Source: Devosia sp. Root635 (GTDB taxonomy: Bacteria > Pseudomonadota > Alphaproteobacteria > Rhizobiales > Devosiaceae). From it: DNA of 64,000 nt. Positions 1 through 64,000 of this stretch are shown here, one piece after another. Position 1 is the first letter of the stretch. The number at the start of each line of letters is the position of its first letter. The position numbers and the translations under genes were made by a program. Under the pieces are notes generated by a model. It saw nothing but the letters and a program-made list of their open reading frames with translations. It did no database searches and was not told the DNA's origin. The stretch lies in NCBI RefSeq assembly GCF_001427605.1, contig NZ_LMGZ01000018.1, positions 124,001-188,000 of the forward strand. The letters run 5' to 3'.

Positions 1-62
1 GTGCTGCAAGCCCCGAGGCTGGCCGCAAGCATCAGGAGGGCGGCGAGTTTGAAGAGGTTCAT
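1..62 (-). CDS. flgH: FlgH, flagellar L-ring lipoprotein (partial, N-terminus only)
   Basis: Only the first 20 codons are in the window; the gene continues to the left. Read on the minus strand they encode a short basic start, a hydrophobic segment and a lipobox LGAC at residues 16-19, as expected of FlgH, the lipoprotein that forms the L-ring of the flagellar basal body in the outer membrane. An AGGAG ribosome site sits 9 bases before the ATG. It is 19 bases downstream of flgA, which chaperones the partner P-ring. The identity rests on the lipobox and on the gene order flgF-flgG-flgA-flgH; another small lipoprotein cannot be excluded from so short a piece. Confidence 0.7.
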   Translation of the reverse strand, partial: MNLFKLAALLMLAASLGACS

Positions 63-81
63 TGGTCTGGTCTCCTGAGGC

Positions 82-1041
82 TTAGAGTCCCGCTACGGCG
101 AGCGGGTCGGCGCTGACTTCGACGGCACCGGCAGAGATTGCGGTGGCGCTGATGACGCGCTTGGACATGAGGTTGAGCACCTGTACCGGCCCGCCCGAAG
201 CGGCGCCGGTGACCGCCTGACCTTTGACGGTCAGCGTCATCGGGCCCTGGCGGAAATAGATGGTGACGGGATCGTTCTTGCTGATCAGCAGCGGCACGGT
301 GACATCGGCGGGCTTGAGCAGCATGCCGTCACGGCTTTGCCGCGCCAGCGCCTTGCCCACCACGTCTTCCAGCCGGGCGACGCCGGTGCTTTCGACGAAT
401 TTCAGCGGCACCGGGCGCATCTCGATATTGCCGGCTGTCAGCAGCGTGCCGGCAGGCAGGCTGGCATTGATATGCGGCGCCTCGATCATCAGTTCGATCG
501 TCCCCGACACGTCCAGCGGCTGGGCCATGCCGGCGATGGCGAAGCGGGCGGTGAACGCGCCGCTGCCGGGCAGGTAGCGCAGGCTGATGATGCTGGCCGG
601 TTCTGCCACCGCCTCGGCATTGAGCGGCTGGACCGGCATCGAAAACAGCGTATCGACGCTCATGCCGCTGCCGACGATGCCACGGGCGGCCAGGTCGGCG
701 GCGATGAGGTCGGACAGCGCGGCTTCATCGATGACGGTTGCGGCGCGGGAGACGCGCACGCCGTCGAGGCCGCGCGCTTCGAATGCCTCGATGCCGATGC
801 GGGCCAGTGCGGCGTCGATGTCGGACAGGCCGACGAGGCCGCTGGTGCCGGGCAAGGGCGCACGGAACAGCGCCTGTTCGGCGGCGGGGCCGGCATCTTC
901 GAACATGTCGCCGACCGTAACGATGGCGGCGCTGACGACGATATCGGACCGGAGGACCGGGGTGGCCCAGGCGGCGCCAGCGAGCAGCAGGCTGGCCGTC
1001 ATGGCGATAGCGGAACGCAGGATCATCTTCACCGCCCCCAT
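82..1041 (-). CDS. flgA: FlgA, P-ring assembly chaperone
   Basis: Periplasmic chaperone that helps FlgI assemble into the P-ring of the flagellar basal body. The 319-residue product has a signal peptide (residues 1-26, ending AAWA before TP) and, from about residue 190, the C-terminal SAF-type region of FlgA (LPAGTLLTAGNIEMRP, then the beta-rich tail with MTLTVKGQAV). The ATG overlaps the flgG stop codon by one base (TGATG), which argues for this start over the TTG one codon upstream and for translational coupling. At 319 residues it is longer than the enterobacterial protein because of the N-terminal region before SAF. It is the third gene of a leftward flgF-flgG-flgA-flgH operon. Confidence 0.93.
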   Translation of the reverse strand: MGAVKMILRSAIAMTASLLLAGAAWATPVLRSDIVVSAAIVTVGDMFEDAGPAAEQALFRAPLPGTSGLVGLSDIDAALARIGIEAFEARGLDGVRVSRAATVIDEAALSDLIAADLAARGIVGSGMSVDTLFSMPVQPLNAEAVAEPASIISLRYLPGSGAFTARFAIAGMAQPLDVSGTIELMIEAPHINASLPAGTLLTAGNIEMRPVPLKFVESTGVARLEDVVGKALARQSRDGMLLKPADVTVPLLISKNDPVTIYFRQGPMTLTVKGQAVTGAASGGPVQVLNLMSKRVISATAISAGAVEVSADPLAVAGL

Positions 1042-1826
1042 CAACGCAGCTGGCTCGTCGCCTGCATCATCTGGTCGGCGCCGGAGATGACGCGGGCGTT
1101 CATCTCGTAGGCGCGCTGGGCAGCGATGAGGTCGGCGATTTCAGTGACGGAGTTGACGTTGGCCATTTCGAGATAGCCCTGCAGCAGATCGCCGGTGCCG
1201 TCCGTATTGGGCACGCTGACCTGCGCCGGACCGCTGGCGGCGGTTTCGAGGAACAGGTTGTCGCCCATCGATTCGAGGCCGGATTTGTTGACGAACCGGG
1301 CGAGCTGGAGCTGGCCGAGCTGGGTGGGCGTGGTGTCATTGTCGAGATAGGCGCTGACCATGCCGTCGGGCGAGATGGCGACGCCATCGGCGGTGCCGGG
1401 AATGGTGATGCCCGGATCGATGGGATAACCCGTCGAGGTCACGATTTCGCCCTCGGGGGAGCGTTCGAACGAGCCGTCGCGGGTATAGCCGGTGCGGCCA
1501 TCGGGCAGTTGCACCATGAAGAAACCTTCGCCGCGCACCGCGACGTCGAGCTCGCGCTCGGTGATGTTGACCGTGCCCTGGCTCATGACGCGCGGGGTGG
1601 AGACGGTGCGCACGCCGGAGCCGATTTCGAGGCCGGCGGGGATCAGGGTGCCCTGGTCCGAAGTCGGCGAGCCGGCGCGGGTGACCTGCTGGTAGAGCAG
1701 ATCCTCGAATTCGGCGCGCTGGCGCTTGTAGCCGGTGGTCCGCATGTTGGCGATATTGTTGGAAATGACTTCGACGTTGCGTTCCTGGGCGCTCATGCCG
1801 GTCGATGCGATATAGAGGGCTTTCAT
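1041..1826 (-). CDS. flgG: FlgG, distal rod protein
   Basis: Structural protein of the distal rod of the flagellar basal body. The 261-residue protein has the rod/hook N-terminal signature (MKALYIASTGM followed by VISNNIANMRTTGYKR) and the matching C-terminal helix (NVNSVTEIADLIAAQRAYE), which together form the coiled D0 domain of axial proteins. Length is normal for FlgG. It lies 15 bases after flgF and its stop overlaps the flgA start, so the genes are probably cotranscribed from the promoter region at 2583-2869. Confidence 0.97.
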   Translation of the reverse strand: MKALYIASTGMSAQERNVEVISNNIANMRTTGYKRQRAEFEDLLYQQVTRAGSPTSDQGTLIPAGLEIGSGVRTVSTPRVMSQGTVNITERELDVAVRGEGFFMVQLPDGRTGYTRDGSFERSPEGEIVTSTGYPIDPGITIPGTADGVAISPDGMVSAYLDNDTTPTQLGQLQLARFVNKSGLESMGDNLFLETAASGPAQVSVPNTDGTGDLLQGYLEMANVNSVTEIADLIAAQRAYEMNARVISGADQMMQATSQLR

Positions 1827-1841
1827 GGCATATCCTCAGGG

Positions 1842-2582
1842 TTAGCTATTGGCGTCGCCAAGGCGCTGGATGGCGCTGCGGCGCAGCTCATCCTGCTTCT
1901 GGGCAAGGTTGGCGGCCGATTCATAGGCGCGGGTCACGCGGATCATTTCGGCCATCTCGGAAACGCCCGAGACGTTGGAGCGCTCGACAAAGCCCTGCAT
2001 GGCCCTGGTATTGGTGGCCGCGACCGGCGTGCCGCCGGCAAACAGGTTGGTGCCCTCGCGGGTCAGTTCCTGCGGATTGGCGAATTCGACGAGACGGAGG
2101 CGTCCCTTGGGGCCGGCGCTGGAGCTGACCGAACCGTCGGCGGCGATCAGGATGCCGTTTTCCTCGGGACCGAACTGGATCGGGCCGGCTTCGCCGAGCA
2201 CCGGATTGCCGTTGACGTCGACCAGGGTGCCGTTGGCGCTGAGCTGGAAGGCGCCGGATTTGCTCCAGCGCTCGCCACCCGGGGTCTGGATGGCGAAGAA
2301 GCCGTCGCCATTGAGGGCGACATCGAGGGCGTTGCCGGTCTGCACCATGGCGCCGCCGGCCAGATCGTGGATCGTCGCCCAGTCCTGCACATAGGAGAGC
2401 GGCTGGTCGAGGCGCGGGAAATCCTGGTCGCGGGCGACCGGCATCACATATTCCTCGAACAGGATGTTCTCGGCCTTGAAGCCGGTCGTGTTGATGTTGG
2501 CCATGTTGTTGGCCACCACATCCATCTGCCGCTGCAGCGCGATCTGCCTGGAGAGGCTGATCAGTTGCGCATTCTCGATCAT
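1842..2582 (-). CDS. flgF: FlgF, proximal rod protein
   Basis: Proximal rod protein of the flagellar basal body, 246 residues from the ATG at 2582. It carries the rod signature near the start (VVANNMANINTTGFKAEN) and the C-terminal motif NVSGVSEMAEMIRVTRAYE. The reading frame stays open 23 codons further upstream, but the protein then begins with unrelated sequence, whereas MIENAQLISLSRQ is the usual FlgF start. It is the first gene of the leftward rod operon and faces fliL across a 287-base divergent promoter region. Confidence 0.95.
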   Translation of the reverse strand: MIENAQLISLSRQIALQRQMDVVANNMANINTTGFKAENILFEEYVMPVARDQDFPRLDQPLSYVQDWATIHDLAGGAMVQTGNALDVALNGDGFFAIQTPGGERWSKSGAFQLSANGTLVDVNGNPVLGEAGPIQFGPEENGILIAADGSVSSSAGPKGRLRLVEFANPQELTREGTNLFAGGTPVAATNTRAMQGFVERSNVSGVSEMAEMIRVTRAYESAANLAQKQDELRRSAIQRLGDANS

Positions 2583-2758
2583 TGCTGATCCCCGGAATGT
2601 TAACGTCCCCGAGACTGCCCACTTCCCCAAGCGGATCGCCTCGCCGTTCACATTGCAGAAACCATGCCAGGCGGCGAAATTGAATAAAATCAGATAGATA
2701 GCGAATAGGCTGGGTTAGCCTTACTGGGCTACTCTCTCCGGTCTCGGCAAAAGCTGCC

Positions 2759-2773
2759 CGGCAAATTTTGCCG
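2759..2773. promoter_or_regulatory. Palindrome CGGCAAA-N-TTTGCCG upstream of fliL/flgF
   Basis: Perfect inverted repeat, 7 bases per arm with one central base. A closely related copy (CGGCAAG-A-TTTGCCC) lies at 11746-11760 in the other divergent flagellar promoter region. The shared form and position suggest a regulator site, but no regulator can be named from sequence alone. Confidence 0.5.
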
Positions 2774-2787
2774 CTTCGGGGCAGTTT

Positions 2788-2802
2788 GTAACCAATCGTT
2801 AA
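2788..2802. promoter_or_regulatory. CtrA-like box (GTAA-N7-TTAACC)
   Basis: GTAA, seven bases (CCAATCG), then TTAACC. This matches the known alphaproteobacterial CtrA consensus TTAA-N7-TTAA(C) with one mismatch in the first half. It lies 68 bases before the fliL start. CtrA control of early flagellar genes is well established in Caulobacter; its use here is inferred. Confidence 0.6.
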
Positions 2803-2869
2803 CCATCGGGCGCTTAGCTGGACGAACAGCCGGAATCGTCCGGAAAGCCCCCGTATTTGGCAGGTTGGC

Positions 2870-3382
2870 ATGGCCGCTGAAGCAGATCTCGAAGACGGCG
2901 CCCCAGCCAGGAAGGGGATCCCGAAACTCTTCATCATCATCGGTGCGGCGGCCCTCGTCGTGCTGCTGGGCGGGGCCGGGCTCTATTTCTTCCTGTCATC
3001 GTCGTCGGCGCCGGCCGAAGATGCCGAGCACGGCGCAACTGCTGATGCGCATGCTGCGGCTGCAGCGGCGGGGCATACCTTCATCTTCAACCTGCCCCCG
3101 ATGATCGTGAACCTTCATGACGAGAACGGTCAGAGCGGCGCGTTCATGAAGCTCAGCATCGCGCTCGAAGTCGCCAATCAGGAAATGATGCTCGAGATTC
3201 AGCCGCGCATGGCCAAGGTTGTCGACGCCTTCCAGATTTACCTGCGCGAACTGCGCCGCTCGGATCTCGAGGGGTCCGCGGGGGTCTACCGCCTCAAGGA
3301 AGAGCTGCTGCGCCGGGTCAATGTCGCGATCTATCCGAGCCGCGTCGAATCCGTGTTGTTCAAGGAAATCCTGGTGCAGTAA
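2870..3382 (+). CDS. fliL: FliL, flagellar basal-body-associated stator regulator
   Basis: Inner-membrane protein that surrounds the stator at the flagellar motor. The 170-residue protein has a short cytoplasmic N-terminus, one membrane helix (about residues 19-41), an Ala-rich periplasmic linker (about 42-67) and the FliL domain, including PMIVNLHDENGQ and LKEELLRRVNVAIYP close to the end. Its TAA overlaps the fliM ATG (TAATG), so the two are coupled. It is the first gene of the rightward block and lies 68 bases downstream of a CtrA-like box. Confidence 0.95.
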   Translation: MAAEADLEDGAPARKGIPKLFIIIGAAALVVLLGGAGLYFFLSSSSAPAEDAEHGATADAHAAAAAAGHTFIFNLPPMIVNLHDENGQSGAFMKLSIALEVANQEMMLEIQPRMAKVVDAFQIYLRELRRSDLEGSAGVYRLKEELLRRVNVAIYPSRVESVLFKEILVQ

Positions 3383-4578
3383 TGGCGGGCCCCACCGAAC
3401 AGGACAAACTCGCCGACGACTGGGGGCTCGATGATGCGTCCCCCCAGGGCGAGAGCATGGCCGGCGCCGCCAGTGACGACGACATGACCGACGAGGAACG
3501 CGCCGCCGCCGCCGCCGCTGAATGGGCGGCGATGCTGGAGGGCGACAATGGCGACGGCGAGGGTGGTCCCGACCGTGTGCTCAACCAGGACGAAATCGAC
3601 AGCCTGCTCGGCTTCGACGCCAGCGTGGGCAGCAATGTCGAGCTGACCGGCGTCCAGGCTCTCATCAATTCGGCGCTGGTCAGCTACGAGCGCCTGCCGA
3701 TGCTCGAAATCGTCTTCGACCGCCTGGTGCGGCTGGCGACGACGAGCCTGCGCAACTTCACCTCAGACAATGTCGAAGTCACCATGGACTCGATTTCGTC
3801 GGTGCGGTTCGGCGACTACCTCAATTCCATTCCGCTGCCGGCCATCCTCTCGGTCATCAAGGCCGAGGAATGGGAGAATTACGGCCTGCTCACCGTCGAT
3901 TCCAGCCTGATTTACTCGATGATCGACGTGCTCTTGGGTGGCCGCCGCATCGGCGGCAATATCCGCGTCGAGGGCCGGCCCTATACCACCATCGAAATGG
4001 CGCTGGCCCGCAAGATGATCGAGATCATCCTGGAGGATACCCATCGCGCCTTCGAGCCGGTGACGCAGGTCAATTTCAAGCTTGAGCGCATGGAGACCAA
4101 TCCGCGCTTCGCCGCTATTTCGCGGCCGGGCAATGCCGCCATCCTGATCGAGCTGCGCATCGAGATGGACGATCGCGGCGGCAAGATCGAGATTCTGCTG
4201 CCCTACGCCACTATCGAGCCCATTCGCGAACAGCTCCTGCAGATGTTCATGGGTGAAAAATTCGGTCGCGACCCGATCTGGGAGGGCCACCTCGCCACCG
4301 AGATCTACGCCGCCGATGTCGAGATCGAAGCGGTGCTGCATGAGCAGGATTTGCCGCTCTCGCGCATGCTGGCGATGAAGCCGGGCGATACCGTGATGTT
4401 CGAGCGCTCGCCGAGCGACCCGGTGCGGCTGCGCTGCGGCGATGTCGATCTTACCGAGGCCATTATGGGCCATATCGGCAACCACGTATCCGTGCGGGTG
4501 TCGCGCCCGCTTAACCCGCCCAAGGTCACCATGGCGGCCTTCGAGGCGATCGACGAGAAAATGGAACAACAACGATGA
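3382..4578 (+). CDS. fliM: FliM, flagellar C-ring switch protein
   Basis: Switch protein of the cytoplasmic C-ring that binds CheY-phosphate. The 398-residue protein contains the LNQDEIDSLLGF motif that usually sits at the extreme N-terminus of FliM, here at residues 67-78, then the CheC-like middle domain (about 105-285) and a C-terminal SpoA domain (about 320-390, with MLAMKPGDTVMFE). The first 66 residues are an acidic, Ala-rich extension with two Trp-containing patches (DDWGLDDA at 12-19, EWAAMLEG at 47-54). Coupled to fliL by TAATG and to the next gene by a 4-base overlap. Confidence 0.97.
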   Translation: MAGPTEQDKLADDWGLDDASPQGESMAGAASDDDMTDEERAAAAAAEWAAMLEGDNGDGEGGPDRVLNQDEIDSLLGFDASVGSNVELTGVQALINSALVSYERLPMLEIVFDRLVRLATTSLRNFTSDNVEVTMDSISSVRFGDYLNSIPLPAILSVIKAEEWENYGLLTVDSSLIYSMIDVLLGGRRIGGNIRVEGRPYTTIEMALARKMIEIILEDTHRAFEPVTQVNFKLERMETNPRFAAISRPGNAAILIELRIEMDDRGGKIEILLPYATIEPIREQLLQMFMGEKFGRDPIWEGHLATEIYAADVEIEAVLHEQDLPLSRMLAMKPGDTVMFERSPSDPVRLRCGDVDLTEAIMGHIGNHVSVRVSRPLNPPKVTMAAFEAIDEKMEQQR

Positions 4579-5006
4579 TGTTCGGCTTGCCTCTGGGGCT
4601 GCTTGTGGAAAGTGCTGTTGCCATTCTGCTCGCGCTGACAATCGGATATTGCATCGTGCTCAACCAGCGCCTCAAGCGGCTGCATGCCGACAAGGACGTG
4701 ATGCGCCAGATGGTCGCCGACCTGGTCGGGGCCACCAACCTCGCCAATCAGGCGATCAAGGAACTCAAGCAGACGGCCGTCGAGGCCGACCTGTCGCTCA
4801 ATTCGCGGCTTGAGGAGGCCGAACGCTTCGGCATCGAGCTGGCCAACCATGTTACTGCCGGCACCGTGCTGATGGAGCGCATCGCCAAGATCACCAGCGT
4901 CGCCCGCCACAGCCAGGCCATCGAGCCGGTCGAGCAGCCCAACAAGGTGCAATCGGCCCTTGAGCAGCTTTCAGCCCGCGTGCGGACCCGCGGAGTTGCC
5001 GCGTGA
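4575..5006 (+). CDS. DUF6468-type single-pass membrane protein in the flagellar operon
   Basis: A 143-residue protein with one N-terminal membrane helix (about residues 6-28) and a charged helical cytoplasmic region (about 35-115) rich in Lys, Glu and Leu, which looks coiled-coil. I recognise it as the alphaproteobacterial family found after fliM, called DUF6468 as far as I recall; no biochemical function is known to me. Its ATG overlaps the fliM stop (ATGA) and its own stop overlaps the next start (GTGA), so it is made together with FliM and MotE. This suggests a structural or assembly role at the motor. Confidence 0.8.
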   Translation: MMFGLPLGLLVESAVAILLALTIGYCIVLNQRLKRLHADKDVMRQMVADLVGATNLANQAIKELKQTAVEADLSLNSRLEEAERFGIELANHVTAGTVLMERIAKITSVARHSQAIEPVEQPNKVQSALEQLSARVRTRGVAA

Positions 5007-6079
5007 CCAGGATTCGCCTGCTCCCTGTCGTCGTCATGGCCATTGCCGCCCTGCTGGTGCTCAAGACCCTGGGTCTGGTTACCAATGGCAGCTATGTGCT
5101 GGGCGGCGTCAGCGTGGCGCAGGCCGCAGGCGCCAGTGCGGAGGGAACAACCGAGGCCGATCTGACGGTGACGCCGGCTGGTGAGCCGACCATGGAGGAC
5201 AGCAGCCCCACGCTCGCCGATTCCGCTCCGACGATCGGCGGGCAGCCGGCAGGGGCGAGTGGCGGGCATGGTGAGCCTGCCGCCGATGCAGAACCAGCTG
5301 ACACCGAGACCCCGGCGGCAGAAGCGGTCGTGCCGGCCGGCGATGCCACCCTCCCTGCCATCCCCGTTGCCGGTGCGGCATCCAGCACCTATTGCGTCGA
5401 CTCCGATGCCACCATTACTGCGGGCGGGGACGTGGTGCTGGAGGGTGTGTCCACCGAGCTCGCCGGCGGCGGGCAAGCGGAGGCGGGCGGAGAGCCGGCA
5501 CCCGTGCCCGAAGGCAGCTTCGCGGCCCAGATGGCGGCCGATTGCCTGCCCTCCGGCGATGTTGTCCCCATGGAAATCACCACCGGGGGCGAAGTCGTGC
5601 CGTTGGTTGGTGCCGATGGCGTGTCGGTGACCGAACAGCAGTTGCTCGAGCGGCTGGCCGCCCGCCGGACCGAACTGCAGCAATATGAGAGCGATCTGGC
5701 GTTGCGGGCCTCGATCGTCGACGCCGCCGAAAAGCGCATCGCGGAACGGGCCTCGACGCTCGAGGCCCTGGAGGCGCAGATATCGACCCTGGTCGATCAG
5801 CGCACCGAGATGGAAACCGGCCAGTTTGCCGGGATCGTGGCGATGTACGAGGCCATGCGGCCCAAGGATGCCGCCAACATCTTCAACGAGCTCGACATGG
5901 AGGTGCTGCTGCGCGTCGCCAAGACCATGAGTCCGCGCAAGATGGCGCCGATCCTGGCGGAGATGTCGCCGGCGCGGGCGCAGGAGCTGACGGTGCGGAT
6001 GGCTGCCCTGGCCGACAAGCCGGCAACCGAAATGACCCCGGACGATCTGGCCGCCTTGCCGCAGATCGTGGGTCAGTAG
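5003..6079 (+). CDS. motE: MotE-like flagellar protein with MgtE-N-type domain, extended form
   Basis: The C-terminal third (about residues 215-355) matches MotE: a coiled coil (LLERLAARRTELQQYESDL onwards) followed by an MgtE-N-like helical domain with the AMRPKDAANIFNELDMEVL and MSPRKMAPILAEMSP segments. In rhizobia MotE is a periplasmic chaperone of the motility protein MotC. The protein starts with GTG overlapping the upstream stop and has an N-terminal signal or anchor (about 8-29). At 358 residues it is much longer than the usual MotE of roughly 200; the extra 150 or so residues form an Ala/Pro/Glu-rich linker containing two Cys (CVDSD, CLPSG). Confidence 0.8.
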   Translation: MTRIRLLPVVVMAIAALLVLKTLGLVTNGSYVLGGVSVAQAAGASAEGTTEADLTVTPAGEPTMEDSSPTLADSAPTIGGQPAGASGGHGEPAADAEPADTETPAAEAVVPAGDATLPAIPVAGAASSTYCVDSDATITAGGDVVLEGVSTELAGGGQAEAGGEPAPVPEGSFAAQMAADCLPSGDVVPMEITTGGEVVPLVGADGVSVTEQQLLERLAARRTELQQYESDLALRASIVDAAEKRIAERASTLEALEAQISTLVDQRTEMETGQFAGIVAMYEAMRPKDAANIFNELDMEVLLRVAKTMSPRKMAPILAEMSPARAQELTVRMAALADKPATEMTPDDLAALPQIVGQ

Positions 6080-6116
6080 AACACCGAGAAAATGCCTGGT
6101 TGCTTTATCGTTCGGC

Positions 6117-6131
6117 GTAAGGCGACGTTAA
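6117..6131. promoter_or_regulatory. CtrA-like box (GTAA-N7-TTAA)
   Basis: GTAA, seven bases (GGCGACG), TTAA, in the 179-base gap between motE and the TPR gene. It deviates from TTAA-N7-TTAA in the same base as the site at 2788. It suggests that the TPR gene has its own cell-cycle-type promoter. Confidence 0.45.
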
Positions 6132-6258
6132 GCACGGGGCGCTAGGGTCGGCACAGAGTATGTGTAACCCATGCGTTTTGTGATCCCGGAGCCGAAGGCT
6201 TCGCCATGAGACGCGCAGAGTGCGTCGGGGCGGGCAGAAGCCGGTGAAGACCGCGATC

Positions 6259-9200
6259 ATGGCTGGTTTGCGGTTCGCGAGGCGGGCCGTCATGGTTGGC
6301 GTCGCTGTCGCGGCGCTGGGTTCGGTCGCGCCTGCCTCCGCACAGGAACAGGGCCAGCTCTTTGCCACGCAGGAAGACGGCTATGGCCGCCTGATCCTCA
6401 GCTTTCCCGGCCGCGACGACCTTCCCGACTATACGATGCGCATCGAGAATGGTGTGCTGTCGCTCGAATTCGACGAGAAGGTGTCGGTCATCCTGCCCGA
6501 TGTCGGCACGACGATGGGGCAGTATCTGTCGGTCGCGCGCGTCGATCCGGACGGGATGGGCCTCCGCCTCGGCCTGCGCTCGGCCTTCACCTTCAACCGC
6601 ATCGAGGCCGGTGAAAAGCTCTTCATCGATCTGTTGCCGACCACCTGGCAGGGCATGCCGCCCGCTTTGCCGCAGGAAATCATCGACGAGCTGGCCGAGC
6701 GGGCCCGTCTCGCCGCCATCCGTGCCGAGCGCGAGCGCAAGGCCGCCGATGTGGTGGCGCTCGACCCCAGGGCCAGCGTTCGGGTCGGCCGCAATCCCAC
6801 TTTCATGCGCATCCAGTTCGACTGGACCGTGCCGACCACGGCCGAATATGTGCAGGAAGGCGAAGTCAGCCATATCGCCTTCGAATGGCCGGTCGGCATC
6901 GACCTGCGCGACCTGGCCGTCGACCTGCCCCCCGAAATCGCCTCGGTGGAAAGCGCGGTCAGTCCCGATGGGGCCGTGGTGTCGCTGACCCTGGCCAAGG
7001 ATATCACGCCGCGTTTCTACGAAAATTCCTCGCGCCAGTTCGTTCTCGATATCGACATTGCCGGGGTCAGCCTGCCCAGCTTTACCGCGGCCAGCCTGGC
7101 CGATAGCGTGGCGCAGGAAGCCGAGCCGGAGGCCCAGATGCCCGGCGGGCCCGAGCAGGCCCAGGTCGACAAGCTCTTTCCGGAAAGCGCGGCGCGCACC
7201 GTGACACCTTTCGTCAGCGTGCTGGGCTCGACCGTTCGCGTCGTGTTTCCGTTCGAGCAGGATACGCCGGCCGCCGTATTCCGCCGTGGCGACACGGTGT
7301 GGATGATGTTCGATACCGTCTCGGGCATCCTGCCGCCGAGCCATTCCGATGAACTGGACGCGCTGGCCAGCGAATTTGCCGTGGTGGCGTCAGGCGATAC
7401 CCAGGTGGTGCGGGTCGAGCTGTCGCAGGATCGGCTGGCGACGCTGGGCTCGGAAGGCATGGCCTGGGTGTTGTCACTGGGCGATATCATGCTGACGCCG
7501 ACCGAACCGATCGAACTCAGCCGCCGCCGCGATATCGAGGGTAATTTCGAGGTCGTGGCCGATGTGGCGCGCCCGGCCCGCATCCACGATTTCCGCGACC
7601 CGCTGGTCGGCGACATGCTCAAGGTGGTCACCGCCTATCCGCCGGCGCGTGGCGTGACGCGCACGCTGGACTATGTCGAATTCTCCGCCCTGCGCAGCGT
7701 ACACGGCCTCGTCATCAAGCCGAAAAACCCCGAACTGGATCTGGCCATTGAGAGCGATCTGGCGGTGCTGTCCACATCCGGCGGGCTCACCGTTTCGGCG
7801 GTCGATGCGCCACGCACCATAGGCAATGGCATCACCGAAAGCCTGCGTGGCAGTTTCGTGGATTTGGGGGCCCTGGAAGAAAAGGACTTCGGCGCCCTCA
7901 ACGATCACGTCGAGTCCCTGCTGGCCGCGGCTGCCGATGGCGAGGGCCGGGACCGCGACATCGCCCGGCTGGACCTGGCGCAGTATTACGTCGCCAACCG
8001 CTTCGCCCATGAGGCGCTCGGCGTGCTCGACGTACTGGAATCCGAACTCAAGGCCGAAGACCTGACGCGCAAGCTGCGCATTACGCGAGCCATTGCCGAT
8101 ACATTGGCCAACCGCCCGGCCGACGCGCTCAGCATCCTCAATTCCACCGGCGTCGGGCAGGAGCTCGACGCGCTGCTGTGGCGCACCATGGCCCGCGTCG
8201 AGTCCTACGACTTCAAGGGCGCGCGCTTCGACGCTATCGAAGCCAACAGCATCGTCGAGAATTACCCGCTCTGGGTCCGCAACAAGTTCTACTTCGCCGC
8301 GCTGCGCGCCGCCGTCGAGACCGACGACATGACATTGGCCGAGCGCTTCCTCAACGAGATCGACTTTGCCAGCCTCGATCCCGAGGATTCCAGCCTCTAC
8401 CACCTGATGTCGGGCCGCATCGACGAGGGGCGCGACCGGATTTCGGAAGCGATCGACACCTATGGCCAGGTGATTGCCGCCGATATCCGTCCGACGCGCG
8501 CGGAGGCCATCTACCGCACCCTGCGCCTGCTCGACGAACAGGGTACGCTCGACCTGGCCAAGGCCACCGATACGCTGTCGGCGGAGTCGCTCCTGTGGCG
8601 GGGCAATCCGCTGGAAGCGGACATGCAGACCATGCTGGCGGATTTCTACTTCCGCGATGGCGACTATCGGCGCGGCTTTGAAACCGTGCGGCAGGCCGTT
8701 GCCAACTATCCGGAGAGCCCGCCGGTCAATGCCCTGCGCGACAAGGCGCAGCAGATGTTCAGCGAGCTGTTCCTCAACGGCGTCGCCGACTCGCTGGGGC
8801 CGGTCGATGCGCTCAGCCTCTACTACGATTTCCGCCAGTTGACGCCGCCGGGTGCCCGCGGCGACGAAATGATCCGCAACCTGGCCCGCCGGCTGGTGCG
8901 CGTCGATCTGTTGGCGCAGGCCGCCGAACTGCTCGAATATCAGCTCGAAAACCGCCTGCGCGGCGTTGCCCGCACCCAGATCGCGGCCGACCTGGCCGTC
9001 ATCTACCTGGCCGATCGCCGGCCGCAGGAGGCCTTGCGCGTGCTCAACGACACGCGCCTGCCGGACCTGCCCGAATCGCTGCAGCGCCAGCGCCGCATCC
9101 TCGAAGCCCGCGCCATGATCGATGGTGGTCGCGACCAGTTGGCGCTCGACCTGCTGCGCGACATGGATGGCCGGGACGCGACCCTGCTGCGCATCGACGC

Positions 9201-9594
9201 GCATTGGAAGGCCAAGCGCTACGACCGGGCCGGCGAGATGCTGGAAGCCCTCTATGCCGAGCAGCCCGCCGGCGTGCCGCTGGGCCAGCCGGTACGGCTC
9301 GGACTGATCAAGGCCGCTGTCGGCTTTGCCCTGTCGGGCGATGCCTTCGGGCTGTCGCGCCTGCGCGCCAAGTTCGGCGATGCCATGGTCGTCACGCCGG
9401 AATGGCCGATGTTCGATCTGGTCACCGGGCAGGTCGCCGTCACCAGTCTCGAATTCAAGGCCGTGGCCAGCCAGGTCGCCGATGTCGGCGGCATCAACGC
9501 CTTCCTCGCCTCCTATCGCGACACCTATGCCGGCGAAGGCGCCCTGGCCCCGCTCAACGCCGCCGAGCCAAGCGCAGGCCTGGCGAGCCTTTGA
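6259..9594 (+). CDS. Large periplasmic TPR-containing protein of the flagellar cluster
   Basis: I chose the ATG at 6259 (1111 residues), which gives a clean signal peptide (residues 1-28, ending PASA before QEQ); an in-frame GTG at 6220 is the alternative. After the signal, the first 500 residues are beta-rich with several similar segments (for example FAVVASGDTQVVRVELSQ). From about residue 560 to 1060 the sequence is helical with TPR-like pairs such as ARLDLAQYYVANRFAHEAL and VIYLADRRPQEALRVL. Function is unknown; similar long TPR proteins are, to my knowledge, common in rhizobial flagellar clusters. It follows motE in the same direction but 179 bases away, with a possible CtrA site between. 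A scaffold or motor-assembly role is only inferred. Confidence 0.75.
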   Translation: MAGLRFARRAVMVGVAVAALGSVAPASAQEQGQLFATQEDGYGRLILSFPGRDDLPDYTMRIENGVLSLEFDEKVSVILPDVGTTMGQYLSVARVDPDGMGLRLGLRSAFTFNRIEAGEKLFIDLLPTTWQGMPPALPQEIIDELAERARLAAIRAERERKAADVVALDPRASVRVGRNPTFMRIQFDWTVPTTAEYVQEGEVSHIAFEWPVGIDLRDLAVDLPPEIASVESAVSPDGAVVSLTLAKDITPRFYENSSRQFVLDIDIAGVSLPSFTAASLADSVAQEAEPEAQMPGGPEQAQVDKLFPESAARTVTPFVSVLGSTVRVVFPFEQDTPAAVFRRGDTVWMMFDTVSGILPPSHSDELDALASEFAVVASGDTQVVRVELSQDRLATLGSEGMAWVLSLGDIMLTPTEPIELSRRRDIEGNFEVVADVARPARIHDFRDPLVGDMLKVVTAYPPARGVTRTLDYVEFSALRSVHGLVIKPKNPELDLAIESDLAVLSTSGGLTVSAVDAPRTIGNGITESLRGSFVDLGALEEKDFGALNDHVESLLAAAADGEGRDRDIARLDLAQYYVANRFAHEALGVLDVLESELKAEDLTRKLRITRAIADTLANRPADALSILNSTGVGQELDALLWRTMARVESYDFKGARFDAIEANSIVENYPLWVRNKFYFAALRAAVETDDMTLAERFLNEIDFASLDPEDSSLYHLMSGRIDEGRDRISEAIDTYGQVIAADIRPTRAEAIYRTLRLLDEQGTLDLAKATDTLSAESLLWRGNPLEADMQTMLADFYFRDGDYRRGFETVRQAVANYPESPPVNALRDKAQQMFSELFLNGVADSLGPVDALSLYYDFRQLTPPGARGDEMIRNLARRLVRVDLLAQAAELLEYQLENRLRGVARTQIAADLAVIYLADRRPQEALRVLNDTRLPDLPESLQRQRRILEARAMIDGGRDQLALDLLRDMDGRDATLLRIDAHWKAKRYDRAGEMLEALYAEQPAGVPLGQPVRLGLIKAAVGFALSGDAFGLSRLRAKFGDAMVVTPEWPMFDLVTGQVAVTSLEFKAVASQVADVGGINAFLASYRDTYAGEGALAPLNAAEPSAGLASL

Positions 9595-9618
9595 CAGGGC
9601 TTCATGTATCCACAAACG

Positions 9619-9712
9619 CGATGTCATCCCGGCCTTGAGCCGGGATCCATCCTGAGATGTGTTCGCAGCGCGATTTCAGGATGGGCCTCGGCTCAAGGCC
9701 GGGGTGACATCG
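9619..9712. repeat. Palindromic intergenic repeat (94 bases)
   Basis: Long imperfect inverted repeat between two convergent genes. The left arm begins CGATGTCATCCCGGCCTTGA and the right arm ends with the complement (GGGGTGACATCG). Each arm also folds on itself. It belongs to the 'CTTGAGCCGGGAT' type dispersed in alphaproteobacterial genomes and may act as a transcription stop for both neighbours. Confidence 0.8.
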
Positions 9713-9727
9713 TGACTTTGGCCTCAT

Positions 9728-10186
9728 TTATCGCAGCCGGCGCGCTCGGGTAGACTGAACAACATGCTCCCTTTGCGCCACGAAGGCTCGGGCCCTTGGA
9801 ACGGCATCGTGCAAATACTGGTCCGGCCCCAGCATCTTTCGTGCATTCAGGGCATTGGCGCCCAGAATGGGAAAATCCACGCGCTCGATGTCGCAATCCC
9901 ACCCCGGATAATCGGCCGACCAGCTGCGGCGATGATGGTCGAGCAATCGCCCGCGCAGGCTGTAGCCGTGATAGTCGAAGGCAATTACGCCATCGGTCAC
10001 ATACATATGGCCGCCGGGGACGTCGCCCCGCGGGATGATGCGCTCGGCATGGAACCCCGAAAGCGGTGCGTCGGCCAGATAGACGCCGGCCAGGATGTGG
10101 CAGGCGCCATGGCCGAAGAATACCCGGTCGGGCAGGGCCCACCGGCGCATATGGTTCTGCTTGATCCCCGGCTTGAGGCGGTACAC
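9728..10186 (-). CDS. Conserved protein of unknown function downstream of fliP
   Basis: A 152-residue soluble protein with no signal peptide or membrane helix, starting at a GTG 5 bases after the fliP stop. It is rich in His, Arg and aromatic residues (HYVTDG-like segment VTDGVIAFDYHGYSLRG, and DHHRRSWSADYPGWDCDIE). I recall similar proteins of rhizobia annotated only as hypothetical. Codon use and frame match its neighbours, so I regard it as real. Its position makes it the last gene of fliO-fliP, but there is no sign that it is flagellar. An internal ATG at residue 13 is the alternative start. Confidence 0.65.
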   Translation of the reverse strand: MYRLKPGIKQNHMRRWALPDRVFFGHGACHILAGVYLADAPLSGFHAERIIPRGDVPGGHMYVTDGVIAFDYHGYSLRGRLLDHHRRSWSADYPGWDCDIERVDFPILGANALNARKMLGPDQYLHDAVPRARAFVAQREHVVQSTRARRLR

Positions 10187-10191
10187 GCCCG

Positions 10192-10986
10192 CTACCCGCT
10201 CACGAAACTGCGCACCAGCGAGCCCGCCACAAGGTACCAGCCGTCGACCAGCACGAAGAAGATCAGCTTGAACGGCAGCGATATGACCACCGGCGGCAGC
10301 ATCATCATGCCCATGCTCATCAGCACCGAGGCCACGACCATGTCGATGACGACGAAGGGCAGGAACAGCAGGAATCCGATCTCGAAGGCGCGCCGCAATT
10401 CGGAGATCATGAAGGCCGGGATCAGCAGCTGCAGCGGGATCGCCTCGGGTTCCTCGGGCACCGGCGCATCGGTCAGGTCGAAGAACAGGGTCAGGTCCTG
10501 CTCGCGCACATTGGCGCGCATGAATTCATGCAGGGGGGCGCTGCCCAGTTCGAACGCTTCGGCAATCTCGATATCACCGGCCAGCAACGGCGCGATGCCC
10601 TGGTCATAGGTCTGCTGCAAAGTCGGCTGCATGACGAAGATGGTCAGGAACAAAGCCAGCGACACCATCACCGAATTGGGCGGAGCGGTCTGCAGGCCGA
10701 TAGCCGTGCGCAGCAGCGACAGCACCACCACGATGCGGGTGAAGCTGGTGACCATCACCAGGATGGACGGCGCCAGCGACAGCAGCGTGATGAGGCCGAT
10801 GATCTGGACGGCGCGTTCGGTAATCGTGGTGTCGTCGCCGAAATCGATCGACACATCCTGCCCGAAGGCAATGGTCGGGATCAGGGCCGCGAGCGCAAAG
10901 GCGACGAGGCCGGCATAGGGTGCAAACCGCAGCAGGCGCGCCGGGCGTGCCTCAGTTCCGGTTTGCCTCGCTGTTGTCCTCGACAA
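10192..10986 (-). CDS. fliP: FliP, flagellar export gate protein
   Basis: Core subunit of the type III export gate in the inner membrane. The 264-residue protein has a signal peptide, the motif SFTRIVVVLSLLRTAIG typical of FliP, four hydrophobic segments and the conserved end (FEIGFLLFLPFVVIDMVV, MGMMMLPP). The only reasonable start is a TTG at 10986, which lies inside the fliO gene and overlaps it by 35 bases, with AAGG about 9 bases upstream. No ATG or GTG occurs before the signal-peptide core. Confidence 0.95.
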   Translation of the reverse strand: MSRTTARQTGTEARPARLLRFAPYAGLVAFALAALIPTIAFGQDVSIDFGDDTTITERAVQIIGLITLLSLAPSILVMVTSFTRIVVVLSLLRTAIGLQTAPPNSVMVSLALFLTIFVMQPTLQQTYDQGIAPLLAGDIEIAEAFELGSAPLHEFMRANVREQDLTLFFDLTDAPVPEEPEAIPLQLLIPAFMISELRRAFEIGFLLFLPFVVIDMVVASVLMSMGMMMLPPVVISLPFKLIFFVLVDGWYLVAGSLVRSFVSG

Positions 10987-11617
10987 GGTCGGTGCCTTCT
11001 ACGTCACGCCGCGCATTGTCCTCTTTAGCTGAGTCGGCGGCGGGCACGACTGGAGTGGACGAGTTTTCGGGGGAAACCGGCATTTCCATTTCGCTGACCG
11101 GGCGGAGCAGGCCGGTATGGCGCAGCGAGAGGTGGGCCCGCTTGTTGGTGGGCTGCCCCAGATCGCGCAGGCGCTCGATGGCGGTGCCGGGCGCCGGGGG
11201 TGCCGGCTCGGCGGGCGGAACGACCACGGCTGGCGCAGGGGCGGCCGGCACGGCCTTGGCCGGCGCCGGCTTGCGGGTTGCCACCATGGGTATGGGGCGC
11301 CGGGTCGGCAGCGCCGCCGGAGCGTCTTCCACCGCAATACCGGTTTCCACCACCACATCCTGCGGCCCACCGGTGAGGATCAGGTGTTCCACATTGTCTC
11401 GCCTGACGATCAGCAATTGCCGCTTGGGGTCGAGCGCCAGCGAATCCACTACGGCCAGCCGCCGGTTGCGGCCACGGGCGACATTGCCCGATGCGCGGAA
11501 CAGCAGCTTGAGCAGCCACAGCACCAGCAGGATGGCCACGATGACCGCGCCAAGGGCGAAGATCGCCGTGAGGAAACTGTTGCCTGAGCCACTGAACAGG
11601 CTGGTGATGAATTGCAT
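10952..11617 (-). CDS. fliO: FliO-like flagellar biosynthesis protein, long form
   Basis: A 221-residue protein with one membrane helix near the N-terminus (about residues 14-40) followed by the FliO cytoplasmic domain (RNRRLAVVDSLALDPKRQ, then LLIVRRDNVEHLILTGG). FliO assists assembly of the FliP ring. The ATG at 11617 has GGAGCC six bases upstream; 21 further codons upstream are open but unlikely to be translated. After residue 110 there is a Pro/Ala-rich tail that makes it about twice the usual length. It overlaps fliP by 35 bases and diverges from flgB. Confidence 0.88.
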   Translation of the reverse strand: MQFITSLFSGSGNSFLTAIFALGAVIVAILLVLWLLKLLFRASGNVARGRNRRLAVVDSLALDPKRQLLIVRRDNVEHLILTGGPQDVVVETGIAVEDAPAALPTRRPIPMVATRKPAPAKAVPAAPAPAVVVPPAEPAPPAPGTAIERLRDLGQPTNKRAHLSLRHTGLLRPVSEMEMPVSPENSSTPVVPAADSAKEDNARRDVEGTDLVEDNSEANRN

Positions 11618-11722
11618 GTCGGCTCCAAATCGCGTCTCGCCCGAATCCGGGCGGCATATATTGCCTATCACATAAGGCAAAAGTGCAGAATGCGAGGCCG
11701 AAACTGCCCTAAACGGCCCAAG

Positions 11723-11737
11723 TTAACGCTTGATTAA
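11723..11737. promoter_or_regulatory. CtrA box (TTAA-N7-TTAACC)
   Basis: Perfect match to the CtrA consensus: TTAA, seven bases (CGCTTGA), TTAACC. It lies 63 bases before flgB and 106 before fliO, between the two divergent genes. CckA, which controls CtrA phosphorylation, is encoded 4 kb downstream. Confidence 0.75.
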
Positions 11738-11745
11738 CCATGGGT

Positions 11746-11760
11746 CGGCAAGATTTGCCC
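11746..11760. promoter_or_regulatory. Palindrome CGGCAAG-A-TTTGCCC upstream of flgB
   Basis: Near-perfect inverted repeat that differs in only a few bases from the one at 2759-2773. In both regions it is next to a CtrA-like box (8 bases away here, 14 there). Possible binding site of a flagellar regulator. Confidence 0.45.
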
Positions 11761-11800
11761 ATCACGCCACGGTTTAGAGACTCGCGGGGGACTTCGGCCA

Positions 11801-12208
11801 ATGGGCCTCATGAACATGCCGGTCTTTTCGGCGCTCACAGACAAGATGCGCTGGCATCAGACCCGTCAAGGGCTCCTGGCCGAAAACGTAGCCAATGCCG
11901 AGACCCCCGGCTATCGCGGCCGCGATCTGGCCCAGTACGACTTTGCCGATCGCGCATCCGGGTTTTCGTCTGCCACGGTCACCACCTCGGCGACCCAGCC
12001 CATGCACTTTTCCGTGTCCAGCAGCGAAAACAGTGCCTTTGGCGCGCAGCGCATGGCCAATTTCGAGATTACGCCGGAAGGCAATGGGGTGACGCTCGAA
12101 GACGAGATGATGAAGGTCACGACCAACCTGATGGATTATCAGGCCGCGACCAGCCTCTACCAGAAATCGATCAAAATCCTCAAAACCGCCTTGGGCCGCC
12201 AGGCCTGA
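11801..12208 (+). CDS. flgB: FlgB, proximal rod protein
   Basis: First protein of the flagellar rod, 135 residues, normal size. It has the rod signature LLAENVANAETPGYRGRDL near the N-terminus and the C-terminal helix MDYQAATSLYQKSIKILK. The ATG at 11801 is preceded by GGGGGAC. First gene of the flgB-flgC-fliE-fliQ-fliR-flhB block, 63 bases after a perfect CtrA box. Confidence 0.95.
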   Translation: MGLMNMPVFSALTDKMRWHQTRQGLLAENVANAETPGYRGRDLAQYDFADRASGFSSATVTTSATQPMHFSVSSSENSAFGAQRMANFEITPEGNGVTLEDEMMKVTTNLMDYQAATSLYQKSIKILKTALGRQA

Positions 12209-12224
12209 TCGTTAGGACAAGCGC

Positions 12225-12635
12225 ATGGACTTCAATTCGTCGCTCCGCATTGCCGCTACCGGCCTGCACGCACAGACAGCCCGCATGCGCGTCATCGCCG
12301 AGAACCTCGCCAATGCCGATTCTGCCGGCAAGGCGCCGGGGGAGGAGCCTTATCGCCGCCGCATCCCGACCTTCGAGGCGAGCTTCGATCCCGATGTGGG
12401 CGGCAAGATCGTCGAGGTGGGGAACCTGGCCTATGACATGAGCGATTTCACCTCGCGCTACGAGCCCGGCCATCCGGCGGCCGATGCCAGCGGCTATGTG
12501 CAGTATCCCAACGTCAATCCGCTGATCGAGGCGATGGACATGCGCGAGGCCCAGCGCACCTATGAGGCCAATCTCAACGTCGTCACCGTCACGCGGCAGA
12601 TGCTTGGGCGCACGCTCGACATCCTGCGCGGCTGA
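12225..12635 (+). CDS. flgC: FlgC, proximal rod protein
   Basis: Rod protein, 136 residues. It has the axial-protein N-terminus (SLRIAATGLHAQTARM, VIAENLANADSAG) and the conserved C-terminal stretch with YPNVNPLIEAMDMREAQRTY. It lies 16 bases after flgB and 21 before fliE, the standard order. Confidence 0.97.
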   Translation: MDFNSSLRIAATGLHAQTARMRVIAENLANADSAGKAPGEEPYRRRIPTFEASFDPDVGGKIVEVGNLAYDMSDFTSRYEPGHPAADASGYVQYPNVNPLIEAMDMREAQRTYEANLNVVTVTRQMLGRTLDILRG

Positions 12636-12656
12636 CGCGTTTCAGAGGAGCCATAG

Positions 12657-12992
12657 ATGGCCATCAACACCCCATTCAACGCCGCCACCGCTGCCTATGG
12701 CAATGCCAGCCGGCTGATCAACCAGGCCGCGCGCCCGCAGACCGATCTCACCGCCATGAACTCGGGCGGCAACGGCACCAATTTCGCCGACATGCTGGCC
12801 CAGCAGGTGCAGGGCGTCGTCGATGCCGGCGCGACCAGCGACCAAATGGCCATCGACATGGTCAATGGCAAGGCCAATGTCGTCGACATGGTGACGGCCC
12901 TCAGCGAGACCGAAATGGCCATCGAAAGCATGGTGACGGTCCGCGACCGCGTCATCTCGGCCTATGAAGAAATCATGCGGATGCCGATCTAG
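12657..12992 (+). CDS. fliE: FliE, hook-basal body complex protein
   Basis: FliE links the MS-ring to the rod. The 111-residue protein has a variable N-terminus and the conserved C-terminal helix (AIDMVNGKANVVDMVTALSE, then VRDRVISAYEEIMRMPI). A GAGGAG ribosome site lies 7 bases upstream. A 134-base palindromic repeat separates it from fliQ. Confidence 0.95.
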   Translation: MAINTPFNAATAAYGNASRLINQAARPQTDLTAMNSGGNGTNFADMLAQQVQGVVDAGATSDQMAIDMVNGKANVVDMVTALSETEMAIESMVTVRDRVISAYEEIMRMPI

Positions 12993-12996
12993 CCCA

Positions 12997-13130
12997 GTGC
13001 CACGCCCTCGTGGTTCGAGGCGTTGAAGAAGCGCACCTCACCATGAGGGCTGATGTCACAGCGAGTTCCCAGTAGCCCCCATGGTGAGGTGTGAGCTCTT
13101 CGCGAGCCTCGAACCACGAGGGCGTGGCAC
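12997..13130. repeat. 134-base palindromic element between fliE and fliQ
   Basis: Outer arms form a perfect 25-base inverted repeat (12997-13021 with 13106-13130; left arm begins GTGCCACGCCCTCGTGG). Inside is a second perfect 12-base pair (CACCTCACCATG with CATGGTGAGGTG), so the RNA would fold as a long branched hairpin. It resembles the 'CTCATGGTGAGG' family spread through Rhizobiales genomes. It fills nearly the whole fliE-fliQ gap. Confidence 0.85.
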
Positions 13131-13181
13131 GATAATAGGATAAACTGCACCACGGCGTCGATTCGCCTGGCAGGAAACAGC

Positions 13182-13448
13182 ATGACCGGCGCCGAAGTTC
13201 TCGACATAGCCAGCGACGGCATCTGGACGCTGATCATCGTGTCGGCGCCGATGATGCTGGTTGGCCTGGTTGTCGGTGTCATCATCGCGCTGTTCCAGGC
13301 GCTGACCCAGATTCAGGAACAGACCCTGGTCTTCGTGCCCAAGATCATCGCCATCTTCGTCACCATGCTGCTGACCCTGCCGTTTCTCGGCGCCACCATG
13401 GGCGGCTACATGAACCGCGTGGTCGACATGATCATCGTGGGTGGCTGA
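13182..13448 (+). CDS. fliQ: FliQ, flagellar export gate protein
   Basis: Two-helix membrane subunit of the flagellar export gate, 88 residues, normal size. Membrane helices at about residues 17-40 and 50-72; contains ALTQIQEQTLVFVPKI, the FliQ family signature. Two bases separate it from fliR. Confidence 0.97.
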   Translation: MTGAEVLDIASDGIWTLIIVSAPMMLVGLVVGVIIALFQALTQIQEQTLVFVPKIIAIFVTMLLTLPFLGATMGGYMNRVVDMIIVGG

Positions 13449-13450
13449 CG

Positions 13451-14218
13451 GTGACCGTCGGGCTCGACTGGCTGCCCAATACGGCCTTCCTCTACCTGCT
13501 GCTGTTCACGCGCATCGGCGCCATCCTCATGCTGATGCCGGCGCTGGGCGAGGACATGATCCCGATGCGGATGCGCCTCAGCTTCGCGCTGGCCTTTACG
13601 CTGGTGGTTTATCCCCTGCTGTCGGCCAGCCTGCCTGCCATGCCCCCCGACGTCATGAACATTGTCGGTCTCATCTTTCACGAGCTGGCCATCGGCATCA
13701 TGCTGGGCGCCATCGTCCGCATCACGGTGATGGCGACGCAGGTGGCCGGGGCGATCATTGCCTTCCAGACGGGCCTCTCCAGCGCCATGGCGGCCGATCC
13801 GACCCAGGTCGGCGTGCAGGGCGCCATTTTCGGCAGCTTTCTCAGCTTCCTGGGCATGGTGCTGATCTTCGCCACCGACCTGCATCATGTGGCTTTGGCC
13901 GCGACCTATGACAGCTACGTGGTGTTTCCGCTCGATATGCCCCTGATGTTCGATGATGCGGCGCAGCTGGCGATCCGCACCGTCTCGGGGGCATTCAGCG
14001 TCGGCATCCAGATGGCAGCGCCGTTCATCGTCTTCGGGCTGGTCTTCAACCTCGGTGCGGGCATCCTCGCCCGGCTCATGCCGGCTTTGCAGGTGTTCTT
14101 CCTGTTGATGCCGGCCAATATCATGATCGGGCTGGTACTGTTCGCCATGCTCCTGATGATGATGATGGGCTGGTATCTCAGCCATTTCGAAGCGCACCTG
14201 GCGATGTGGAGGGGTTAG
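13451..14218 (+). CDS. fliR: FliR, flagellar export gate protein
   Basis: Membrane subunit of the type III export gate, 255 residues with a GTG start 2 bases after fliQ. Six hydrophobic segments are visible, with the family features FTRIGAILMLMPALGE near the start, QMAAPFIVFGLVFNLGAG and the LMPALQVFFLLMPANIMIG stretch. Length and order (fliQ-fliR-flhB) are standard. Confidence 0.96.
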   Translation: MTVGLDWLPNTAFLYLLLFTRIGAILMLMPALGEDMIPMRMRLSFALAFTLVVYPLLSASLPAMPPDVMNIVGLIFHELAIGIMLGAIVRITVMATQVAGAIIAFQTGLSSAMAADPTQVGVQGAIFGSFLSFLGMVLIFATDLHHVALAATYDSYVVFPLDMPLMFDDAAQLAIRTVSGAFSVGIQMAAPFIVFGLVFNLGAGILARLMPALQVFFLLMPANIMIGLVLFAMLLMMMMGWYLSHFEAHLAMWRG

Positions 14219-14272
14219 AGGATGCCCCGGAATCCACGTCAGGCCGTCATCACGTGGATAGCGGGGTATCCT
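14219..14272. repeat. 54-base hairpin covering the fliR-flhB gap and flhB ribosome site
   Basis: Imperfect palindrome: AGGATGCCCCGG and AATCCACGT on the left pair with ACGTGGATA and GCGGGGTATCCT on the right around a 12-base loop. It begins at the fliR stop and ends two bases before the flhB ATG, so the flhB ribosome site (GGGG) is inside the right arm. Sequence resembles dispersed alphaproteobacterial palindromes. Confidence 0.8.
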
Positions 14273-14273
14273 G

Positions 14274-15356
14274 ATGTCCAGTGAGGCCCCCGAACAAGAC
14301 GCCAAAACAGAAGACCCTTCCCAAAAGAAGCTCGAGGACGCCCACAAGAAGGGCGATGTCGCCAAGAGCCAGGAAGTGGTTACCTGGTTCATGCTGCTCG
14401 GCTCGGCTGCCATCTTCGCCATGATGGCGCCGGCCACGGCCGCCAACCTGTCGGAATCGCTCAAGCTCATCATCATGAATGCCGATCAGTTCGAACTGGG
14501 CGGGGCAGGCTTTGCGGCCTTCTTCAATGGCCTGGCGCTGGCGCTGATCGGCACCGTGCTCATCCCGCTCGTCGTACTCTCGACCTGCGCCGTGCTCGCC
14601 AACCTCATCCAGCATCGGCCGTTGCTGTCGGTCGAGCCGATCACGCCCAAGCTCTCCAAGATTTCGCCCCTGGCCGGGGCCAAAAGGCTCTTTTCCATCG
14701 AGTCGCTGGTCAATTTCGGCAAGGGGCTGCTCAAGATCGGCATCGTGGGCACGGTGGTCATCATGGTGGTGTGGCCCGAGCGCGACCGGCTCGACACGAT
14801 GATGACGGCCGATCCGCTGATGATCCTCGCCGATTTCCAGGAAATCGGGATCAAGATATTCGTGGCGGTGCTGGCCATCGTCACGGTCATCGCCTTCGCC
14901 GACTATCTCTATGTCCGCCAGAAATGGTGGAAGAAGCTGATGATGACGGTCCAGGAGACGCGCGACGAATACAAGCAGATGGAGGGCGATCCCCATATCA
15001 AGGGCAAGCTGCGCCAACTGCGTCAGGAGCGTTCGCGCCGGCGCATGATGGCGGCCGTGCCTGATGCAACCGTGGTCATCACCAACCCGACCCACTTCGC
15101 CGTCGCGCTCAAATACGACAAGGGGATGAAGGCCCCCAAATGCGTGGCCAAGGGCGCCGACGCGGTGGCTTTCCGCATCCGCGAGCTGGCCAAGGAGCAC
15201 GACGTGCCCATCGTCGAAAACCCGCCGCTGGCCCGCGCTTTGTTCGCCAGCGTCGATGTCGACGACGCCATCCCCAACGAACATTTCAAGGCCGTCGCCG
15301 AAGTCGTCGGCTTCGTCATGCGCCTCAAGCGCGGGGCAGGGTGGAAGGCGAATTGA
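14274..15356 (+). CDS. flhB: FlhB, export gate protein and substrate-specificity switch
   Basis: Membrane protein of the flagellar export gate whose cytoplasmic domain cleaves itself to switch export from rod/hook to filament proteins. The 360-residue protein has four membrane segments (about residues 32-55, 85-118, 143-165, 185-210) and the autocleavage motif NPTH with Asn at residue 271, followed by FAVALKYDKGMKAP. C-terminal FlhB domain is complete. Its start codon directly follows a 54-base hairpin that contains the ribosome site. Confidence 0.96.
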   Translation: MSSEAPEQDAKTEDPSQKKLEDAHKKGDVAKSQEVVTWFMLLGSAAIFAMMAPATAANLSESLKLIIMNADQFELGGAGFAAFFNGLALALIGTVLIPLVVLSTCAVLANLIQHRPLLSVEPITPKLSKISPLAGAKRLFSIESLVNFGKGLLKIGIVGTVVIMVVWPERDRLDTMMTADPLMILADFQEIGIKIFVAVLAIVTVIAFADYLYVRQKWWKKLMMTVQETRDEYKQMEGDPHIKGKLRQLRQERSRRRMMAAVPDATVVITNPTHFAVALKYDKGMKAPKCVAKGADAVAFRIRELAKEHDVPIVENPPLARALFASVDVDDAIPNEHFKAVAEVVGFVMRLKRGAGWKAN

Positions 15357-15648
15357 TGGTTCGGCTCCTACCGTCGGCGATGCGCGCCAAGTCGCCGCCC
15401 CACCCACCGGCCGTCACCCTCGGGCTTGACCCGAGGGCGTTGCACTTGCCGAACGCGCCGCAAGTATAGAGCCCTCGGGTCAAGCCCGAGGGTGACGATC
15501 GAGTTTTGTTTGATGTCCATTCTCAATCCCTTCGCCGCGATCCCGTGTTGAAAACCGTGATCGCCCTCCCGCAGGCCCGGACCATTTGCTAGACCATAGC
15601 AACGTGCCTGATTCGGCCCGACTCACCGGTTACGGAGCATCCTGACCC
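15357..15648. other. flhB-cckA intergenic region
   Basis: 292 bases without a recognisable gene. The first part holds the palindromic repeat at 15413-15496; the remaining 150 bases before cckA must contain its promoter, but I see no clear -35/-10 pair and no TTAA-N7-TTAA box. Confidence 0.6.
15413..15496. repeat. Palindromic intergenic repeat, 26-base perfect arms
   Basis: Perfect inverted repeat: 15413-15438 pairs with 15471-15496 (core CCCTCGGGCTTGACCCGAGG). Each arm is itself a small hairpin. Same family as the element at 26077-26150. Placed just after flhB, it may act as a terminator-like structure. Confidence 0.85.
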
Positions 15649-18222
15649 ATGGCATCGACGCCGCTCGGCGAGGACAGTTATCCAGATCCGCTCGTGACGG
15701 CGGGCCGGGGCGGGGCCGGTCTGTGGCGCGTGGTCGTGCTTGGCCTGGTGCTGATCGCCATAGCGGTGGGCTTTGCCCTGTTCAGCGACCGTGTGCCGGC
15801 CGATCTGATCATGACCTTTGTCGGCGTGCTGGCCGTGGTGGGTGTTTTCTGCCTCTTCGGTCTCGCCGCCGGCCTGTTCCGCTTCGCCAATGGCGAGGAG
15901 CGGCGCACCGTTTCCAACGCCGTGGTCGACAGCCTGCCCTTCGGCGCCGTGGTGTCGGATCGCGATGGCAAGATTTCCTATGTCAACGCGCATTACGGCA
16001 GCTTTTCGGGCGCGGTGACCAATGGCGTGCCGGTCGGCATCCCGCGGCTGTTTGCCGGCCAGTCCGACGCCAGCGAGGCCATCTACCGGCTGTCGCGCGC
16101 CGCCAAGGACGGGCGCGCCGCAGTGGAGGATATCCGCATTGTCGGCGGGCTGGGCGGCTCGCTGGGCGACAGCGCCAAGCCGTTCTGGTATCGCGTCGGC
16201 GTGCGGCCGCTCCCCGAATCCGACGAGACCAGCAGGCCTCTGGCCATCTGGTCCGTGGAGGATATCACACGCGACCGCGACAATAACGAAAGCGCCTTCC
16301 GCGACCTGCAGCGCGCTATCGACTATCTCGATCATTCGCCGGCCGGCTTCTTCTCCGCCGATGCGCATGGCCGCATCCAGTATCTCAATTCGACCCTGAC
16401 CGACTGGCTCGGCTATGACCTGGCCGAGTTCAATTCCGGCCATCTGGGCCTTTCCGACCTGGTGCGCGGCGACGGCGCGACCCTGCTCATGCGCGGCCGC
16501 GGCGACGGCGAGATCGGCACCGAGATCATCGATATCGACCTGGTGCGTCGCAACGGCACCAGTTTCCCGGTGCGCCTGCTGCATCGCGCCGCCCGCCTGG
16601 CCGATGGCGAACTGGGCGAGACGCGCACCCTGGTTCTCGACAAGTCCAAGGCGCCCGACACCGAGGAGGCGCTGCGCGCCGCCGAGGTGCGCTTCTCGCG
16701 CTTCTTCAACGACACCCCCTTTGCCATCGCCACGCTTGATGCCGAGGGGCGCATCATCCGGACCAACGCCCCGTTCGGGCGCATCTTCAAATGGTCGGGC
16801 GAGGAAAAAAGCCTCGAAATGCAGCCGTTGAGCGACCTGATCGGCGAAGGCAGCCGCGAGAAATTCGCCCGCGCCATTGCCGATGCCGCCGCCCACCGCT
16901 CCGAAGTCGAGCCGGTCGATGCGCTGCTCAGCGCCGAGGGCGACCATGCCGTGCGGCTTTATCTCTCCTCCTCGGAAATGAGCGCCGGCTCGCCCGAGCA
17001 GGTCAATGTCTATGCCCTCGACATGACCGACCAGCGCAAGCTGGAGGCCCAGTTCGCCCAGAGCCAGAAGATGCAGGCCGTCGGCCAGCTTGCCGGCGGC
17101 GTGGCGCATGATTTCAACAATCTTCTTACCGCCATTATCGGCTTTTCCGACCTGCTGCTGCTCAAGCACAAGCCGGGCGATCCCAGCTTCAGCGAATTGA
17201 TGCAGATCAAGCAGAATGCCAATCGTGCCGCCGGCCTCACCCGCCAACTGCTGGCCTTTTCGCGCCGGCAGACCCTGCGCCCGCAGGTGCTGGAACTGCC
17301 GCTGATCGTCGATGACCTCACCGTGCTGCTCAAACGCATGATCGGCGAGAAGAACACGCTCGGCGTCGAGCATGGCCGCAATATCTGGCCGGTGCGCGCC
17401 GACGTGGTGCAGCTCGAACAGGTCATCATCAACCTGGTCGTCAATGCCCGCGATGCCATGGAAAATGGCGGCTCCATCACCATCCGCACCAGCAATATCG
17501 AAAAGTCCGAGGCCGAGCGCCTGAGCTTCGAGGGTATGGTACCGGCCGATTATGTGCTGATCGACGTGCAGGATACCGGCACTGGCATGAGCGCCGAAGT
17601 GCTGCAGAAGATTTTCGAGCCCTTCTTCACCACCAAGGAACTGGGCAAGGGCACCGGCCTCGGTCTCTCCACCGTCTACGGCATCGTCAAGCAGACCGAG
17701 GGCTATATCTACCCGGTCTCGGTGGTGGGCGTCGGCACCACGTTCAAGATTTTCCTGCCACGCCATGTCGCCAGCGCTGCCGAGCAGGCCGCCAAGGTTG
17801 CGGCGGCCGCCGCGCCGGTGCGCGATCTGACCGGCCACGAACGGATATTGCTGGTTGATGACGAAGAGAGCGTGCGTGCCTTTTCGGCCCGCGCCTTGCG
17901 TGCCACCGGATATGAGGTTTTCGAGGCCGATGGCGGCGAGGAGGCCCTTGAAATCCTTGAGGATGAAGAGTTCAACATCGACCTGATGATATCGGACGTG
18001 GCCATGCCCGAAATGGACGGCCCGACGCTGCTGAAACATATTCGGGAGCGCATGCCCGATCTCAAGGTCATCTTCGTCTCCGGCTATGCCGAGGAAAGCG
18101 TGCGCCGCGATATCGAGGACGACCAGAGCGTCGAATTCCTGCCCAAGCCGTATTCGCTCGACCAGATCAACACCAAGGTCAAGGAAGTGCTGCAGATGGT
18201 GGGCAAGAGCGACCTCAATTGA
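15649..18222 (+). CDS. cckA: CckA-type cell-cycle hybrid histidine kinase
   Basis: Membrane-bound hybrid kinase/phosphatase that, through ChpT, controls phosphorylation of the cell-cycle regulator CtrA. The 857-residue protein has two membrane helices (about residues 25-45 and 50-72), PAS-like sensor regions (about 85-460), a HisKA domain with phospho-His487 in [17 protein letters not shown], an HATPase domain (N-box [28 protein letters not shown]) and a receiver domain with phospho-acceptor Asp783 ([11 protein letters not shown]). Domain order and the [11 protein letters not shown] box are those of CckA. The neighbouring flagellar promoters carry CtrA-like boxes, which fits its role. Confidence 0.92.
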
Positions 18223-18705
18223 ACGTCCATCTGGGCCTCATCCCGCTGGACCCATTGAAGGCCCATGCGCTGGATTTGAACTGAGAGTGACCTGAGATAT
18301 CGGTTCTTGCCCACCCTCCCCCTTGAGGGGCTTCGACCCGGCCGAAGGCAAGTTTGCTCCAGTGGAGCAAACTTAGGTGAGAAGGCCATGAGAGCTATGC
18401 TCGAATGGCTGGTAGCGTCGCTTGGCCCGCAGGGCCGTAACAGGGCTGGGGAGGGGGTGTCGGAGCATCCGCAAACGTCGTGCCCGGGGGCCTAGGCAAC
18501 CCTTCTTGGGGGCCTGGACTCTTCCCCTTCTCCCCTCGTGGGAGAAGGTGCCCGAAGGGCGGATGAGGGGGCACCAAGCGATCCGCGAATATTGAAGTAT
18601 GGGCGAGCGCAGCCCCCCTCACCCGGAAATCCGCTGGACGCGGATTTCCACCCTCTCCCAAAGGGGAGAGGTTAGCCGGCCTCATGCATTCAAGAACACC
18701 GAACC
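18223..18705. repeat. Repeat-rich intergenic region without genes
   Basis: 483 bases after cckA. It holds mosaic repeats: CCCTCCCCCTTGAGGGG at about 18314, a perfect inverted repeat AAGTTTGCTCCA-G-TGGAGCAAACTT at 18350-18374, GGCCCGCAGGGCC at about 18424, GGGGAGGGGG at about 18448, then a second composite of C-rich and G-rich arms at about 18520-18671 (CTTCTCCCCTCGTGGGAGAAG; CTCTCCCAAAGGGGAGAG). The same building blocks recur at 41313, 47891 and 48713. No coding sequence was recognised. Confidence 0.75.
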
Positions 18706-18882
18706 TTACCCCCGCATCAGCCGCGCCAGCGCCACGCCCAGCCCGGCGAGCGCCACGGTGAAGAAGGTCCACTGCAGGACAACCAGAAACGTGCTGGGCG
18801 CCTCGGTGGAAAAGAAGATCGTATAACCCAGCCAGGCAGCGACCGCGGCGCAGATGATTGCCGAAATACGGGGATCGTTCAT
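18706..18882 (-). CDS. Small membrane protein (58 residues) coupled to an SRPBCC gene
   Basis: Open frame from an ATG that overlaps the stop of the SRPBCC gene (ATGA), ending at TAA 18708-18706. The product has two hydrophobic segments (about residues 8-24 and 31-55: SAIICAAVAAWLGYTIFF and FLVVLQWTFFTVALAGLGVA) and ends with basic ARLMRG, so it is probably a two-helix inner-membrane protein. Function unknown. The overlap puts it in one operon with ArsR and SRPBCC genes. The clear hydropathy pattern and coupling are the reasons to accept so short a gene. Confidence 0.6.
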   Translation of the reverse strand: MNDPRISAIICAAVAAWLGYTIFFSTEAPSTFLVVLQWTFFTVALAGLGVALARLMRG

Positions 18883-19373
18883 GCGCCTTCTCCCATCTCC
18901 GCCAGCACCTCATCCATCTTGGAGAACCCAAACTCCATGCCCTCAGCCATCGGCGTCGCCAACGCTCCGTCGCGGGCTTCTTTCGACGAATAGGTGATGG
19001 TGTTGACCAGCGTCGTCCGCTCGCCTTCCTCGGTGAATTCCAGCGACGAAACGGCTTCGCCACCGGTCCAGTCATCGTCGAACACTTCGGCGCTCACCAG
19101 CCGTTCGACCGGCTCGATTTCCCTGACCACGCCGCCCATGCCCATCACATAGCCGCTGGGCGCCTTCCATTCGTAACGGTATTTTCCGCCCACTTTGGCG
19201 TCGAATTCGCAGACCGTCATGACCCAGCCGTCGGCGCCGTTGAGCCAGCGACGGATCAGTGCCGGCTGGGTGTAACAGGCAAAAACCAGATGCCGCGGCG
19301 CATCGAACTGCCTTGTGATCACGATCTGCGTGTCTTCAGGCGTGGTTACAACAAGCGGTCCGCCAAAACCCAT
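18879..19373 (-). CDS. SRPBCC / AHSA1-type START-like domain protein
   Basis: About 164 residues of AHSA1-type helix-grip fold: the N-terminal strand IVITRQFDAPRHLVFACYTQ, the LIRRWLNGADGW motif and the final helix EGMEFGFSKMDEVLAEMGE. These proteins bind hydrophobic ligands or act near chaperones; the ligand here is unknown. I prefer the ATG at 19373, six bases after GAGGAG; an ATG six bases upstream directly abuts that site. It follows an ArsR regulator by 10 bases and overlaps a small membrane protein gene, so the three form an operon probably repressed by ArsR. Confidence 0.85.
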   Translation of the reverse strand: MGFGGPLVVTTPEDTQIVITRQFDAPRHLVFACYTQPALIRRWLNGADGWVMTVCEFDAKVGGKYRYEWKAPSGYVMGMGGVVREIEPVERLVSAEVFDDDWTGGEAVSSLEFTEEGERTTLVNTITYSSKEARDGALATPMAEGMEFGFSKMDEVLAEMGEGA

Positions 19374-19383
19374 CGCCATCTCC

Positions 19384-19737
19384 TCAATTGTTCTTGCCCG
19401 CCATGGCTTCAAGCCGCTTCAACTCATCGAGCAGGTCGTCGAGCTGGCCGAACTGCTTTTCCCAGAATTTGCGGTATTCGATCAGCCAGCCCGTGGCCTC
19501 GGCCAGTGGCGCAGCCTCCAGCTTGCAGGGCCGGCGCTGGGCGTCGCGGCCACGCGAGATCAGTCCGGCATTCTCCAGCACCTTCAGGTGCTTGGAAATG
19601 GCCGGCTGGCTCATGGCAAAAGGTTCGGCGAGCTCCATCACCGAGGCTTCACCTTGTGCCAGGCGCGCCAGGATGGCCCGCCGGGTCGGATCGGCAAGCG
19701 CCTGGAAGGTGGCATCGAGAGCAGCAGGCGTCGGCAT
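19384..19737 (-). CDS. ArsR-family transcriptional regulator
   Basis: A 117-residue winged-helix protein. The DNA-binding region (about residues 10-80) shows FQALADPTRRAILARLAQG, the recognition helix MSQPAISKHLKVLENAGLI and a wing RGRDAQRRPCKLEAAP. There is no Cys-rich metal-binding motif in the usual place, so it is likely of the group that pairs with SRPBCC genes rather than a metal sensor. First gene of the operon; likely autoregulated by binding upstream (19738-19796). Confidence 0.88.
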   Translation of the reverse strand: MPTPAALDATFQALADPTRRAILARLAQGEASVMELAEPFAMSQPAISKHLKVLENAGLISRGRDAQRRPCKLEAAPLAEATGWLIEYRKFWEKQFGQLDDLLDELKRLEAMAGKNN

Positions 19738-19796
19738 GGGAATAACTTTCAGGTTCTAGAACCGTCCGGTTATATTGCTCGCTTGTCGCGCAGCCG

Positions 19797-20816
19797 TCAA
19801 GCCACGCCGCTGGGAATGGGCGTGCCCGGTGCCAGCAGGCCCCTGTCCGCCAAAGTGGTCCACAGCTCGCCGGGCACCTTGATGTCCCACCAGCCGAGAA
19901 TACCGTCCAGTTCGGCCGGGGATCGCGGCCCCGGCAGCACGTTGCAGACGGCCGGATGGGTCAGCGGAAATTGCAAGGCGGCGGCGGGCAGGGGCACGTC
20001 GAATTCGCGGCAGACCGCTTCGATGGCCCTGACCTTGCTGACGATTTCGTCCGGCGCCTTGGCATAGTTGAACGTTTCGCCGCCCACCAGAATGCCGGAA
20101 TTGAACGGGCCGCCGATGACCACCGAGGCGCCGCGCTCGATACAGGTGGTCATGAAGGGGGTGAGCGAGGTCTGCTCCAGCAGCGTATAGCGCCCGGCCA
20201 GCAGGAACACGTCCCAGTCGCCCAGCGCAAAGGCGTCCATCAGCACCTGCCATTCATTGACGCCCAGCCCGATCGCCTTGACCGCGCCGCCGTCGCGCAA
20301 TTCGCGCAAGGCCTTGTAACCACCATTGGCCAATTGCGCCCAGAGCGGCTTGTTGCCTTCGACGCCATGCGTCGCCACGCCGATGTCATGCACATAGAGA
20401 ATGTCGATGCGGTGGATGCCCAGCCGCTGCCGGCTGTCTTCGTAGGATCGCATGATCCCGTCATAGGAATAATCATAAGCCTGGTTGAAGGGCAGGGGAT
20501 CGATCCAGTTGCCCATGTCCTGCTCGGCGGCGCTGATCGGCTTCAGCAGCCTGCCCACCTTGCTCGACAGCACCACGCCATCGCGCCGCTCGCGCAGCGC
20601 GTCGCCCACCAGATGCTCGGAGCGGCCCAGCCCATATTGCGGAGCGGTATCGACATAGTTGATGCCCATATCGAGCGCATGGCCCACCGTGGCGCGGGCC
20701 TGCTCGGCCGGAACGGCGGAGAAAATGCCGGCCAGCGAAGCGCAGCCCAGCCCCAGCGTCGTCACCTCAAGATCGGTGCGGCCGATGCGGCGCTTTTCGA
20801 ACTCGCGAGCAGTCAT
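19797..20816 (-). CDS. Aldo/keto reductase, aldose 1-dehydrogenase type
   Basis: NAD(P)-dependent oxidoreductase of the aldo/keto reductase fold, 339 residues. Visible features are the start RRIGRTDLEVTTLGLGCASL, the catalytic segment GINYVDTAPQYGLGRSEHLVG (Asp and Tyr), Lys in SSKVGRL and His in DILYVHDIG. The pattern is that of D-threo-aldose/L-fucose 1-dehydrogenases that oxidise aldoses to lactones. It lies 56 bases after a GguC gene in the same direction; together they suggest catabolism of a sugar such as L-fucose or L-arabinose. The exact substrate cannot be read from the sequence. Confidence 0.85.
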   Translation of the reverse strand: MTAREFEKRRIGRTDLEVTTLGLGCASLAGIFSAVPAEQARATVGHALDMGINYVDTAPQYGLGRSEHLVGDALRERRDGVVLSSKVGRLLKPISAAEQDMGNWIDPLPFNQAYDYSYDGIMRSYEDSRQRLGIHRIDILYVHDIGVATHGVEGNKPLWAQLANGGYKALRELRDGGAVKAIGLGVNEWQVLMDAFALGDWDVFLLAGRYTLLEQTSLTPFMTTCIERGASVVIGGPFNSGILVGGETFNYAKAPDEIVSKVRAIEAVCREFDVPLPAAALQFPLTHPAVCNVLPGPRSPAELDGILGWWDIKVPGELWTTLADRGLLAPGTPIPSGVA

Positions 20817-20872
20817 GTCATCCCTCCAGCAGGCGGTGGGATAACTGACATGTTAGTTGGCTGGCTTCAAGC

Positions 20873-21868
20873 TCAATAGACGTTGCCGACGATCACCGGA
20901 TGCTCGGTTTCTACCCGCACCGGGTTGCGCAGGGCCATGCCGAACTGGGCTTCCTCGATTTCGAAGATATCGTCCGGCTGGGTCTTGATGCCATCGGCAA
21001 AGCTCAGCGTCGCCGTGCCGAACATATGCACATGCACGTCGCCCGGATTGCGGAACAGGTCATACTTGAAGTGGTGATATTCGAGATTGGCGATAGTGTG
21101 GCTCATATTGTCCTCACCCGACAGAAACGGCTTTTCCCACAACAGCTTGCCATCGCGCCAGATGCGCGACTGGCCCTCGATGTGCCCCGGCAGGTCGCCC
21201 ACGCGCAGCTCCGGCCCGAAAGCGCAGGCACGGAGCTTCGAATGGGCCAGGTAGAGATAGTTTACCCGCTCGGTCACGTGGTCGGAAAATTCATTGGCCA
21301 GCGCAAAGCCCAGCCGGCGCGGCTGGCCGTTCTGGTCGATCACATAGATGCCGGCAATTTCGGGCTCCTCGCCCGCATCCAGAGCAAAGCCGGGCGAGGG
21401 GATGGGATGGCCGGGATTGACCACCGAATAGCCATTGCCCTTGTAGAACCATTCCGGCTGCACGCCCTTGAGCCCATCGGCCGGCTTGCCGCCTTCCAGC
21501 CCCATGCGAAACATCTTCATCGAGTCGGTCAGGCCCTCCTCGGTCTTGGTGCCGTTGGACTTGTGCATGGCGTCGCGCGTGGCGGCAGAGCCGAGATGGG
21601 TCAGGCCCGTGCCAGTGACATAGAGATGGGCCGGGTCGGGATGGTCGATCGGCGCCAGCATGCGACCCTCGGCGAGCAGCGCCGCCCGGTCGACTTCGGC
21701 GCCGAGCCCCTTTTCGGCGATCAGCGCGCCAAGGCCGCCATGCCGCGACAGCGCGTTCAGCGCCAGCTCGTGGACGCTGGTGGCTTCATTGACGATGCGG
21801 GCGACGCCATTGTCGACGGCGCCGACCGCGCGCTCGCCATTGGCATCGAAAAACTGGATCAGGTTCAT
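20873..21868 (-). CDS. GguC / AraD1-type protein of the fumarylacetoacetate hydrolase superfamily
   Basis: 331 residues from the ATG at 21868 (GAGGAG six bases upstream). The FAH-like fold is indicated by DHPDPAHLYVTGTGLTH, PEWFYKGNG, and the metal-site region EEPEIAGIYVIDQNGQ, plus GDVHVHMFGTATLSFADG. I recognise it as the GguC/AraD1 group, which occurs in sugar-utilisation loci of rhizobia and is thought to handle 2-keto-3-deoxy sugar acids. With the neighbouring aldose dehydrogenase it would form part of an oxidative pentose or deoxyhexose pathway. The reaction has not been shown by anything in the sequence. Confidence 0.85.
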   Translation of the reverse strand: MNLIQFFDANGERAVGAVDNGVARIVNEATSVHELALNALSRHGGLGALIAEKGLGAEVDRAALLAEGRMLAPIDHPDPAHLYVTGTGLTHLGSAATRDAMHKSNGTKTEEGLTDSMKMFRMGLEGGKPADGLKGVQPEWFYKGNGYSVVNPGHPIPSPGFALDAGEEPEIAGIYVIDQNGQPRRLGFALANEFSDHVTERVNYLYLAHSKLRACAFGPELRVGDLPGHIEGQSRIWRDGKLLWEKPFLSGEDNMSHTIANLEYHHFKYDLFRNPGDVHVHMFGTATLSFADGIKTQPDDIFEIEEAQFGMALRNPVRVETEHPVIVGNVY

Positions 21869-22022
21869 GGCGGGCTCCTCAACTCTCTGTCGGCATAAAG
21901 CGCAACCGGGCACAAGGTGGCAAGTCAAAAATCATACTTATTGAAGGCCCCGCTCTTTCCCGCATCGCGCGCGTCGATGCTAACAGTCTGCTAGCGAATT
22001 CAGGCCATGTGCGAATGCCAAT

Positions 22023-22037
22023 GTTCTCATTTTGTCC
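22023..22037. promoter_or_regulatory. Imperfect second SOS-box-like site upstream of recA
   Basis: GTTC, seven bases, GTCC. It matches the direct-repeat SOS box on the opposite strand (GTTC-N7-GTTC) with one mismatch and overlaps the start of the putative -35 region (TTGACG, 22039-22044). May be chance. Confidence 0.3.
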
Positions 22038-22050
22038 CTTGACGGGGCTG

Positions 22051-22065
22051 GAACAATATGAGAAC
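22051..22065. promoter_or_regulatory. LexA SOS box of recA (GAAC-N7-GAAC)
   Basis: Exact match to the alphaproteobacterial SOS box, a direct repeat GAAC-AATATGA-GAAC, placed 7 bases after a TTGACG -35-like element (22039-22044), so LexA would cover the promoter. It lies 84 bases before the recA start. Confidence 0.88.
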
Positions 22066-22148
22066 AAATAAAGGACATTCAGGGCATGACCACCGGCGGT
22101 GTCAGCGCGTTGCGCAGCCTCCCAGAGCATGGAATAAGGAGAGATCAG

Positions 22149-23225
22149 ATGGCTAGTGCGCCGCTTCGTATTGTTGAAGGTGGATCGATGGATAAGGATA
22201 AGGCTCTTGCCGCCGCGCTCGGCCAGATCGAGCGGAATTTCGGCAAGGGTTCGATCATGCGCCTGGGCGAAGCGGCTGCCATCGAGGTCGAATCGATCTC
22301 CACTGGCTCGCTCGGCCTCGACATCGCTTTGGGCATTGGCGGCCTGCCAAAGGGCCGTATTGTCGAGATTTTCGGGCCGGAAAGTTCGGGCAAGACCACG
22401 CTGGCTTTGCATGTCATCGCCGAGGCCCAGAAGTCCGGCGGCATCTGCGCCTTCGTCGATGCCGAGCATGCACTGGACCCGGTCTATGCCCGCAAGCTGG
22501 GCGTCAATGTCGATGACCTGCTGATTTCCCAGCCCGATGCCGGCGAGCAGGCGCTCGAAATTACCGATACCCTGGTCCGCTCCGGCGCCATCGATGTGCT
22601 GGTGGTCGATTCGGTGGCAGCCCTGACGCCGCGCGCCGAACTCGAAGGCGAGATGGGCGATTCCCTGCCGGGCCTGCAGGCCCGGCTGATGAGCCAGGCC
22701 ATGCGCAAGCTGACCTCATCCATTTCCAAGTCCAAGTGCCTCGTCATCTTCATCAACCAGATCCGCATGAAGATCGGCGTCATGTATGGCTCGCCGGAGA
22801 CGACCACCGGCGGCAATGCGCTCAAGTTCTACGCCTCGGTGCGCCTCGATATCCGCCGCATCGGCGCCCTCAAGGATCGCGAGGAGATCGTCGGCAACCA
22901 GACCCGTGTGAAGGTGGTCAAGAACAAGCTGGCCCCGCCGTTCCGGCAGGTCGAGTTCGACATCATGTATGGCGAAGGCATTTCCAAGACCGGCGAATTG
23001 CTCGACCTTGGCGTCAAGTCCGGTATCGTCGAGAAGTCCGGCGCCTGGTTCTCCTGGGACAGCCAGCGGCTGGGGCAGGGGCGTGAGAATGCCCGCCAGT
23101 TCCTCAAGGACAATCCTTCCATTGCCGCCACGATCGAGCAGGGCGTGCGCGAAAGCTCGGGCCTGCTCGGCGAAGTGCTGCTGGTGGCCGGCGGTGACGA
23201 CGACAGCTCCGGCGACGACGACTGA
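22149..23225 (+). CDS. recA: RecA recombinase
   Basis: ATP-dependent strand-exchange protein of homologous recombination and co-protease for LexA. 358 residues from the ATG at 22149, which has AAGGAG seven bases upstream; the frame is open further up but without that signal. Walker A GPESSGKT at residues 76-83, Walker [11 protein letters not shown], the L2 loop region and the [20 protein letters not shown] signature are all present, and the tail is acidic ([10 protein letters not shown]). Controlled by LexA through the box at 22051-22065 and followed by a terminator. Confidence 0.98.
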
Positions 23226-23250
23226 GCTCCTTTCCCATGCAGGGATATTC

Positions 23251-23282
23251 GAGGCATCGCGCAAGCGGTGCCTCTTTTCTTT
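23251..23282 (+). terminator. Rho-independent terminator after recA
   Basis: Hairpin GAGGCATCGC-gcaa-GCGGTGCCTC (one T-G wobble) followed by TTTTCTTT, 26 bases after the recA stop. Confidence 0.85.
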
Positions 23283-23399
23283 GCCGATCCGCCGCAAGGC
23301 AGCCGCAATGCTGGACAGGGCGGCAAGCTGCACGATAGAAAGCCAGCCGAACTCGTCCGCGGCGCCCTTGCGCCAGATTTCCGCAATGAAAGCCCCTAG

Positions 23400-26048
<2,649 letters not shown>

Positions 26049-26076
26049 CGCCGGCGCAAGTCCACCCACAGGACTG

Positions 26077-26150
26077 CCCTCGGACTTGATCCGAGGGCCA
26101 TTCCCCGCTTGCGCCGTGTTGGAGAGTGGCCCTCGGATCAAGTCCGAGGG
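26077..26150. repeat. Palindromic intergenic repeat, 24-base perfect arms
   Basis: 26077-26100 pairs perfectly with 26127-26150 (core CCCTCGGACTTGATCCGAGG). Same family as 15413-15496. It lies between the convergent alaS and EamA genes. Confidence 0.85.
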
Positions 26151-26178
26151 GGGACCGCGGGTGTTGACACCCAGTGCC

Positions 26179-27063
26179 TCACAGCCCCGTGCGCCAGAAG
26201 AAAATCCGCGGCTTCCAGACGATTTTCAGCTTTTCGGTCAGCACATTGGCCAGGCCCGCCGCCAGCACGATGACGAGGCCGATAACGGCGACATAGTCGG
26301 GGTATTCGCCGAAGAACATTGCGCCGAACACGATGGCCCAGATCAGCTGGCTATACTGCACCGGTGCCACCAGATTGGCAGGCGAGCGCCGCGCTGCCGC
26401 GATCAGCAACAGGCCGCCGGTGCCGCCCAGGAGGCCAATGCCGAGGAAAACCGCCATCTGCTCCAGCGAGGGCACCACGAAGAACGGGATCATCAGCAGG
26501 CCATTGACGATGGCCGAATAGAGCACCTGCAAGCCGACCAGACTGATGCGCCGTTCCCTTGGCGCCACATGGCGCAGGATGATGGTGGTCGTGCCGCCCA
26601 AAAAGACGCTGCAGAAAATGGCGAGGTGGCCCAGTTGCAGGTCGCGCACGCCGGGACGGATGACCAGCACCACGCCCAGGAAGCTGATGATCAGCAGCAG
26701 CCAGCGGTGCAGGGCAACATGCTCCTTGAGCACCAATACGCCCAGCAGGGTCACCACGATCGGCGTCAGGAAGCCGATGGCATAGACATCGGCGAAGGGA
26801 ATGTGGGTGAAGGCGAACATCACGCATGCCGTGCCCAATATTGCCGTCGTGCAGCGTAGATGCACCAGTCGCGGATGCTGCAGCTTGTAGAGGTCGCGCC
26901 AGCGCTCGCCACGCTTGGTCAGCATGATGGGAATGATCGACAGCGTCGTTGTAAAAAACGCGATCTCGAATACCGACATGGCGGGGCCGGTGGCCTTGAT
27001 CAGGGCGTCGGCGACGGAAAAGCTGGCATAGGCCAGAAATGCAAAAAGGACGCCGACCGGCAT
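26179..27063 (-). CDS. EamA-type (DMT superfamily) transporter
   Basis: 294 residues, ten predicted membrane helices in two EamA repeats, starting MPVGVLFAFLAYASFSVADA. The second half contains SPANLVAPVQYSQLIWAIVFG and FFGEYPD, typical of the family (RhaT/EamA metabolite exporters). Substrate unknown. It is a tandem paralogue of the next gene, 92 bases away, with the same N-terminal MPVGVL motif. Confidence 0.9.
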   Translation of the reverse strand: MPVGVLFAFLAYASFSVADALIKATGPAMSVFEIAFFTTTLSIIPIMLTKRGERWRDLYKLQHPRLVHLRCTTAILGTACVMFAFTHIPFADVYAIGFLTPIVVTLLGVLVLKEHVALHRWLLLIISFLGVVLVIRPGVRDLQLGHLAIFCSVFLGGTTTIILRHVAPRERRISLVGLQVLYSAIVNGLLMIPFFVVPSLEQMAVFLGIGLLGGTGGLLLIAAARRSPANLVAPVQYSQLIWAIVFGAMFFGEYPDYVAVIGLVIVLAAGLANVLTEKLKIVWKPRIFFWRTGL

Positions 27064-27155
27064 CGAAGTATCCGAAACAGGGAAGACTCGAAAATGCAGG
27101 CGCTACCATACAAGCCAAGCGGCCGGCCGTCGACGGAACCGGCCCTGCGGCCGAA

Positions 27156-28088
27156 CTATATTTCGGGGCCGCGTATCTCGGTGATGTTCCCGGCCGGATT
27201 GTCCGGGCGGCCGCGATATTCGGCAAAGCGGCCGGCGACCCGTGCTCGGGCGCCATCCACGAACACATTGACCAGGCCCGACAGCACCACGACCGCGAGC
27301 CCGATATAGACCAGCAGGTCGGGATATTCGAAATAGAAGAAGGCGCCCAGCCCGATGGCCCAGACGATCTGCACATACTGGATGGGCGCCACCTGGCTGG
27401 CGGGCGCATTGCGTGTGGCAGCGATCAGCAGGATGTGCCCCATGCCGACGAGACTCCCCGATGCGGCCAGCAGGCCGAATTGCTGGGGCGTCGGCATGAC
27501 GAAGGTCGGCGCCATCAGGATGGCATTGACCACGATCAGGTAGAACGCCGGCAGCGCGATGAGGCTCACCCGCTTCTCGGTGGGTGCGATGATACGCAAT
27601 ATGGTGGTGGTCGACGCGCCGAAGACGGCGCAGAGCAGCGCCGTCAGGTGGCCGAATTCCAGCTCGCGGAAGCCGGGGCGCACCACCAGCATCACGCCGA
27701 CAAAGCCCAAAGCGAGCATGGACCAGCGCAAGAAGTCGACGCGCTCCTTGAGGATGAAGACCGACATCACCGTGATGAACAGGGGCATCATGAAGACCAG
27801 CGAGTAGGTCTCGGCGAAGGGAATGGTGGTGAAGGACACCGTGACCAGGATGGACGAACTGACGCCGGTGAACGAGCGCAGGTGGACCAAGGCCGGATGC
27901 TTGAGGCGGAAGCTGTCGCGCCAGCGCTCGCCTTTCGGCTTGGCGAAGGCGGCGGGGATCAGCCCGAAAATGGCGATGAAGAAGCCGATCTCGAAGACAG
28001 ACAGGCTCTGGCCGAAGCCCTTGATGATGGCGTCGCCGCCGGAATAGACCGAGTAGGCGACAACCGCGTAAAGCACGCCGACCGGCAT
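27156..28088 (-). CDS. EamA-type (DMT superfamily) transporter, paralogue
   Basis: 310 residues with ten hydrophobic segments and the same pattern as the preceding gene: MPVGVLYAVVAYSVYSGGDA at the start and PASQVAPIQYVQIVWAIGLG with FFYFEYPDL in the second EamA repeat. The cytoplasmic C-terminal tail is longer (about 35 residues, Arg- and Gly-rich). Likely arose by tandem duplication. Substrate cannot be predicted. Confidence 0.9.
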   Translation of the reverse strand: MPVGVLYAVVAYSVYSGGDAIIKGFGQSLSVFEIGFFIAIFGLIPAAFAKPKGERWRDSFRLKHPALVHLRSFTGVSSSILVTVSFTTIPFAETYSLVFMMPLFITVMSVFILKERVDFLRWSMLALGFVGVMLVVRPGFRELEFGHLTALLCAVFGASTTTILRIIAPTEKRVSLIALPAFYLIVVNAILMAPTFVMPTPQQFGLLAASGSLVGMGHILLIAATRNAPASQVAPIQYVQIVWAIGLGAFFYFEYPDLLVYIGLAVVVLSGLVNVFVDGARARVAGRFAEYRGRPDNPAGNITEIRGPEI

Positions 28089-28179
28089 GATATTTTCCAG
28101 GAAAACGAGGGCTCAGAGCAATGCGGCGACCCTAGAGCGAGCCGCCCGTTCCGTCGATGGGATTCGTGCGGGTGCGGCG

Positions 28180-29163
28180 CTATCGCCCGGCCATGGTTGG
28201 TCCGATGAGTTCGATCTTGTTGGTCCACACAAAGCCCTCGAAACTGTCGGGCACCAGCGCGAGCTGCTCCAGCGTATCGATGCCGGCGGTGCCGGAATCC
28301 CCGGCCTCATAGGGGCCCATCAGGATGACTTGGCTGCCGGCATTGCGGATGCGCTCGAGGAACAGGTTGGGCCAGCCCCACACGAAGGGCGCCACGTTGA
28401 TGGGCAGCATGACCTTGGTGCCGCGGCAGGCTTCCGGCATGTAGCCGGTCCAGCCCAGCCCCTCATATTGCAGCAGGCAGTCGACCAGCCCGCGCCGCGA
28501 CCATACGGCCAGGCCATCCATGAGGTCCGCTGCGCGAAATGTCGGCTCGTCGCCGCCATAGGCGCCCCAGATGGCGTGCCGCCATTCGGGGTGATCGTCC
28601 GCCAGTGCCGCCAGCATGTCGCCTTCGCGCGCCTCGCGGCTCTTGAAGTTGATGAGGAACTGACGGTCCGGCATGGCCGAGAGCACTTCCTTGAGTTCGG
28701 GCATCTGCCCGACGCCGGTGCCGCGCAACGGGAAGGTGGCGCCGCCGTCGGCGGTGTAGCCGTAGCCGATGTCGAGCGTCTTGAGATAGGCCATGTCGTG
28801 GCTGCGGGTCTCGCCGGTGCCTTGGGTGCGGCAATCGAGGGTCCAGTCATGCAGCACGGCGAACTGGCCATCGGTGGTCGGATGCACGTCGAGCTCGACG
28901 ATGTCGGCTCCGGCGGCAAAGGCGGCCTGCATCGAGGCGATGGTATTCTCGATATAGGCGTGTTCGGGCGGGTAGATACGCGTGGCGGTGCAGGTATCGT
29001 TTTCCAGCCCCTCGGGGGTGAAGGTCTGGTGCACGCCGCGATGGGCGATCAGCGCCACCTGCGGATCGGCCGGTGGGGCGACGCGCCAACTGGCGTTGAA
29101 CATATAGATACCGGCCGCCAGCACCAGCAGTGCCAGCAGAATTCGCCGCAACCAACGCATCAT
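28180..29163 (-). CDS. Glycerophosphodiester phosphodiesterase family protein
   Basis: 327 residues. A single N-terminal hydrophobic helix (about 7-24) anchors or exports it. The GDPD domain shows the metal and catalytic residues: LIAHRG (about 38-43), IENTIASMQAAFAAGADIVE, LDVHPTTDGQFAVLHD. Hydrolyses glycerophosphodiesters to glycerol 3-phosphate and an alcohol if it follows the family. A Cys-containing insertion (NDTCTATRIYP) lies between the HRG and the ENT motif. It is transcribed away from the cobalamin riboswitch. Confidence 0.88.
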   Translation of the reverse strand: MMRWLRRILLALLVLAAGIYMFNASWRVAPPADPQVALIAHRGVHQTFTPEGLENDTCTATRIYPPEHAYIENTIASMQAAFAAGADIVELDVHPTTDGQFAVLHDWTLDCRTQGTGETRSHDMAYLKTLDIGYGYTADGGATFPLRGTGVGQMPELKEVLSAMPDRQFLINFKSREAREGDMLAALADDHPEWRHAIWGAYGGDEPTFRAADLMDGLAVWSRRGLVDCLLQYEGLGWTGYMPEACRGTKVMLPINVAPFVWGWPNLFLERIRNAGSQVILMGPYEAGDSGTAGIDTLEQLALVPDSFEGFVWTNKIELIGPTMAGR

Positions 29164-29257
29164 GATTCCCCCTCAGGCCCAGATGCCACTTTGGCAGCCA
29201 TTGGGGTTGAAATGAGGCGGCTTGTCACCGCGTCGCGAATCCCCCATCAGTGGGGCG

Positions 29258-29441
29258 ATGGTTCCGGCTACCTTGCTTAGGCGGCTGGATTAAAAGGGAA
29301 CACGGTGCGACGTACCCATCAGGGCGCAAGACCGTGGCTGCCCCCGCAACTGTGAGCGGATAGCGACACCGGGACATGCCACTGGCCGTAAGGCTGGGAA
29401 GGTCCGGCGCCGCAGCGACCCGCGAGCCAGGAGACCTGCCG
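29258..29441 (+). ncRNA. Cobalamin riboswitch
   Basis: The conserved elements of the adenosylcobalamin riboswitch appear in order: a 5' GGTTCC pairing with GGGAAC, the segment CCCCCGCAACTGTGAGCGG, ATGCCACTGG, GGCTGGGAAGG, and the 3' box GCGAGCCAGGAGACCTGCC, ending near 29440. It lies 127 bases upstream of an ABC importer operon and should lower its expression when the cofactor is abundant. Boundaries are approximate. Confidence 0.95.
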
Positions 29442-29493
29442 TCATCATTTCCTTTCAACCCGGCCGGGGTGTGCCGCGGGAGACGATGATGAC
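29441..29493 (+). promoter_or_regulatory. Riboswitch expression platform stem
   Basis: GTCATCAT (29441-29448), starting directly after the riboswitch 3' box, is perfectly complementary to ATGATGAC (29486-29493). The second arm contains the two candidate start codons of the short leader ORF. The intervening loop contains a smaller GC palindrome (CCCGGCCGGG) and the GGGAG at 29478-29482. The pairing is seen in the sequence; its switching role is inferred. Confidence 0.5.
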
Positions 29494-29593
29494 CAGTTGC
29501 CGCGACATCGCTGCTTGTCCACTGCTCGGATCGCCCGTGCCCTCCTGCCTTGTGGCGGAGGTTGCCCATGGCACAAGGCGACAATTCGGCTGA
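29489..29593 (+). CDS. Possible leader peptide (34 residues) between riboswitch and ATPase gene
   Basis: Short ORF starting at the second of two adjacent ATGs, with GGGAG six bases upstream. It encodes a 34-residue peptide with Cys at 4, 10 and 20 and ends 25 bases inside the ATPase gene in another frame. Its translation would pass through a hairpin (29541-29561) that hides the ATPase ribosome site. No homologue is recognised, so it could be chance; position and signals make a leader role possible. Confidence 0.35.
   Translation: MTSCRDIAACPLLGSPVPSCLVAEVAHGTRRQFG
29541..29561 (+). promoter_or_regulatory. Hairpin masking the ATPase ribosome site
   Basis: CCTCC at 29541-29545 pairs with GGAGG at 29557-29561, extended by CC/GG around TTGT. 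GGAGG is the ribosome site of the ATG at 29568 (six bases spacing). Confidence 0.5.
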
Positions 29594-30395
29594 CCGGTTC
29601 ACCGGCGATCGTCCGGCGCGTCTCGATATCGACGATCTGAGCTGGGGTGCCCAGCCCGGAAATCCCATTATCGGCCCGATTTCGCTCGCTATCCAGCCGG
29701 GCGAAATGCTGGCGCTGGTCGGTCCCAATGGGGCCGGCAAGTCGAGCCTGTTGCGTTGCCTCTATCGCTATCACCGGCCCATCACGGGCCAGGTCCGCCT
29801 CGATGGCGAGGATATCTGGTCGCTGCAGGGCAAGGCCGTTGCCCGCCGCGTCGCCACCGTTTTGCAGGAGCAGGCGAGCGATTTCGGCCTCAGCGTTGCC
29901 GAGATCGTCGAGCTGGGCCTGACGCCACATCGTGGCGGCTGGGGCGCTGATCGCGCGGACCATGAGGCGGTCGAGGCTGTCCTCACCCTCATGGAACTGA
30001 GCCACCTGGCGCCGCGTGATCTCGCTACTTTGTCGGGTGGCGAGCGGCAAAGGGTGATGATCGCCCGTGCCTTGCTGCAAAAACCTGATCTTCTGATTCT
30101 GGACGAGCCGACCAATCACCTCGACATCCGCCACCAGCTCGAAGTGCTCGACCTGCTGGTCCGGTTGCGCTGCACGGTCATCGTCTCCCTGCACGACCTG
30201 GCATTGGCCTCGGCCCATGCCGATCGCGTGCTGCTGCTCGATGGGGGCCGTGTCGCCGCCATCGGCGCGCCGGCAGAAGCGCTCACCCGATCCAGTATTC
30301 GCGCGGCTTTTGCCGTCGAAACCCTGCTCGACGCTCATCCGGCCACGGGCCGGCCGCGTCTCAGCTTCTATCTCCCCAACCAGAACCAGGAGTGA
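29568..30395 (+). CDS. ABC transporter ATPase, corrinoid/siderophore type
   Basis: 275-residue ATPase of the FecE/BtuD class. Walker A GPNGAGKSS at residues 52-60, signature LSGGERQ at 155-161, Walker B LLILDE at 175-180 and the H-loop His in VIVSLHDLALA. The ATG at 29568 has GGAGG six bases upstream. The gene sits under a cobalamin riboswitch and is followed by a binding protein and a permease, so it most likely powers uptake of cobalamin or a related corrinoid across the inner membrane (BtuD-like). Ligand assignment rests on the riboswitch. Confidence 0.92.
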   Translation: MAQGDNSADRFTGDRPARLDIDDLSWGAQPGNPIIGPISLAIQPGEMLALVGPNGAGKSSLLRCLYRYHRPITGQVRLDGEDIWSLQGKAVARRVATVLQEQASDFGLSVAEIVELGLTPHRGGWGADRADHEAVEAVLTLMELSHLAPRDLATLSGGERQRVMIARALLQKPDLLILDEPTNHLDIRHQLEVLDLLVRLRCTVIVSLHDLALASAHADRVLLLDGGRVAAIGAPAEALTRSSIRAAFAVETLLDAHPATGRPRLSFYLPNQNQE

Positions 30396-30400
30396 TTTTC

Positions 30401-31342
30401 ATGCGCTTTGTTTTCGCACTCGCTGCCCTTGCCGCAGTCAGTTCTTCGGCGCTCGCCGCCGGCTATCCGGTTACAGTCCAGAGCTGTAACCGCGACGTGA
30501 CCTTCGATTCCGCCCCGCAGCGCGCCGTCTCCAACGACGTCAATCTCACCGAGATGATGCTTGCCCTTGGCCTGTCGGACCACATGGCCGGCTATACCGG
30601 CGTTTCGAGCTGGAAGACGCTGGATGAAAAGCTCCGTGAAGGCGTCGCAGAACTGCCCGAACTGTCACCGGAATATCCGAGCAAGGAAGTGCTGCTCGGC
30701 GCCGATGCCGATTTCTACTTTGCCGGCTGGAACTACGGCATGCGCGTCGGCGGCGAGGTCACGCCAGAGACGCTGGCCGCATTCGACATCGCCGTCTACG
30801 AGCTTACCGAGAGCTGCATCCACATCATGGACAAGCCCAAGGCCTCCATGGACGATCTCTACAACGACCTGCTCAATCTCGGCGCCATCTTCGACGTCTC
30901 CGACCGCGCTACGGCGCTGGTTGACGGCTACATGGCCGACCTCGCCGATTTCCAGGCCACCCTGCCAACCCTCGAAGCGCCGGTGCCGGTCTTCGTCTAT
31001 GACTCCGGCGAGGACAAGCCGTTTACCGCCGGGCGCTTTGCCATTCCTACGGCGCTAATCGAGGCGGCGGGCGGCTCCAACATCATGGACGATGTGCAGT
31101 CGAGTTGGGTCGAGATCGGCTGGGAGCCGGTGATCGAGCGCAATCCCGAGGTCATCGTCATCGTCAACTACGGCGACGTGACCGCCGAGCAGAAGATCGA
31201 CTTCATGAGGTCCAACCCGGCCTTCGCCTCCATTCCGGCCGTGGCCAATGATCGCTTCGTGGTGCTCGAATATGTCGAGGCGACGCCGGGCCCGCGCAAT
31301 ATCGAAGCGGTCACGCGACTCGCCGCCGCCTTCCGGGAGTAG
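30401..31342 (+). CDS. ABC transporter periplasmic binding protein, corrinoid type
   Basis: 313 residues with a signal peptide (about 1-20, SSSALAA). The fold is that of FepB/BtuF-type class III binding proteins: RAVSNDVNLTEMMLALGLSD at the first domain, a long linking helix (MDDLYNDLLNLGAIFDV) and ERNPEVIVIVNYGD with RNIEAVTRLAAAFRE at the end. AGGAG lies eight bases before the ATG. Second gene of the riboswitch-controlled operon, five bases after the ATPase gene. Probably binds corrinoids (BtuF-like). Confidence 0.9.
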   Translation: MRFVFALAALAAVSSSALAAGYPVTVQSCNRDVTFDSAPQRAVSNDVNLTEMMLALGLSDHMAGYTGVSSWKTLDEKLREGVAELPELSPEYPSKEVLLGADADFYFAGWNYGMRVGGEVTPETLAAFDIAVYELTESCIHIMDKPKASMDDLYNDLLNLGAIFDVSDRATALVDGYMADLADFQATLPTLEAPVPVFVYDSGEDKPFTAGRFAIPTALIEAAGGSNIMDDVQSSWVEIGWEPVIERNPEVIVIVNYGDVTAEQKIDFMRSNPAFASIPAVANDRFVVLEYVEATPGPRNIEAVTRLAAAFRE

Positions 31343-31346
31343 GTCT

Positions 31347-32411
31347 GTGTCGCACCGCCACCTCGCCACCGGCCGCCGCCATGCCGCGGCCCACTGGCTG
31401 CCGGCCCTTATCGTAGGGCTGATCATCCTGCTCGCCGTCACCATGTCGGTGGCGGTGGGGGCAGGGGCGGTGCCCATCCCCGTCGAAACGGTCTGGCGCA
31501 TCGTCGCGTCCAGGCTCATGCCCGGCAGCGTCGTCGTGGACTGGTCTGCTGGGCGCGAGGCCATTGTCTGGGAGGTACGCCTGCCGCGCATCGTGCTCGG
31601 GGCCATTGTCGGGGCCAGCCTCGCCGTCGTCGGTGCCGCTCTGCAATCGGTCACCCGCAATCCGCTGGCCGATCCGCACCTGCTCGGCATCTCGTCTGGC
31701 GCGGCTTTCGGGGCCATCCTGGTGCTGCTGCATACCGGCATGTTCCTCGGTCTCGTCACAGTGCCGCTTTTTGCCTTCTTCGGGGCGCTGTTCGCGACCG
31801 GGCTGGTGCTGGCGGTTTCCAATCTCACAAGGTCGCAGAGCGCCGGAAGGCTGGTGCTGGCGGGCGTCGCCGTCAGCTTCATCATCACTGCGGCGGGGAA
31901 CCTCTTCATCTTCCTCGGCGATCCCCGGGCGGCCCATACGGTGGTGTTCTGGATGCTGGGCGGGCTGGGCCTGGCGCAATGGCCGCAATTGCCGTTTCCA
32001 TTGGCGGCCCTGGTGCTTTGCGGCTCCTATCTCGTCGCGCGGGCGCGCGCCCTCAACGCCATGACCCTGGGCGACGAAAGCGCCACGACGCTGGGCATTC
32101 CCGCCGGCCGCTTCCGGCTCACGGTCTTCGTCGTCTGCGCGCTGCTCACCGGCTCGGCGGTGGCCTTTTCCGGCGTCATCGCTTTTGTCGGGCTTATGGT
32201 TCCCCATATCGTTCGAATGGGCGTTGGCGGCGACTATCGGCGGGTGCTGCCGCTCTCCGCGCTGGTCGGGGCCATCTTCCTCGTGCTGGCCGATATCGCC
32301 GCCCGCATCCTCATGCCGCCGCAGGATATGCCGATCGGCGTGCTGACCGGCATTATCGGCGGGCTGTTTTTCGTCGGCCTGCTGCGCTGGCGCAAAACGG
32401 GTGGCGAATAG
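31347..32411 (+). CDS. ABC transporter permease, FecCD/BtuC family
   Basis: 354 residues with about nine to ten membrane helices; FecCD family features include RLPRIVLGAIVGASLAVVGA, RNPLADPHLLGISSGAAFGA and FVGLMVPHIVRMGVGGDYR. I chose the GTG at 31347, which has GGGAG seven bases upstream and begins four bases after the binding-protein stop; the frame is open earlier but overlaps that gene. Completes the importer. The order ATPase, binding protein, permease differs from the common btuFCD order. Confidence 0.92.
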   Translation: MSHRHLATGRRHAAAHWLPALIVGLIILLAVTMSVAVGAGAVPIPVETVWRIVASRLMPGSVVVDWSAGREAIVWEVRLPRIVLGAIVGASLAVVGAALQSVTRNPLADPHLLGISSGAAFGAILVLLHTGMFLGLVTVPLFAFFGALFATGLVLAVSNLTRSQSAGRLVLAGVAVSFIITAAGNLFIFLGDPRAAHTVVFWMLGGLGLAQWPQLPFPLAALVLCGSYLVARARALNAMTLGDESATTLGIPAGRFRLTVFVVCALLTGSAVAFSGVIAFVGLMVPHIVRMGVGGDYRRVLPLSALVGAIFLVLADIAARILMPPQDMPIGVLTGIIGGLFFVGLLRWRKTGGE

Positions 32412-32535
32412 TTGCAGCAGGTTACCCTACTGTCTGAACGAAGCATTCATTCCGGCGTCATCTGGCGCATGATTTCAATTGCGCCCTATTGTGCGGCGTT
32501 CGATAGTCGAGGTCGCCACTGCTGGAGGGCTACCC

Positions 32536-34209
32536 ATGCGGATTGTTCGAAACTTCTTGCTGGCGGCGGTCGCGGCGCTCGGCCTGGCGCTACCGGCTGT
32601 TGCTGCCGAACGCGCCATTATCGTGCTGGACGGCTCGGGCTCGATGTGGGCGCAGATCGACGGCAAGGCGCGTATCACCATTGCCCGCGAGACGCTGCAC
32701 GAAGTGCTGGCGACGCTGCCTGGCGATCTCGAGCTCGGCTTCATGACCTACGGTCATCGCGAGAAGGGCAATTGCGCCGATATCGAAATGCTGGTCGATC
32801 CGGCCGCCGGCACCGGCGCCGCCATCGCGGCGGCCGCCGATGGCATCAACCCCAAGGGCATGACGCCGATTTCCGATGCGGTGCGCCTCGCCGCCGAGGA
32901 TTTGCAGTTCACCGAACAGAAGGCCACCGTGATTCTCATCACCGATGGTCTTGAAACCTGCGAGGTCGATCCCTGTGCCCTGGCGGCCGATCTCGAGAGC
33001 CGGGGTATCGATTTCACCACGCATGTCCTTGGCTTCGGCCTCTCCGACGATGAGGGTCAGCAGGTGGCCTGCCTCGCCGAGAATACCGGCGGCAAGTATC
33101 TCTCGGCCAATGACGGCGATGCCCTGGTCGAGGCGCTGACGACCACAGTGGCGCAGATCGCGCAGGCCGAACCCGAACCCGCCCCGGAGCCGGAACCCGA
33201 GCCTGTCGCCGATTTCAACTACAAGCCCACCGCCTCCCTCTCCGAGGGTGGCCCCGATCTCGCCAGCGAGAATGCCGACCTGGTCTGGGAATGGTACAAG
33301 GTGGCGGCCGACGGCAGCCGGGGCGACTATATCGGCACCGACTACAATTCGGACTTCGAAGGCTCGCTGGAACCCGGCGACTACATCATGACCGCCACCA
33401 TGGGCTATGCCAGCGCGGAGCAGCCCGTCACCATCGCGGCCGGCAAGGTCGCCGCGCCGCATTTCATCCTCAACGGCGCCATCCTCAAGCTGCACCCGCG
33501 GCCCAGCGAGGGTGCCGAGGTCGACGACAACGCTTCCATCGAAATCCGCAGTGCCGGCGAATATGTCACCACCAATTATGGCGACACCAACCTGGTGGTT
33601 CCGGCCGGTGCCCTGGAGGTCGATGTCTCCATCGGCGAGGCCACCGTCGCCCGCAGCTATGACGTGGCGGCGGGCGAGACCATCGACGAAGACGTCATCG
33701 TCGGCGTTGGTGTTGCCAGGCTCACCTCGCTCTATGTCCAGGGCATGCCGGTCGAGACCGATATTTTCGTCGAGGTCTTCGAAGCGGCAAAAGCGATCGA
33801 TGGCAGCCGCAAGTCCGTTGCCTATCAGTATGGCGGCGATCTCAGCTTCGAGCTGCCGCAGGGCGATTATGTGGCTGCCTATCGCCTCGGCGGCGCCGAA
33901 GGCGAGGTGCCGTTCTCGGTCAGGACGGCGGAGCTGAGCGAAGTGCCCATCGTGCTCGATGCCGGCATTCTCTCCGTCACCACGCCGGGCGACAATTATG
34001 TCGAAGTGTTCGGCGCGGCCAGGAGCATCGACGGCAACCGCAAGTCCTTCCACTACGGCTATGGGCCGGACCTGCAGGCGGCGTTGCCGGCCGGCGACTA
34101 TGTCGTCGCCACCACGATCGGCGATGCCGTCACCGAGACGCCGGTTACCATCAAGGGCGGCGAGCGCTTCGAACTGACCGTCGAGGCCGCCGCCGGCAAG
34201 ACCAAGTAG
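32536..34209 (+). CDS. Secreted von Willebrand factor A domain protein with C-terminal repeats
   Basis: 557 residues from the ATG at 32536 (GGAGGG six bases upstream). Signal peptide 1-24. The VWA domain (about 26-215) has a complete metal site: DGSGS at residues 32-36, Thr in KGMTPISDA and Asp in ITDGLETCE, plus four Cys that may pair. A Pro/Glu spacer (EPEPAPEPEPEP) follows, then beta-rich repeats; two are clearly related (VEVFEAAKAIDGSRKSVAYQ near residue 408 and VEVFGAARSIDGNRKSFHYG near 487). Likely periplasmic or surface adhesion/scaffold protein; ligand unknown. Followed by a strong terminator. Confidence 0.88.
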   Translation: MRIVRNFLLAAVAALGLALPAVAAERAIIVLDGSGSMWAQIDGKARITIARETLHEVLATLPGDLELGFMTYGHREKGNCADIEMLVDPAAGTGAAIAAAADGINPKGMTPISDAVRLAAEDLQFTEQKATVILITDGLETCEVDPCALAADLESRGIDFTTHVLGFGLSDDEGQQVACLAENTGGKYLSANDGDALVEALTTTVAQIAQAEPEPAPEPEPEPVADFNYKPTASLSEGGPDLASENADLVWEWYKVAADGSRGDYIGTDYNSDFEGSLEPGDYIMTATMGYASAEQPVTIAAGKVAAPHFILNGAILKLHPRPSEGAEVDDNASIEIRSAGEYVTTNYGDTNLVVPAGALEVDVSIGEATVARSYDVAAGETIDEDVIVGVGVARLTSLYVQGMPVETDIFVEVFEAAKAIDGSRKSVAYQYGGDLSFELPQGDYVAAYRLGGAEGEVPFSVRTAELSEVPIVLDAGILSVTTPGDNYVEVFGAARSIDGNRKSFHYGYGPDLQAALPAGDYVVATTIGDAVTETPVTIKGGERFELTVEAAAGKTK

Positions 34210-34227
34210 TCGATCCCCATAGGTGAA

Positions 34228-34253
34228 AAGGGCGTCCGGTGGGCGCCCTTTTT
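34228..34253. terminator. Bidirectional terminator between VWA and GIN-domain genes
   Basis: Hairpin AAGGGCG ... CGCCCTT with T-runs on both sides (TTTTT rightwards, TTTTC leftwards), between two convergent genes. Confidence 0.85.
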
Positions 34254-34260
34254 GTCTGGC

Positions 34261-34989
34261 TCAGTCCTCGAAATGGACGTCGCCGCCGCTCGATGTGTCC
34301 ACATCGCGCTCCGCGGGATTGCCATGGACGTTGACGTCGCCGCCGCTGGACGCGTTGACCGCGAGGCGGGCCGTGGCATGGACGGAAACATCGGCGCCGC
34401 TGGAGGCTTCCGCCTTTGCCGTGGCTGCAACCAGGTCTGCGGCATCCAGATCGGCACCGCTGGAGGCTTCGGCACTGATGGAGTCGGCCGTGCCCGACAG
34501 GGTGAGGTCCGCGCCGCTGGAGGAGCCGGCGCGGACGGTGCCGAGCCTGGCATCGGGCAGCGAGATATTGGCGCCGCTCGAGGCGGTGACATCCAGTTGG
34601 TCGCTGGTGATGCCCTCTGCCCTGACATCGGCGCCGGCGCTGGCCTCCAGCCCGGTGAGCGCGGGCAGGGTGATGTCTATGGTCAGGGTGTTGTCGTTGA
34701 TCAGCATGCCCACCAGGCCGCCGCTGAAGATGAAATCGAGAAAGCTCTCATCCAGCCGGGCGCGCAGCACGCCGTCGACGACGCTCAATTGCAGGTTGTC
34801 GAGGGCGTCGAGATTGTTGGAGGTCGCGCTGACGGCGAAGTCGCCCTGACGGATCACGGCGTCGAGGCCGGCGGCGATATCGACCTTGTCGAAGCCGCTG
34901 AGCTCGAAGCTGCGGCTCTCGGCATGGGCCGTCCCGGCCAGCGTCAGCCCCAGGATGGTCCCCAGCGCCAGAGTGATGGCAGTGCGCAT
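34261..34989 (-). CDS. GIN-domain (DUF2807-type) secreted beta-helix protein
   Basis: 242 residues from the ATG at 34989 with a signal peptide (1-23, ending AHA). The mature part resembles the putative auto-transporter adhesin head GIN domain: FELSGFDKVDIAAGLDAVI at the start and, in the second half, at least six turns with the pattern SSG(A/G)(D/N) (ASSGAN, SSSGAD, ASSGAD twice, ASSGGD, TSSGGD), spaced about 17-20 residues, as in a right-handed beta helix. Function unknown; probably periplasmic. The open frame extends 52 codons upstream but without signal peptide logic. Confidence 0.85.
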   Translation of the reverse strand: MRTAITLALGTILGLTLAGTAHAESRSFELSGFDKVDIAAGLDAVIRQGDFAVSATSNNLDALDNLQLSVVDGVLRARLDESFLDFIFSGGLVGMLINDNTLTIDITLPALTGLEASAGADVRAEGITSDQLDVTASSGANISLPDARLGTVRAGSSSGADLTLSGTADSISAEASSGADLDAADLVAATAKAEASSGADVSVHATARLAVNASSGGDVNVHGNPAERDVDTSSGGDVHFED

Positions 34990-35108
34990 GATGTTGCTCC
35001 CGTGTTGTGGGCTCAATATGGGAGCACCCGCCGGGCACTCAAGGGATCGTGAAAATATAGTCTGCCTGGGGTTGCAAGGCACATTCATGTGCCTATGGCG
35101 AAAATGAA

Positions 35109-35136
35109 AAAGGCCGGGTCGCAAAACCCGGCCTTT
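35109..35136 (-). terminator. Rho-independent terminator after icd
   Basis: Stem AAAGGCCGGGT / ACCCGGCCTTT around a six-base loop; read on the minus strand it is followed by TTTTTCATTTT. It lies 24 bases after the icd stop. Confidence 0.9.
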
Positions 35137-35160
35137 CAAATTCACATGTGGCGGAATGGC

Positions 35161-36372
35161 TTACGCCATGGCCTTCTGCAGGTTCTGGTCGATGGCGTCG
35201 AGGAAGCCCAGGGTCGAGAGCCACGGCTGGTCGGGACCGACCAGCAGGCTCAGGTCCTTGGTCATCTTGCCTTCCTCGATCGTGTCGACGGTGACCTTTT
35301 CCAGCGTCGCGGCGAACTTGGCCAGCGCCTCGTTGTCGTCGAGCTTGGCGCGGTGGGCCAGGCCGCGGGTCCAGGCGAAGATCGAGGCAGTCGAGTTCGT
35401 GGAGGTTTCCTTGCCCTGCTGGTGCTGGCGGTAGTGACGGGTCACCGTTCCGTGGGCGGCTTCGGCTTCGACGATCTTGCCGTCGGGCGTGGCCAGGACC
35501 GAAGTCATCAGGCCGAGCGAGCCGAAGCCCTGCGCCACGATGTCGGACTGCACGTCGCCGTCATAGTTCTTGCAGGCCCAGACGTAACCGCCGGACCACT
35601 TGAGGGCCGAGGCGACCATGTCGTCGATCAGGCGGTGCTCGTACCAGATCTTCTTGGCTTCGAACTTTTCCTTGAATTCGGCCTCGTAGATTTCCTGGAA
35701 GATATCCTTGAAGCGCCCGTCATAGGCCTTGAGGATGGTGTTCTTGGTGCTGAGATACACCGGCACGCCGCGGGCGAGGCCGTAGTTGAAGCTCGAATAG
35801 GCAAAGTCGCGGATCGAGTCGTCCAGGTTGTACATGGCCATGGCCACGCCGGCGCCGGGCGCCTGGAACACTTCGTGCTCGATGACCTTGCCGTCTTCGC
35901 CGGTGAACTTGATGGTCAGCGTGCCCTTGCCGGGGAAGGTGAAGTCGGTGGCGCGGTACTGGTCGCCGAAGGCATGGCGGCCGACGATGATCGGCTGGGT
36001 CCAGCCGGGCACCAGGCGCGGCACGTTCTTGCAGATGATGGGTTCGCGGAAGATCACGCCGCCCAAAATGTTGCGGATGGTGCCGTTGGGCGACTTCCAC
36101 ATCTTCTTGAGGCCGAATTCCTCGACGCGCTGCTCATCGGGGGTGATGGTGGCGCATTTGATGCCGACGCCGTACTTCTTGATGGCATTGGCGCTGTCGA
36201 TGGTGATCTGGTCGTTGGTGGCGTCGCGGCTTTCCACGCTCAGGTCATAATATTCGATCGGCAGGTCGAGATAGGGATGGATGAGCTTGTCCTTGATCGC
36301 CTGCCAGATGATCCTTGTCATCTCGTCGCCGTCGAGATCGACGACCGGATTGGCGACTTTGATCTTGCTCAT
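35161..36372 (-). CDS. icd: NADP-dependent isocitrate dehydrogenase
   Basis: TCA-cycle enzyme that converts isocitrate to 2-oxoglutarate with NADPH. 403 residues, the eukaryotic-like homodimeric type usual in rhizobia: [20 protein letters not shown] start, the substrate loop [12 protein letters not shown] (Ser and Asn) and the signature [19 protein letters not shown]. The ATG at 36372 follows GGGAG by nine bases; eight codons upstream in frame are unlikely to be used. It ends at a strong terminator and diverges from marR. Confidence 0.97.
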
Positions 36373-36478
36373 CGGAAACATCTCCCTGAATTCCACATAT
36401 GGCCGTCTGGCCTTCGGCGAGCCCTATAGCATCGGCGCGCGGCAGCGCAAAGCGGGCAAAGGGCAAGGGGGCATGCCG

Positions 36479-36507
36479 TTGACATCGTGCATATACACGC
36501 TTACCTG
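36479..36507 (+). promoter_or_regulatory. Promoter and operator-like palindrome of the MarR gene
   Basis: TTGACA (36479-36484), 17 bases, TACCTG (36502-36507). The spacer contains CGTGCATATACACG (36486-36499), symmetric at 12 of 14 positions, a plausible MarR operator. Transcription would start almost at the ATG at 36515, and no good ribosome site is present, so the mRNA may be leaderless. Confidence 0.55.
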
Positions 36508-36514
36508 AGCAAGC

Positions 36515-36931
36515 ATGAAGGATGACTTCGATCTCTGCATGGTGCTGAACACCCGCATGGCGGCACGAGCCGTCACGCGGCGGGTCGATCACAAGCTGCG
36601 CCCCTACGGCGTCACCGGCGCCCAGTTCACCATTCTGGGTTCGCTCCGCAACCATCCAGGCCGCTCGGTAACGGAGATGGCGGAGGCCATCGCCATGGAT
36701 CGCACGACGCTGTCGCGCAATCTTGCTTTGCTCGAACGCAAGCGCCTCGTTTCCGCCACGCCCGCCGCCCATGGCAATGGCCGTATCGGCGCCGTCACGG
36801 AGGCGGGCCGCAAGGTCATTGATGACCTGCTGCCAGAATGGCGCAAGGCGCAGGCGGAATTGCGCAGCCTGCTGTCCGATCCCGATTTCGACACCATGAT
36901 CGCCGGTCTCCGGCAACTGTCCCGCGTCTAG
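36515..36931 (+). CDS. MarR-family transcriptional regulator
   Basis: 138-residue winged-helix regulator. The fold is indicated by YGVTGAQFTILGSLRNHPG, the recognition region SVTEMAEAIAMDRTTLSRNL and the wing with ATPAAHGNGRIGAVTEAGRK; helices at both ends would form the dimer. A palindrome inside its own promoter (36486-36499) suggests autoregulation. The next gene, a FabF-like synthase, is 50 bases downstream in the same direction, so it may control fatty-acid or polyketide-type synthesis; the ligand is unknown. Confidence 0.88.
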   Translation: MKDDFDLCMVLNTRMAARAVTRRVDHKLRPYGVTGAQFTILGSLRNHPGRSVTEMAEAIAMDRTTLSRNLALLERKRLVSATPAAHGNGRIGAVTEAGRKVIDDLLPEWRKAQAELRSLLSDPDFDTMIAGLRQLSRV

Positions 36932-36981
36932 CCCCGTTCTCGGCGCAACCGCCGCCGTGCCCGAACACACTGGAGAAACCC

Positions 36982-38268
36982 ATGCTGAAGCCCGATCCCG
37001 CCGATCCCATCGTTGTCACCGGCATGGGCGCCGTCAGCCCGCTGGGCGTCGGCGTCGAGGCGCTGTGGCAGGGCCTCGTCAGCGGGCGCAGCGGTATTGT
37101 CCACAACGATCGCTTCGATACCGGTGAGTTCGTCGCCCACATTGCCGGGCTGGTGCCCGCCAAGCCGGCCGATCCCAATGGCTTTGATCCCGCCGACTTC
37201 ATCGACGGCAAGGAGATCAAGAAGATGGACCTGTTCATCCAATATGCCATCGGCGCTGCCAGCGAGGCGCTGGACCAGGCCGGCTGGCACCCCACCGCGC
37301 TCGAGGATCAGTTGGCCACCGCCACCATCATCGGCTCCGGCGTCGGGGGTTCGCCGGTCATGGCCCGCGCGGTGGAAATCATCCAGACCAAGGGACCGCG
37401 CCGGCTGTCGCCGTTCACCGTGCCCTCGTTCCTCGCCAACCTGGCGGCCGGCTGGCTGTCCATCCTCCATAGCTTCCGCGGCCCCATCGGCACGCCGGTC
37501 ACCGCCTGTGCCGCCTCGGCCCAGGCTATCGGCGACGGCATGCGCCTGATCATGACCGGCGAGGCCGAAGTCGCCGTGGTCGGCGGCGCCGAAGGCTCGG
37601 TCGATCCCATTTCCATCGGCGGCTTCGGCGCCTCGCGCGCCTTGAGCCCCAGCCATGCCGGCGAACCGCACAAGGCCTCACGCCCCTTCGACAAGGGCCA
37701 TGACGGCTTCGTGCTGGCCGAAGGCGCCGCCGTGCTGGTTATCGAAAAGCTCAGCCACGCTTTGGCGCGCGGGGCGAAACCGCTGGCCGTGGTGGCCGGC
37801 TACGGCACCTCGGCAGATGCCTATCACCTGACGGCCGGTTCACCCGATGGCGCCGGGGCGCAGGTCGCCATGCGCAATGCGCTGGCCATGGCCGGCGTCG
37901 ATCAGCGCCAGGTCGGCTATGTCAACGCCCACGCCACGTCCACAGCCGTCGGCGACACCGCCGAAATCGCCGGCATCGCCGCCGTCTTTCCCGGCCGGGG
38001 CAAGGATCTGGCGGTTTCCTCCACCAAGTCGGCCACCGGCCACCTGCTGGGGGCCGCCGGCGCGCTCGAAGCCATCATTTCGGTCAAGGCACTGCGCGAA
38101 GGCCTGCTGCCGCCCACCATCAATCTCGATGACCCGGTGGAAGAAGCCGATATTTTCGACCTGGTGCCCAATGTCGCCAAGCCCAAGCCCATCGACTACG
38201 CATTGTCGAATTCGTTCGGCTTCGGTGGTGTCAATGCGGCTCTGGTCTTCGGCAAGGCGCCGGCCTGA
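36982..38268 (+). CDS. Beta-ketoacyl-ACP synthase II-like enzyme (FabF family)
   Basis: Condensing enzyme of fatty-acid synthesis type, 428 residues from the ATG at 36982 (GGAGAAACCC just upstream). The Cys-His-His active site is complete: Cys176 in VTACAASA, His317 in VNAHATST and His354 in ATGHLLGA; the N-terminal VVTGMGAVSPLGVGVEALW is typical. It stands alone with a MarR regulator, not in an acpP-fabF operon, so it may be a second KAS with a specialised substrate. Convergent with the next gene, only three bases apart. Confidence 0.9.
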   Translation: MLKPDPADPIVVTGMGAVSPLGVGVEALWQGLVSGRSGIVHNDRFDTGEFVAHIAGLVPAKPADPNGFDPADFIDGKEIKKMDLFIQYAIGAASEALDQAGWHPTALEDQLATATIIGSGVGGSPVMARAVEIIQTKGPRRLSPFTVPSFLANLAAGWLSILHSFRGPIGTPVTACAASAQAIGDGMRLIMTGEAEVAVVGGAEGSVDPISIGGFGASRALSPSHAGEPHKASRPFDKGHDGFVLAEGAAVLVIEKLSHALARGAKPLAVVAGYGTSADAYHLTAGSPDGAGAQVAMRNALAMAGVDQRQVGYVNAHATSTAVGDTAEIAGIAAVFPGRGKDLAVSSTKSATGHLLGAAGALEAIISVKALREGLLPPTINLDDPVEEADIFDLVPNVAKPKPIDYALSNSFGFGGVNAALVFGKAPA

Positions 38269-38271
38269 CCG

Positions 38272-38607
38272 CTATTTTGCCGGCAGGGTATCGACGAAGC
38301 TGCGGGCCAGCACGATCCAGTCGCGCAGCACGTCATCCTCCTCCAGCACGTCGCCGGTCACTTCGATGAAGCCCGACATGGTCCTGCCGCCCATGGTCAT
38401 GGGTCGGGCGCCGGGCCGGGCGAGGGCGTCCGCATGGCCGTCCTTGCCCACCCGCACCAGCATGCCGCCATCCTTCATCGGGCAGACCAGCATGTTGCCA
38501 TTGAGCATGAAGCAGCGGCCCCCGAACATCCGCTGCTCGGCGACGGCCGGATGCAGCCCGAGATGCTCGCGGATGCGGTCGGACAGTTCCTCGGAGGCGA
38601 GACTCAT
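38272..38607 (-). CDS. TfoX N-terminal domain protein
   Basis: 111 residues covering one TfoX-N domain: AVAEQRMFGGRCFMLNGNML, VCPMKDGGMLVRVGKDGHAD and the C-terminal helix DDVLRDWIVLARSFVDTLPA. Enterobacterial TfoX/Sxy regulates competence, but stand-alone short proteins of this type are common and have no established role. Its ATG overlaps the stop of the upstream GFA gene (ATGA), so both are made from one mRNA. Confidence 0.85.
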   Translation of the reverse strand: MSLASEELSDRIREHLGLHPAVAEQRMFGGRCFMLNGNMLVCPMKDGGMLVRVGKDGHADALARPGARPMTMGGRTMSGFIEVTGDVLEEDDVLRDWIVLARSFVDTLPAK

Positions 38608-39047
38608 CTTGCCGCGCCCTGCCGGTAGGTTTCATGTCGGGGCAGGTGGTCGGCAATGAGGTCCCAGGCCTGCCGGCTGCGGGCGAAGATCAGTTGGTTG
38701 GGCTCGAACCAGTCATTCTGCCCGGCGAAGAACCCCACCGGGATCATCCGCATGTCGGGCGCACGCGAGGATTGGCCATAGAGTGGCGTGCCGCAGTCGG
38801 GGCAGAAGTATCGCGTGAAGGTCGCGCCGGAGTTGCTTGGCCGATCGAAGGATTTCGCTACGCCATCAAGTTGCAACGCCGCCGCCGGCACCAGCGCCAC
38901 CGTCGCATGGCCCGATCCGGTGGCCCGCTGGCAATCGAGGCAGGAGCACATCAGCATCGAGACCACCGGCCCGCGGACCGATAGGCCCACGCTGCCGCAG
39001 GCGCATCTGGCGGTGAGATCGACAAGGGGGCGTTCGCTGCTGCTCAT
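38604..39047 (-). CDS. GFA / CENP-V-type zinc-binding protein
   Basis: 147 residues of the family named after glutathione-dependent formaldehyde-activating enzyme. Zinc-ligand cysteines are visible in CACGS, CSCLDCQ and YFCPDCGTPLY. Many members are not involved in formaldehyde metabolism, so the substrate is open. The ATG at 39047 is chosen because homologous sequence starts near LTARCACGSV; an upstream GTG would add nine residues. Coupled to the TfoX-like gene by ATGA. Confidence 0.88.
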   Translation of the reverse strand: MSSSERPLVDLTARCACGSVGLSVRGPVVSMLMCSCLDCQRATGSGHATVALVPAAALQLDGVAKSFDRPSNSGATFTRYFCPDCGTPLYGQSSRAPDMRMIPVGFFAGQNDWFEPNQLIFARSRQAWDLIADHLPRHETYRQGAAR

Positions 39048-39142
39048 GGGCTGAGGCTGGCACGCGGTTTCCACACCGGCAAGGGGTTGGTCTTGCCTTT
39101 GTGCGCCGCAGTGGCGACAGTATTGCGCCAGCGAGGGGAGGC

Positions 39143-39739
39143 ATGCCGCTCTATCCCGACTACCCGATCGCCACCGACCGGTTGACGCTGCGGCCCTTCA
39201 CACGGGGGGACGTCGATGCCGTCTACGCCTACCGGCGCCGCGAGGACGTGGCGCGCTATCTCTTCGATGTCGCCCTGAGCCGGGAGGAATGCGCCCTGGC
39301 GGTGCAGCAGCGCATCGGCCAGGTGGCGCTCGAAGGCGATGGCGACAAGATCATCCTGGCCGTGGACCTCACCAAGACCGGCAGCGTTGTCGGCGAGGTC
39401 TCCCTGATCCTGCGCAGCGCCGATGCGCGGCAGGCCGAGGTCGGCTGGATTTTCGATCCGGAATACCAGGGACAGGGCTACGCCACCGAGGCGGCCACCG
39501 CCATACTCGATCTGGCATTCGGCGCCGGTGACATCCACCGTGTCGCCGCCCGCTGCGACACGCGCAACGATGCCTCCTGGCGGCTCATGGAGCGGCTCGG
39601 GATGCGGCGCGAGGCGCATTTCCGCGAGCACGCCCTGTTCAAGGGGGCGTGGGACGAAGAGTATATCTATGCCATGCTGCGCCGCGAGTGGCTGGGTCGG
39701 GAGAGCTCGTTTTCCGCCCCTTTGCGTGCCGGTCCGTGA
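39143..39739 (+). CDS. GNAT-family N-acetyltransferase
   Basis: 198 residues from the ATG at 39143 (AGGGGAGG just upstream). RimJ/RimL-type GNAT pattern: start IATDRLTLRPFTRGDVDAVY, acetyl-CoA loop with WIFDPEYQGQGYATEAATA, and ARCDTRNDASWRLMERLGM. Substrate unknown (protein N-termini, antibiotics or small amines are possible). The next gene encodes a protein of the same length and clear similarity. Confidence 0.9.
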   Translation: MPLYPDYPIATDRLTLRPFTRGDVDAVYAYRRREDVARYLFDVALSREECALAVQQRIGQVALEGDGDKIILAVDLTKTGSVVGEVSLILRSADARQAEVGWIFDPEYQGQGYATEAATAILDLAFGAGDIHRVAARCDTRNDASWRLMERLGMRREAHFREHALFKGAWDEEYIYAMLRREWLGRESSFSAPLRAGP

Positions 39740-39846
39740 TCGCCGTCCATTAGTATTCTTTTCCAGCAGTGGCAGGAACTTCCGCGACTTTGGCGGCGTT
39801 GGGGGCTTTGGGCTTGCAACGACCATGCGGAGGGATCGCAGCTATC

Positions 39847-40443
39847 ATGACGTCACTGATTTTGCCCATTCAAACCGACCGTCTGACCCTGCGAACCTTC
39901 GAACGCAGCGACATTGAAGGCCTCATGGCCTATCATGCGCTGCCCTCGGTGCAGCGCTACGTCTTCAGCCGTACGCGTGACCGCTCGGAGGTCCCAGACG
40001 CGCTCAACGTCATGCGTGGGCATGTGAGTCTGCAGCGTCCCGGCGATACCCTGACGCTGGCCGCGGTGCGCAGGGGCGACCAGGCGCTGATCGGGCATGT
40101 GGCCTTGCATTGGTCCGATGCCACCGCGGGGCAGGGTGAAGTGCGTTTCGTCGTCAATCCCGTCCATGCGGGCCAGGGCTATGCTGGCGAAGCGCTGGGC
40201 GCTCTGTTCGATCTGGCCTTCGATCATTTCCGCATTCACCGGGTCTTTGCCCGCAGCGACGGGCGCAACCATCATTCCATCAAGCTGATGCAGCAACTGG
40301 GCATGCGGCTCGAGGCGCACTACCGCGAACACGCCCTGTTCCAGGGCGAATGGGACGAGGAATTGCATTTCGCAATTCTCGACCGCGAATGGCAGCGATC
40401 GACCAAGGTCAAGGACTTGCCGGTACGCAATCGCGTCGCCTGA
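39847..40443 (+). CDS. GNAT-family N-acetyltransferase, tandem paralogue
   Basis: 198 residues with the same layout as the previous gene: LPIQTDRLTLRTFERSDIEG, acetyl-CoA loop VVNPVHAGQGYAGEALGALF, FARSDGRNHHSIKLMQQLGM and the shared end YREHALFQGEWDEELHFAIL. Probably a tandem duplicate, separated by 107 bases. The ATG at 39847 has GGAGGG about 13 bases upstream, a wide spacing. Substrate unknown. Confidence 0.9.
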   Translation: MTSLILPIQTDRLTLRTFERSDIEGLMAYHALPSVQRYVFSRTRDRSEVPDALNVMRGHVSLQRPGDTLTLAAVRRGDQALIGHVALHWSDATAGQGEVRFVVNPVHAGQGYAGEALGALFDLAFDHFRIHRVFARSDGRNHHSIKLMQQLGMRLEAHYREHALFQGEWDEELHFAILDREWQRSTKVKDLPVRNRVA

Positions 40444-40500
40444 ATTGCCTTGGGCCGGCGAAAGGGGCTATGAGCGCCTGATCTTTCTGGATTGGGTGAT

Positions 40501-41304
40501 ATGGCCGGAACCGACACATCCCTCAAAATCGAGCTGCGGGCGTCGCCGGCGGTGATCCTGTGCGAGCCGCAACTGGGCGAGAATATCGGCACGGCGGCGC
40601 GGGCCATGGCCAATTTCGGCCTTTGGGACCTGCGCCTGGTGCGGCCCCGCGACGGCTGGCCCAACGAGCGGGCCGTTGCCGCGGCCTCCCGCGCCGACCA
40701 TGTCATCGAACGCGTCCGCGTCTTCGAGACGCTGGAAGAGGCCATTGCCGACCTGACGCTGGTTCTCGCCACCACCGCGCGCTCGCGCGACATGCAGAAG
40801 GAAGTCATCGGCCCTGATGAGGCCGCGCAGCGCATGGCGGCCCAGATCGGCATCGGCAAGGGTGTCGGCCTGCTGTTCGGTCGCGAAAAATGGGGCCTGC
40901 TCAACGAGGAAGTGGCGTTGGCCGACACCATCGTCACCCTGCCGGTCGAACCGGCTTTCGCTTCGCTCAATATTGCCCAGGCAGTGCTGCTGATGGCCTA
41001 TGAGTGGCGGCGGCACAGCGATCTCGGCACCACGCTGCCATTCACCGATGCCATGGCCGAGGTGGCGCCACGCGAAGAACTGATCGGCCTCTTCGGTCAT
41101 CTCGAAAGCACGCTGGACGGATCGGGCTTTTTTACCGCGCCCGACAAGCGTCCCACGGTCATCAACAACCTGCGCACCATGCTCGAGCGCGGCAAGTTCA
41201 CCAGCCAGGAAATCCGCACCCTGCGCGGCGTCATCTCCTCCATCGACCGCCGCCACCAGCGGCCCAATCCCAACAGGCAGAAGAAGTCGGAGGAGCAGGG
41301 CTGA
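40501..41304 (+). CDS. trmJ: TrmJ-type tRNA/rRNA methyltransferase (SpoU/TrmH fold)
   Basis: 267 residues with the SPOUT knot: VILCEPQLGENIGTAARAMA, FGREKWGLLNEEVALADTIV, VEPAFASLNIAQAVLLMAYE. This is the pattern of TrmJ, which 2'-O-methylates position 32 of some tRNAs using S-adenosylmethionine. A C-terminal helical extension (about residues 180-262) is present, as in TrmJ. The ATG at 40501 is preferred over a TTG nine bases upstream. Followed by a repeat element. Confidence 0.88.
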   Translation: MAGTDTSLKIELRASPAVILCEPQLGENIGTAARAMANFGLWDLRLVRPRDGWPNERAVAAASRADHVIERVRVFETLEEAIADLTLVLATTARSRDMQKEVIGPDEAAQRMAAQIGIGKGVGLLFGREKWGLLNEEVALADTIVTLPVEPAFASLNIAQAVLLMAYEWRRHSDLGTTLPFTDAMAEVAPREELIGLFGHLESTLDGSGFFTAPDKRPTVINNLRTMLERGKFTSQEIRTLRGVISSIDRRHQRPNPNRQKKSEEQG

Positions 41305-41312
41305 CACCGTTG

Positions 41313-41382
41313 CCTCTCCCTTTGGGGGAGAGATCGGCGCGCAGCGCCGGGTGTGGGGGCCTTTACTCCCCCAAAGGGAAGG
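41313..41382. repeat. Intergenic palindromic repeat after trmJ
   Basis: CCTCTCCCTTTGGGGGAG at the left pairs with ACTCCCCCAAAGGGAAGG at the right, around a GC-rich centre (GGCGCGCAGCGCC). Related to the C-rich/G-rich arms at 18520-18671. Confidence 0.7.
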
Positions 41383-41428
41383 TGAAGAAGCCTTTGACTG
41401 CGACAAAACGCCGTGGCACTCCCAAGCC

Positions 41429-42667
41429 ATGAGCACCGCCAATCCCGCCGAGCCGTCCCGCCTTGCCTTCAGCTATACCGGTTTCCGATTTTTCTGGCTG
41501 ACCACCTTGCTGGTCAGCTTTGCCGTACAGATCATGTCGGTCTCCATCGCCTGGCAGATCTATGACGTCACCGGCAATGTGTTCCTGCTCGGGCTGGTCG
41601 GCCTCAGCCTGTTCCTGCCGGCGCTGCTGCTTATCCTGGTCACCGGCCTGACGGCCGACCGCTTCAATCGCCGGCTGATCATGGCAATCTGCCTGTCGGT
41701 CGAGCTGCTGTGTGCGCTGGGCTTTCTTGCCTTCGTCAATGCCGAGGCGCACGAGGTCTGGCCCATTTTCGGTATCCTGGTCGTGCTGGGCACGGCCCGC
41801 GCCTTCTGGGGACCGGCGGCGCAATCGCTGGCGCCCAACCTGGTGCCGCCTGAAGCGCTCAGCAACGCCATCACCGTCAATGCCTCTGCCTGGCAGGCCG
41901 CCTCGATCATGGGGCCGGCCGCCGGCGGGCTGCTCTACGGCATTGCCCCCACCGTCGCCTTCGGCACCGGCGCGACGCTGCTGCTGCTTGCGGTGGTCTG
42001 CGTGCTGCTGATTCCGCGCCCGGCACAGCGCGAGTCGCACCAGGCCACCAGCATCGAGACCATTTTCGGCGGCTTCCGCTATATTTTCTCCAACAAGGTG
42101 GTGCTTGGCGCCATTTCGCTCGACATGTTCGCGGTGCTGATGGGCGGCGCGGTGGCGCTGCTGCCGGTCTATGCCAAGGATATCCTGCATGCCGGGCCGC
42201 AGGAACTCGGCCTGTTGCGCGCTGCGCCGGGCATCGGCGCCATCATGATGGCGCTGTGGTTGACGCGCTTTCCCATTCGCGACCATGCCGGCAAGCTGCT
42301 GTTCCTGTTCGTCGGGCTTTTCGGTCTGTTCACGCTGGTCTTCGGGCTTTCGACCACGGTCTGGGTCTCCATTCCCGCGCTGGCGCTGGTCGGCGCCGCC
42401 GACATGGTCAGCGTCACCATTCGCGAGACCATCATGCAGCTCTGGACGCCCGAAGAGGTGCGCGGGCGGGTCAACGCGGTCAATTCGGTATTCATCGGGG
42501 CGTCCAATGAGCTGGGCGAATTCCGCGCCGGCACGGTGGCCCATTTCGTCGGGCCGGTCGCCGCGGTGGCCATCGGGGGCGTCGGCGCCATCGGCATCGC
42601 CATCATCTGGAGCCGTATTTTCCCCGCCTTGCGCGAGCAGCGCGGCCTCGACAAGAAAATGGCGTAG
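41429..42667 (+). CDS. MFS transporter (EntS-like)
   Basis: 412 residues, twelve predicted membrane helices. Major facilitator features: TGLTADRFNRRLIMAICL between helices 2 and 3, GTARAFWGPAAQSLAPNLVP, and LWTPEEVRGRVNAVNSVFIG in the second half. This resembles the EntS/TMEM-type exporters of siderophores or drugs. No siderophore genes are nearby, so the substrate is open. Ten bases separate it from a DUF1330 gene. Confidence 0.9.
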   Translation: MSTANPAEPSRLAFSYTGFRFFWLTTLLVSFAVQIMSVSIAWQIYDVTGNVFLLGLVGLSLFLPALLLILVTGLTADRFNRRLIMAICLSVELLCALGFLAFVNAEAHEVWPIFGILVVLGTARAFWGPAAQSLAPNLVPPEALSNAITVNASAWQAASIMGPAAGGLLYGIAPTVAFGTGATLLLLAVVCVLLIPRPAQRESHQATSIETIFGGFRYIFSNKVVLGAISLDMFAVLMGGAVALLPVYAKDILHAGPQELGLLRAAPGIGAIMMALWLTRFPIRDHAGKLLFLFVGLFGLFTLVFGLSTTVWVSIPALALVGAADMVSVTIRETIMQLWTPEEVRGRVNAVNSVFIGASNELGEFRAGTVAHFVGPVAAVAIGGVGAIGIAIIWSRIFPALREQRGLDKKMA

Positions 42668-42677
42668 GAGGGCAGGG

Positions 42678-42974
42678 ATGGCCAAGGGTTATTGGATCGC
42701 GCAGGTCGATGTCGAGGACATGGGCCGCTATAATGAATATAGCGCGGCCATCGATGCGACGCTGGCGCCGTTTGGCGGCCGGTTCCTGGTGCGGGGTGGG
42801 CGCCGCGAAGCCGTCGAAGGCGCCACGCGCCAGCGCGCCATCATCATCGAGTTCGACAGCTACGAGCTGGCGCTTGCCTGCTATCGCTCCCCCGCCTATC
42901 AGGCGATCATTCCGCTGCGGGCCGGCGCGGCCATCGCCGACATTGTCGTGGTCGAGGGCCAGGATGGGCTATAG
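42678..42974 (+). CDS. DUF1330 domain protein
   Basis: 98 residues, the whole of a DUF1330 ferredoxin-like domain: [38 protein letters not shown], and [20 protein letters not shown]. Such proteins are small dimeric alpha+beta barrels of unknown function. The ribosome site GGAGGGCAGGG precedes the ATG. Probably cotranscribed with the MFS gene. Confidence 0.9.
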
Positions 42975-43022
42975 ACCCTCATCTGCTTGACTCCCGCGGC
43001 TTTCCGCTCTATCAGGCGCCCA

Positions 43023-43047
43023 CCTATCCGGGCCGTCGGCCCATAGG
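43023..43047 (+). promoter_or_regulatory. rpsD leader hairpin 1
   Basis: CCTAT and GGGCC pair with GGCCC and ATAGG around GTC, with a two-base bulge. First of three hairpins between the DUF1330 stop and rpsD. Confidence 0.5.
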
Positions 43048-43083
43048 CGCACCCGGGATTCCTCAAATATCTGGAGTCTGTCG

Positions 43084-43101
43084 GCTCTCCGCAAGGAGAG
43101 C
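43084..43101 (+). promoter_or_regulatory. rpsD leader hairpin 2 with GCAA tetraloop
   Basis: Perfect 7-base stem GCTCTCC / GGAGAGC closed by GCAA, a GNRA tetraloop. No T-run follows, so it is not a typical terminator. Confidence 0.55.
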
Positions 43102-43130
43102 AGAGGAGGGCGCGATCCATTCGTCAACCA

Positions 43131-43179
43131 GACGCATGGCCTTGTCCGAAAAGTCTGCAACTTTTCGGGGCCGTGCGTC
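43131..43179 (+). promoter_or_regulatory. rpsD leader hairpin 3, directly before the ribosome site
   Basis: Outer stem GACGCATGGCC / GGCCGTGCGTC (one wobble) and inner stem CCGAAAAG / CTTTTCGG with a seven-base loop. It ends 16 bases before the rpsD ATG. The inner part resembles a palindrome that is widely dispersed in Rhizobiales, so it may be such a repeat rather than a dedicated regulator. Confidence 0.6.
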
Positions 43180-43195
43180 GAGAAAAGGATACGCG

Positions 43196-43813
43196 ATGTC
43201 GAAGCGTCATTCAGCCAAGTACAAGATCGATCGCCGTCTTGGCGAAAATATCTGGGGTCGTCCGAAGTCCCCGCTCAACGCCCGTGCCTATGGCCCCGGC
43301 CAGCATGGCCAGCGCCGCAAGGGCAAGCTGTCGGACTATGGTCTGCAGCTCCGCGCCAAGCAGAAGCTCAAGGGCTATTACGGCTCGGTCACTGAAAAGG
43401 CTTTCAAGAAGCTCTACACCGAAGCTGCCCGCGTCAAGGGCGACACCGGCGAGAACCTGATCGGCCTGCTCGAGAGCCGCCTGGACGCCGTGGTGTACCG
43501 CGCCAAGTTCGTTGCTACCGTGTTCGCCGCGCGCCAGTTCGTGTCGCACGGCCACATCCTGGTCAACGGCAAGCGCGTCAACATCCCGTCCTATCAGGTC
43601 AAGGTCGGCGACAAGGTCGAAGTGCGCGAGCGCTCCAAGCAGCTCACCGTGCTGATCGAAGCCACCCAGCTCGCCGAGCGTGACGTTCCCGACTATGTCG
43701 AGGTCGACCACAACAAGATGACCGCCACCTTCGCCCGCGTTCCGGCGCTGTCGGACGTGCCGTACCCGGTCCAGATGGAACCGAACCTGGTCGTCGAATT
43801 CTACTCGCGCTAA
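43196..43813 (+). CDS. rpsD: 30S ribosomal protein S4
   Basis: 205 residues, the normal size of bacterial S4, which nucleates assembly of the small subunit by binding the 5' domain of 16S rRNA. Visible are [20 protein letters not shown], the S4 RNA-binding domain ([45 protein letters not shown]) and the conserved end. The ATG at 43196 has AAAGGA six bases upstream. It stands alone rather than in the alpha operon, with a structured 200-base leader, and ends at a strong terminator. Confidence 0.98.
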
Positions 43814-43836
43814 GCGAAGTCGAAATCAGAATTGGA

Positions 43837-43869
43837 AGGGCCGCTCCTCGGAGCGGCCCTTTTTGTTTT
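43837..43869 (+). terminator. Rho-independent terminator after rpsD
   Basis: Stem AGGGCCGCTC / GAGCGGCCCT with a CTCG loop, followed by TTTTTGTTTT. Confidence 0.95.
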
Positions 43870-43888
43870 GCGGGAATGGACACCGGCG

Positions 43889-45280
43889 CTATTGCGCCGG
43901 CGTTGCGTCGCTGACGCTTTCCTTGATCGGCTCCTGATCCTTGGGGATGAAGCTTTCGAAAGTGCGCAGGCGCATCACCACCGACTGCAGCTCGACGATG
44001 ACCGTCCAGGCGCGGGCGAAGAACTGGAACGAGCCGAACACCTGGCCGAAGGCGATCTGGATCTGCTGGTAGAGACCCATGGTCAGGGTGCCCGCCAGGA
44101 TGGACGGCGCCATGATCAGCAGCGGCACATAGCCCACCATGTTGGTGTAGCCGTAGCGGGCGAGGTTGAAATAGGTGTAGTGGAAATAGAGCCGGAAATA
44201 GTTCTTCTGAACGCCGGCAAACAGCTCGCGGATCGTCGGCGGATCGGCCCGGTCGGCGTGTTCTTCACCGAACACCAGTTCCTTGCGGTAGGCGGCTTCG
44301 ACCCTTTGGTTGGCGAAGTTGAGGCCGGGCAGCTTGATGCCGACCACGGCCAGCAGGGCCGTGCCGGCGGCTGCACCCACCAGCGCAACCCAGACAAGCC
44401 CGCCGGGTGTCGCGCCGAAAATCGGCAACTCACTGATATTGGCCGAGAGTTGCCAGAGCAGGGGCAGGAACACGACGAGGGTAATCAGCGAGTCGAAGAA
44501 GGCTGTTCCCAGATCTTCCATGATCTGGGCGAACCGCATCGTATCTTCCTGCACGCGCTGCGCGGCGCCCTCGGTAGTCCGGATTTGCGGCCAGTAGGCC
44601 ATGTAGTAGAAGTTCATCGCCTTGCGCCAGCGGAATACATAGTGCGAGGTGTAGAAGGCCAGCGCCACCGATACGAGGATGCTGGGAATGGTGACAAGCA
44701 CGATGGTCCAGGTCAGCCCGTAAAGCTGCTCCGGTGACACGGAGCCAGGTTGCGTGAGTGCCAGTTGGATCGTGTTGAAGAACGAGCCGGACCATTCGTT
44801 CACGAAGGCCGAGACCTGCACCTGGAAATAGATGATCAGCAGGATGACGGTGGAGGAGACCACCGACCACCAGTACCATTCATTGCGCTTATAGAAGTAC
44901 CAGAAGACGCAGAAGATCAGCGCCGTCATCAGCACATACTGGTATAGCCATACCCGTTCAGCCGTCAGGAAGTTCAACTGCGATCCCGCTTCGGCAGCTG
45001 CCGTGGGGTTCGGACCGGCAGGTGCCTCGCTCGCCGTCGTCGCTGGCGCATTCGGATTGGCCTGCTCATCGCCGAGTACCGGGTCGCCAGTGGACTGCTG
45101 GGCGGCCACAGCCACCTCGTCTTCGACGGGTGCGGAAATGGCAGGGTGGGTGAAGCGGTCGATACTGATGACCGAGCGCAGCGGCTCACCGATGGCGAAC
45201 CACAGCAGCACCGCCGCCAGCAGCCAGAGTGCGGCCGAGCTGAAGAAAATCTTGGGAACGGGAAAGAAAGATCGAAACAC
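43889..45280 (-). CDS. SbmA/BacA-like peptide transporter
   Basis: 463 residues of the SbmA/BacA family, proton-driven inner-membrane importers of antimicrobial peptides that rhizobial BacA needs for symbiosis. Characteristic are NEWYWWSVVSSTVILLIIYFQ-type segments, WRKAMNFYYMAYWPQIR, EGAAQRVQEDTMRFAQIMED and FARAWTVIVELQSVVMRLR. The stretch between the first and second membrane helices (about residues 38-105) is an Ala/Pro/Glu-rich periplasmic loop that seems longer than in E. coli SbmA. Convergent with rpsD, divergent from ttcA. Confidence 0.92.
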   Translation of the reverse strand: MFRSFFPVPKIFFSSAALWLLAAVLLWFAIGEPLRSVISIDRFTHPAISAPVEDEVAVAAQQSTGDPVLGDEQANPNAPATTASEAPAGPNPTAAAEAGSQLNFLTAERVWLYQYVLMTALIFCVFWYFYKRNEWYWWSVVSSTVILLIIYFQVQVSAFVNEWSGSFFNTIQLALTQPGSVSPEQLYGLTWTIVLVTIPSILVSVALAFYTSHYVFRWRKAMNFYYMAYWPQIRTTEGAAQRVQEDTMRFAQIMEDLGTAFFDSLITLVVFLPLLWQLSANISELPIFGATPGGLVWVALVGAAAGTALLAVVGIKLPGLNFANQRVEAAYRKELVFGEEHADRADPPTIRELFAGVQKNYFRLYFHYTYFNLARYGYTNMVGYVPLLIMAPSILAGTLTMGLYQQIQIAFGQVFGSFQFFARAWTVIVELQSVVMRLRTFESFIPKDQEPIKESVSDATPAQ

Positions 45281-45447
45281 CGCGAGACTCCTGGGTGCCG
45301 AGGGGATGGCGTCATCTAACTGTCGCTTTTGGCGTAAAGCAAGGAACGGAAATTAATCTTCGGTAAGGTTTGCACCATCCGGTTTTCCTTCCCCTGCCGG
45401 CGATAGGGCGCTATCAGCTACGGCACTGACAGAAAGAGAGTTTCGCC

Positions 45448-46311
45448 ATGAGTGACGTCATGGACGCCGCGCCCGTTGCCGACGACGAGGCCGGGGGGCA
45501 CCCGATCTACGCCCATGCGCCGCGCAGCGGCGAATTCAACAAGCTGCGCAAGCGGCTGATCCGCAATATGCGCGAGGCGCTGGACAAGTTCGCCATGGTG
45601 CGGCCGGGCGAGAAGTGGCTGGTCGCCCTCAGCGGCGGCAAGGACAGCTATGGCCTGCTGGCGCTGCTGCTCGACCTCAAATGGCGCGGCATGCTGCCGG
45701 TGGAGCTGCTGGCCTGCAATCTCGACCAGGGCCAGCCGAACTTTCCCAAGCATATCCTGCCCGAATTCCTGACCGGGTTGGGGATCGATCATCGCATCGA
45801 ATACAAGGACACCTATTCCATCGTCACCGACAAGCTGCCCGCCGGCGCGACCTATTGCTCGCTCTGTTCGCGGCTGCGCCGGGGCAATCTCTACCGCATC
45901 GCGCGGGAGGAGGGCTGTACGGCGCTGGTGCTGGGGCACCATCGCGACGATAGTCTCGAAACCTTCTTCATGAACATGTTCCATGGCGGCCGCCTCGCCG
46001 CCATGCCGCCGCGCCTGCTCAATGATGAGGGCGATATCGAAGTGCTGCGCCCGCTGATCTATTGCGCCGAGGACGACCTGCAACGCTTCTCCGACGCCAT
46101 GGCCTTCCCGATCATCCCCTGCGACCTCTGCGGCAGCCAGGATGGGCTGGAACGCAATGCCATGAAGGCCATGCTGAGCGATATCGAGAAGCGCATGCCG
46201 GGCCGCAAGGATGTGATGATCCGCGCCCTGGGCAATATCAATGCCAGCCATATGCTGGATACCAAACTCTTCGACTTTGCCGGCCTCTTCGACAAAAGGA
46301 CTGCCTTGTGA
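45448..46311 (+). CDS. ttcA: TtcA, tRNA 2-thiocytidine synthase
   Basis: Iron-sulfur enzyme that thiolates C32 of certain tRNAs. 287 residues with the PP-loop SGGKDS at 62-67 and the cluster-binding CSLC at 137-140 (followed by [12 protein letters not shown]), a further CDLC near residue 228, and [18 protein letters not shown]. Its stop overlaps the GTG start of the next gene. Interestingly, another enzyme for tRNA position 32, TrmJ, is encoded 4 kb upstream. Confidence 0.96.
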
Positions 46312-47126
46312 CATCAGACATCATGGCGCTTGCCAATATCCTGCGCGACGCCGCCCGGGCCGAGGCCCTGCCGCGCTTCCGTCGGCTCGATACCAGCATG
46401 GTGAAGGTCAAGACCGAGGCCATCGACCTGGTGACCGAGGCCGATATCGCCACCGAAAACGTCATCAAGGCGCGCATTGCCCAATGGATGCCCGACGCCT
46501 TGTTCGTCGGCGAAGAATCGGTTGCCGCCGATCCGGCCCTGCTGCCGAAGCTGGCGACGGCCGATCTGGCGGTTGTCGTCGATCCCATCGACGGCACCGC
46601 CAATTATGCCGCCGGCCTGCCGCTGTTCGCCACCATGGCTTCGGTGGTGTCGAAGGGCGAAACCGTGGCCGGCATCATCTACGATCCGATGGGCGATGAC
46701 TGGGTGATGGCCGAAAAGGGTGGCGGCGCCTGGCTGCGGCGTCCCGCTGGCGAGGCGGTTCGGCTCAATGTGGCAGCGCCGTTGCCGCTGGCGCAAATGG
46801 TGGGCACGTCGTCGGTGGCCTTCATGCCGGCTGCGTCGCGCCCGCAGGTGCTGTCCAATTTCGACAAGGTGCGCATGGTAGCCAATTTCCGCTGCGCCGG
46901 TCACGAATATCGCACCTTTGCTTCCGGCCATTCCCAGTTCCTCTGCTACAACAAGCTGATGCCGTGGGACCATCTGGCGGGCGTTCTCATCAGCCAGGAA
47001 GCGGGCGCCTATGCCGCGCGGCTGGATGGCGGGCCGTATCTGCCCAGCCATGTCGATGGCGGGCTGCTGGTGGCGATCAACCGTGACGCCTGGGCCGAGC
47101 TGCGCCGGGAAGTGTTTGTTTTCTAG
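46308..47126 (+). CDS. Inositol monophosphatase family protein
   Basis: 272 residues from a GTG that overlaps the ttcA stop; an ATG five codons on is the alternative. Metal-site motifs of the family are present: FVGEESVA (Glu), [11 protein letters not shown] (Asp-Ile-Asp-Gly-Thr) and [16 protein letters not shown] (Trp-Asp). It may be an inositol or histidinol phosphatase or a 3'-phosphoadenosine phosphatase (CysQ-like); sequence alone does not decide. Translation is coupled to ttcA. Confidence 0.9.
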
Positions 47127-47229
47127 GGGATACCTCTACTTCCAACTGCGCAGATGGCTGGTGACAGGGAGGCGCCGAGGCAAACGTCCCCCTTGCCACG
47201 ACTCATAAGTCTGTGCTTATGTGTTGCGC

Positions 47230-47544
47230 ATGAGCGATGCCGATATTTTCAAAGTTCTGGCCGATCCGACCCGCCGCGCCATGCTGGAGCGGCTGGCGGG
47301 GGCCGAGATGACGGCCACCGAGTTGCGCGAGGGCTTTGCCATTTCGCAGCCCGCCATGAGCCAGCATCTCGCAGTATTGCGCGGGGCCGGGCTGATCAGC
47401 GAGCGCCGCGACGGGCGCTATGTCAATTACCGCGTCGAAGCGGGCGGTATGGCGCCGCTGCATGAATGGCTGGCGCGCTATCGCGCCTTCTGGCCGAGCC
47501 GGATCGACGGGCTCAAGGACCTGCTCAAGGAGATGGACCAATGA
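47230..47544 (+). CDS. ArsR-family regulator paired with SRPBCC gene
   Basis: 104 residues, start at the ATG 47230. Winged-helix motifs: IFKVLADPTRRAMLERLAG, ISQPAMSQHLAVLRGAGLIS and the wing RRDGRYVNYRVE. No metal-binding Cys pair. Its stop overlaps the start of the SRPBCC gene (ATGA). A second ArsR-SRPBCC pair is at 18879-19737 and the two regulators are alike in length and motifs. Confidence 0.9.
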   Translation: MSDADIFKVLADPTRRAMLERLAGAEMTATELREGFAISQPAMSQHLAVLRGAGLISERRDGRYVNYRVEAGGMAPLHEWLARYRAFWPSRIDGLKDLLKEMDQ

Positions 47545-47879
47545 CCGAGACGGACGCGCTGGTGTTCGAATGTGCGCTCGATGCGCCGCCCGAAAAGGTC
47601 TGGCGGGCGCTCACCATTCCGCAATATCTCGAACGCTGGCTCAGGCCCGCGCAGGAAATCGACCTGGCGGTGGTCACATCAGAAGAGAACAAAAGCCTCA
47701 CCTATCGCTGGCGGGAAGCCGGGGAGGGTGCCGTCATGGGGATGGAGGATAGTCTCGTCACCTTCGAGCTGACGCCCACCAGCGATGGCGGCACCTGGTT
47801 CCGGCTGACCCACGCACCGATGACCGTGCTGGTGGCGGCCAACAGCAATCTTGTCGGGCCGGTCATGCTGGCTGCTTAG
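47541..47879 (+). CDS. Short SRPBCC / AHSA1-type protein
   Basis: 112 residues with the AHSA1 start VFECALDAPPEKVWRALTIP, QYLERWLRPAQE and TWFRLTHAPM. It lacks the long C-terminal helix of typical SRPBCC proteins (usually 140-160 residues) and ends with VAANSNLVGPVMLAA; I believe I have seen such short endings in paired ArsR-SRPBCC proteins, so this may be a natural variant. A repeat element begins 12 bases after the stop. Ligand unknown; likely repressed by the upstream ArsR. Confidence 0.8.
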   Translation: MTETDALVFECALDAPPEKVWRALTIPQYLERWLRPAQEIDLAVVTSEENKSLTYRWREAGEGAVMGMEDSLVTFELTPTSDGGTWFRLTHAPMTVLVAANSNLVGPVMLAA

Positions 47880-47890
47880 CCTCGGCTCTG

Positions 47891-48025
47891 CCCACCCCTC
47901 CCCCTTGAGGGGAGGGTAGCGGCGCCTGGCCCGCAGGGCCCGGCAAAGCTGGGGAGGGGGTAGTTCTGTGGACTACTGATAGACCCCCTCCCTCAATCCC
48001 TCCCCTCAAGGGGGAGGGAGGCGAA
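47891..48025 (+). repeat. Intergenic repeat, copy A (upstream of clpP)
   Basis: About 135 bases: CCCTCCCCCTTGAGGGG, a GGCCCGCAGGGCC centre, GCTGGGGAGGGGG, then CCCCCTCCCT and TCCCCTCAAGGGGGAGGG. The two ends are inverted relative to each other. A second copy in the same orientation lies at 48713-48843. Confidence 0.8.
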
Positions 48026-48072
48026 AGACCTGCCGGACTTGGATTCAAATCATTCAACAGGAGAAATCGCCA

Positions 48073-48696
48073 ATGCGCGACATGATGCAACTCGTCCCTA
48101 TGGTCGTCGAACAGACCACACGCGGAGAGCGGAGCTTCGATATCTATTCCCGTCTGCTGCGGGAGCGGATCATCTTCGTCAATGGCGAGGTGGAGGACAA
48201 CATGGCCAGCCTGGTCTGCGCCCAACTGCTGTTCCTTGAGGCGGAAAATCCCAAGAAGGAAATCTACCTCTATATCAACTCGCCGGGCGGCGTCGTGACC
48301 TCGGCCATGGCGATGTATGACACGATGCAGTTCATCAAGGCGCCGGTGGGCACGCTGTGCATGGGCATGGCCATGTCGGCCGGCTCGTTCCTGCTGATGG
48401 CGGGCGAACCGGGCACGCGCATCTGCCTGCCCAATGCCTCGATCATGCTGCACCAGCCATCAGGCGGCTATCAGGGCAAGGTGACCGATATCATGCTGCA
48501 TGCCGAGGAGAGCCAGCGGCTCAAGCGCCGCATGCACAATCTCTATGCCAGGCATTGTGGCCGGACCTATGAAGAGGTCGAAGCCGCGCTGGAGCGGGAC
48601 AATTTCATGACGCCCGAACAGGCCCGCGACTGGGGCCTGGTCGATCATGTGTATAGCGATCGCAGCCAGATCGAAGGCCCGGCGGCGGAGGGGTGA
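48073..48696 (+). CDS. clpP: ClpP-family ATP-dependent protease proteolytic subunit
   Basis: 207-residue serine protease subunit that forms the chamber of Clp proteases. The catalytic triad is complete: Ser102 in [10 protein letters not shown], His127 in [11 protein letters not shown] and Asp176 in ERDNFMT. The Ser is followed by Ala-Gly instead of the common Met-Gly, and no clpX or lon is next to it, so it may be a second ClpP rather than the housekeeping one. It is flanked on both sides by directly repeated copies of the same intergenic element. Confidence 0.92.
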
Positions 48697-48712
48697 CGAG
48701 CAGCAGGTTGCT

Positions 48713-48843
48713 GACCCTCCCCCTTGAGGGGAGGGTAGCGCCGCTCGGCCCAAAGGGCCGTAGCAGAGCTGGGGAGGGGGTGGCTTTGTGGTCCACTGAT
48801 GGACCCCCTCCCTCGGTCCCTCCCCTCAAGGGGGAAGGAGGCG
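48713..48843 (+). repeat. Intergenic repeat, copy B (downstream of clpP)
   Basis: Same order of segments as copy A (CCCTCCCCCTTGAGGGG, AGGGTAGCG, GCTGGGGAGGGGG, CCCCCTCCCT, CCCCTCAAGGGGGAAGG), same orientation, differing at scattered positions. A short fragment (CCCCCAAGGGGG) follows at about 48895. Confidence 0.8.
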
Positions 48844-48916
48844 AACGAGCCGGGGCTCCCGGTGCATGAGTGAAGCGTCCGAAGTGACCCTCTCCCCCAA
48901 GGGGGAGGCGAGGGGA

Positions 48917-50170
48917 TCAGTGCTCGCCCACAGGCGCTACCTCGCCATGGGCATATTGCTCGCCGACGCCGAACAGCCGGCCTTTTTCGGCGACCAGAAT
49001 GCAGATCAGCGCCAGCGCACCCATGAGGAAATAGCCCGTCGCCGCGGGAATGGTGGTGCCGTTGAAATGCTGGCCGGTATAGCTGCCGATCAGCGCGCCA
49101 CCCACGGTCTGGATGAAGCCGAACACGGCCGATGCCGTGCCGGCCACGGCGCCGAGCGGCTCCATGGAGAGCGAGTTCATGTTCGAGGCGGCCCAGCCGA
49201 AGCTGAACATGACGATGGCGAGCAGCGCGAAGAACAGCCAGAGCGGCAGGAAGCCGCTCATGGCAAAGGCCAGCCAGATGGCGCTGAAGCCGGTGAAGGA
49301 CAGGATGGCGCCATGCGACAGCCGCCGCATGCCCAGCCGGCGCACGATGCGCGAATTAGTGAAGGAGGAAATCGCCATCAACCCCGCCATGGCCGCGAAG
49401 GCGACGGGGAAGTAGACGCCGAGCCCATAGATATCGACGTAAATCTGCTGGGCCGAGCTGATGAAGCCGAAGAGGGCGCCGAACAGGAACATGCCGGCCA
49501 GGCCGTAGGAAAAGGCCACGCGGTTGGTGAAGACAATGACGAAGCCGGCGAACACCGCCTTGAGGCTCAGCGGGCGGCGGGCGGCCACCGGCAGGGTCTC
49601 GGGCAGGCGAATATAGGTCCACAGCCAGAACACGGCGGCCAGCACGCCCATGAAGATGAAGATGGCCTGCCAGGGCCCGGTCAGCAGCAGCACCTGGCCG
49701 ATGCCCGGCGCGACGATGGGGATGGCCATGAAGACCATGAAGGTCAGCGACATGACTTCGGCCATTTCACGGCCCGAATAGCGGTCACGCACGACGGCCG
49801 TGGCAATGACGCGCACGCTGGCGGCGCCCATGCCCTGGATGAAGCGCAGCACCAGCAGCACGGCAAAACTCGGCGCGAAGACGGCGGCAATGGCGGCCAC
49901 GACATAGATGCCCATACCCACCAGCAGCGGCGCGCGCCGGCCGAAACGGTCGGTGAGCGGGCCGAAGCCGAGCACGGCAATGCCCATGCCCAGCATATAG
50001 GCGGCAATCACATATTGCCGCTCGTTCTCGCTCGTCACGCCAAGAGCCTCGCCCATATAGGGCAAAGCCGGCAGCATGACATCGATGGCCAGCGCATTGA
50101 GCGCCATCAGGGCAGCCATGAGGGCAATGAATTCGGGGCGCGAGAGAACCCGCGTGAAATGATCGGACAT
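48917..50170 (-). CDS. MFS multidrug transporter (Bcr/CflA-type)
   Basis: 417 residues from the ATG at 50170, twelve membrane helices. Motif A GPLTDRFGRRAPLLVG, the antiporter-type region FIQGMGAASVRVIATAVVRD and ALNALAIDVMLPALP in helix 1 are those of Bcr/CflA drug-proton antiporters. The substrate is not predictable. The frame is open 24 codons upstream, but those lack family features. 130 bases separate it from another MFS gene in the same direction. Confidence 0.92.
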   Translation of the reverse strand: MSDHFTRVLSRPEFIALMAALMALNALAIDVMLPALPYMGEALGVTSENERQYVIAAYMLGMGIAVLGFGPLTDRFGRRAPLLVGMGIYVVAAIAAVFAPSFAVLLVLRFIQGMGAASVRVIATAVVRDRYSGREMAEVMSLTFMVFMAIPIVAPGIGQVLLLTGPWQAIFIFMGVLAAVFWLWTYIRLPETLPVAARRPLSLKAVFAGFVIVFTNRVAFSYGLAGMFLFGALFGFISSAQQIYVDIYGLGVYFPVAFAAMAGLMAISSFTNSRIVRRLGMRRLSHGAILSFTGFSAIWLAFAMSGFLPLWLFFALLAIVMFSFGWAASNMNSLSMEPLGAVAGTASAVFGFIQTVGGALIGSYTGQHFNGTTIPAATGYFLMGALALICILVAEKGRLFGVGEQYAHGEVAPVGEH

Positions 50171-50299
50171 CAAAGGAACCTGGAATGGTGGTCGCCGCGA
50201 GAAACGGGCGCGGGGAAATAGGCGCGGACCATGTACCCGCAAGGCGACATTTGCAAGACTGTATCGGCAGGAACCGATGGTTCCCGCCGATCGCGTGGA

Positions 50300-51517
50300 T
50301 CAGGCTGGCTTGAGCGCGAAGCTGGGGGCGCTGCGTTCGTTGATCGGGATGTGTACCGCGGCCGAGGCGAGGCCCAGCACGATCCCGAGGTACCAGACCA
50401 GGCTGTAGGAGCCGGTATGGTCATAAACGTAGCCGCCCAGCCAGACGCCGACGAAGGAGCCGATCTGGTGGCTGAGGAAGGCGACGCCATAGAGCATGCC
50501 CATGTAGCGGGCGCCGAAGAACAGGCTCACCAGCCCCGCCGTCAGGGGAACGGTCGAGAGCCAGAGCAGGCCCATGGCGGCGGCGAAGGCATAGGCGGTG
50601 ACCTCGCTGACCGGAATCAGCAGGAAGAGGCCAATGGCCAGGGCACGCAGGAAGTAGATGGTCGCCAGCAGCAACTGCTTGGGCAGGCGGCCGCCGAGAT
50701 AGCCCGACAGCAGCGAGCCGGCAATGTTGAACAGGCCGATGACGGCGATGGTCCAGGAGCCGACTTCCGGCGACAGGCCGCATTGCACCAGATAGGCCGG
50801 CATGTGGACGTTGATGAAGGCCAGGTGGAAGCCGCAGACGAAGAAGCCGATCACCAGCAGGCGATAGGAGCCATGGCCCCAGGCCTTGGCCAGTGCCTCC
50901 ATGAAGGGCAGGTCGGCCTGGCCGGTGCTGCTCTCGGTGCGGCCGCGCAAGGCATAGCTCAGCGGAATGATCAGCAGCAGCGCCATGCCGAGATAGAGCA
51001 GGGCCGATTGCCAGCCGAAGGCATTGATGAAGCCCTGGCTGATCGGCGCGAAGGCGAACTGGCCGAAGGACGAGGCGGCGGTGGCGACGCCGAAGATCAG
51101 CGAGCGCTTTTCCATCGGGACCGAGCGGCCGAAGGCGGCCATGACCACCGAGAAGGAGCAGATGGCGATGCCGACGCCGGTGACGACGCCGGCGGTCAGC
51201 GCCATGATGCTGGCATCGGGCGAAAACGCCATGCCGAGGACGCCGAGCGCATAGACCGCGGCGCCGGCCGCGATGGTGCGGCCGGTGCCGACGCGATCGG
51301 CAAAGGCGCCGGCGAAGGGCTGGGCGATGCCCCAGGCCAGGTTCTGGATCGCCATGGCCATGCCCCAGCCCTCGCGCGTCAACCCGAGATCGGATGTCAT
51401 CGGCAGGGTGAACAGGCCGAAGCTGGTGCGGACGCCATTGCCGATGGCGGCGATGATGCAGCCGGCGATGATCAGCACAAGCAGCGGCACTGCGGGGCGA
51501 AGCGTGGACGTGGTCAT
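50300..51517 (-). CDS. MFS transporter (monocarboxylate/oxalate-type)
   Basis: 405 residues from the ATG at 51517 with twelve membrane helices. GVRTSFGLFTLPMTSDLGLTR, the motif AFADRVGTGRTIAAGA and the second-half GGRLPKQLLLATIYFLRA, YDHTGSYSLVWYLGIVLGL suggest the group near YbfB/oxalate-formate and monocarboxylate carriers. It is not a paralogue of the Bcr/CflA gene beside it. Substrate unknown. Confidence 0.88.
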   Translation of the reverse strand: MTTSTLRPAVPLLVLIIAGCIIAAIGNGVRTSFGLFTLPMTSDLGLTREGWGMAMAIQNLAWGIAQPFAGAFADRVGTGRTIAAGAAVYALGVLGMAFSPDASIMALTAGVVTGVGIAICSFSVVMAAFGRSVPMEKRSLIFGVATAASSFGQFAFAPISQGFINAFGWQSALLYLGMALLLIIPLSYALRGRTESSTGQADLPFMEALAKAWGHGSYRLLVIGFFVCGFHLAFINVHMPAYLVQCGLSPEVGSWTIAVIGLFNIAGSLLSGYLGGRLPKQLLLATIYFLRALAIGLFLLIPVSEVTAYAFAAAMGLLWLSTVPLTAGLVSLFFGARYMGMLYGVAFLSHQIGSFVGVWLGGYVYDHTGSYSLVWYLGIVLGLASAAVHIPINERSAPSFALKPA

Positions 51518-51616
51518 GGGGAGCATCCGGAAAGTGGATGTTCTATCTACGCCCGGCCGGCGATCGCGCAAAGTGATATTGCCGAATGGGGCCCATCAAT
51601 TGCAGTGATGATGCAG

Positions 51617-51642
51617 AAAAGCCCGGTCGAGGACCGGGCTTT
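51617..51642 (-). terminator. Terminator after grxD
   Basis: Stem AAAGCCCGGT / ACCGGGCTTT with a five-base loop; read leftwards it is followed by TTTTC. It lies 22 bases after the grxD stop. Confidence 0.85.
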
Positions 51643-51663
51643 GAGCAGGAAAACCGCAGGAAA

Positions 51664-51999
51664 TCAGGCGGTTTGCTTGACGGCAATACCGGCATTGGTC
51701 AGGTGCGACTGCAGTTCGCCGGCCTGGAACATCTCGCGCACGATATCGGCGCCGCCGACGAATTCACCCTTCACATACAGCTGGGGGATAGTCGGCCAGT
51801 TGGTGTAAGCCTTTATGCCGTCACGCAATTCGGCGCTTTCCAGCACATTGGCGCTGTCATACTCGACGCCGAGATAGCTCAGGATCTGCACGACCTGGCC
51901 GGAAAAGCCGCATTGCGGAAAGTCCGGCGACCCCTTCATGAACAGAAACACGTCGTTATTCTTCACCTTGTCGTCGATGAAGGCGTTGATGTCGGTCAT
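51664..51999 (-). CDS. grxD: Monothiol glutaredoxin GrxD
   Basis: 111-residue CGFS-type glutaredoxin that carries or transfers [2Fe-2S] clusters, usually with BolA. CGFS is at residues 30-33 (DFPQCGFSGQ), with WPTIPQLYVKGEFVGGADI for glutathione binding. The ATG at 51999 is preferred; ten more codons upstream are open. It lies 126 bases after a HAD gene, so it may have its own promoter. Its partner bolA is 1.5 kb upstream in the same direction. Confidence 0.97.
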   Translation of the reverse strand: MTDINAFIDDKVKNNDVFLFMKGSPDFPQCGFSGQVVQILSYLGVEYDSANVLESAELRDGIKAYTNWPTIPQLYVKGEFVGGADIVREMFQAGELQSHLTNAGIAVKQTA

Positions 52000-52125
52000 G
52001 GCGAAAACCTTTCGAAAGGGCGGGGTCAAGGGCCGCTTGCTGTTGCCCTTAAATAGGACAGGACTTGGGCGCTGTCGAGATCACCATCGGCAGGGGACGA
52101 TGATTGTGAGCGCATGGCTACGCAC

Positions 52126-52752
52126 CTAGAGCCGCGCGGCGATCCAGGGGTGGCTAGTGCAGTCTTCGTTCGTCTCGAACAGCACGGCTTCCCAACCATG
52201 CGTGCGGGCGCCCTGGATGACCTTGGGGGTGTCGTCGAAGAAGAGCGGCGGCTCCGATTGCGGGCCGATGCGCTGCTCGATGAAGTCGAAGAAGCCTTTT
52301 TCGGGTTTCCTGACGCCGGCGCGGGCCGAATAGAAGATGTCCTCGAACAGCTCGCTCAGGCCCAAATGGCTCCATAGCCACGTTGCACGGAGATGTTCCT
52401 GGTTGGTGGCGATATAAAGTCGGATGTCGGTCCGAGCCTTCAACACCCGAATTGCATCCAGCAGTGGTGCATTGAGCACGCTGTCCTGCGTCAGCCAATA
52501 GTGATGGAAAGTCATCGGTGAGCCACGATAGCCCAGCGACGGAAGATGCCGCTCGAGCGCCTCGATCACCGACATTTTGCCGACGCTCACCTTCTTGACG
52601 AAGACGTCAAAGATGAACTCCTTAGTAAATCGCTCGGGATCTACACCCATGTCGGCATGCAGCGATGTGTCCCAGCGGCGGGAAAGCTCGGGGCGAGCAT
52701 GCATGCCATGCACCAGCACCCCATCGACATCGAAAAAGACGGCGCGGGTCAC
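52126..52752 (-). CDS. HAD-superfamily hydrolase
   Basis: 208 residues. HAD motifs in order: FFDVDGVL (nucleophile Asp), IATN (motif II), RKPEKGFFDF (motif III Lys) and LFFDDTPKVI (motif IV Asp pair). An alpha-helical cap (about residues 20-90) follows motif I, so it is a phosphatase-type HAD acting on small phosphorylated molecules; the substrate is unknown. GTG start three bases after the HIT gene stop. Confidence 0.9.
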   Translation of the reverse strand: MTRAVFFDVDGVLVHGMHARPELSRRWDTSLHADMGVDPERFTKEFIFDVFVKKVSVGKMSVIEALERHLPSLGYRGSPMTFHHYWLTQDSVLNAPLLDAIRVLKARTDIRLYIATNQEHLRATWLWSHLGLSELFEDIFYSARAGVRKPEKGFFDFIEQRIGPQSEPPLFFDDTPKVIQGARTHGWEAVLFETNEDCTSHPWIAARL

Positions 52753-52755
52753 GGG

Positions 52756-53160
52756 TTACTCTCGGTCACGCTGTGGGCGCCGATTGGACGGCTGCTTGAG
52801 ATGATGGCGCAGGCCCAGCCCGGCCAAGGGTTCGTCGCCAAAGCGGGCCACGATATGCAGGTGCGTATGCGCCACGGTCTGACCGGCCGCGGCGCCCACG
52901 TTCCAGCCGATGGTGTATCCGTCCGGGGCGGCGGGCGACAGGTGGACCCTGGCCCGGTGCAACAGCTCGAAGGCGTCACGCCACTCGTCGGCTGTCAGGT
53001 CGAAGGGCGAGTCGCTATGGCGAAAGGGGACGATCATGCCCGCATGGGTGAGGACCGGATCGATGCTTTCGAGGAAATAGCAGGTGTCGTTGGCAAACAA
53101 GGGTGCGTCGGCCAGCAGACGATTGTCGAGGCAGAAACGGCAGCCGGCCGCCGACGTCAC
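52756..53160 (-). CDS. HIT-family protein
   Basis: 134 residues with the catalytic histidine triad HTHLH at 98-102 and, near the start, CRFC at 7-10, which with later residues may bind zinc. HIT proteins hydrolyse or transfer nucleotide groups. GTG start overlapping the stop of the upstream gene by four bases (GTGA). Confidence 0.9.
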   Translation of the reverse strand: MTSAAGCRFCLDNRLLADAPLFANDTCYFLESIDPVLTHAGMIVPFRHSDSPFDLTADEWRDAFELLHRARVHLSPAAPDGYTIGWNVGAAAGQTVAHTHLHIVARFGDEPLAGLGLRHHLKQPSNRRPQRDRE

Positions 53161-53480
53161 CGTTGCTTCCCCGCCGGCATTGCGCCAAGTCCGGCAATGA
53201 CTTCGCGGGGAATGTTCAGCTCCTGAATCACGTCATTGTGCTTGCGAAAGCCGACCAGTTCGCGCTGAACGAAATATTCCCAGACGGTTCGACGGGCCTC
53301 GGAGAGGCGGGCGTCCCGATCATCGCCGGGCGCTGCCAGGGCGGCAATGGATGCGACGACGCGCTGCTCGGCGGCGCCCAGCGAAGCAGCGCGCTCGGCC
53401 ATGACCTCATATTCGAGGGCCGAGGTGCCGGCATCGGGCTTCACGGTCCGGATCAGGTCGAGCGAATCGCGCAGCGACAT
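53157..53480 (-). CDS. Small conserved protein, DUF6665-like
   Basis: 107 residues, no signal peptide or membrane helix; mostly helical with TSALEYEVMAERAASLGAAE, SEARRTVWEYFVQRELVGFR and NDVIQELNIPREVIAGLG. From memory it fits the DUF6665 family of alphaproteobacteria, whose function is unknown. The C-terminal part looks like a helical DNA- or protein-binding element. It lies between bolA (3 bases) and the HIT gene (4-base overlap). Confidence 0.7.
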   Translation of the reverse strand: MSLRDSLDLIRTVKPDAGTSALEYEVMAERAASLGAAEQRVVASIAALAAPGDDRDARLSEARRTVWEYFVQRELVGFRKHNDVIQELNIPREVIAGLGAMPAGKQR

Positions 53481-53483
53481 CGA

Positions 53484-53717
53484 TCAGTCCGGCACGACGG
53501 TCTGGAGCGCGAGAGCATGCAGGGCGCCGCCCATGTCGCCTTGCAGGGAATCATAGACCAGCTTGTGCTGCTGCACGCGCGTCTTGCCGCGGAACTGCTC
53601 GGACTTCACCGTCGCCGCCCAGTGGTCGCCGTCGCCGGCGAGATCGCGTATGTCGATATCGGCATCGGGGAGGGCCGCCTTGATCCGGCGCTCTATTTCG
53701 CTGGCATCCATGGCCAT
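53484..53717 (-). CDS. BolA-family protein
   Basis: 77 residues, start at the ATG 53717 with GAGGAG seven bases upstream. BolA fold: IERRIKAALPDADIDIRDLA, DHWAATVKSEQFRGKTRVQQ, HKLVYDSLQGDMGGALHALA. His in the HKLVY segment is the conserved cluster ligand used in BolA-glutaredoxin complexes. The pattern with RVQQHKLVY is that of the BolA2/YrbA group. Together with GrxD downstream it belongs to Fe-S trafficking. Confidence 0.93.
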   Translation of the reverse strand: MAMDASEIERRIKAALPDADIDIRDLAGDGDHWAATVKSEQFRGKTRVQQHKLVYDSLQGDMGGALHALALQTVVPD

Positions 53718-53807
53718 GGCTCGACTCCTCGCTATCGCCGGCACCATGCCGGACCATGCCCATGATATGGCATGGGGGTCCAGCGCCTTCAATATCGCAG
53801 GTGTCGA

Positions 53808-54368
53808 TCAGGGGGTAACGACGGGCTGCGCGTCCTGTCTTGTAGAGAAGTTGGCGATAATGGCATCGACCACCGGCCGCGCCTCGGCGGCCATTTCTGT
53901 CGCATAGAAACAATCCAGCGTGTAGCCGTTCCCGGCAGCCACCGTTTCGGTATGAACCAGGGTGATTGGACCCTGTTCCGCCCCGGTGCTGGTGCCCTCA
54001 TACTGCAGTGCCGGATTGCTCTGGTAGTTGGTAATGAGGCTGGCGCCGAGGGTGAAGCCGGGGAAGGTTTCGCTCCAGCCGGCGGCGACCGTTGCCGGAT
54101 CGAGCGCGCCGAGCGCGCCTTCGGCGGTCCAGCCGGTGTCTTCGACGGGGACGACAGTCAGCACACATTGCAGCGGCAGGCCGGGATGATTGATGGTCAG
54201 CGGGCCGCCGGGCTCGCCGCTCGTCACCATCACGTCAGGGTAGATCAGCGTATAGGGCTGGTCAGGCAGGGGAGAGCCGCTGATGCCTGCAGTCTGGGCA
54301 AAAGCAGCCACCGGCGCGAGGCTGAGGGACAGGGCCAGAAGGCCGCCAATAGCCGGTGCAAATCTCAT
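53808..54368 (-). CDS. Secreted protein of unknown function
   Basis: 186 residues from the ATG at 54368 (GGAG six bases upstream) with a signal peptide (1-25, ending AAFAQ). The mature protein has two Cys (LQCVLTVVP and LDCFYATEM) that could form a disulfide, and a beta-rich pattern with GPITLVHTETVAAGNGYTL. I do not recognise the family. It lies 79 bases after purL in the same direction and 90 bases before bolA. Probably periplasmic. Confidence 0.75.
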   Translation of the reverse strand: MRFAPAIGGLLALSLSLAPVAAFAQTAGISGSPLPDQPYTLIYPDVMVTSGEPGGPLTINHPGLPLQCVLTVVPVEDTGWTAEGALGALDPATVAAGWSETFPGFTLGASLITNYQSNPALQYEGTSTGAEQGPITLVHTETVAAGNGYTLDCFYATEMAAEARPVVDAIIANFSTRQDAQPVVTP

Positions 54369-54447
54369 CGTAGTCTCCACAAAATGACGCCGCCCTCGGA
54401 GCGTCACAACACTCCAAAGAGCGGCGATCATAAGGCAGATGCAGGGA

Positions 54448-56673
54448 TTATGCAGCCTCTCCATCCATGTAGCTGGGGAACCAGCCTTCATGGGCGGCCT
54501 TGAGCGCGGCAACCGCCAGCGGCCGGGCTGCGCCCAGTTGCAAGGTGTCGCCGCCGGTATTGCCAAACCAGGGCGCGTAGATGCCCAGGGCCCCTGCTTC
54601 GGCAAGCAGAGTGTCGAGATCCGCCTCGCGGATGGTCACCAGGTAGCGCCCTTGATCCTCGCCGAAGAAGGTGACGATCGGGTCCTGGTCGTCGACCTGG
54701 TTCACGCTGGCGCCAATGCCGGAAGCAATCGCCATTTCCGCCAGCGCAACGGCAATACCGCCGTCTGAAACGTCATGGCAGGACGTGGCCACGCCAGAAC
54801 GGATCAGGCGGCGAACGAAATCGCCGACGCGGCGTTCATGCGCCAGATCGACTGGCGGAGCGGCGCCGTCGCGCCGGCCATGCAGATCGCGAAGATAGAT
54901 GGATTGGCCCAGATGCGTGCCCCAACTTGGCGGCGCGCCCACCAGCAGAATACATTCGCTGGGCCCGGCAAAGCCGATGCGGGCCATCTGCTCCCAATCG
55001 GGCAGCAGGCCGACACCACCAATGGTCGGGGTCGGCAGGATGCCGCGGCCATTGGTTTCGTTGTAGAGGCTGACATTGCCCGAAACGATGGGGAAATCCA
55101 GTGCCAGGCAGGCTTCGCCGATGCCCTTGATGGCATGGACGAGCTGGCCCATGATTTCGGGGCGTTCGGGATTGCCGAAATTGAGATTGTCGGTGGCGGC
55201 CAGCGGCTCGGCGCCGGTGGCGGTGAGGTTACGCCAGCATTCGGCCACGGCCTGCTTGCCGCCCTCATAGGGGTCGGCTTCGCAATAGCGCGGCGTCACG
55301 TCGGACGAGAAGGCCAAGCCCTTGCTGGCATGGCCCTCGACGCGGATGACGCCGGCATCGCCGCCGGGGCGCTGCAGGGAATTGCCCTGGATCAGCGTGT
55401 CATACTGCTCATAAACCCAGCGGCGCGAAGCGACATGGTGGCTGCCCATCAGCTTGAGCAGGGCATCGGCCACATCCATCTGCGGCACGTCGTCGGCGGC
55501 CAGGGGCACGGGCTTTTTCGGCTCCGTCCAGGGGCGGTCATATTCGGGGGCTTCGTCGCCCAGTTCCTTGATCGGTAGGTTGGCGACTTCCTCGCCCTGC
55601 CACTTCACCCGGAAGCGCAGGTCGTCGGTGGTGATGCCGACGGTGGCGAAATCGAGTTCCCACTTTTCGAACACAGCGCGGGCCACGGCTTCCTTTTCGG
55701 GATGCAGCACCATGAGCATGCGCTCCTGGCTTTCGCTCAACATCATCTCATAGGGCGTCATCTGCGCTTCGCGGACCGGCACCTTGTCGAGGTCCAGCTC
55801 GATGCCGAGGTCGCCCTTGGCGCCCATTTCGACGGCCGAGCAGGTCAGCCCCGCCGCGCCCATGTCCTGGATGGCGATGACGGCGCCGGTCGCCATCAGT
55901 TCGAGGCAGGCTTCAAGCAGCCGCTTTTCGGTGAAGGGGTCGCCGACCTGCACGGTCGGGCGCTTTTCCTCGATATCGTCGCCGAATTCGGCCGAGGCCA
56001 TGGTGGCGCCACCGACGCCGTCACGGCCGGTCTTGGCGCCGAGATAGACCACCGGCAGGCCCACGCCTTCGGCCTTGGAGTAGAAAATCTTGTCGGTATC
56101 GGCCAGGCCTGCCGCAAAGGCGTTGACCAGGATATTGCCGTTATAGCGCTCGTCGAATTCGACTTCGCCGCCCACTGTGGGCACGCCGAAGGCATTGCCA
56201 TAGCCGCCGATGCCGGCGACGACGCCGGAGACGAGATGGCGGGTCTTTTCATGGCCGGGCGCGCCGAAGCGCAGGGCGTTCATGGCCGCGACGGGGCGGG
56301 CACCCATGGTGAAGACGTCGCGCAGGATGCCGCCCATGCCGGTGCCGGCGCCCTGATAGGGCTCGATGAAGCTCGGATGGTTGTGCGACTCCATCTTGAA
56401 GACGATCGCCTGGCCATCGCCGATATCGACCACGCCGGCATTCTCGCCGGGGCCCTGGATGACGCGCGGACCTGACGTCGGCAGGGTCTTGAGCCACTTC
56501 TTGGATGATTTGTAGGAGCAGTGCTCGTTCCACATGGCCGAGAAGATGCCCAGCTCGGTATAGGTCGGCTGGCGGCCGATCAGGGCAACGATCTTGTCGA
56601 ACTCGTCGGGCTTGAGGCCGTGATCGGCGACGAGCTGGGGCGTGATGGCGATGTTGTTCTGATAGGAGGTCAT
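54448..56673 (-). CDS. purL: Phosphoribosylformylglycinamidine synthase subunit PurL
   Basis: Synthetase subunit of the three-part FGAM synthase (PurS-PurQ-PurL), step 4 of purine synthesis. 741 residues, the small PurL type. Motifs: [38 protein letters not shown] (ATP site), [16 protein letters not shown] and [17 protein letters not shown]. The ATG at 56673 overlaps the stop of the Pr6Pr gene (ATGA), so PurL translation is coupled to a membrane protein instead of PurQ. The frame is open upstream through that gene, in another gene's antisense logic. Confidence 0.97.
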
Positions 56674-57326
56674 TGGAATGTCCGGGATGGGCGGGCCAGC
56701 AGGCGGTCGAGCGCGATGACGGCGAGGGTGAGCACGGCGAGGCCTGATGTCATGTAGACCGCGTTGAGCGCGACCTGCGGGTAGCCCAGCTTGATCGCAT
56801 TGAGAATGGGGTAGGGATATTCCTGCACCCAGGCGCCACGCGCCATGGCGTAGAGGAAATAGACCAGCGTCGGCGCCAGCATGAGGGGCAGGTTGGCCCA
56901 GCGCAGGCGGCCATGCTTCTGCGCCACCAGCCACCACAGCAGGTACAGCACCGGGCAGAGATAGTGCAGGATGATATCGGCCAGCAGAAACAGGTCGCTC
57001 AGCGCGGTGAGGAAGCGCAAGACGAAAAAGACATAGAGCGCCACCAGCGCGATATTGGCGGCCATCATGCCGCGGATGACGGGGTGGCGGAACAGTGCCA
57101 GCCCGGCGGCGGGCAGCAGCTCGGACAGGTAGATCAGCACCAGGATGATATTGGTGAGGATGGTGTAGTAGGAAAAGAAGGCGCCGAGCGAGCCAAAGAC
57201 GTCGCGGCCGCTGCCGAGCATGGCCTGCATCGAAATGGTGAATTGCAGCACGAGGCCGGCAGCGCCGAACAGCAGGCCCAGCCAGGTGAGGAGCGTCCGT
57301 GGATTGACGGGCGCGCGCAGGTTCAT
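56670..57326 (-). CDS. Pr6Pr-family membrane protein between purQ and purL
   Basis: 218 residues with six predicted membrane helices. I recognise the Pr6Pr family pattern: [41 protein letters not shown] and [19 protein letters not shown]. Function unknown. Both ends overlap purine genes: its ATG overlaps the purQ stop (TGATG) and its stop overlaps the purL start (ATGA). That makes it part of the purine operon, perhaps by insertion. Confidence 0.88.
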
Positions 57327-57994
57327 CAGGCGGCCTGGCCGAGCAGGCCCGAAAACAGGGCCCGTCCATCGTCGCCGCCATGCGCGGCTTCGATCAGGTT
57401 TTCCGGGTGAGGCATCAGGCCGAGCACGTTCTTCTGTTCGTTGAAGATGCCGGCAATGTCGTTGATCGAGCCGTTCGGATTGGTGCCCTCGGCATAGCGG
57501 AAGGCGACCTGGCCATTGCCTTCAAGGCGGGCGATGGTTTCGGCATCGGCGAAGTAATTGCCATCGTGGTGGGCGACAGGGCAGCGGAACACCTGGCCCT
57601 GCGTGTAGCCACGGGTGAAAGCGGTGGCGGCATTCGCCACTTCGAGCTTGACCTCGCGGCAGACGAATTTGAGGCTCATGTTGCGCATCAGCGCGCCGGG
57701 CAGGAGACCGGCTTCGATGAGGATCTGGAAGCCGTTGCAGACCCCGAGCACCTTGACGCCTTTGGCGGCCCGCTCACGCACCTTGTCCATGATGGGCGAG
57801 CGCGCGGCGATGGCGCCGCAGCGCAGGTAATCGCCGTAGGAAAAGCCGCCGGGAATGACGATGAGATCGACATCGGGCAGGTCGGCATCCTGATGCCAGA
57901 CCGATACGGGGGCGGTGCCGGAAACCTTGGTCAGCGCCGCGATCATGTCGCGGTCGCGATTGAGACCGGGAAAGACGATGACTGCGGATTTCAT
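57326..57994 (-). CDS. purQ: PurQ, glutaminase subunit of FGAM synthase
   Basis: Class I glutamine amidotransferase that supplies ammonia to PurL. 222 residues from the ATG at 57994. Nucleophile Cys86 in GVCNGFQIL, His/Glu in MPHPENLIE, and [18 protein letters not shown] are present. Next to a terminator upstream (58056-58080), so purQ-Pr6Pr-purL must have a promoter in 57995-58055 or readthrough. Confidence 0.97.
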
Positions 57995-58055
57995 CGGCTG
58001 GTCCTCGCTATGGGGGGTGCGAGGCCCTTGTGCTGAGTCTTGTGACAAAAGGCAA

Positions 58056-58080
58056 GGGCCGGGATTGCATATCCCGGCCC
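58056..58080 (-). terminator. Terminator after the acyltransferase gene
   Basis: Perfect 10-base stem GGGCCGGGAT / ATCCCGGCCC with a five-base loop; leftwards it is followed by TTGCCTTTTG. It separates the surface island from purQ. Confidence 0.8.
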
Positions 58081-58102
58081 CGCGCAGCGTGTTCTGTTTC
58101 GC

Positions 58103-59170
58103 CTACTCGGCCGGCGCCGCTACGACACGCGGGCGGCTGGTGCCGGGCAGATGGGCCCAGTCGGGGCGCTCGAACAGGAAGCGGCCGAAGCCGATGCGCT
58201 GCACGATCCAGTAAAGCACCAGCGGCGAGACGATGGAGATCGCCATGATGGCGAGGCTGAGGATGGTCGGTTCATCCACGCCCAGCTTGATGAGCAGGGT
58301 GCGGGAAATGCCCATGGGCAGCACGAAGGCGACATAGATCACCAGCGACTTCGACCCCATCCAGCGCAGCCAGTCCATGAATGGCAGGCGGGTGAGCAGG
58401 GCGGCGAGGACGCAGAGCGCAGCCGTGCCCACCAGCGCCAGCACAAGATGCGCGCCCGGCAGGCCGGCAAGCCCCATGACCGGGTGGATGGGGTGCATTT
58501 CAAAGCCGGGTGAGAAGACCAAAGCCGCGTTGAGGCCGGCCCAGACCAGCAGGCCGACCAGGGCGAAGGCGACGTGGTCGCCGGCCCAGCCCGCCAAGCG
58601 GAACAGATGCGGGGCCAGCACGTAGCCGGAATAAAAGAACACGAAATATTCGGCGAATTGGTCGACCAGATAGCTGCCAGTCTCGATGGTGGCCATCTGC
58701 AGGATGGCGGCAATGGCGAAGACCACCCATTTCGGCGCGCTGAGATCGGCCAGCAGCTTGGTGACGGCGCTGACCACGGCCAGCATGTAGATGAACCACA
58801 GCACGCCATAGGGCTGGATCACGGCCCAGGCGATCTGCTCTATGGCGCCGACTGGATCGGTGGCCAAGAGGCCGACCTTGAAGACGATATGGATCAGCGC
58901 CCAGAGCACGTAGAAATAGAGATAGTGGACGACGCGGCGGTCGGCATAGGCGGACCAGGTCCGGCCGATCACCTGCGACAGGAACAGGCCCGAGATCAGG
59001 AAGAATTCGGGCATGCGGAACGGGGTGGCAAAGGCGATGGCCCAATGCAGCGCACCGACGCCGCCGGTGTCTTCGCCGACGCTGGAGGCCGCATACATCA
59101 TGACCACGAGGAAGATGGACAGGCCCTTGGCCATATCCACCCAATCGAGACGGTTGGTGGCTTGAGACAT
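58103..59170 (-). CDS. Membrane acyltransferase (acyltransferase 3 family)
   Basis: 355 residues with about ten membrane helices. The family start is clear: RLDWVDMAKGLSIFLVVMMY, then FRMPEFFLISGLFLSQVIGR. These enzymes O-acetylate or succinylate extracellular polysaccharide, LPS or small molecules. It is the last gene of the surface island between purS and purQ. A perfect 17-base palindrome lies upstream (59244-59260). Confidence 0.9.
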   Translation of the reverse strand: MSQATNRLDWVDMAKGLSIFLVVMMYAASSVGEDTGGVGALHWAIAFATPFRMPEFFLISGLFLSQVIGRTWSAYADRRVVHYLYFYVLWALIHIVFKVGLLATDPVGAIEQIAWAVIQPYGVLWFIYMLAVVSAVTKLLADLSAPKWVVFAIAAILQMATIETGSYLVDQFAEYFVFFYSGYVLAPHLFRLAGWAGDHVAFALVGLLVWAGLNAALVFSPGFEMHPIHPVMGLAGLPGAHLVLALVGTAALCVLAALLTRLPFMDWLRWMGSKSLVIYVAFVLPMGISRTLLIKLGVDEPTILSLAIMAISIVSPLVLYWIVQRIGFGRFLFERPDWAHLPGTSRPRVVAAPAE

Positions 59171-59243
59171 TTCGCGCTCCCGACATTTGGCGCGCATGAT
59201 ACTGCCGTCAGGTGCGCCAGAGGCTAATGACTTGCCGACAGGC

Positions 59244-59260
59244 TTAAGCAAATTGCTTAA
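59244..59260. promoter_or_regulatory. Perfect palindrome TTAAGCAA-A-TTGCTTAA
   Basis: 17-base inverted repeat in the 115-base AT-rich gap before the acyltransferase gene. AT content and symmetry suggest a regulator site; the TTAA halves are nine bases apart, not the seven needed for CtrA. Confidence 0.5.
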
Positions 59261-59285
59261 CTGGTAAGAATTTAGCTAAGGGCGC

Positions 59286-60662
59286 TCACTCAATGCGCCA
59301 GGCTTCCATCTCGCCATTGTCGATATTGCTCTTTGCAGCAAGAAACGTGCCCTGCATGCCGTTTTCCTCGAGTAGATCGAGGATCACCTCGCAGTCCGTG
59401 CAGAGTAGCCAATAAGGGCGACGCACCTCGAGAACGCGCTTGTCAATGGTGCGTGCTTTCCAGGTGCGCCAGTTGATCGGGCCGAGTGTTTCGCCAGTAT
59501 TGCCGCTGATGAATTGGATGTCTTCGTCGGCGGCCGTTGCCAGACCGACCAGATCCGGCCAGGCCACCAACTGGGCTTCCGGTCGGAAATCCGGGCCGGC
59601 ATCGGCGCTGACGACGGCGTAGAGATTGGGCTGCAACCAGACCGGATGGCTCAGCCGTTCAACGATTGCCCATGCGCCAACGACGGTTTGTGGCGCCAGA
59701 ATGGCCAGCATGACCCAGCGCCGAGCCTTCGGTCCGGCCCAGACATAGGCCATCAGGCACAGCATGGTCATAAAGGCGAAGTGCCACGGATAGAGGTCGT
59801 ATACCCGCGAGGTCGCTACCGCGAAGGTCACCAGCAGGGCCAGGAGGGCGGCCAGCACGCCCGGTTTGGCCCAGAAACCGTAGACCAGCAAAGCCAGGGT
59901 AACGAAAGCCGTGAGGGGGACGCGGAGGGCAGCGAACATACCCAGCCAACCCAGATTGCCTAACGTGCCGGCGATGACATTGTCCACTGGCTGATCGACT
60001 GCGGAATTGCCGAGACCCGAGAGGACCGCGCTGACACCAAAGGCTGCAGCCAGGACGGCGGGCGGGATCAGGTGGCTCAGTTTTGTGCCCTTCCGCCACT
60101 GCCAGATCAGGAAGAAAGCAAACAGGAAGCCAGCAAAGAAATGAAAGCCGCAGGCGATAGCCAGGCACCAGGTCGCCGCAATCGGTCGCCCGTTGCGATC
60201 GAGTAGCAGGGCGGAGAGCATGGCCGTAAAGACCAGGCCATAGGGCCGAAAATGATAGCCCCAGAACTGGAGGACGACGAAGGAGAACAGAACCAGCGTC
60301 AGCAGGACGACGTCGCTCCGGAAAAGGCGCGACAACAGCCAGGCGTTGACCAGCGCCACAATTGGCATCAGCAGGCGCGCCTGCGAGAAATCAAGCACGA
60401 GCGACAGCGCACGCAACAGCCAGAACCAGAGGGGTGGGTGGCCCTCGCTCGGGATGACCAGGAAGTCGAGGGACCTGGACAGAGATTTGGCCACCAGCCA
60501 GCCCTGAGCCTCGTCGATCCATGGATCGTGCATGGCAAACATGACGAGTTGCAGCGCGCAATAAAGCCCAACAACAATCAAGACCGCCAATCGGCTCTTG
60601 CCTAGTGGTGTCGACGCCGTGGCCTGTGCGGTCAGGGACTCAGGCGATGCGGCGGGGAACAA
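59286..60662 (-). CDS. Membrane glycosyltransferase, GT39/GT83-like
   Basis: About 458 residues with ten or more membrane helices. The first periplasmic loop has [11 protein letters not shown] and [15 protein letters not shown], the acidic motif of lipid-linked-sugar glycosyltransferases (GT-C fold). I suggest the TTG at 60662, which has AGGA about five bases upstream and keeps the first helix; the gene then overlaps the upstream FAD gene by 23 bases. No ATG is available before helix 1. The C-terminal periplasmic domain (about residues 350-458) contains a CTDCEV pair. Target unknown. Confidence 0.75.
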
Positions 60663-62124
60663 GGCGTTCCTCGATCTTGTCGGCGCCGGCTTCGCCGCCC
60701 TCGTGGTATTCGGCATCCTCGTTGACAGTCCACACATCGTGGACACGGGTTCCGGCGATGATATTCTTCGCGGTCAGCATGCCGGTCATCATGGCATGGT
60801 CCTGGTTGTTGTATTTGTGCATGCCGTTGCGGCCCGCCAGGTGCAGGTTGGTGAACTGGCCTTCGAGGCCTTCGGTGATGGTATCGACGTTCATCTTGTA
60901 GGTGTCGTCATAGACCGGATAGGCCTTGGGCTGGCGGACGACCGAGCCGTCGATGATGTCTTCGGGCCGGGCGAGACCCAGCTTGCCGATTTCCATTCTG
61001 GCGCGGGCGATCAGGTCGGCATCGGCCATGTCCCAGGTGTCGTCACCTGCATTGCAGAAATATTCCATGCCGTAGCAGGCGGTGTCGGGATCAGGCACCA
61101 TGTCGGGCGACCACGACTTGAAGTTCTGGATGCGGCCGACCTTGACGCTGGGATCGTGGATATAGATCCAGTTGTCGCCGAAGCTTTCCTTGCCGCGGGT
61201 GATCAGCCCGATGATGAGGAAGTCGCGATAGCGCAGGCCCGACGCGGCGGCGGCAACGGCCTTGTCCTTGTCGGCGCCCAGCATCTTGACCAGTTCGTTG
61301 ATGGCGGCCGTCGAAACCAGGTGGTCGGCGGTGACCTTGGTCTCCTTGCCGCTTGCATCGGTCACGATGGCGACCCACTGGCCGGTGCCTTCGTGCTGGC
61401 TGATGGCGGTGATGGTGGAGCCCATCATGATCTTGCCGCCGCGTTCGACGATGCGGTCGCGGGCGCGCTCCCATATCTGGCCGGGGCCGAGGCGGGGATA
61501 GCGGAAGGAATTGATGAGGGTCTTGATGACCGCGTCATTGCCCTTGGGCTTGCTGCCGATGCCGAAGCTCTGGATGATCGCCTGGTAGAGGTTGAGCCCC
61601 TTGATGCGCTGGGCGGCCCAATCGGCTGATATCTCGGAGCAATCCATGCCCCACACCTTCTCGGTGTAGGTCTTGAAGAAGATCTGGAACAGCCGGCGGC
61701 CGAAATTATTGACAACCCACTGCTCGAAGCTAGCCACCTGGGGGTAGGGTCGGGCTTTCGCCCAGGCGTAGGACATGACGCAGCGCAGTGCTTCGACAGG
61801 GCCGAGCTTGCTGAGCGCATCGCCGGCGCGCAGCGGATAGTCGAATAGCTTGCCGTTATAGTAGATGCGGCTGGACCGCGGGCGCTGCAGCATCTCGTCG
61901 CCCATCACTTCGGTCCACCAGGCCTCGACCTCGGCGCTTTTCGAGAAGAAGCGGTGCCCGCCGATATCGAAGCGATAGCCCTTGTAGCTCACGGTCCGCG
62001 AAATGCCGCCGACATAGACCGGGTCGCGCTCGACGATCGCGACGCTGCGGCCCGCTTTGGTCAGCTCATAGGCTGCGGTCAGCCCTGCCGGACCCGCGCC
62101 GATGATGAGGGTTTCGACATGCAT
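60640..62124 (-). CDS. FAD-dependent oxidoreductase, UDP-galactopyranose mutase/HemY-like
   Basis: 494 residues. FAD-binding [13 protein letters not shown] near the N-terminus, [20 protein letters not shown] (second FAD motif), and [37 protein letters not shown] at the end. This is the amine-oxidase-like group near UDP-galactopyranose mutases and often lies with GtrA and polyprenol glycosyltransferase genes. Probably modifies a nucleotide- or lipid-linked sugar for the surface. Start overlaps the gtrA stop (TGATG). Confidence 0.88.
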
Positions 62125-62594
62125 CAGGGGACCACCGTTCTGCGGCTGGCAAGCCAGTTGAAAAGGCCCCCCGCGAAGGAAACATGCTTGTGGGCGAGGA
62201 ACGAATAGATGGTGACGATGCCGATGGCACCCAGATGGGCAAGCCGCTCGGCCGCTGCGCCGACGGGCAGCATGCCGAGCCAGTTGGCCAAAGCAGGCAG
62301 GGCGAACAATGCGACCAGCGCGTAGGCCACGGCCAGGCGCAGCGCGAGCGTCGTCAGGGAAACCAGTACGAAGCTGGTGAATTGCTGGTGGGCTGGGCGC
62401 TCATCGACGGTAAAGACGAAGCGGCGGGAGAGCCCGAAATTGACGCACATGCCGGCGAAGGCGCCCAGGGCGATGGTCGCGGCAAAGAAAACCGGCTGAT
62501 GTAGCAGGTCGAGCGACAGCAAAAACTGGACCAGCGCGATATCGAGGCAGGTCGCAGCGCCGGCGGTCAGCAGGTATCGCGCAAATGAAAGCAA
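62124..62594 (-). CDS. GtrA-family membrane protein
   Basis: 156 residues with four membrane helices, typical of GtrA flippase-like proteins that move undecaprenyl-linked glucose: [34 protein letters not shown], and [20 protein letters not shown]. Only a TTG at 62594 gives a start, with no good ribosome site. The frame is open for another 16 codons upstream, with charged sequence (EEEQSFLESARRFF) up to a TAG, but without any start codon, so the true start is unclear. First gene of the surface island. Confidence 0.78.
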
Positions 62595-62703
62595 GAAAAA
62601 CCGCCGGGCCGATTCGAGAAAGGATTGTTCTTCCTCGGAAATCTAGCCCGCAACGGCTTAACAAAAAGTCATTTTGACCGTCGCAGAAGCGACATGATGG
62701 CCC
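62595..62703. promoter_or_regulatory. Probable promoter region of the gtrA island
   Basis: 109 bases between a small membrane-protein gene and gtrA, AT-richer than its surroundings (for example TTAACAAAAAGTCATTTTGACCG). No clear consensus promoter seen. Confidence 0.35.
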
Positions 62704-62823
62704 TTAGACGGGAACCGAGGCATAGGCCGCGAAAAGCAGGCCGAGGGTAGCGAAGAACATGACCGAGAGCGAGATGGTTTTGAGCATGGCAGAAGGGTCC
62801 TGCGCCGGGGCATGGCGCGACAT
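62704..62823 (-). CDS. Small membrane protein (39 residues) downstream of purS
   Basis: ATG at 62823 to TAA, 39 residues: a polar start with basic residues, then one hydrophobic helix (about residues 17-36: ISLSVMFFATLGLLFAAYAS). An internal ATG at residue 13 with AGGA ten bases upstream is an alternative start. It lies 19 bases after purS. Clean hydropathy and correct orientation support it; no family recognised. Confidence 0.5.
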   Translation of the reverse strand: MSRHAPAQDPSAMLKTISLSVMFFATLGLLFAAYASVPV

Positions 62824-62842
62824 AAGTTATCGCCCAGAGGCG

Positions 62843-63085
62843 TTAATTTGAGATTTCGACCGCGTAGTTTTCGATCACGGTATTGGCCAGCAGCTTTTCA
62901 CACATGCTGTTGAGTTGAGAACGCGCCGCCTCGATGTCGGTTCCGTCGAGGACCAGGTCGAAGACCTTGCCCTGTCGCACGGATGCAACACCGGCAAAGG
63001 CAAGGCTGCGAAGCGAACCTTCGATGGCCTGACCCTGGGGGTCAAGCACGCCGGCCTTGAGGGTGACGGTGACGCGCGCTTTCAT
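62843..63085 (-). CDS. purS: PurS, FGAM synthase small subunit
   Basis: 80-residue PurS, which joins PurQ and PurL for ammonia channelling. Features: KARVTVTLKAGVLDPQGQAI, EGSLRSLAFAGVASVRQGKV and the C-terminal MCEKLLANTVIENYAVEI. The ATG at 63085 with AGGG upstream is preferred; another ATG lies two codons earlier. Nine bases after purC. The next purine gene purQ is separated by almost 5 kb. Confidence 0.95.
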   Translation of the reverse strand: MKARVTVTLKAGVLDPQGQAIEGSLRSLAFAGVASVRQGKVFDLVLDGTDIEAARSQLNSMCEKLLANTVIENYAVEISN

Positions 63086-63094
63086 GGCCATACC

Positions 63095-63859
63095 CTACTG
63101 CACGAGACGCGGACCGGTGGTCAGCGCATTGTCGGTTTCGACCAGGATGCCCAGGCGCTGGGCGACTTCGCGATAGTTCTCGATGAGACCGCCGAGGTTT
63201 TCGCGGAAGCGGTCCTTGTCCATCTTGTTGCGGGTCTTGATGTCCCACAGACGGCAGCTATCGGGGCTGATCTCGTCGGCCAGCACGATGCGCATCAGGT
63301 CGCCCTCGTAGAGGCGGCCGCATTCGATCTTGAAATCGACGAGCTGGATGCCGACGCCCATGAACAGGCCGGTCAGGAAGTCGTTGACGCGGATGGCCAG
63401 GCTCATGATGTCGTCGAGCTCGGCCGGCGTGGCCCAGCCGAAGGCGGTGATGTGCTCTTCGCTGACCATGGGGTCATGCAGGGCATCATCCTTGTAGCAG
63501 AATTCGATGATCGAGCGCGGAAGCTGGGTGCCCGGCTCGAGGCCGAGGCGCTTGACCAGCGAGCCGGCGGCATAGTTGCGCACGATGATCTCGAGCGGGA
63601 TGATCTCGACTTCCTTGATGAGCTGCTCGCGCATGTTGATGCGGCGGAGGAAGTGAGTCGGGATGCCCAGGCCGTTGAGCTTGGTGAAGACGAACTCGGA
63701 AATCCGGTTGTTGAGCACGCCCTTGCCATCGATGATTTCGTGGCGCGCGCCGTCCCCGGCGGTTGTATCGTCCTTGAAATACTGAACCAGAGTGCCCGGC
63801 TCAGGACCTTCGAACAGGATCTTGGCCTTGCCCTCGTAGATTTTGCGACGACGGTTCAT
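63095..63859 (-). CDS. purC: PurC, SAICAR synthetase
   Basis: Enzyme of step 7 (bacterial numbering) of purine synthesis that joins aspartate to CAIR. 254 residues from the ATG at 63859: [40 protein letters not shown] and [32 protein letters not shown]. The frame remains open 39 codons upstream, but purC proteins start near [10 protein letters not shown]. First gene of purC-purS. Nothing else is recognised in 63860-64000. Confidence 0.97.
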
Positions 63860-64000
63860 TGGGAATCCGGGACCGTTGGAAGAGGGAGAATTTGGCCGCT
63901 TCATGCGCCAGAAGTGAGCAAAAAGGCAAGCTCTTTTGCATGACGGACCTGGATGGCCGCCCACGACGCCGTGCATAAGGTCGCAGCGCCCCCGATGCCG

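Follow-up and report, generated by a model that had tools for sequence, protein, structure and literature searches.

A cobalamin riboswitch predicted to act through translation of an overlapping upstream open reading frame before an ABC importer operon in Devosia and other Hyphomicrobiales

In the 64,000-nucleotide stretch of Devosia sp. Root635 DNA that was analysed (the window), a cobalamin riboswitch stands before an operon for a predicted B12-type ABC importer. The arrangement is probably a two-step B12 OFF switch, in which the riboswitch masks a short upstream open reading frame (uORF) and translation of the uORF unmasks the ribosome site of the ABC transporter ATPase. With B12 bound, the aptamer loop L5 would pair with loop L13 and hold a hairpin made of the P1 3' strand, P13, L13, and the uORF ribosome site and start, which would block the uORF. 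With B12 scarce, the hairpin would open and ribosomes would translate the uORF, traverse a second hairpin and the point where the ATPase gene begins, and terminate just within that gene (26 nt in at this locus). Their passage would unmask the ATPase ribosome site and turn the importer on, and the terminating ribosome, by occupying the mask's 3' arm, could hold the mask open. That B12 binds, that the uORF is translated, and that ribosomes do the unmasking are inferred, as are the transported substrate and the sign of the regulation.

All features of the locus lie on the forward strand. The aptamer (29242 to 29457) is a member of Rfam family RF00174: cmscan aligned it with the full covariance model (positions 1 to 189) at 129 bits (E value, 4.3e-32) against a gathering score of 31.5, with the whole aptamer covered. 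Loop L5 (CCCCCG, 29341 to 29346) was located from the sequence and the Rfam structure line, and the names L5 and L13 follow the L5-L13 scheme of PMC10653944 (in part). The P13 hairpin (29459 to 29480) consists of CCCGGC, loop L13 (CGGGGTGT, 29465 to 29472), GCC, and then GGG, the last of which belongs to the uORF ribosome site. The CCCCG of L5 (29342 to 29346) is complementary to the CGGGG of L13 (29465 to 29469), a predicted kissing contact with P13 next to the ribosome site; in cobalamin riboswitches, L5-L13 pairing is described as stabilising P13 and the hairpin over the ribosome site (PMC10653944, in part). The P1 3' strand (GCCGTCATCAT, 29438 to 29448) has, by the aptamer alignment, two alternative partners, the P1 5' strand and the uORF start. 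As the preliminary description had observed, GTCATCAT (29441 to 29448) and ATGATGAC (29486 to 29493) are exact reverse complements. Their pairing, of the P1 3' strand with the uORF start, forms the base of the P13 hairpin and was calculated at -11.8 kcal/mol. Since the P1 5' strand competes for the P1 3' strand, the pairing would fit the anti-start role described for the Mycobacterium tuberculosis ppe2 leader.

Downstream, the relayed gene encodes an ABC transporter ATPase (29568 to 30395; Pfam ABC_tran), and the same operon contains a periplasmic binding protein (30401 to 31342; Peripla_BP_2) and a FecCD-family permease, the open frame of which (31248 to 32411) holds the true start inside it. 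Of the NCBIfam models listed for the operon proteins (for the ATPase, the best 25 of 190), none reached its curated cut-off; corrinoid transport is suggested by the riboswitch together with the protein families. The ATPase has a ribosome site of its own, GGAGG, 6 nt before the ATG, where a ppe2-type gene would have none. A second cobalamin riboswitch occurs in the same genome (G000:C1:383599-383810), before a 60-codon ORF that resembles CbtB, and no uORF was found there by the rule of our script.

Loci for comparison were picked by ATPase homology and not by the presence of a uORF. Orthologues at 65 to 100% identity were found in 21 of the 75 genomes of the genus, that of Root635 included, a count that leaves out eight weaker matches (L053 to L060; 44 to 48% identity), and all 21 were preceded by riboswitch motifs. 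Other genera of the Devosiaceae yielded eight matches; the seven with the layout also had the riboswitch motifs, and the one without the layout was L068 (50% identity). Two further Hyphomicrobiales families, f41 and f44, contributed 30 and 5 loci, giving a final set of 63 (28 from Devosiaceae and 35 from f41 and f44). One of the searches gave a locus in 30 of 45 matching genomes; among the other 15, G248 corresponds to L073 and G423 to L072, which are among six ATPase-homologue loci outside the set that lack the relay layout (L068 and L071 to L075). L070 and L077 to L080 were left out as duplicates of L195, L192, L200, L191, and L194, respectively. A motif-pattern search of genome contigs proved too unspecific, returning general ABC ATPases from many phyla and none from Devosia, and its 80 loci were not used. 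Devosia sp. A8/3-2 has the riboswitch according to Rfam and was left uncounted because the motif script detected no B12 box in it. Among plasmids, the two best matches to the ATPase were both from Devosia (67 to 70% identity). On the Devosia neptuniae plasmid the relay ORF is present and overlaps the annotated ATPase start by 23 nt; it is absent from the gene table of that plasmid, the PLSDB tables being incomplete. The leader of one locus in our set, L043, which comes from a genome of the same genus as the window, is identical by eye to that of D. neptuniae.

Across the 63 loci (45 distinct rows), the four core pairs of P13 were paired in 96.1% of cells, compared with 82.4% in shuffles, and both sides had changed in 27 cells, a count that none of 500 shuffles matched and that compares with 10.3 in shuffles. 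The loop-closing pair was GC in 17 of the 45 distinct rows, CG in 16, AU in 10, and something else in 2. Two other measures were less telling, as the number of pairs with double changes (2) was reached by 24 of 500 shuffles and is not clearly above chance, and the number of further pair types (5 versus 6.0 in shuffles) is not above chance. The pairing over the uORF start averaged -12.4 kcal/mol in the 28 Devosiaceae loci versus -6.4 for shuffled arms, and -11.5 versus -5.6 kcal/mol in the 35 loci of the other families. Each locus's own arm was better than the mean of its relatives' arms in 19 of 28 Devosiaceae and in 32 of 35 others. We considered a chance complementarity of ATG with CAT, because the pairing seemed broken by eye in L046, L051, and L063; it is indeed weak in the first two, and in L063 another register is formed. 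That reading was ruled out, since on average the pairing beats both shuffled and swapped arms. The earlier proposal that the riboswitch controls the short ORF is therefore strengthened: a platform masking that ORF recurs in relatives, with P13 and the start-masking arm covarying. These comparisons support an expression platform that would mask the ribosome site and start of the uORF and not those of the ABC ATPase.

The uORF itself (MMTSCRDIAACPLLGSPVPSCLVAEVAHGTRRQFG, 29486 to 29593) has 35 codons followed by TGA and is preceded by a GGGAG ribosome site (29478 to 29482). The preliminary description had the ORF and this site right but gave 34 codons, a count that starts at the second ATG (29489) instead of the first (29486). 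It also placed the end of the ORF 25 bases inside the ATPase gene; the ORF does cross the ATPase start, and its TGA (29591 to 29593) ends 26 nt inside. For the main analysis, ORFs of at least 25 codons with ATG starts only were accepted. Without the length filter, the first ATG after L13 was in the same frame in 56 of 63 loci, and the remaining seven had an extra upstream ATG in another frame (ORFs of 2 to 17 codons), 5 nt away in six and 8 nt away in L195. All 63 loci had a purine match resembling a ribosome site 5 to 12 nt before the chosen ATG, some of them weak (AAGG, AGAAG). In the 28 Devosiaceae loci the ORF has 31 to 40 codons and starts 52 to 58 nt after the B12 box.

In 59 of 63 loci the open uORF crosses the following ribosome site and start (ATG or GTG; TTG in L061) and is out of frame with the gene it overlaps, as in a masked overlapping uORF of the ppe2 type. 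Counted from the uORF ATG, the distance to the following start is 1 mod 3 in 57 of those 59 loci (70, 73, 76, 79, 82, 85, or 94 nt), the exceptions being L193 and L219. Up to the next start, the uORF frame contains no stop in 1,346 codons from 54 distinct sequences of the three families, and the other two frames of these sequences contain 54 stops in 1,346 codons and 26 in 1,294. Among 25 distinct Devosiaceae rows, the counts were 0 in the uORF frame and 29 and 14 in its two alternatives, and 1000 column permutations produced no stop-free case; in the 13-row f41 set, 32/1000 and 52/1000 permutations were also stop-free. L064 was left out of the Devosiaceae stop and permutation test, and L041 and L064 out of alignment A5. 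Internal gaps in an unguided alignment of the 28 Devosiaceae loci were only 3 or 6 nt long. The aligned sequences show a uORF frame that is preserved open, with its phase kept and, in Devosiaceae, its stop confined to a narrow zone, which bears out the earlier view of an ORF running through the hairpin and across the ATPase start. Four of the 63 loci (L041, L064, L198, and L199) have no recognised ribosome site and start after the uORF. Two of these, L198 and L199 of f41, keep the riboswitch motifs, P13, and an ORF of 34 to 38 codons with no recognised masked start behind it, and they are possible intermediates in the gain or loss of the relay.

The signal had originally been thought to be relayed by a leader peptide, a claim that we could not sustain. 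In Devosiaceae the peptide conservation score was reached by 169 of 1000 permutations and is not significant; by parts, the figures were 75/1000 over codons 1 to 15 counted after the start, 132/1000 over codons 1 to 19, and 593/1000 over the final part. The scores of the 13-row f41 set were reached by 637/1000 and 265/1000 permutations. Frame 0 scored best of the three forward frames in Devosiaceae, without significance. By these permutation tests the uORF shows neither the conserved peptide nor the regulatory codons of a peptide-sensing leader ORF. With no detectable conservation of the peptide, selection seems to have acted on translation as such and not on its product. Twelve of the 28 Devosiaceae uORFs (L037 to L040, L042 to L046, L048, L063, and L066) start with MA(L/H)DD or MMA(L/H)DD, and the remaining uORFs of the set do not. 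Early acidic residues have been reported as important in the Salmonella mgtQ uORF (PMC8092293, in part).

Within the uORF, a predicted inner hairpin covers the ATPase ribosome site (CCTCC-T-GCC / GGC-GGAGG, 29541 to 29561; -13.9 versus -9.1 kcal/mol in shuffles). CCTCC (29541 to 29545) pairs with GGAGG (29557 to 29561) around an inner GCC/GGC stem and a TTGT loop, 6 nt before the ATPase ATG (29568). An outer stem (29531 to 29581) joins TCGCC (29531 to 29535) with GGCGA (29577 to 29581) and GTGCC (29537 to 29541) with GGCAC (29570 to 29574), its duplex reaching -17.0 versus -11.2 kcal/mol in shuffles. Taken by itself, this sequence has an ordinary fold energy (z = -0.52, with 59 of 200 shuffles folding equally well), which leaves conservation to carry the argument. 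A local hairpin was predicted before the next start in all 59 loci, and the inner hairpin averaged -12.3 versus -8.0 kcal/mol for shuffled sequences in Devosiaceae and -11.1 versus -7.6 in the other families. In many loci outside the Devosiaceae, the outer stem forms between codons of the uORF and the opening codons of the next gene, and there the stems differ yet remain complementary: GGUUC/GAACC in the majority, GGCUC/GAGCC in L069, CGGUC/GACCG in L193, UGGUUC/GAACCA in L220, and AUGUUUCC/GGAGACAU in L219. RNAalifold returned four consensus pairs for the other families, one of them changed on both sides, and none for the second-mask alignment of the Devosiaceae. Of the elements whose conservation the preliminary description had proposed to compare, the ORF frame and the start-masking arm recur in relatives, and the second mask has no consensus within the Devosiaceae. 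In many Devosiaceae the outer stem did not outperform shuffles (mean rank, 0.32; L036, L040, L047, and L051 are examples), nor did the outer duplex in L211 to L214.

The hairpin lies where it had first been seen, but the claim that it hides the ATPase ribosome site is harder to uphold, as pairing at the following ribosome site does not exceed that in shuffles (mean unpaired, 0.27 versus 0.28 in 59 loci; Devosiaceae, 0.16 versus 0.22; others, 0.36 versus 0.33). Burial of the ribosome site was accordingly rejected as a proof of masking. Because of this level, the missing Devosiaceae consensus, and the weak outer duplexes, we rate the second mask over the ATPase ribosome site, as modelled, as likely and no higher. 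The ATPase also has a good ribosome site of its own, so initiation independent of the uORF is possible.

The uORF stop lies 20 to 32 nt into the ATPase gene in 22 distinct Devosiaceae, counted without L041, L042, L044, L052, L064, and repeated sequences. Stops make up 1.3% of codons in that frame of the ATPase gene, and a random codon meets one so soon in 7% of cases. In L041 the stop ends 14 nt into a presumed GTG start. In f41 and f44 the uORF ends 26 to 137 nt inside the next ORF, which has 85 to 94 codons in 16 of 30 f41 loci (no Pfam match in L197, the one searched) and 136 codons in the f44 loci L076, L191, and L192, where the one searched resembled DUF1636 at 26.1 bits versus a Pfam cut-off of 31.6. 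The crossed start opens an ORF of just 25 to 62 codons in 8 of 59 loci (L042, L044, L052, L194, L196, L220, L222, and L223); in the first three of these the ATPase lies further downstream. A short ORF that separates the uORF from the ATPase or DUF1636 gene (L042, L044, L052, L069, L070, and L078) contains an inverted repeat like GTAATGTAATAACATTAC, which in some loci codes for NVITLH; in L042 and L044, this short ORF meets the ATPase by an ATGA overlap. The repeat resembles a metal-regulator operator and would lie within the operon.

The place of the stop bears on an alternative that we regard as unlikely, a ppe2-like termination and re-initiation in which ribosomes that have completed the uORF back up and initiate again at the ATPase, with the second hairpin incidental. 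The uORF stop is indeed close behind the ATPase start in 22 distinct Devosiaceae, re-initiation is the main mode of ppe2 (PMC11260477, in part), and masking of the ribosome site does not exceed shuffles. However, the overlap is 20 to 32 nt in Devosiaceae and 26 to 137 nt in the other families, as against 4 nt (AUGA) in ppe2; GGAGG gives the ATPase a ribosome site of its own; and outer stems that differ but stay complementary would serve no purpose. Transcriptional action, with Rho ending transcription in the leader when the uORF is left untranslated and the hairpin without a role, strikes us as distinctly improbable. Rho-dependent termination has been put forward for the metE riboswitch of M. 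tuberculosis and weighed for ppe2, but the authors of the ppe2 study conclude that the effect is not explained by Rho (PMC11260477, in part), and it would leave unexplained a frame that is open across the start and closes soon after, as well as the complementary stems around the next start. There is very little room for a chance open frame with a riboswitch acting directly on the ATPase or on transcription: the amino acid sequence lacks significant conservation, open frames are common in GC-rich DNA, and the 13-row set had its 32/1000 and 52/1000 stop-free permutations, yet the absence of stops from 1,346 codons (the other frames have 54/1,346 and 26/1,294), alignment gaps of 3 and 6 nt, the kept phase, and a ribosome site and P13 placed on the uORF start all speak against it. 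A +1 shift from the uORF into the ATPase frame, with the 1 mod 3 phase of 57 of 59 loci kept for a fusion protein like the minor one observed for ppe2 (PMC11260477, in part), is scarcely credible, given no common slippery sequence at the stops by eye, another phase in L193 and L219, and common descent as an explanation of the phase.

We also considered that B12 riboswitches might have a general habit of carrying uORFs, and this found no support in a control sample of 61 B12 riboswitch loci, the best-scoring ones of the genus and order. Nine of the 10 orthologue loci in it showed the relay and one had a short ORF by the script's rule, versus none of the 51 other loci, which comprised 10 direct cases, 10 with another short ORF, and 31 with neither. 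Another B12 riboswitch in the genus is followed by a second type of leader ORF, with 6 codons reading M-x-x-P-S-G-stop and a strong ribosome site (L004, L006, L009, L015, L019, and L026; L229 to L237). The next gene, which it does not overlap, starts about 90 nt further on and has 223 codons in four of six loci, with a longer frame in L009 and L026. Of 136 genomes of the family, 9 matched a pattern demanding the P-S-G codons and the ribosome site, and none matched the reversed pattern used as a control; in these leader ORFs the peptide itself may matter.

Relatives with a direct arrangement were also found. In Gemmobacter aquarius, behind the same riboswitch, an annotated DUF1636 gene (150 codons) starts at the place of the uORF and is followed by ABC importer genes. 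On a Sinorhizobium meliloti plasmid, a 146-codon ORF at that place runs into an annotated, shorter DUF1636 gene. Judging by gene order, these are one-step relatives in which the first gene of the operon replaces the uORF. In Paracoccus denitrificans the gene immediately upstream of the ATPase encodes a TonB receptor, and the motif script detected no B12 box within 900 nt.

Direct layouts (Gemmobacter, Sinorhizobium) and relayed ones (Devosiaceae and the two other families) form a natural series in which the added step could be tested. We lean, at a little better than even, toward a wider reading for all three Hyphomicrobiales families, that the B12 riboswitch acts via a sacrificial ORF whose sequence is free and whose frame, phase, and (in Devosiaceae) stop are fixed so that the terminating ribosome props the mask open. 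Expression would then need both low B12 and active translation, and the relay would have arisen more than once, here and in Mycobacterium. If so, the lone M. tuberculosis example would become a recurrent, phylogenetically broad design of riboswitches acting via translation of an otherwise free ORF. There is a practical caution as well, since the frame nearest a riboswitch may be an unannotated uORF.

Among known systems, the Salmonella mgtC-mgtB leader offers a parallel in its mgtQ uORF, a short ORF that promotes translation of the next gene via overlapping alternative stem-loops; the available part of that report names no riboswitch, and acidic residues of the peptide are required there, whereas the Devosia uORF peptide is not detectably conserved (PMC8092293, in part). 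Translational cobalamin riboswitches of the Escherichia coli btuB type share the L5-L13 kissing loop that stabilises P13 and the ribosome site hairpin, but they mask the ribosome site of the regulated gene itself, and here it would be that of a uORF one step upstream (PMC10653944, in part). A literature search by titles and abstract openings, with most subscription papers outside its reach, returned no such relay in Alphaproteobacteria. The preliminary description knew of no two-step case at all, a statement overtaken by M. tuberculosis ppe2 (uPPE2), already published, in which a B12 riboswitch masks a uORF whose translation the gene requires (PMC11260477, in part). Common to ppe2 and Devosia are the B12 riboswitch and an L13 hairpin that masks the ribosome site of an out-of-frame uORF overlapping the gene; dependence of the gene on uORF translation is reported for ppe2 and predicted here from sequence. 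The available part of the ppe2 report describes a proposed class IIb-like aptamer, a 4-nt AUGA overlap, a gene without a ribosome site, and mainly re-initiation (PMC11260477, in part). The Devosia locus has a full-length Rfam-type aptamer, an overlap of 26 nt (20 to 32 nt in the 22 distinct Devosiaceae), and an ATPase with its own, probably masked, ribosome site, and the Devosia-type relay serves an ABC importer operon in Hyphomicrobiales, in another phylum. Given the ppe2 precedent, we regard the Devosia arrangement as a variant of that relay, with a longer overlap and a gene whose own ribosome site would be masked, in a different phylum.
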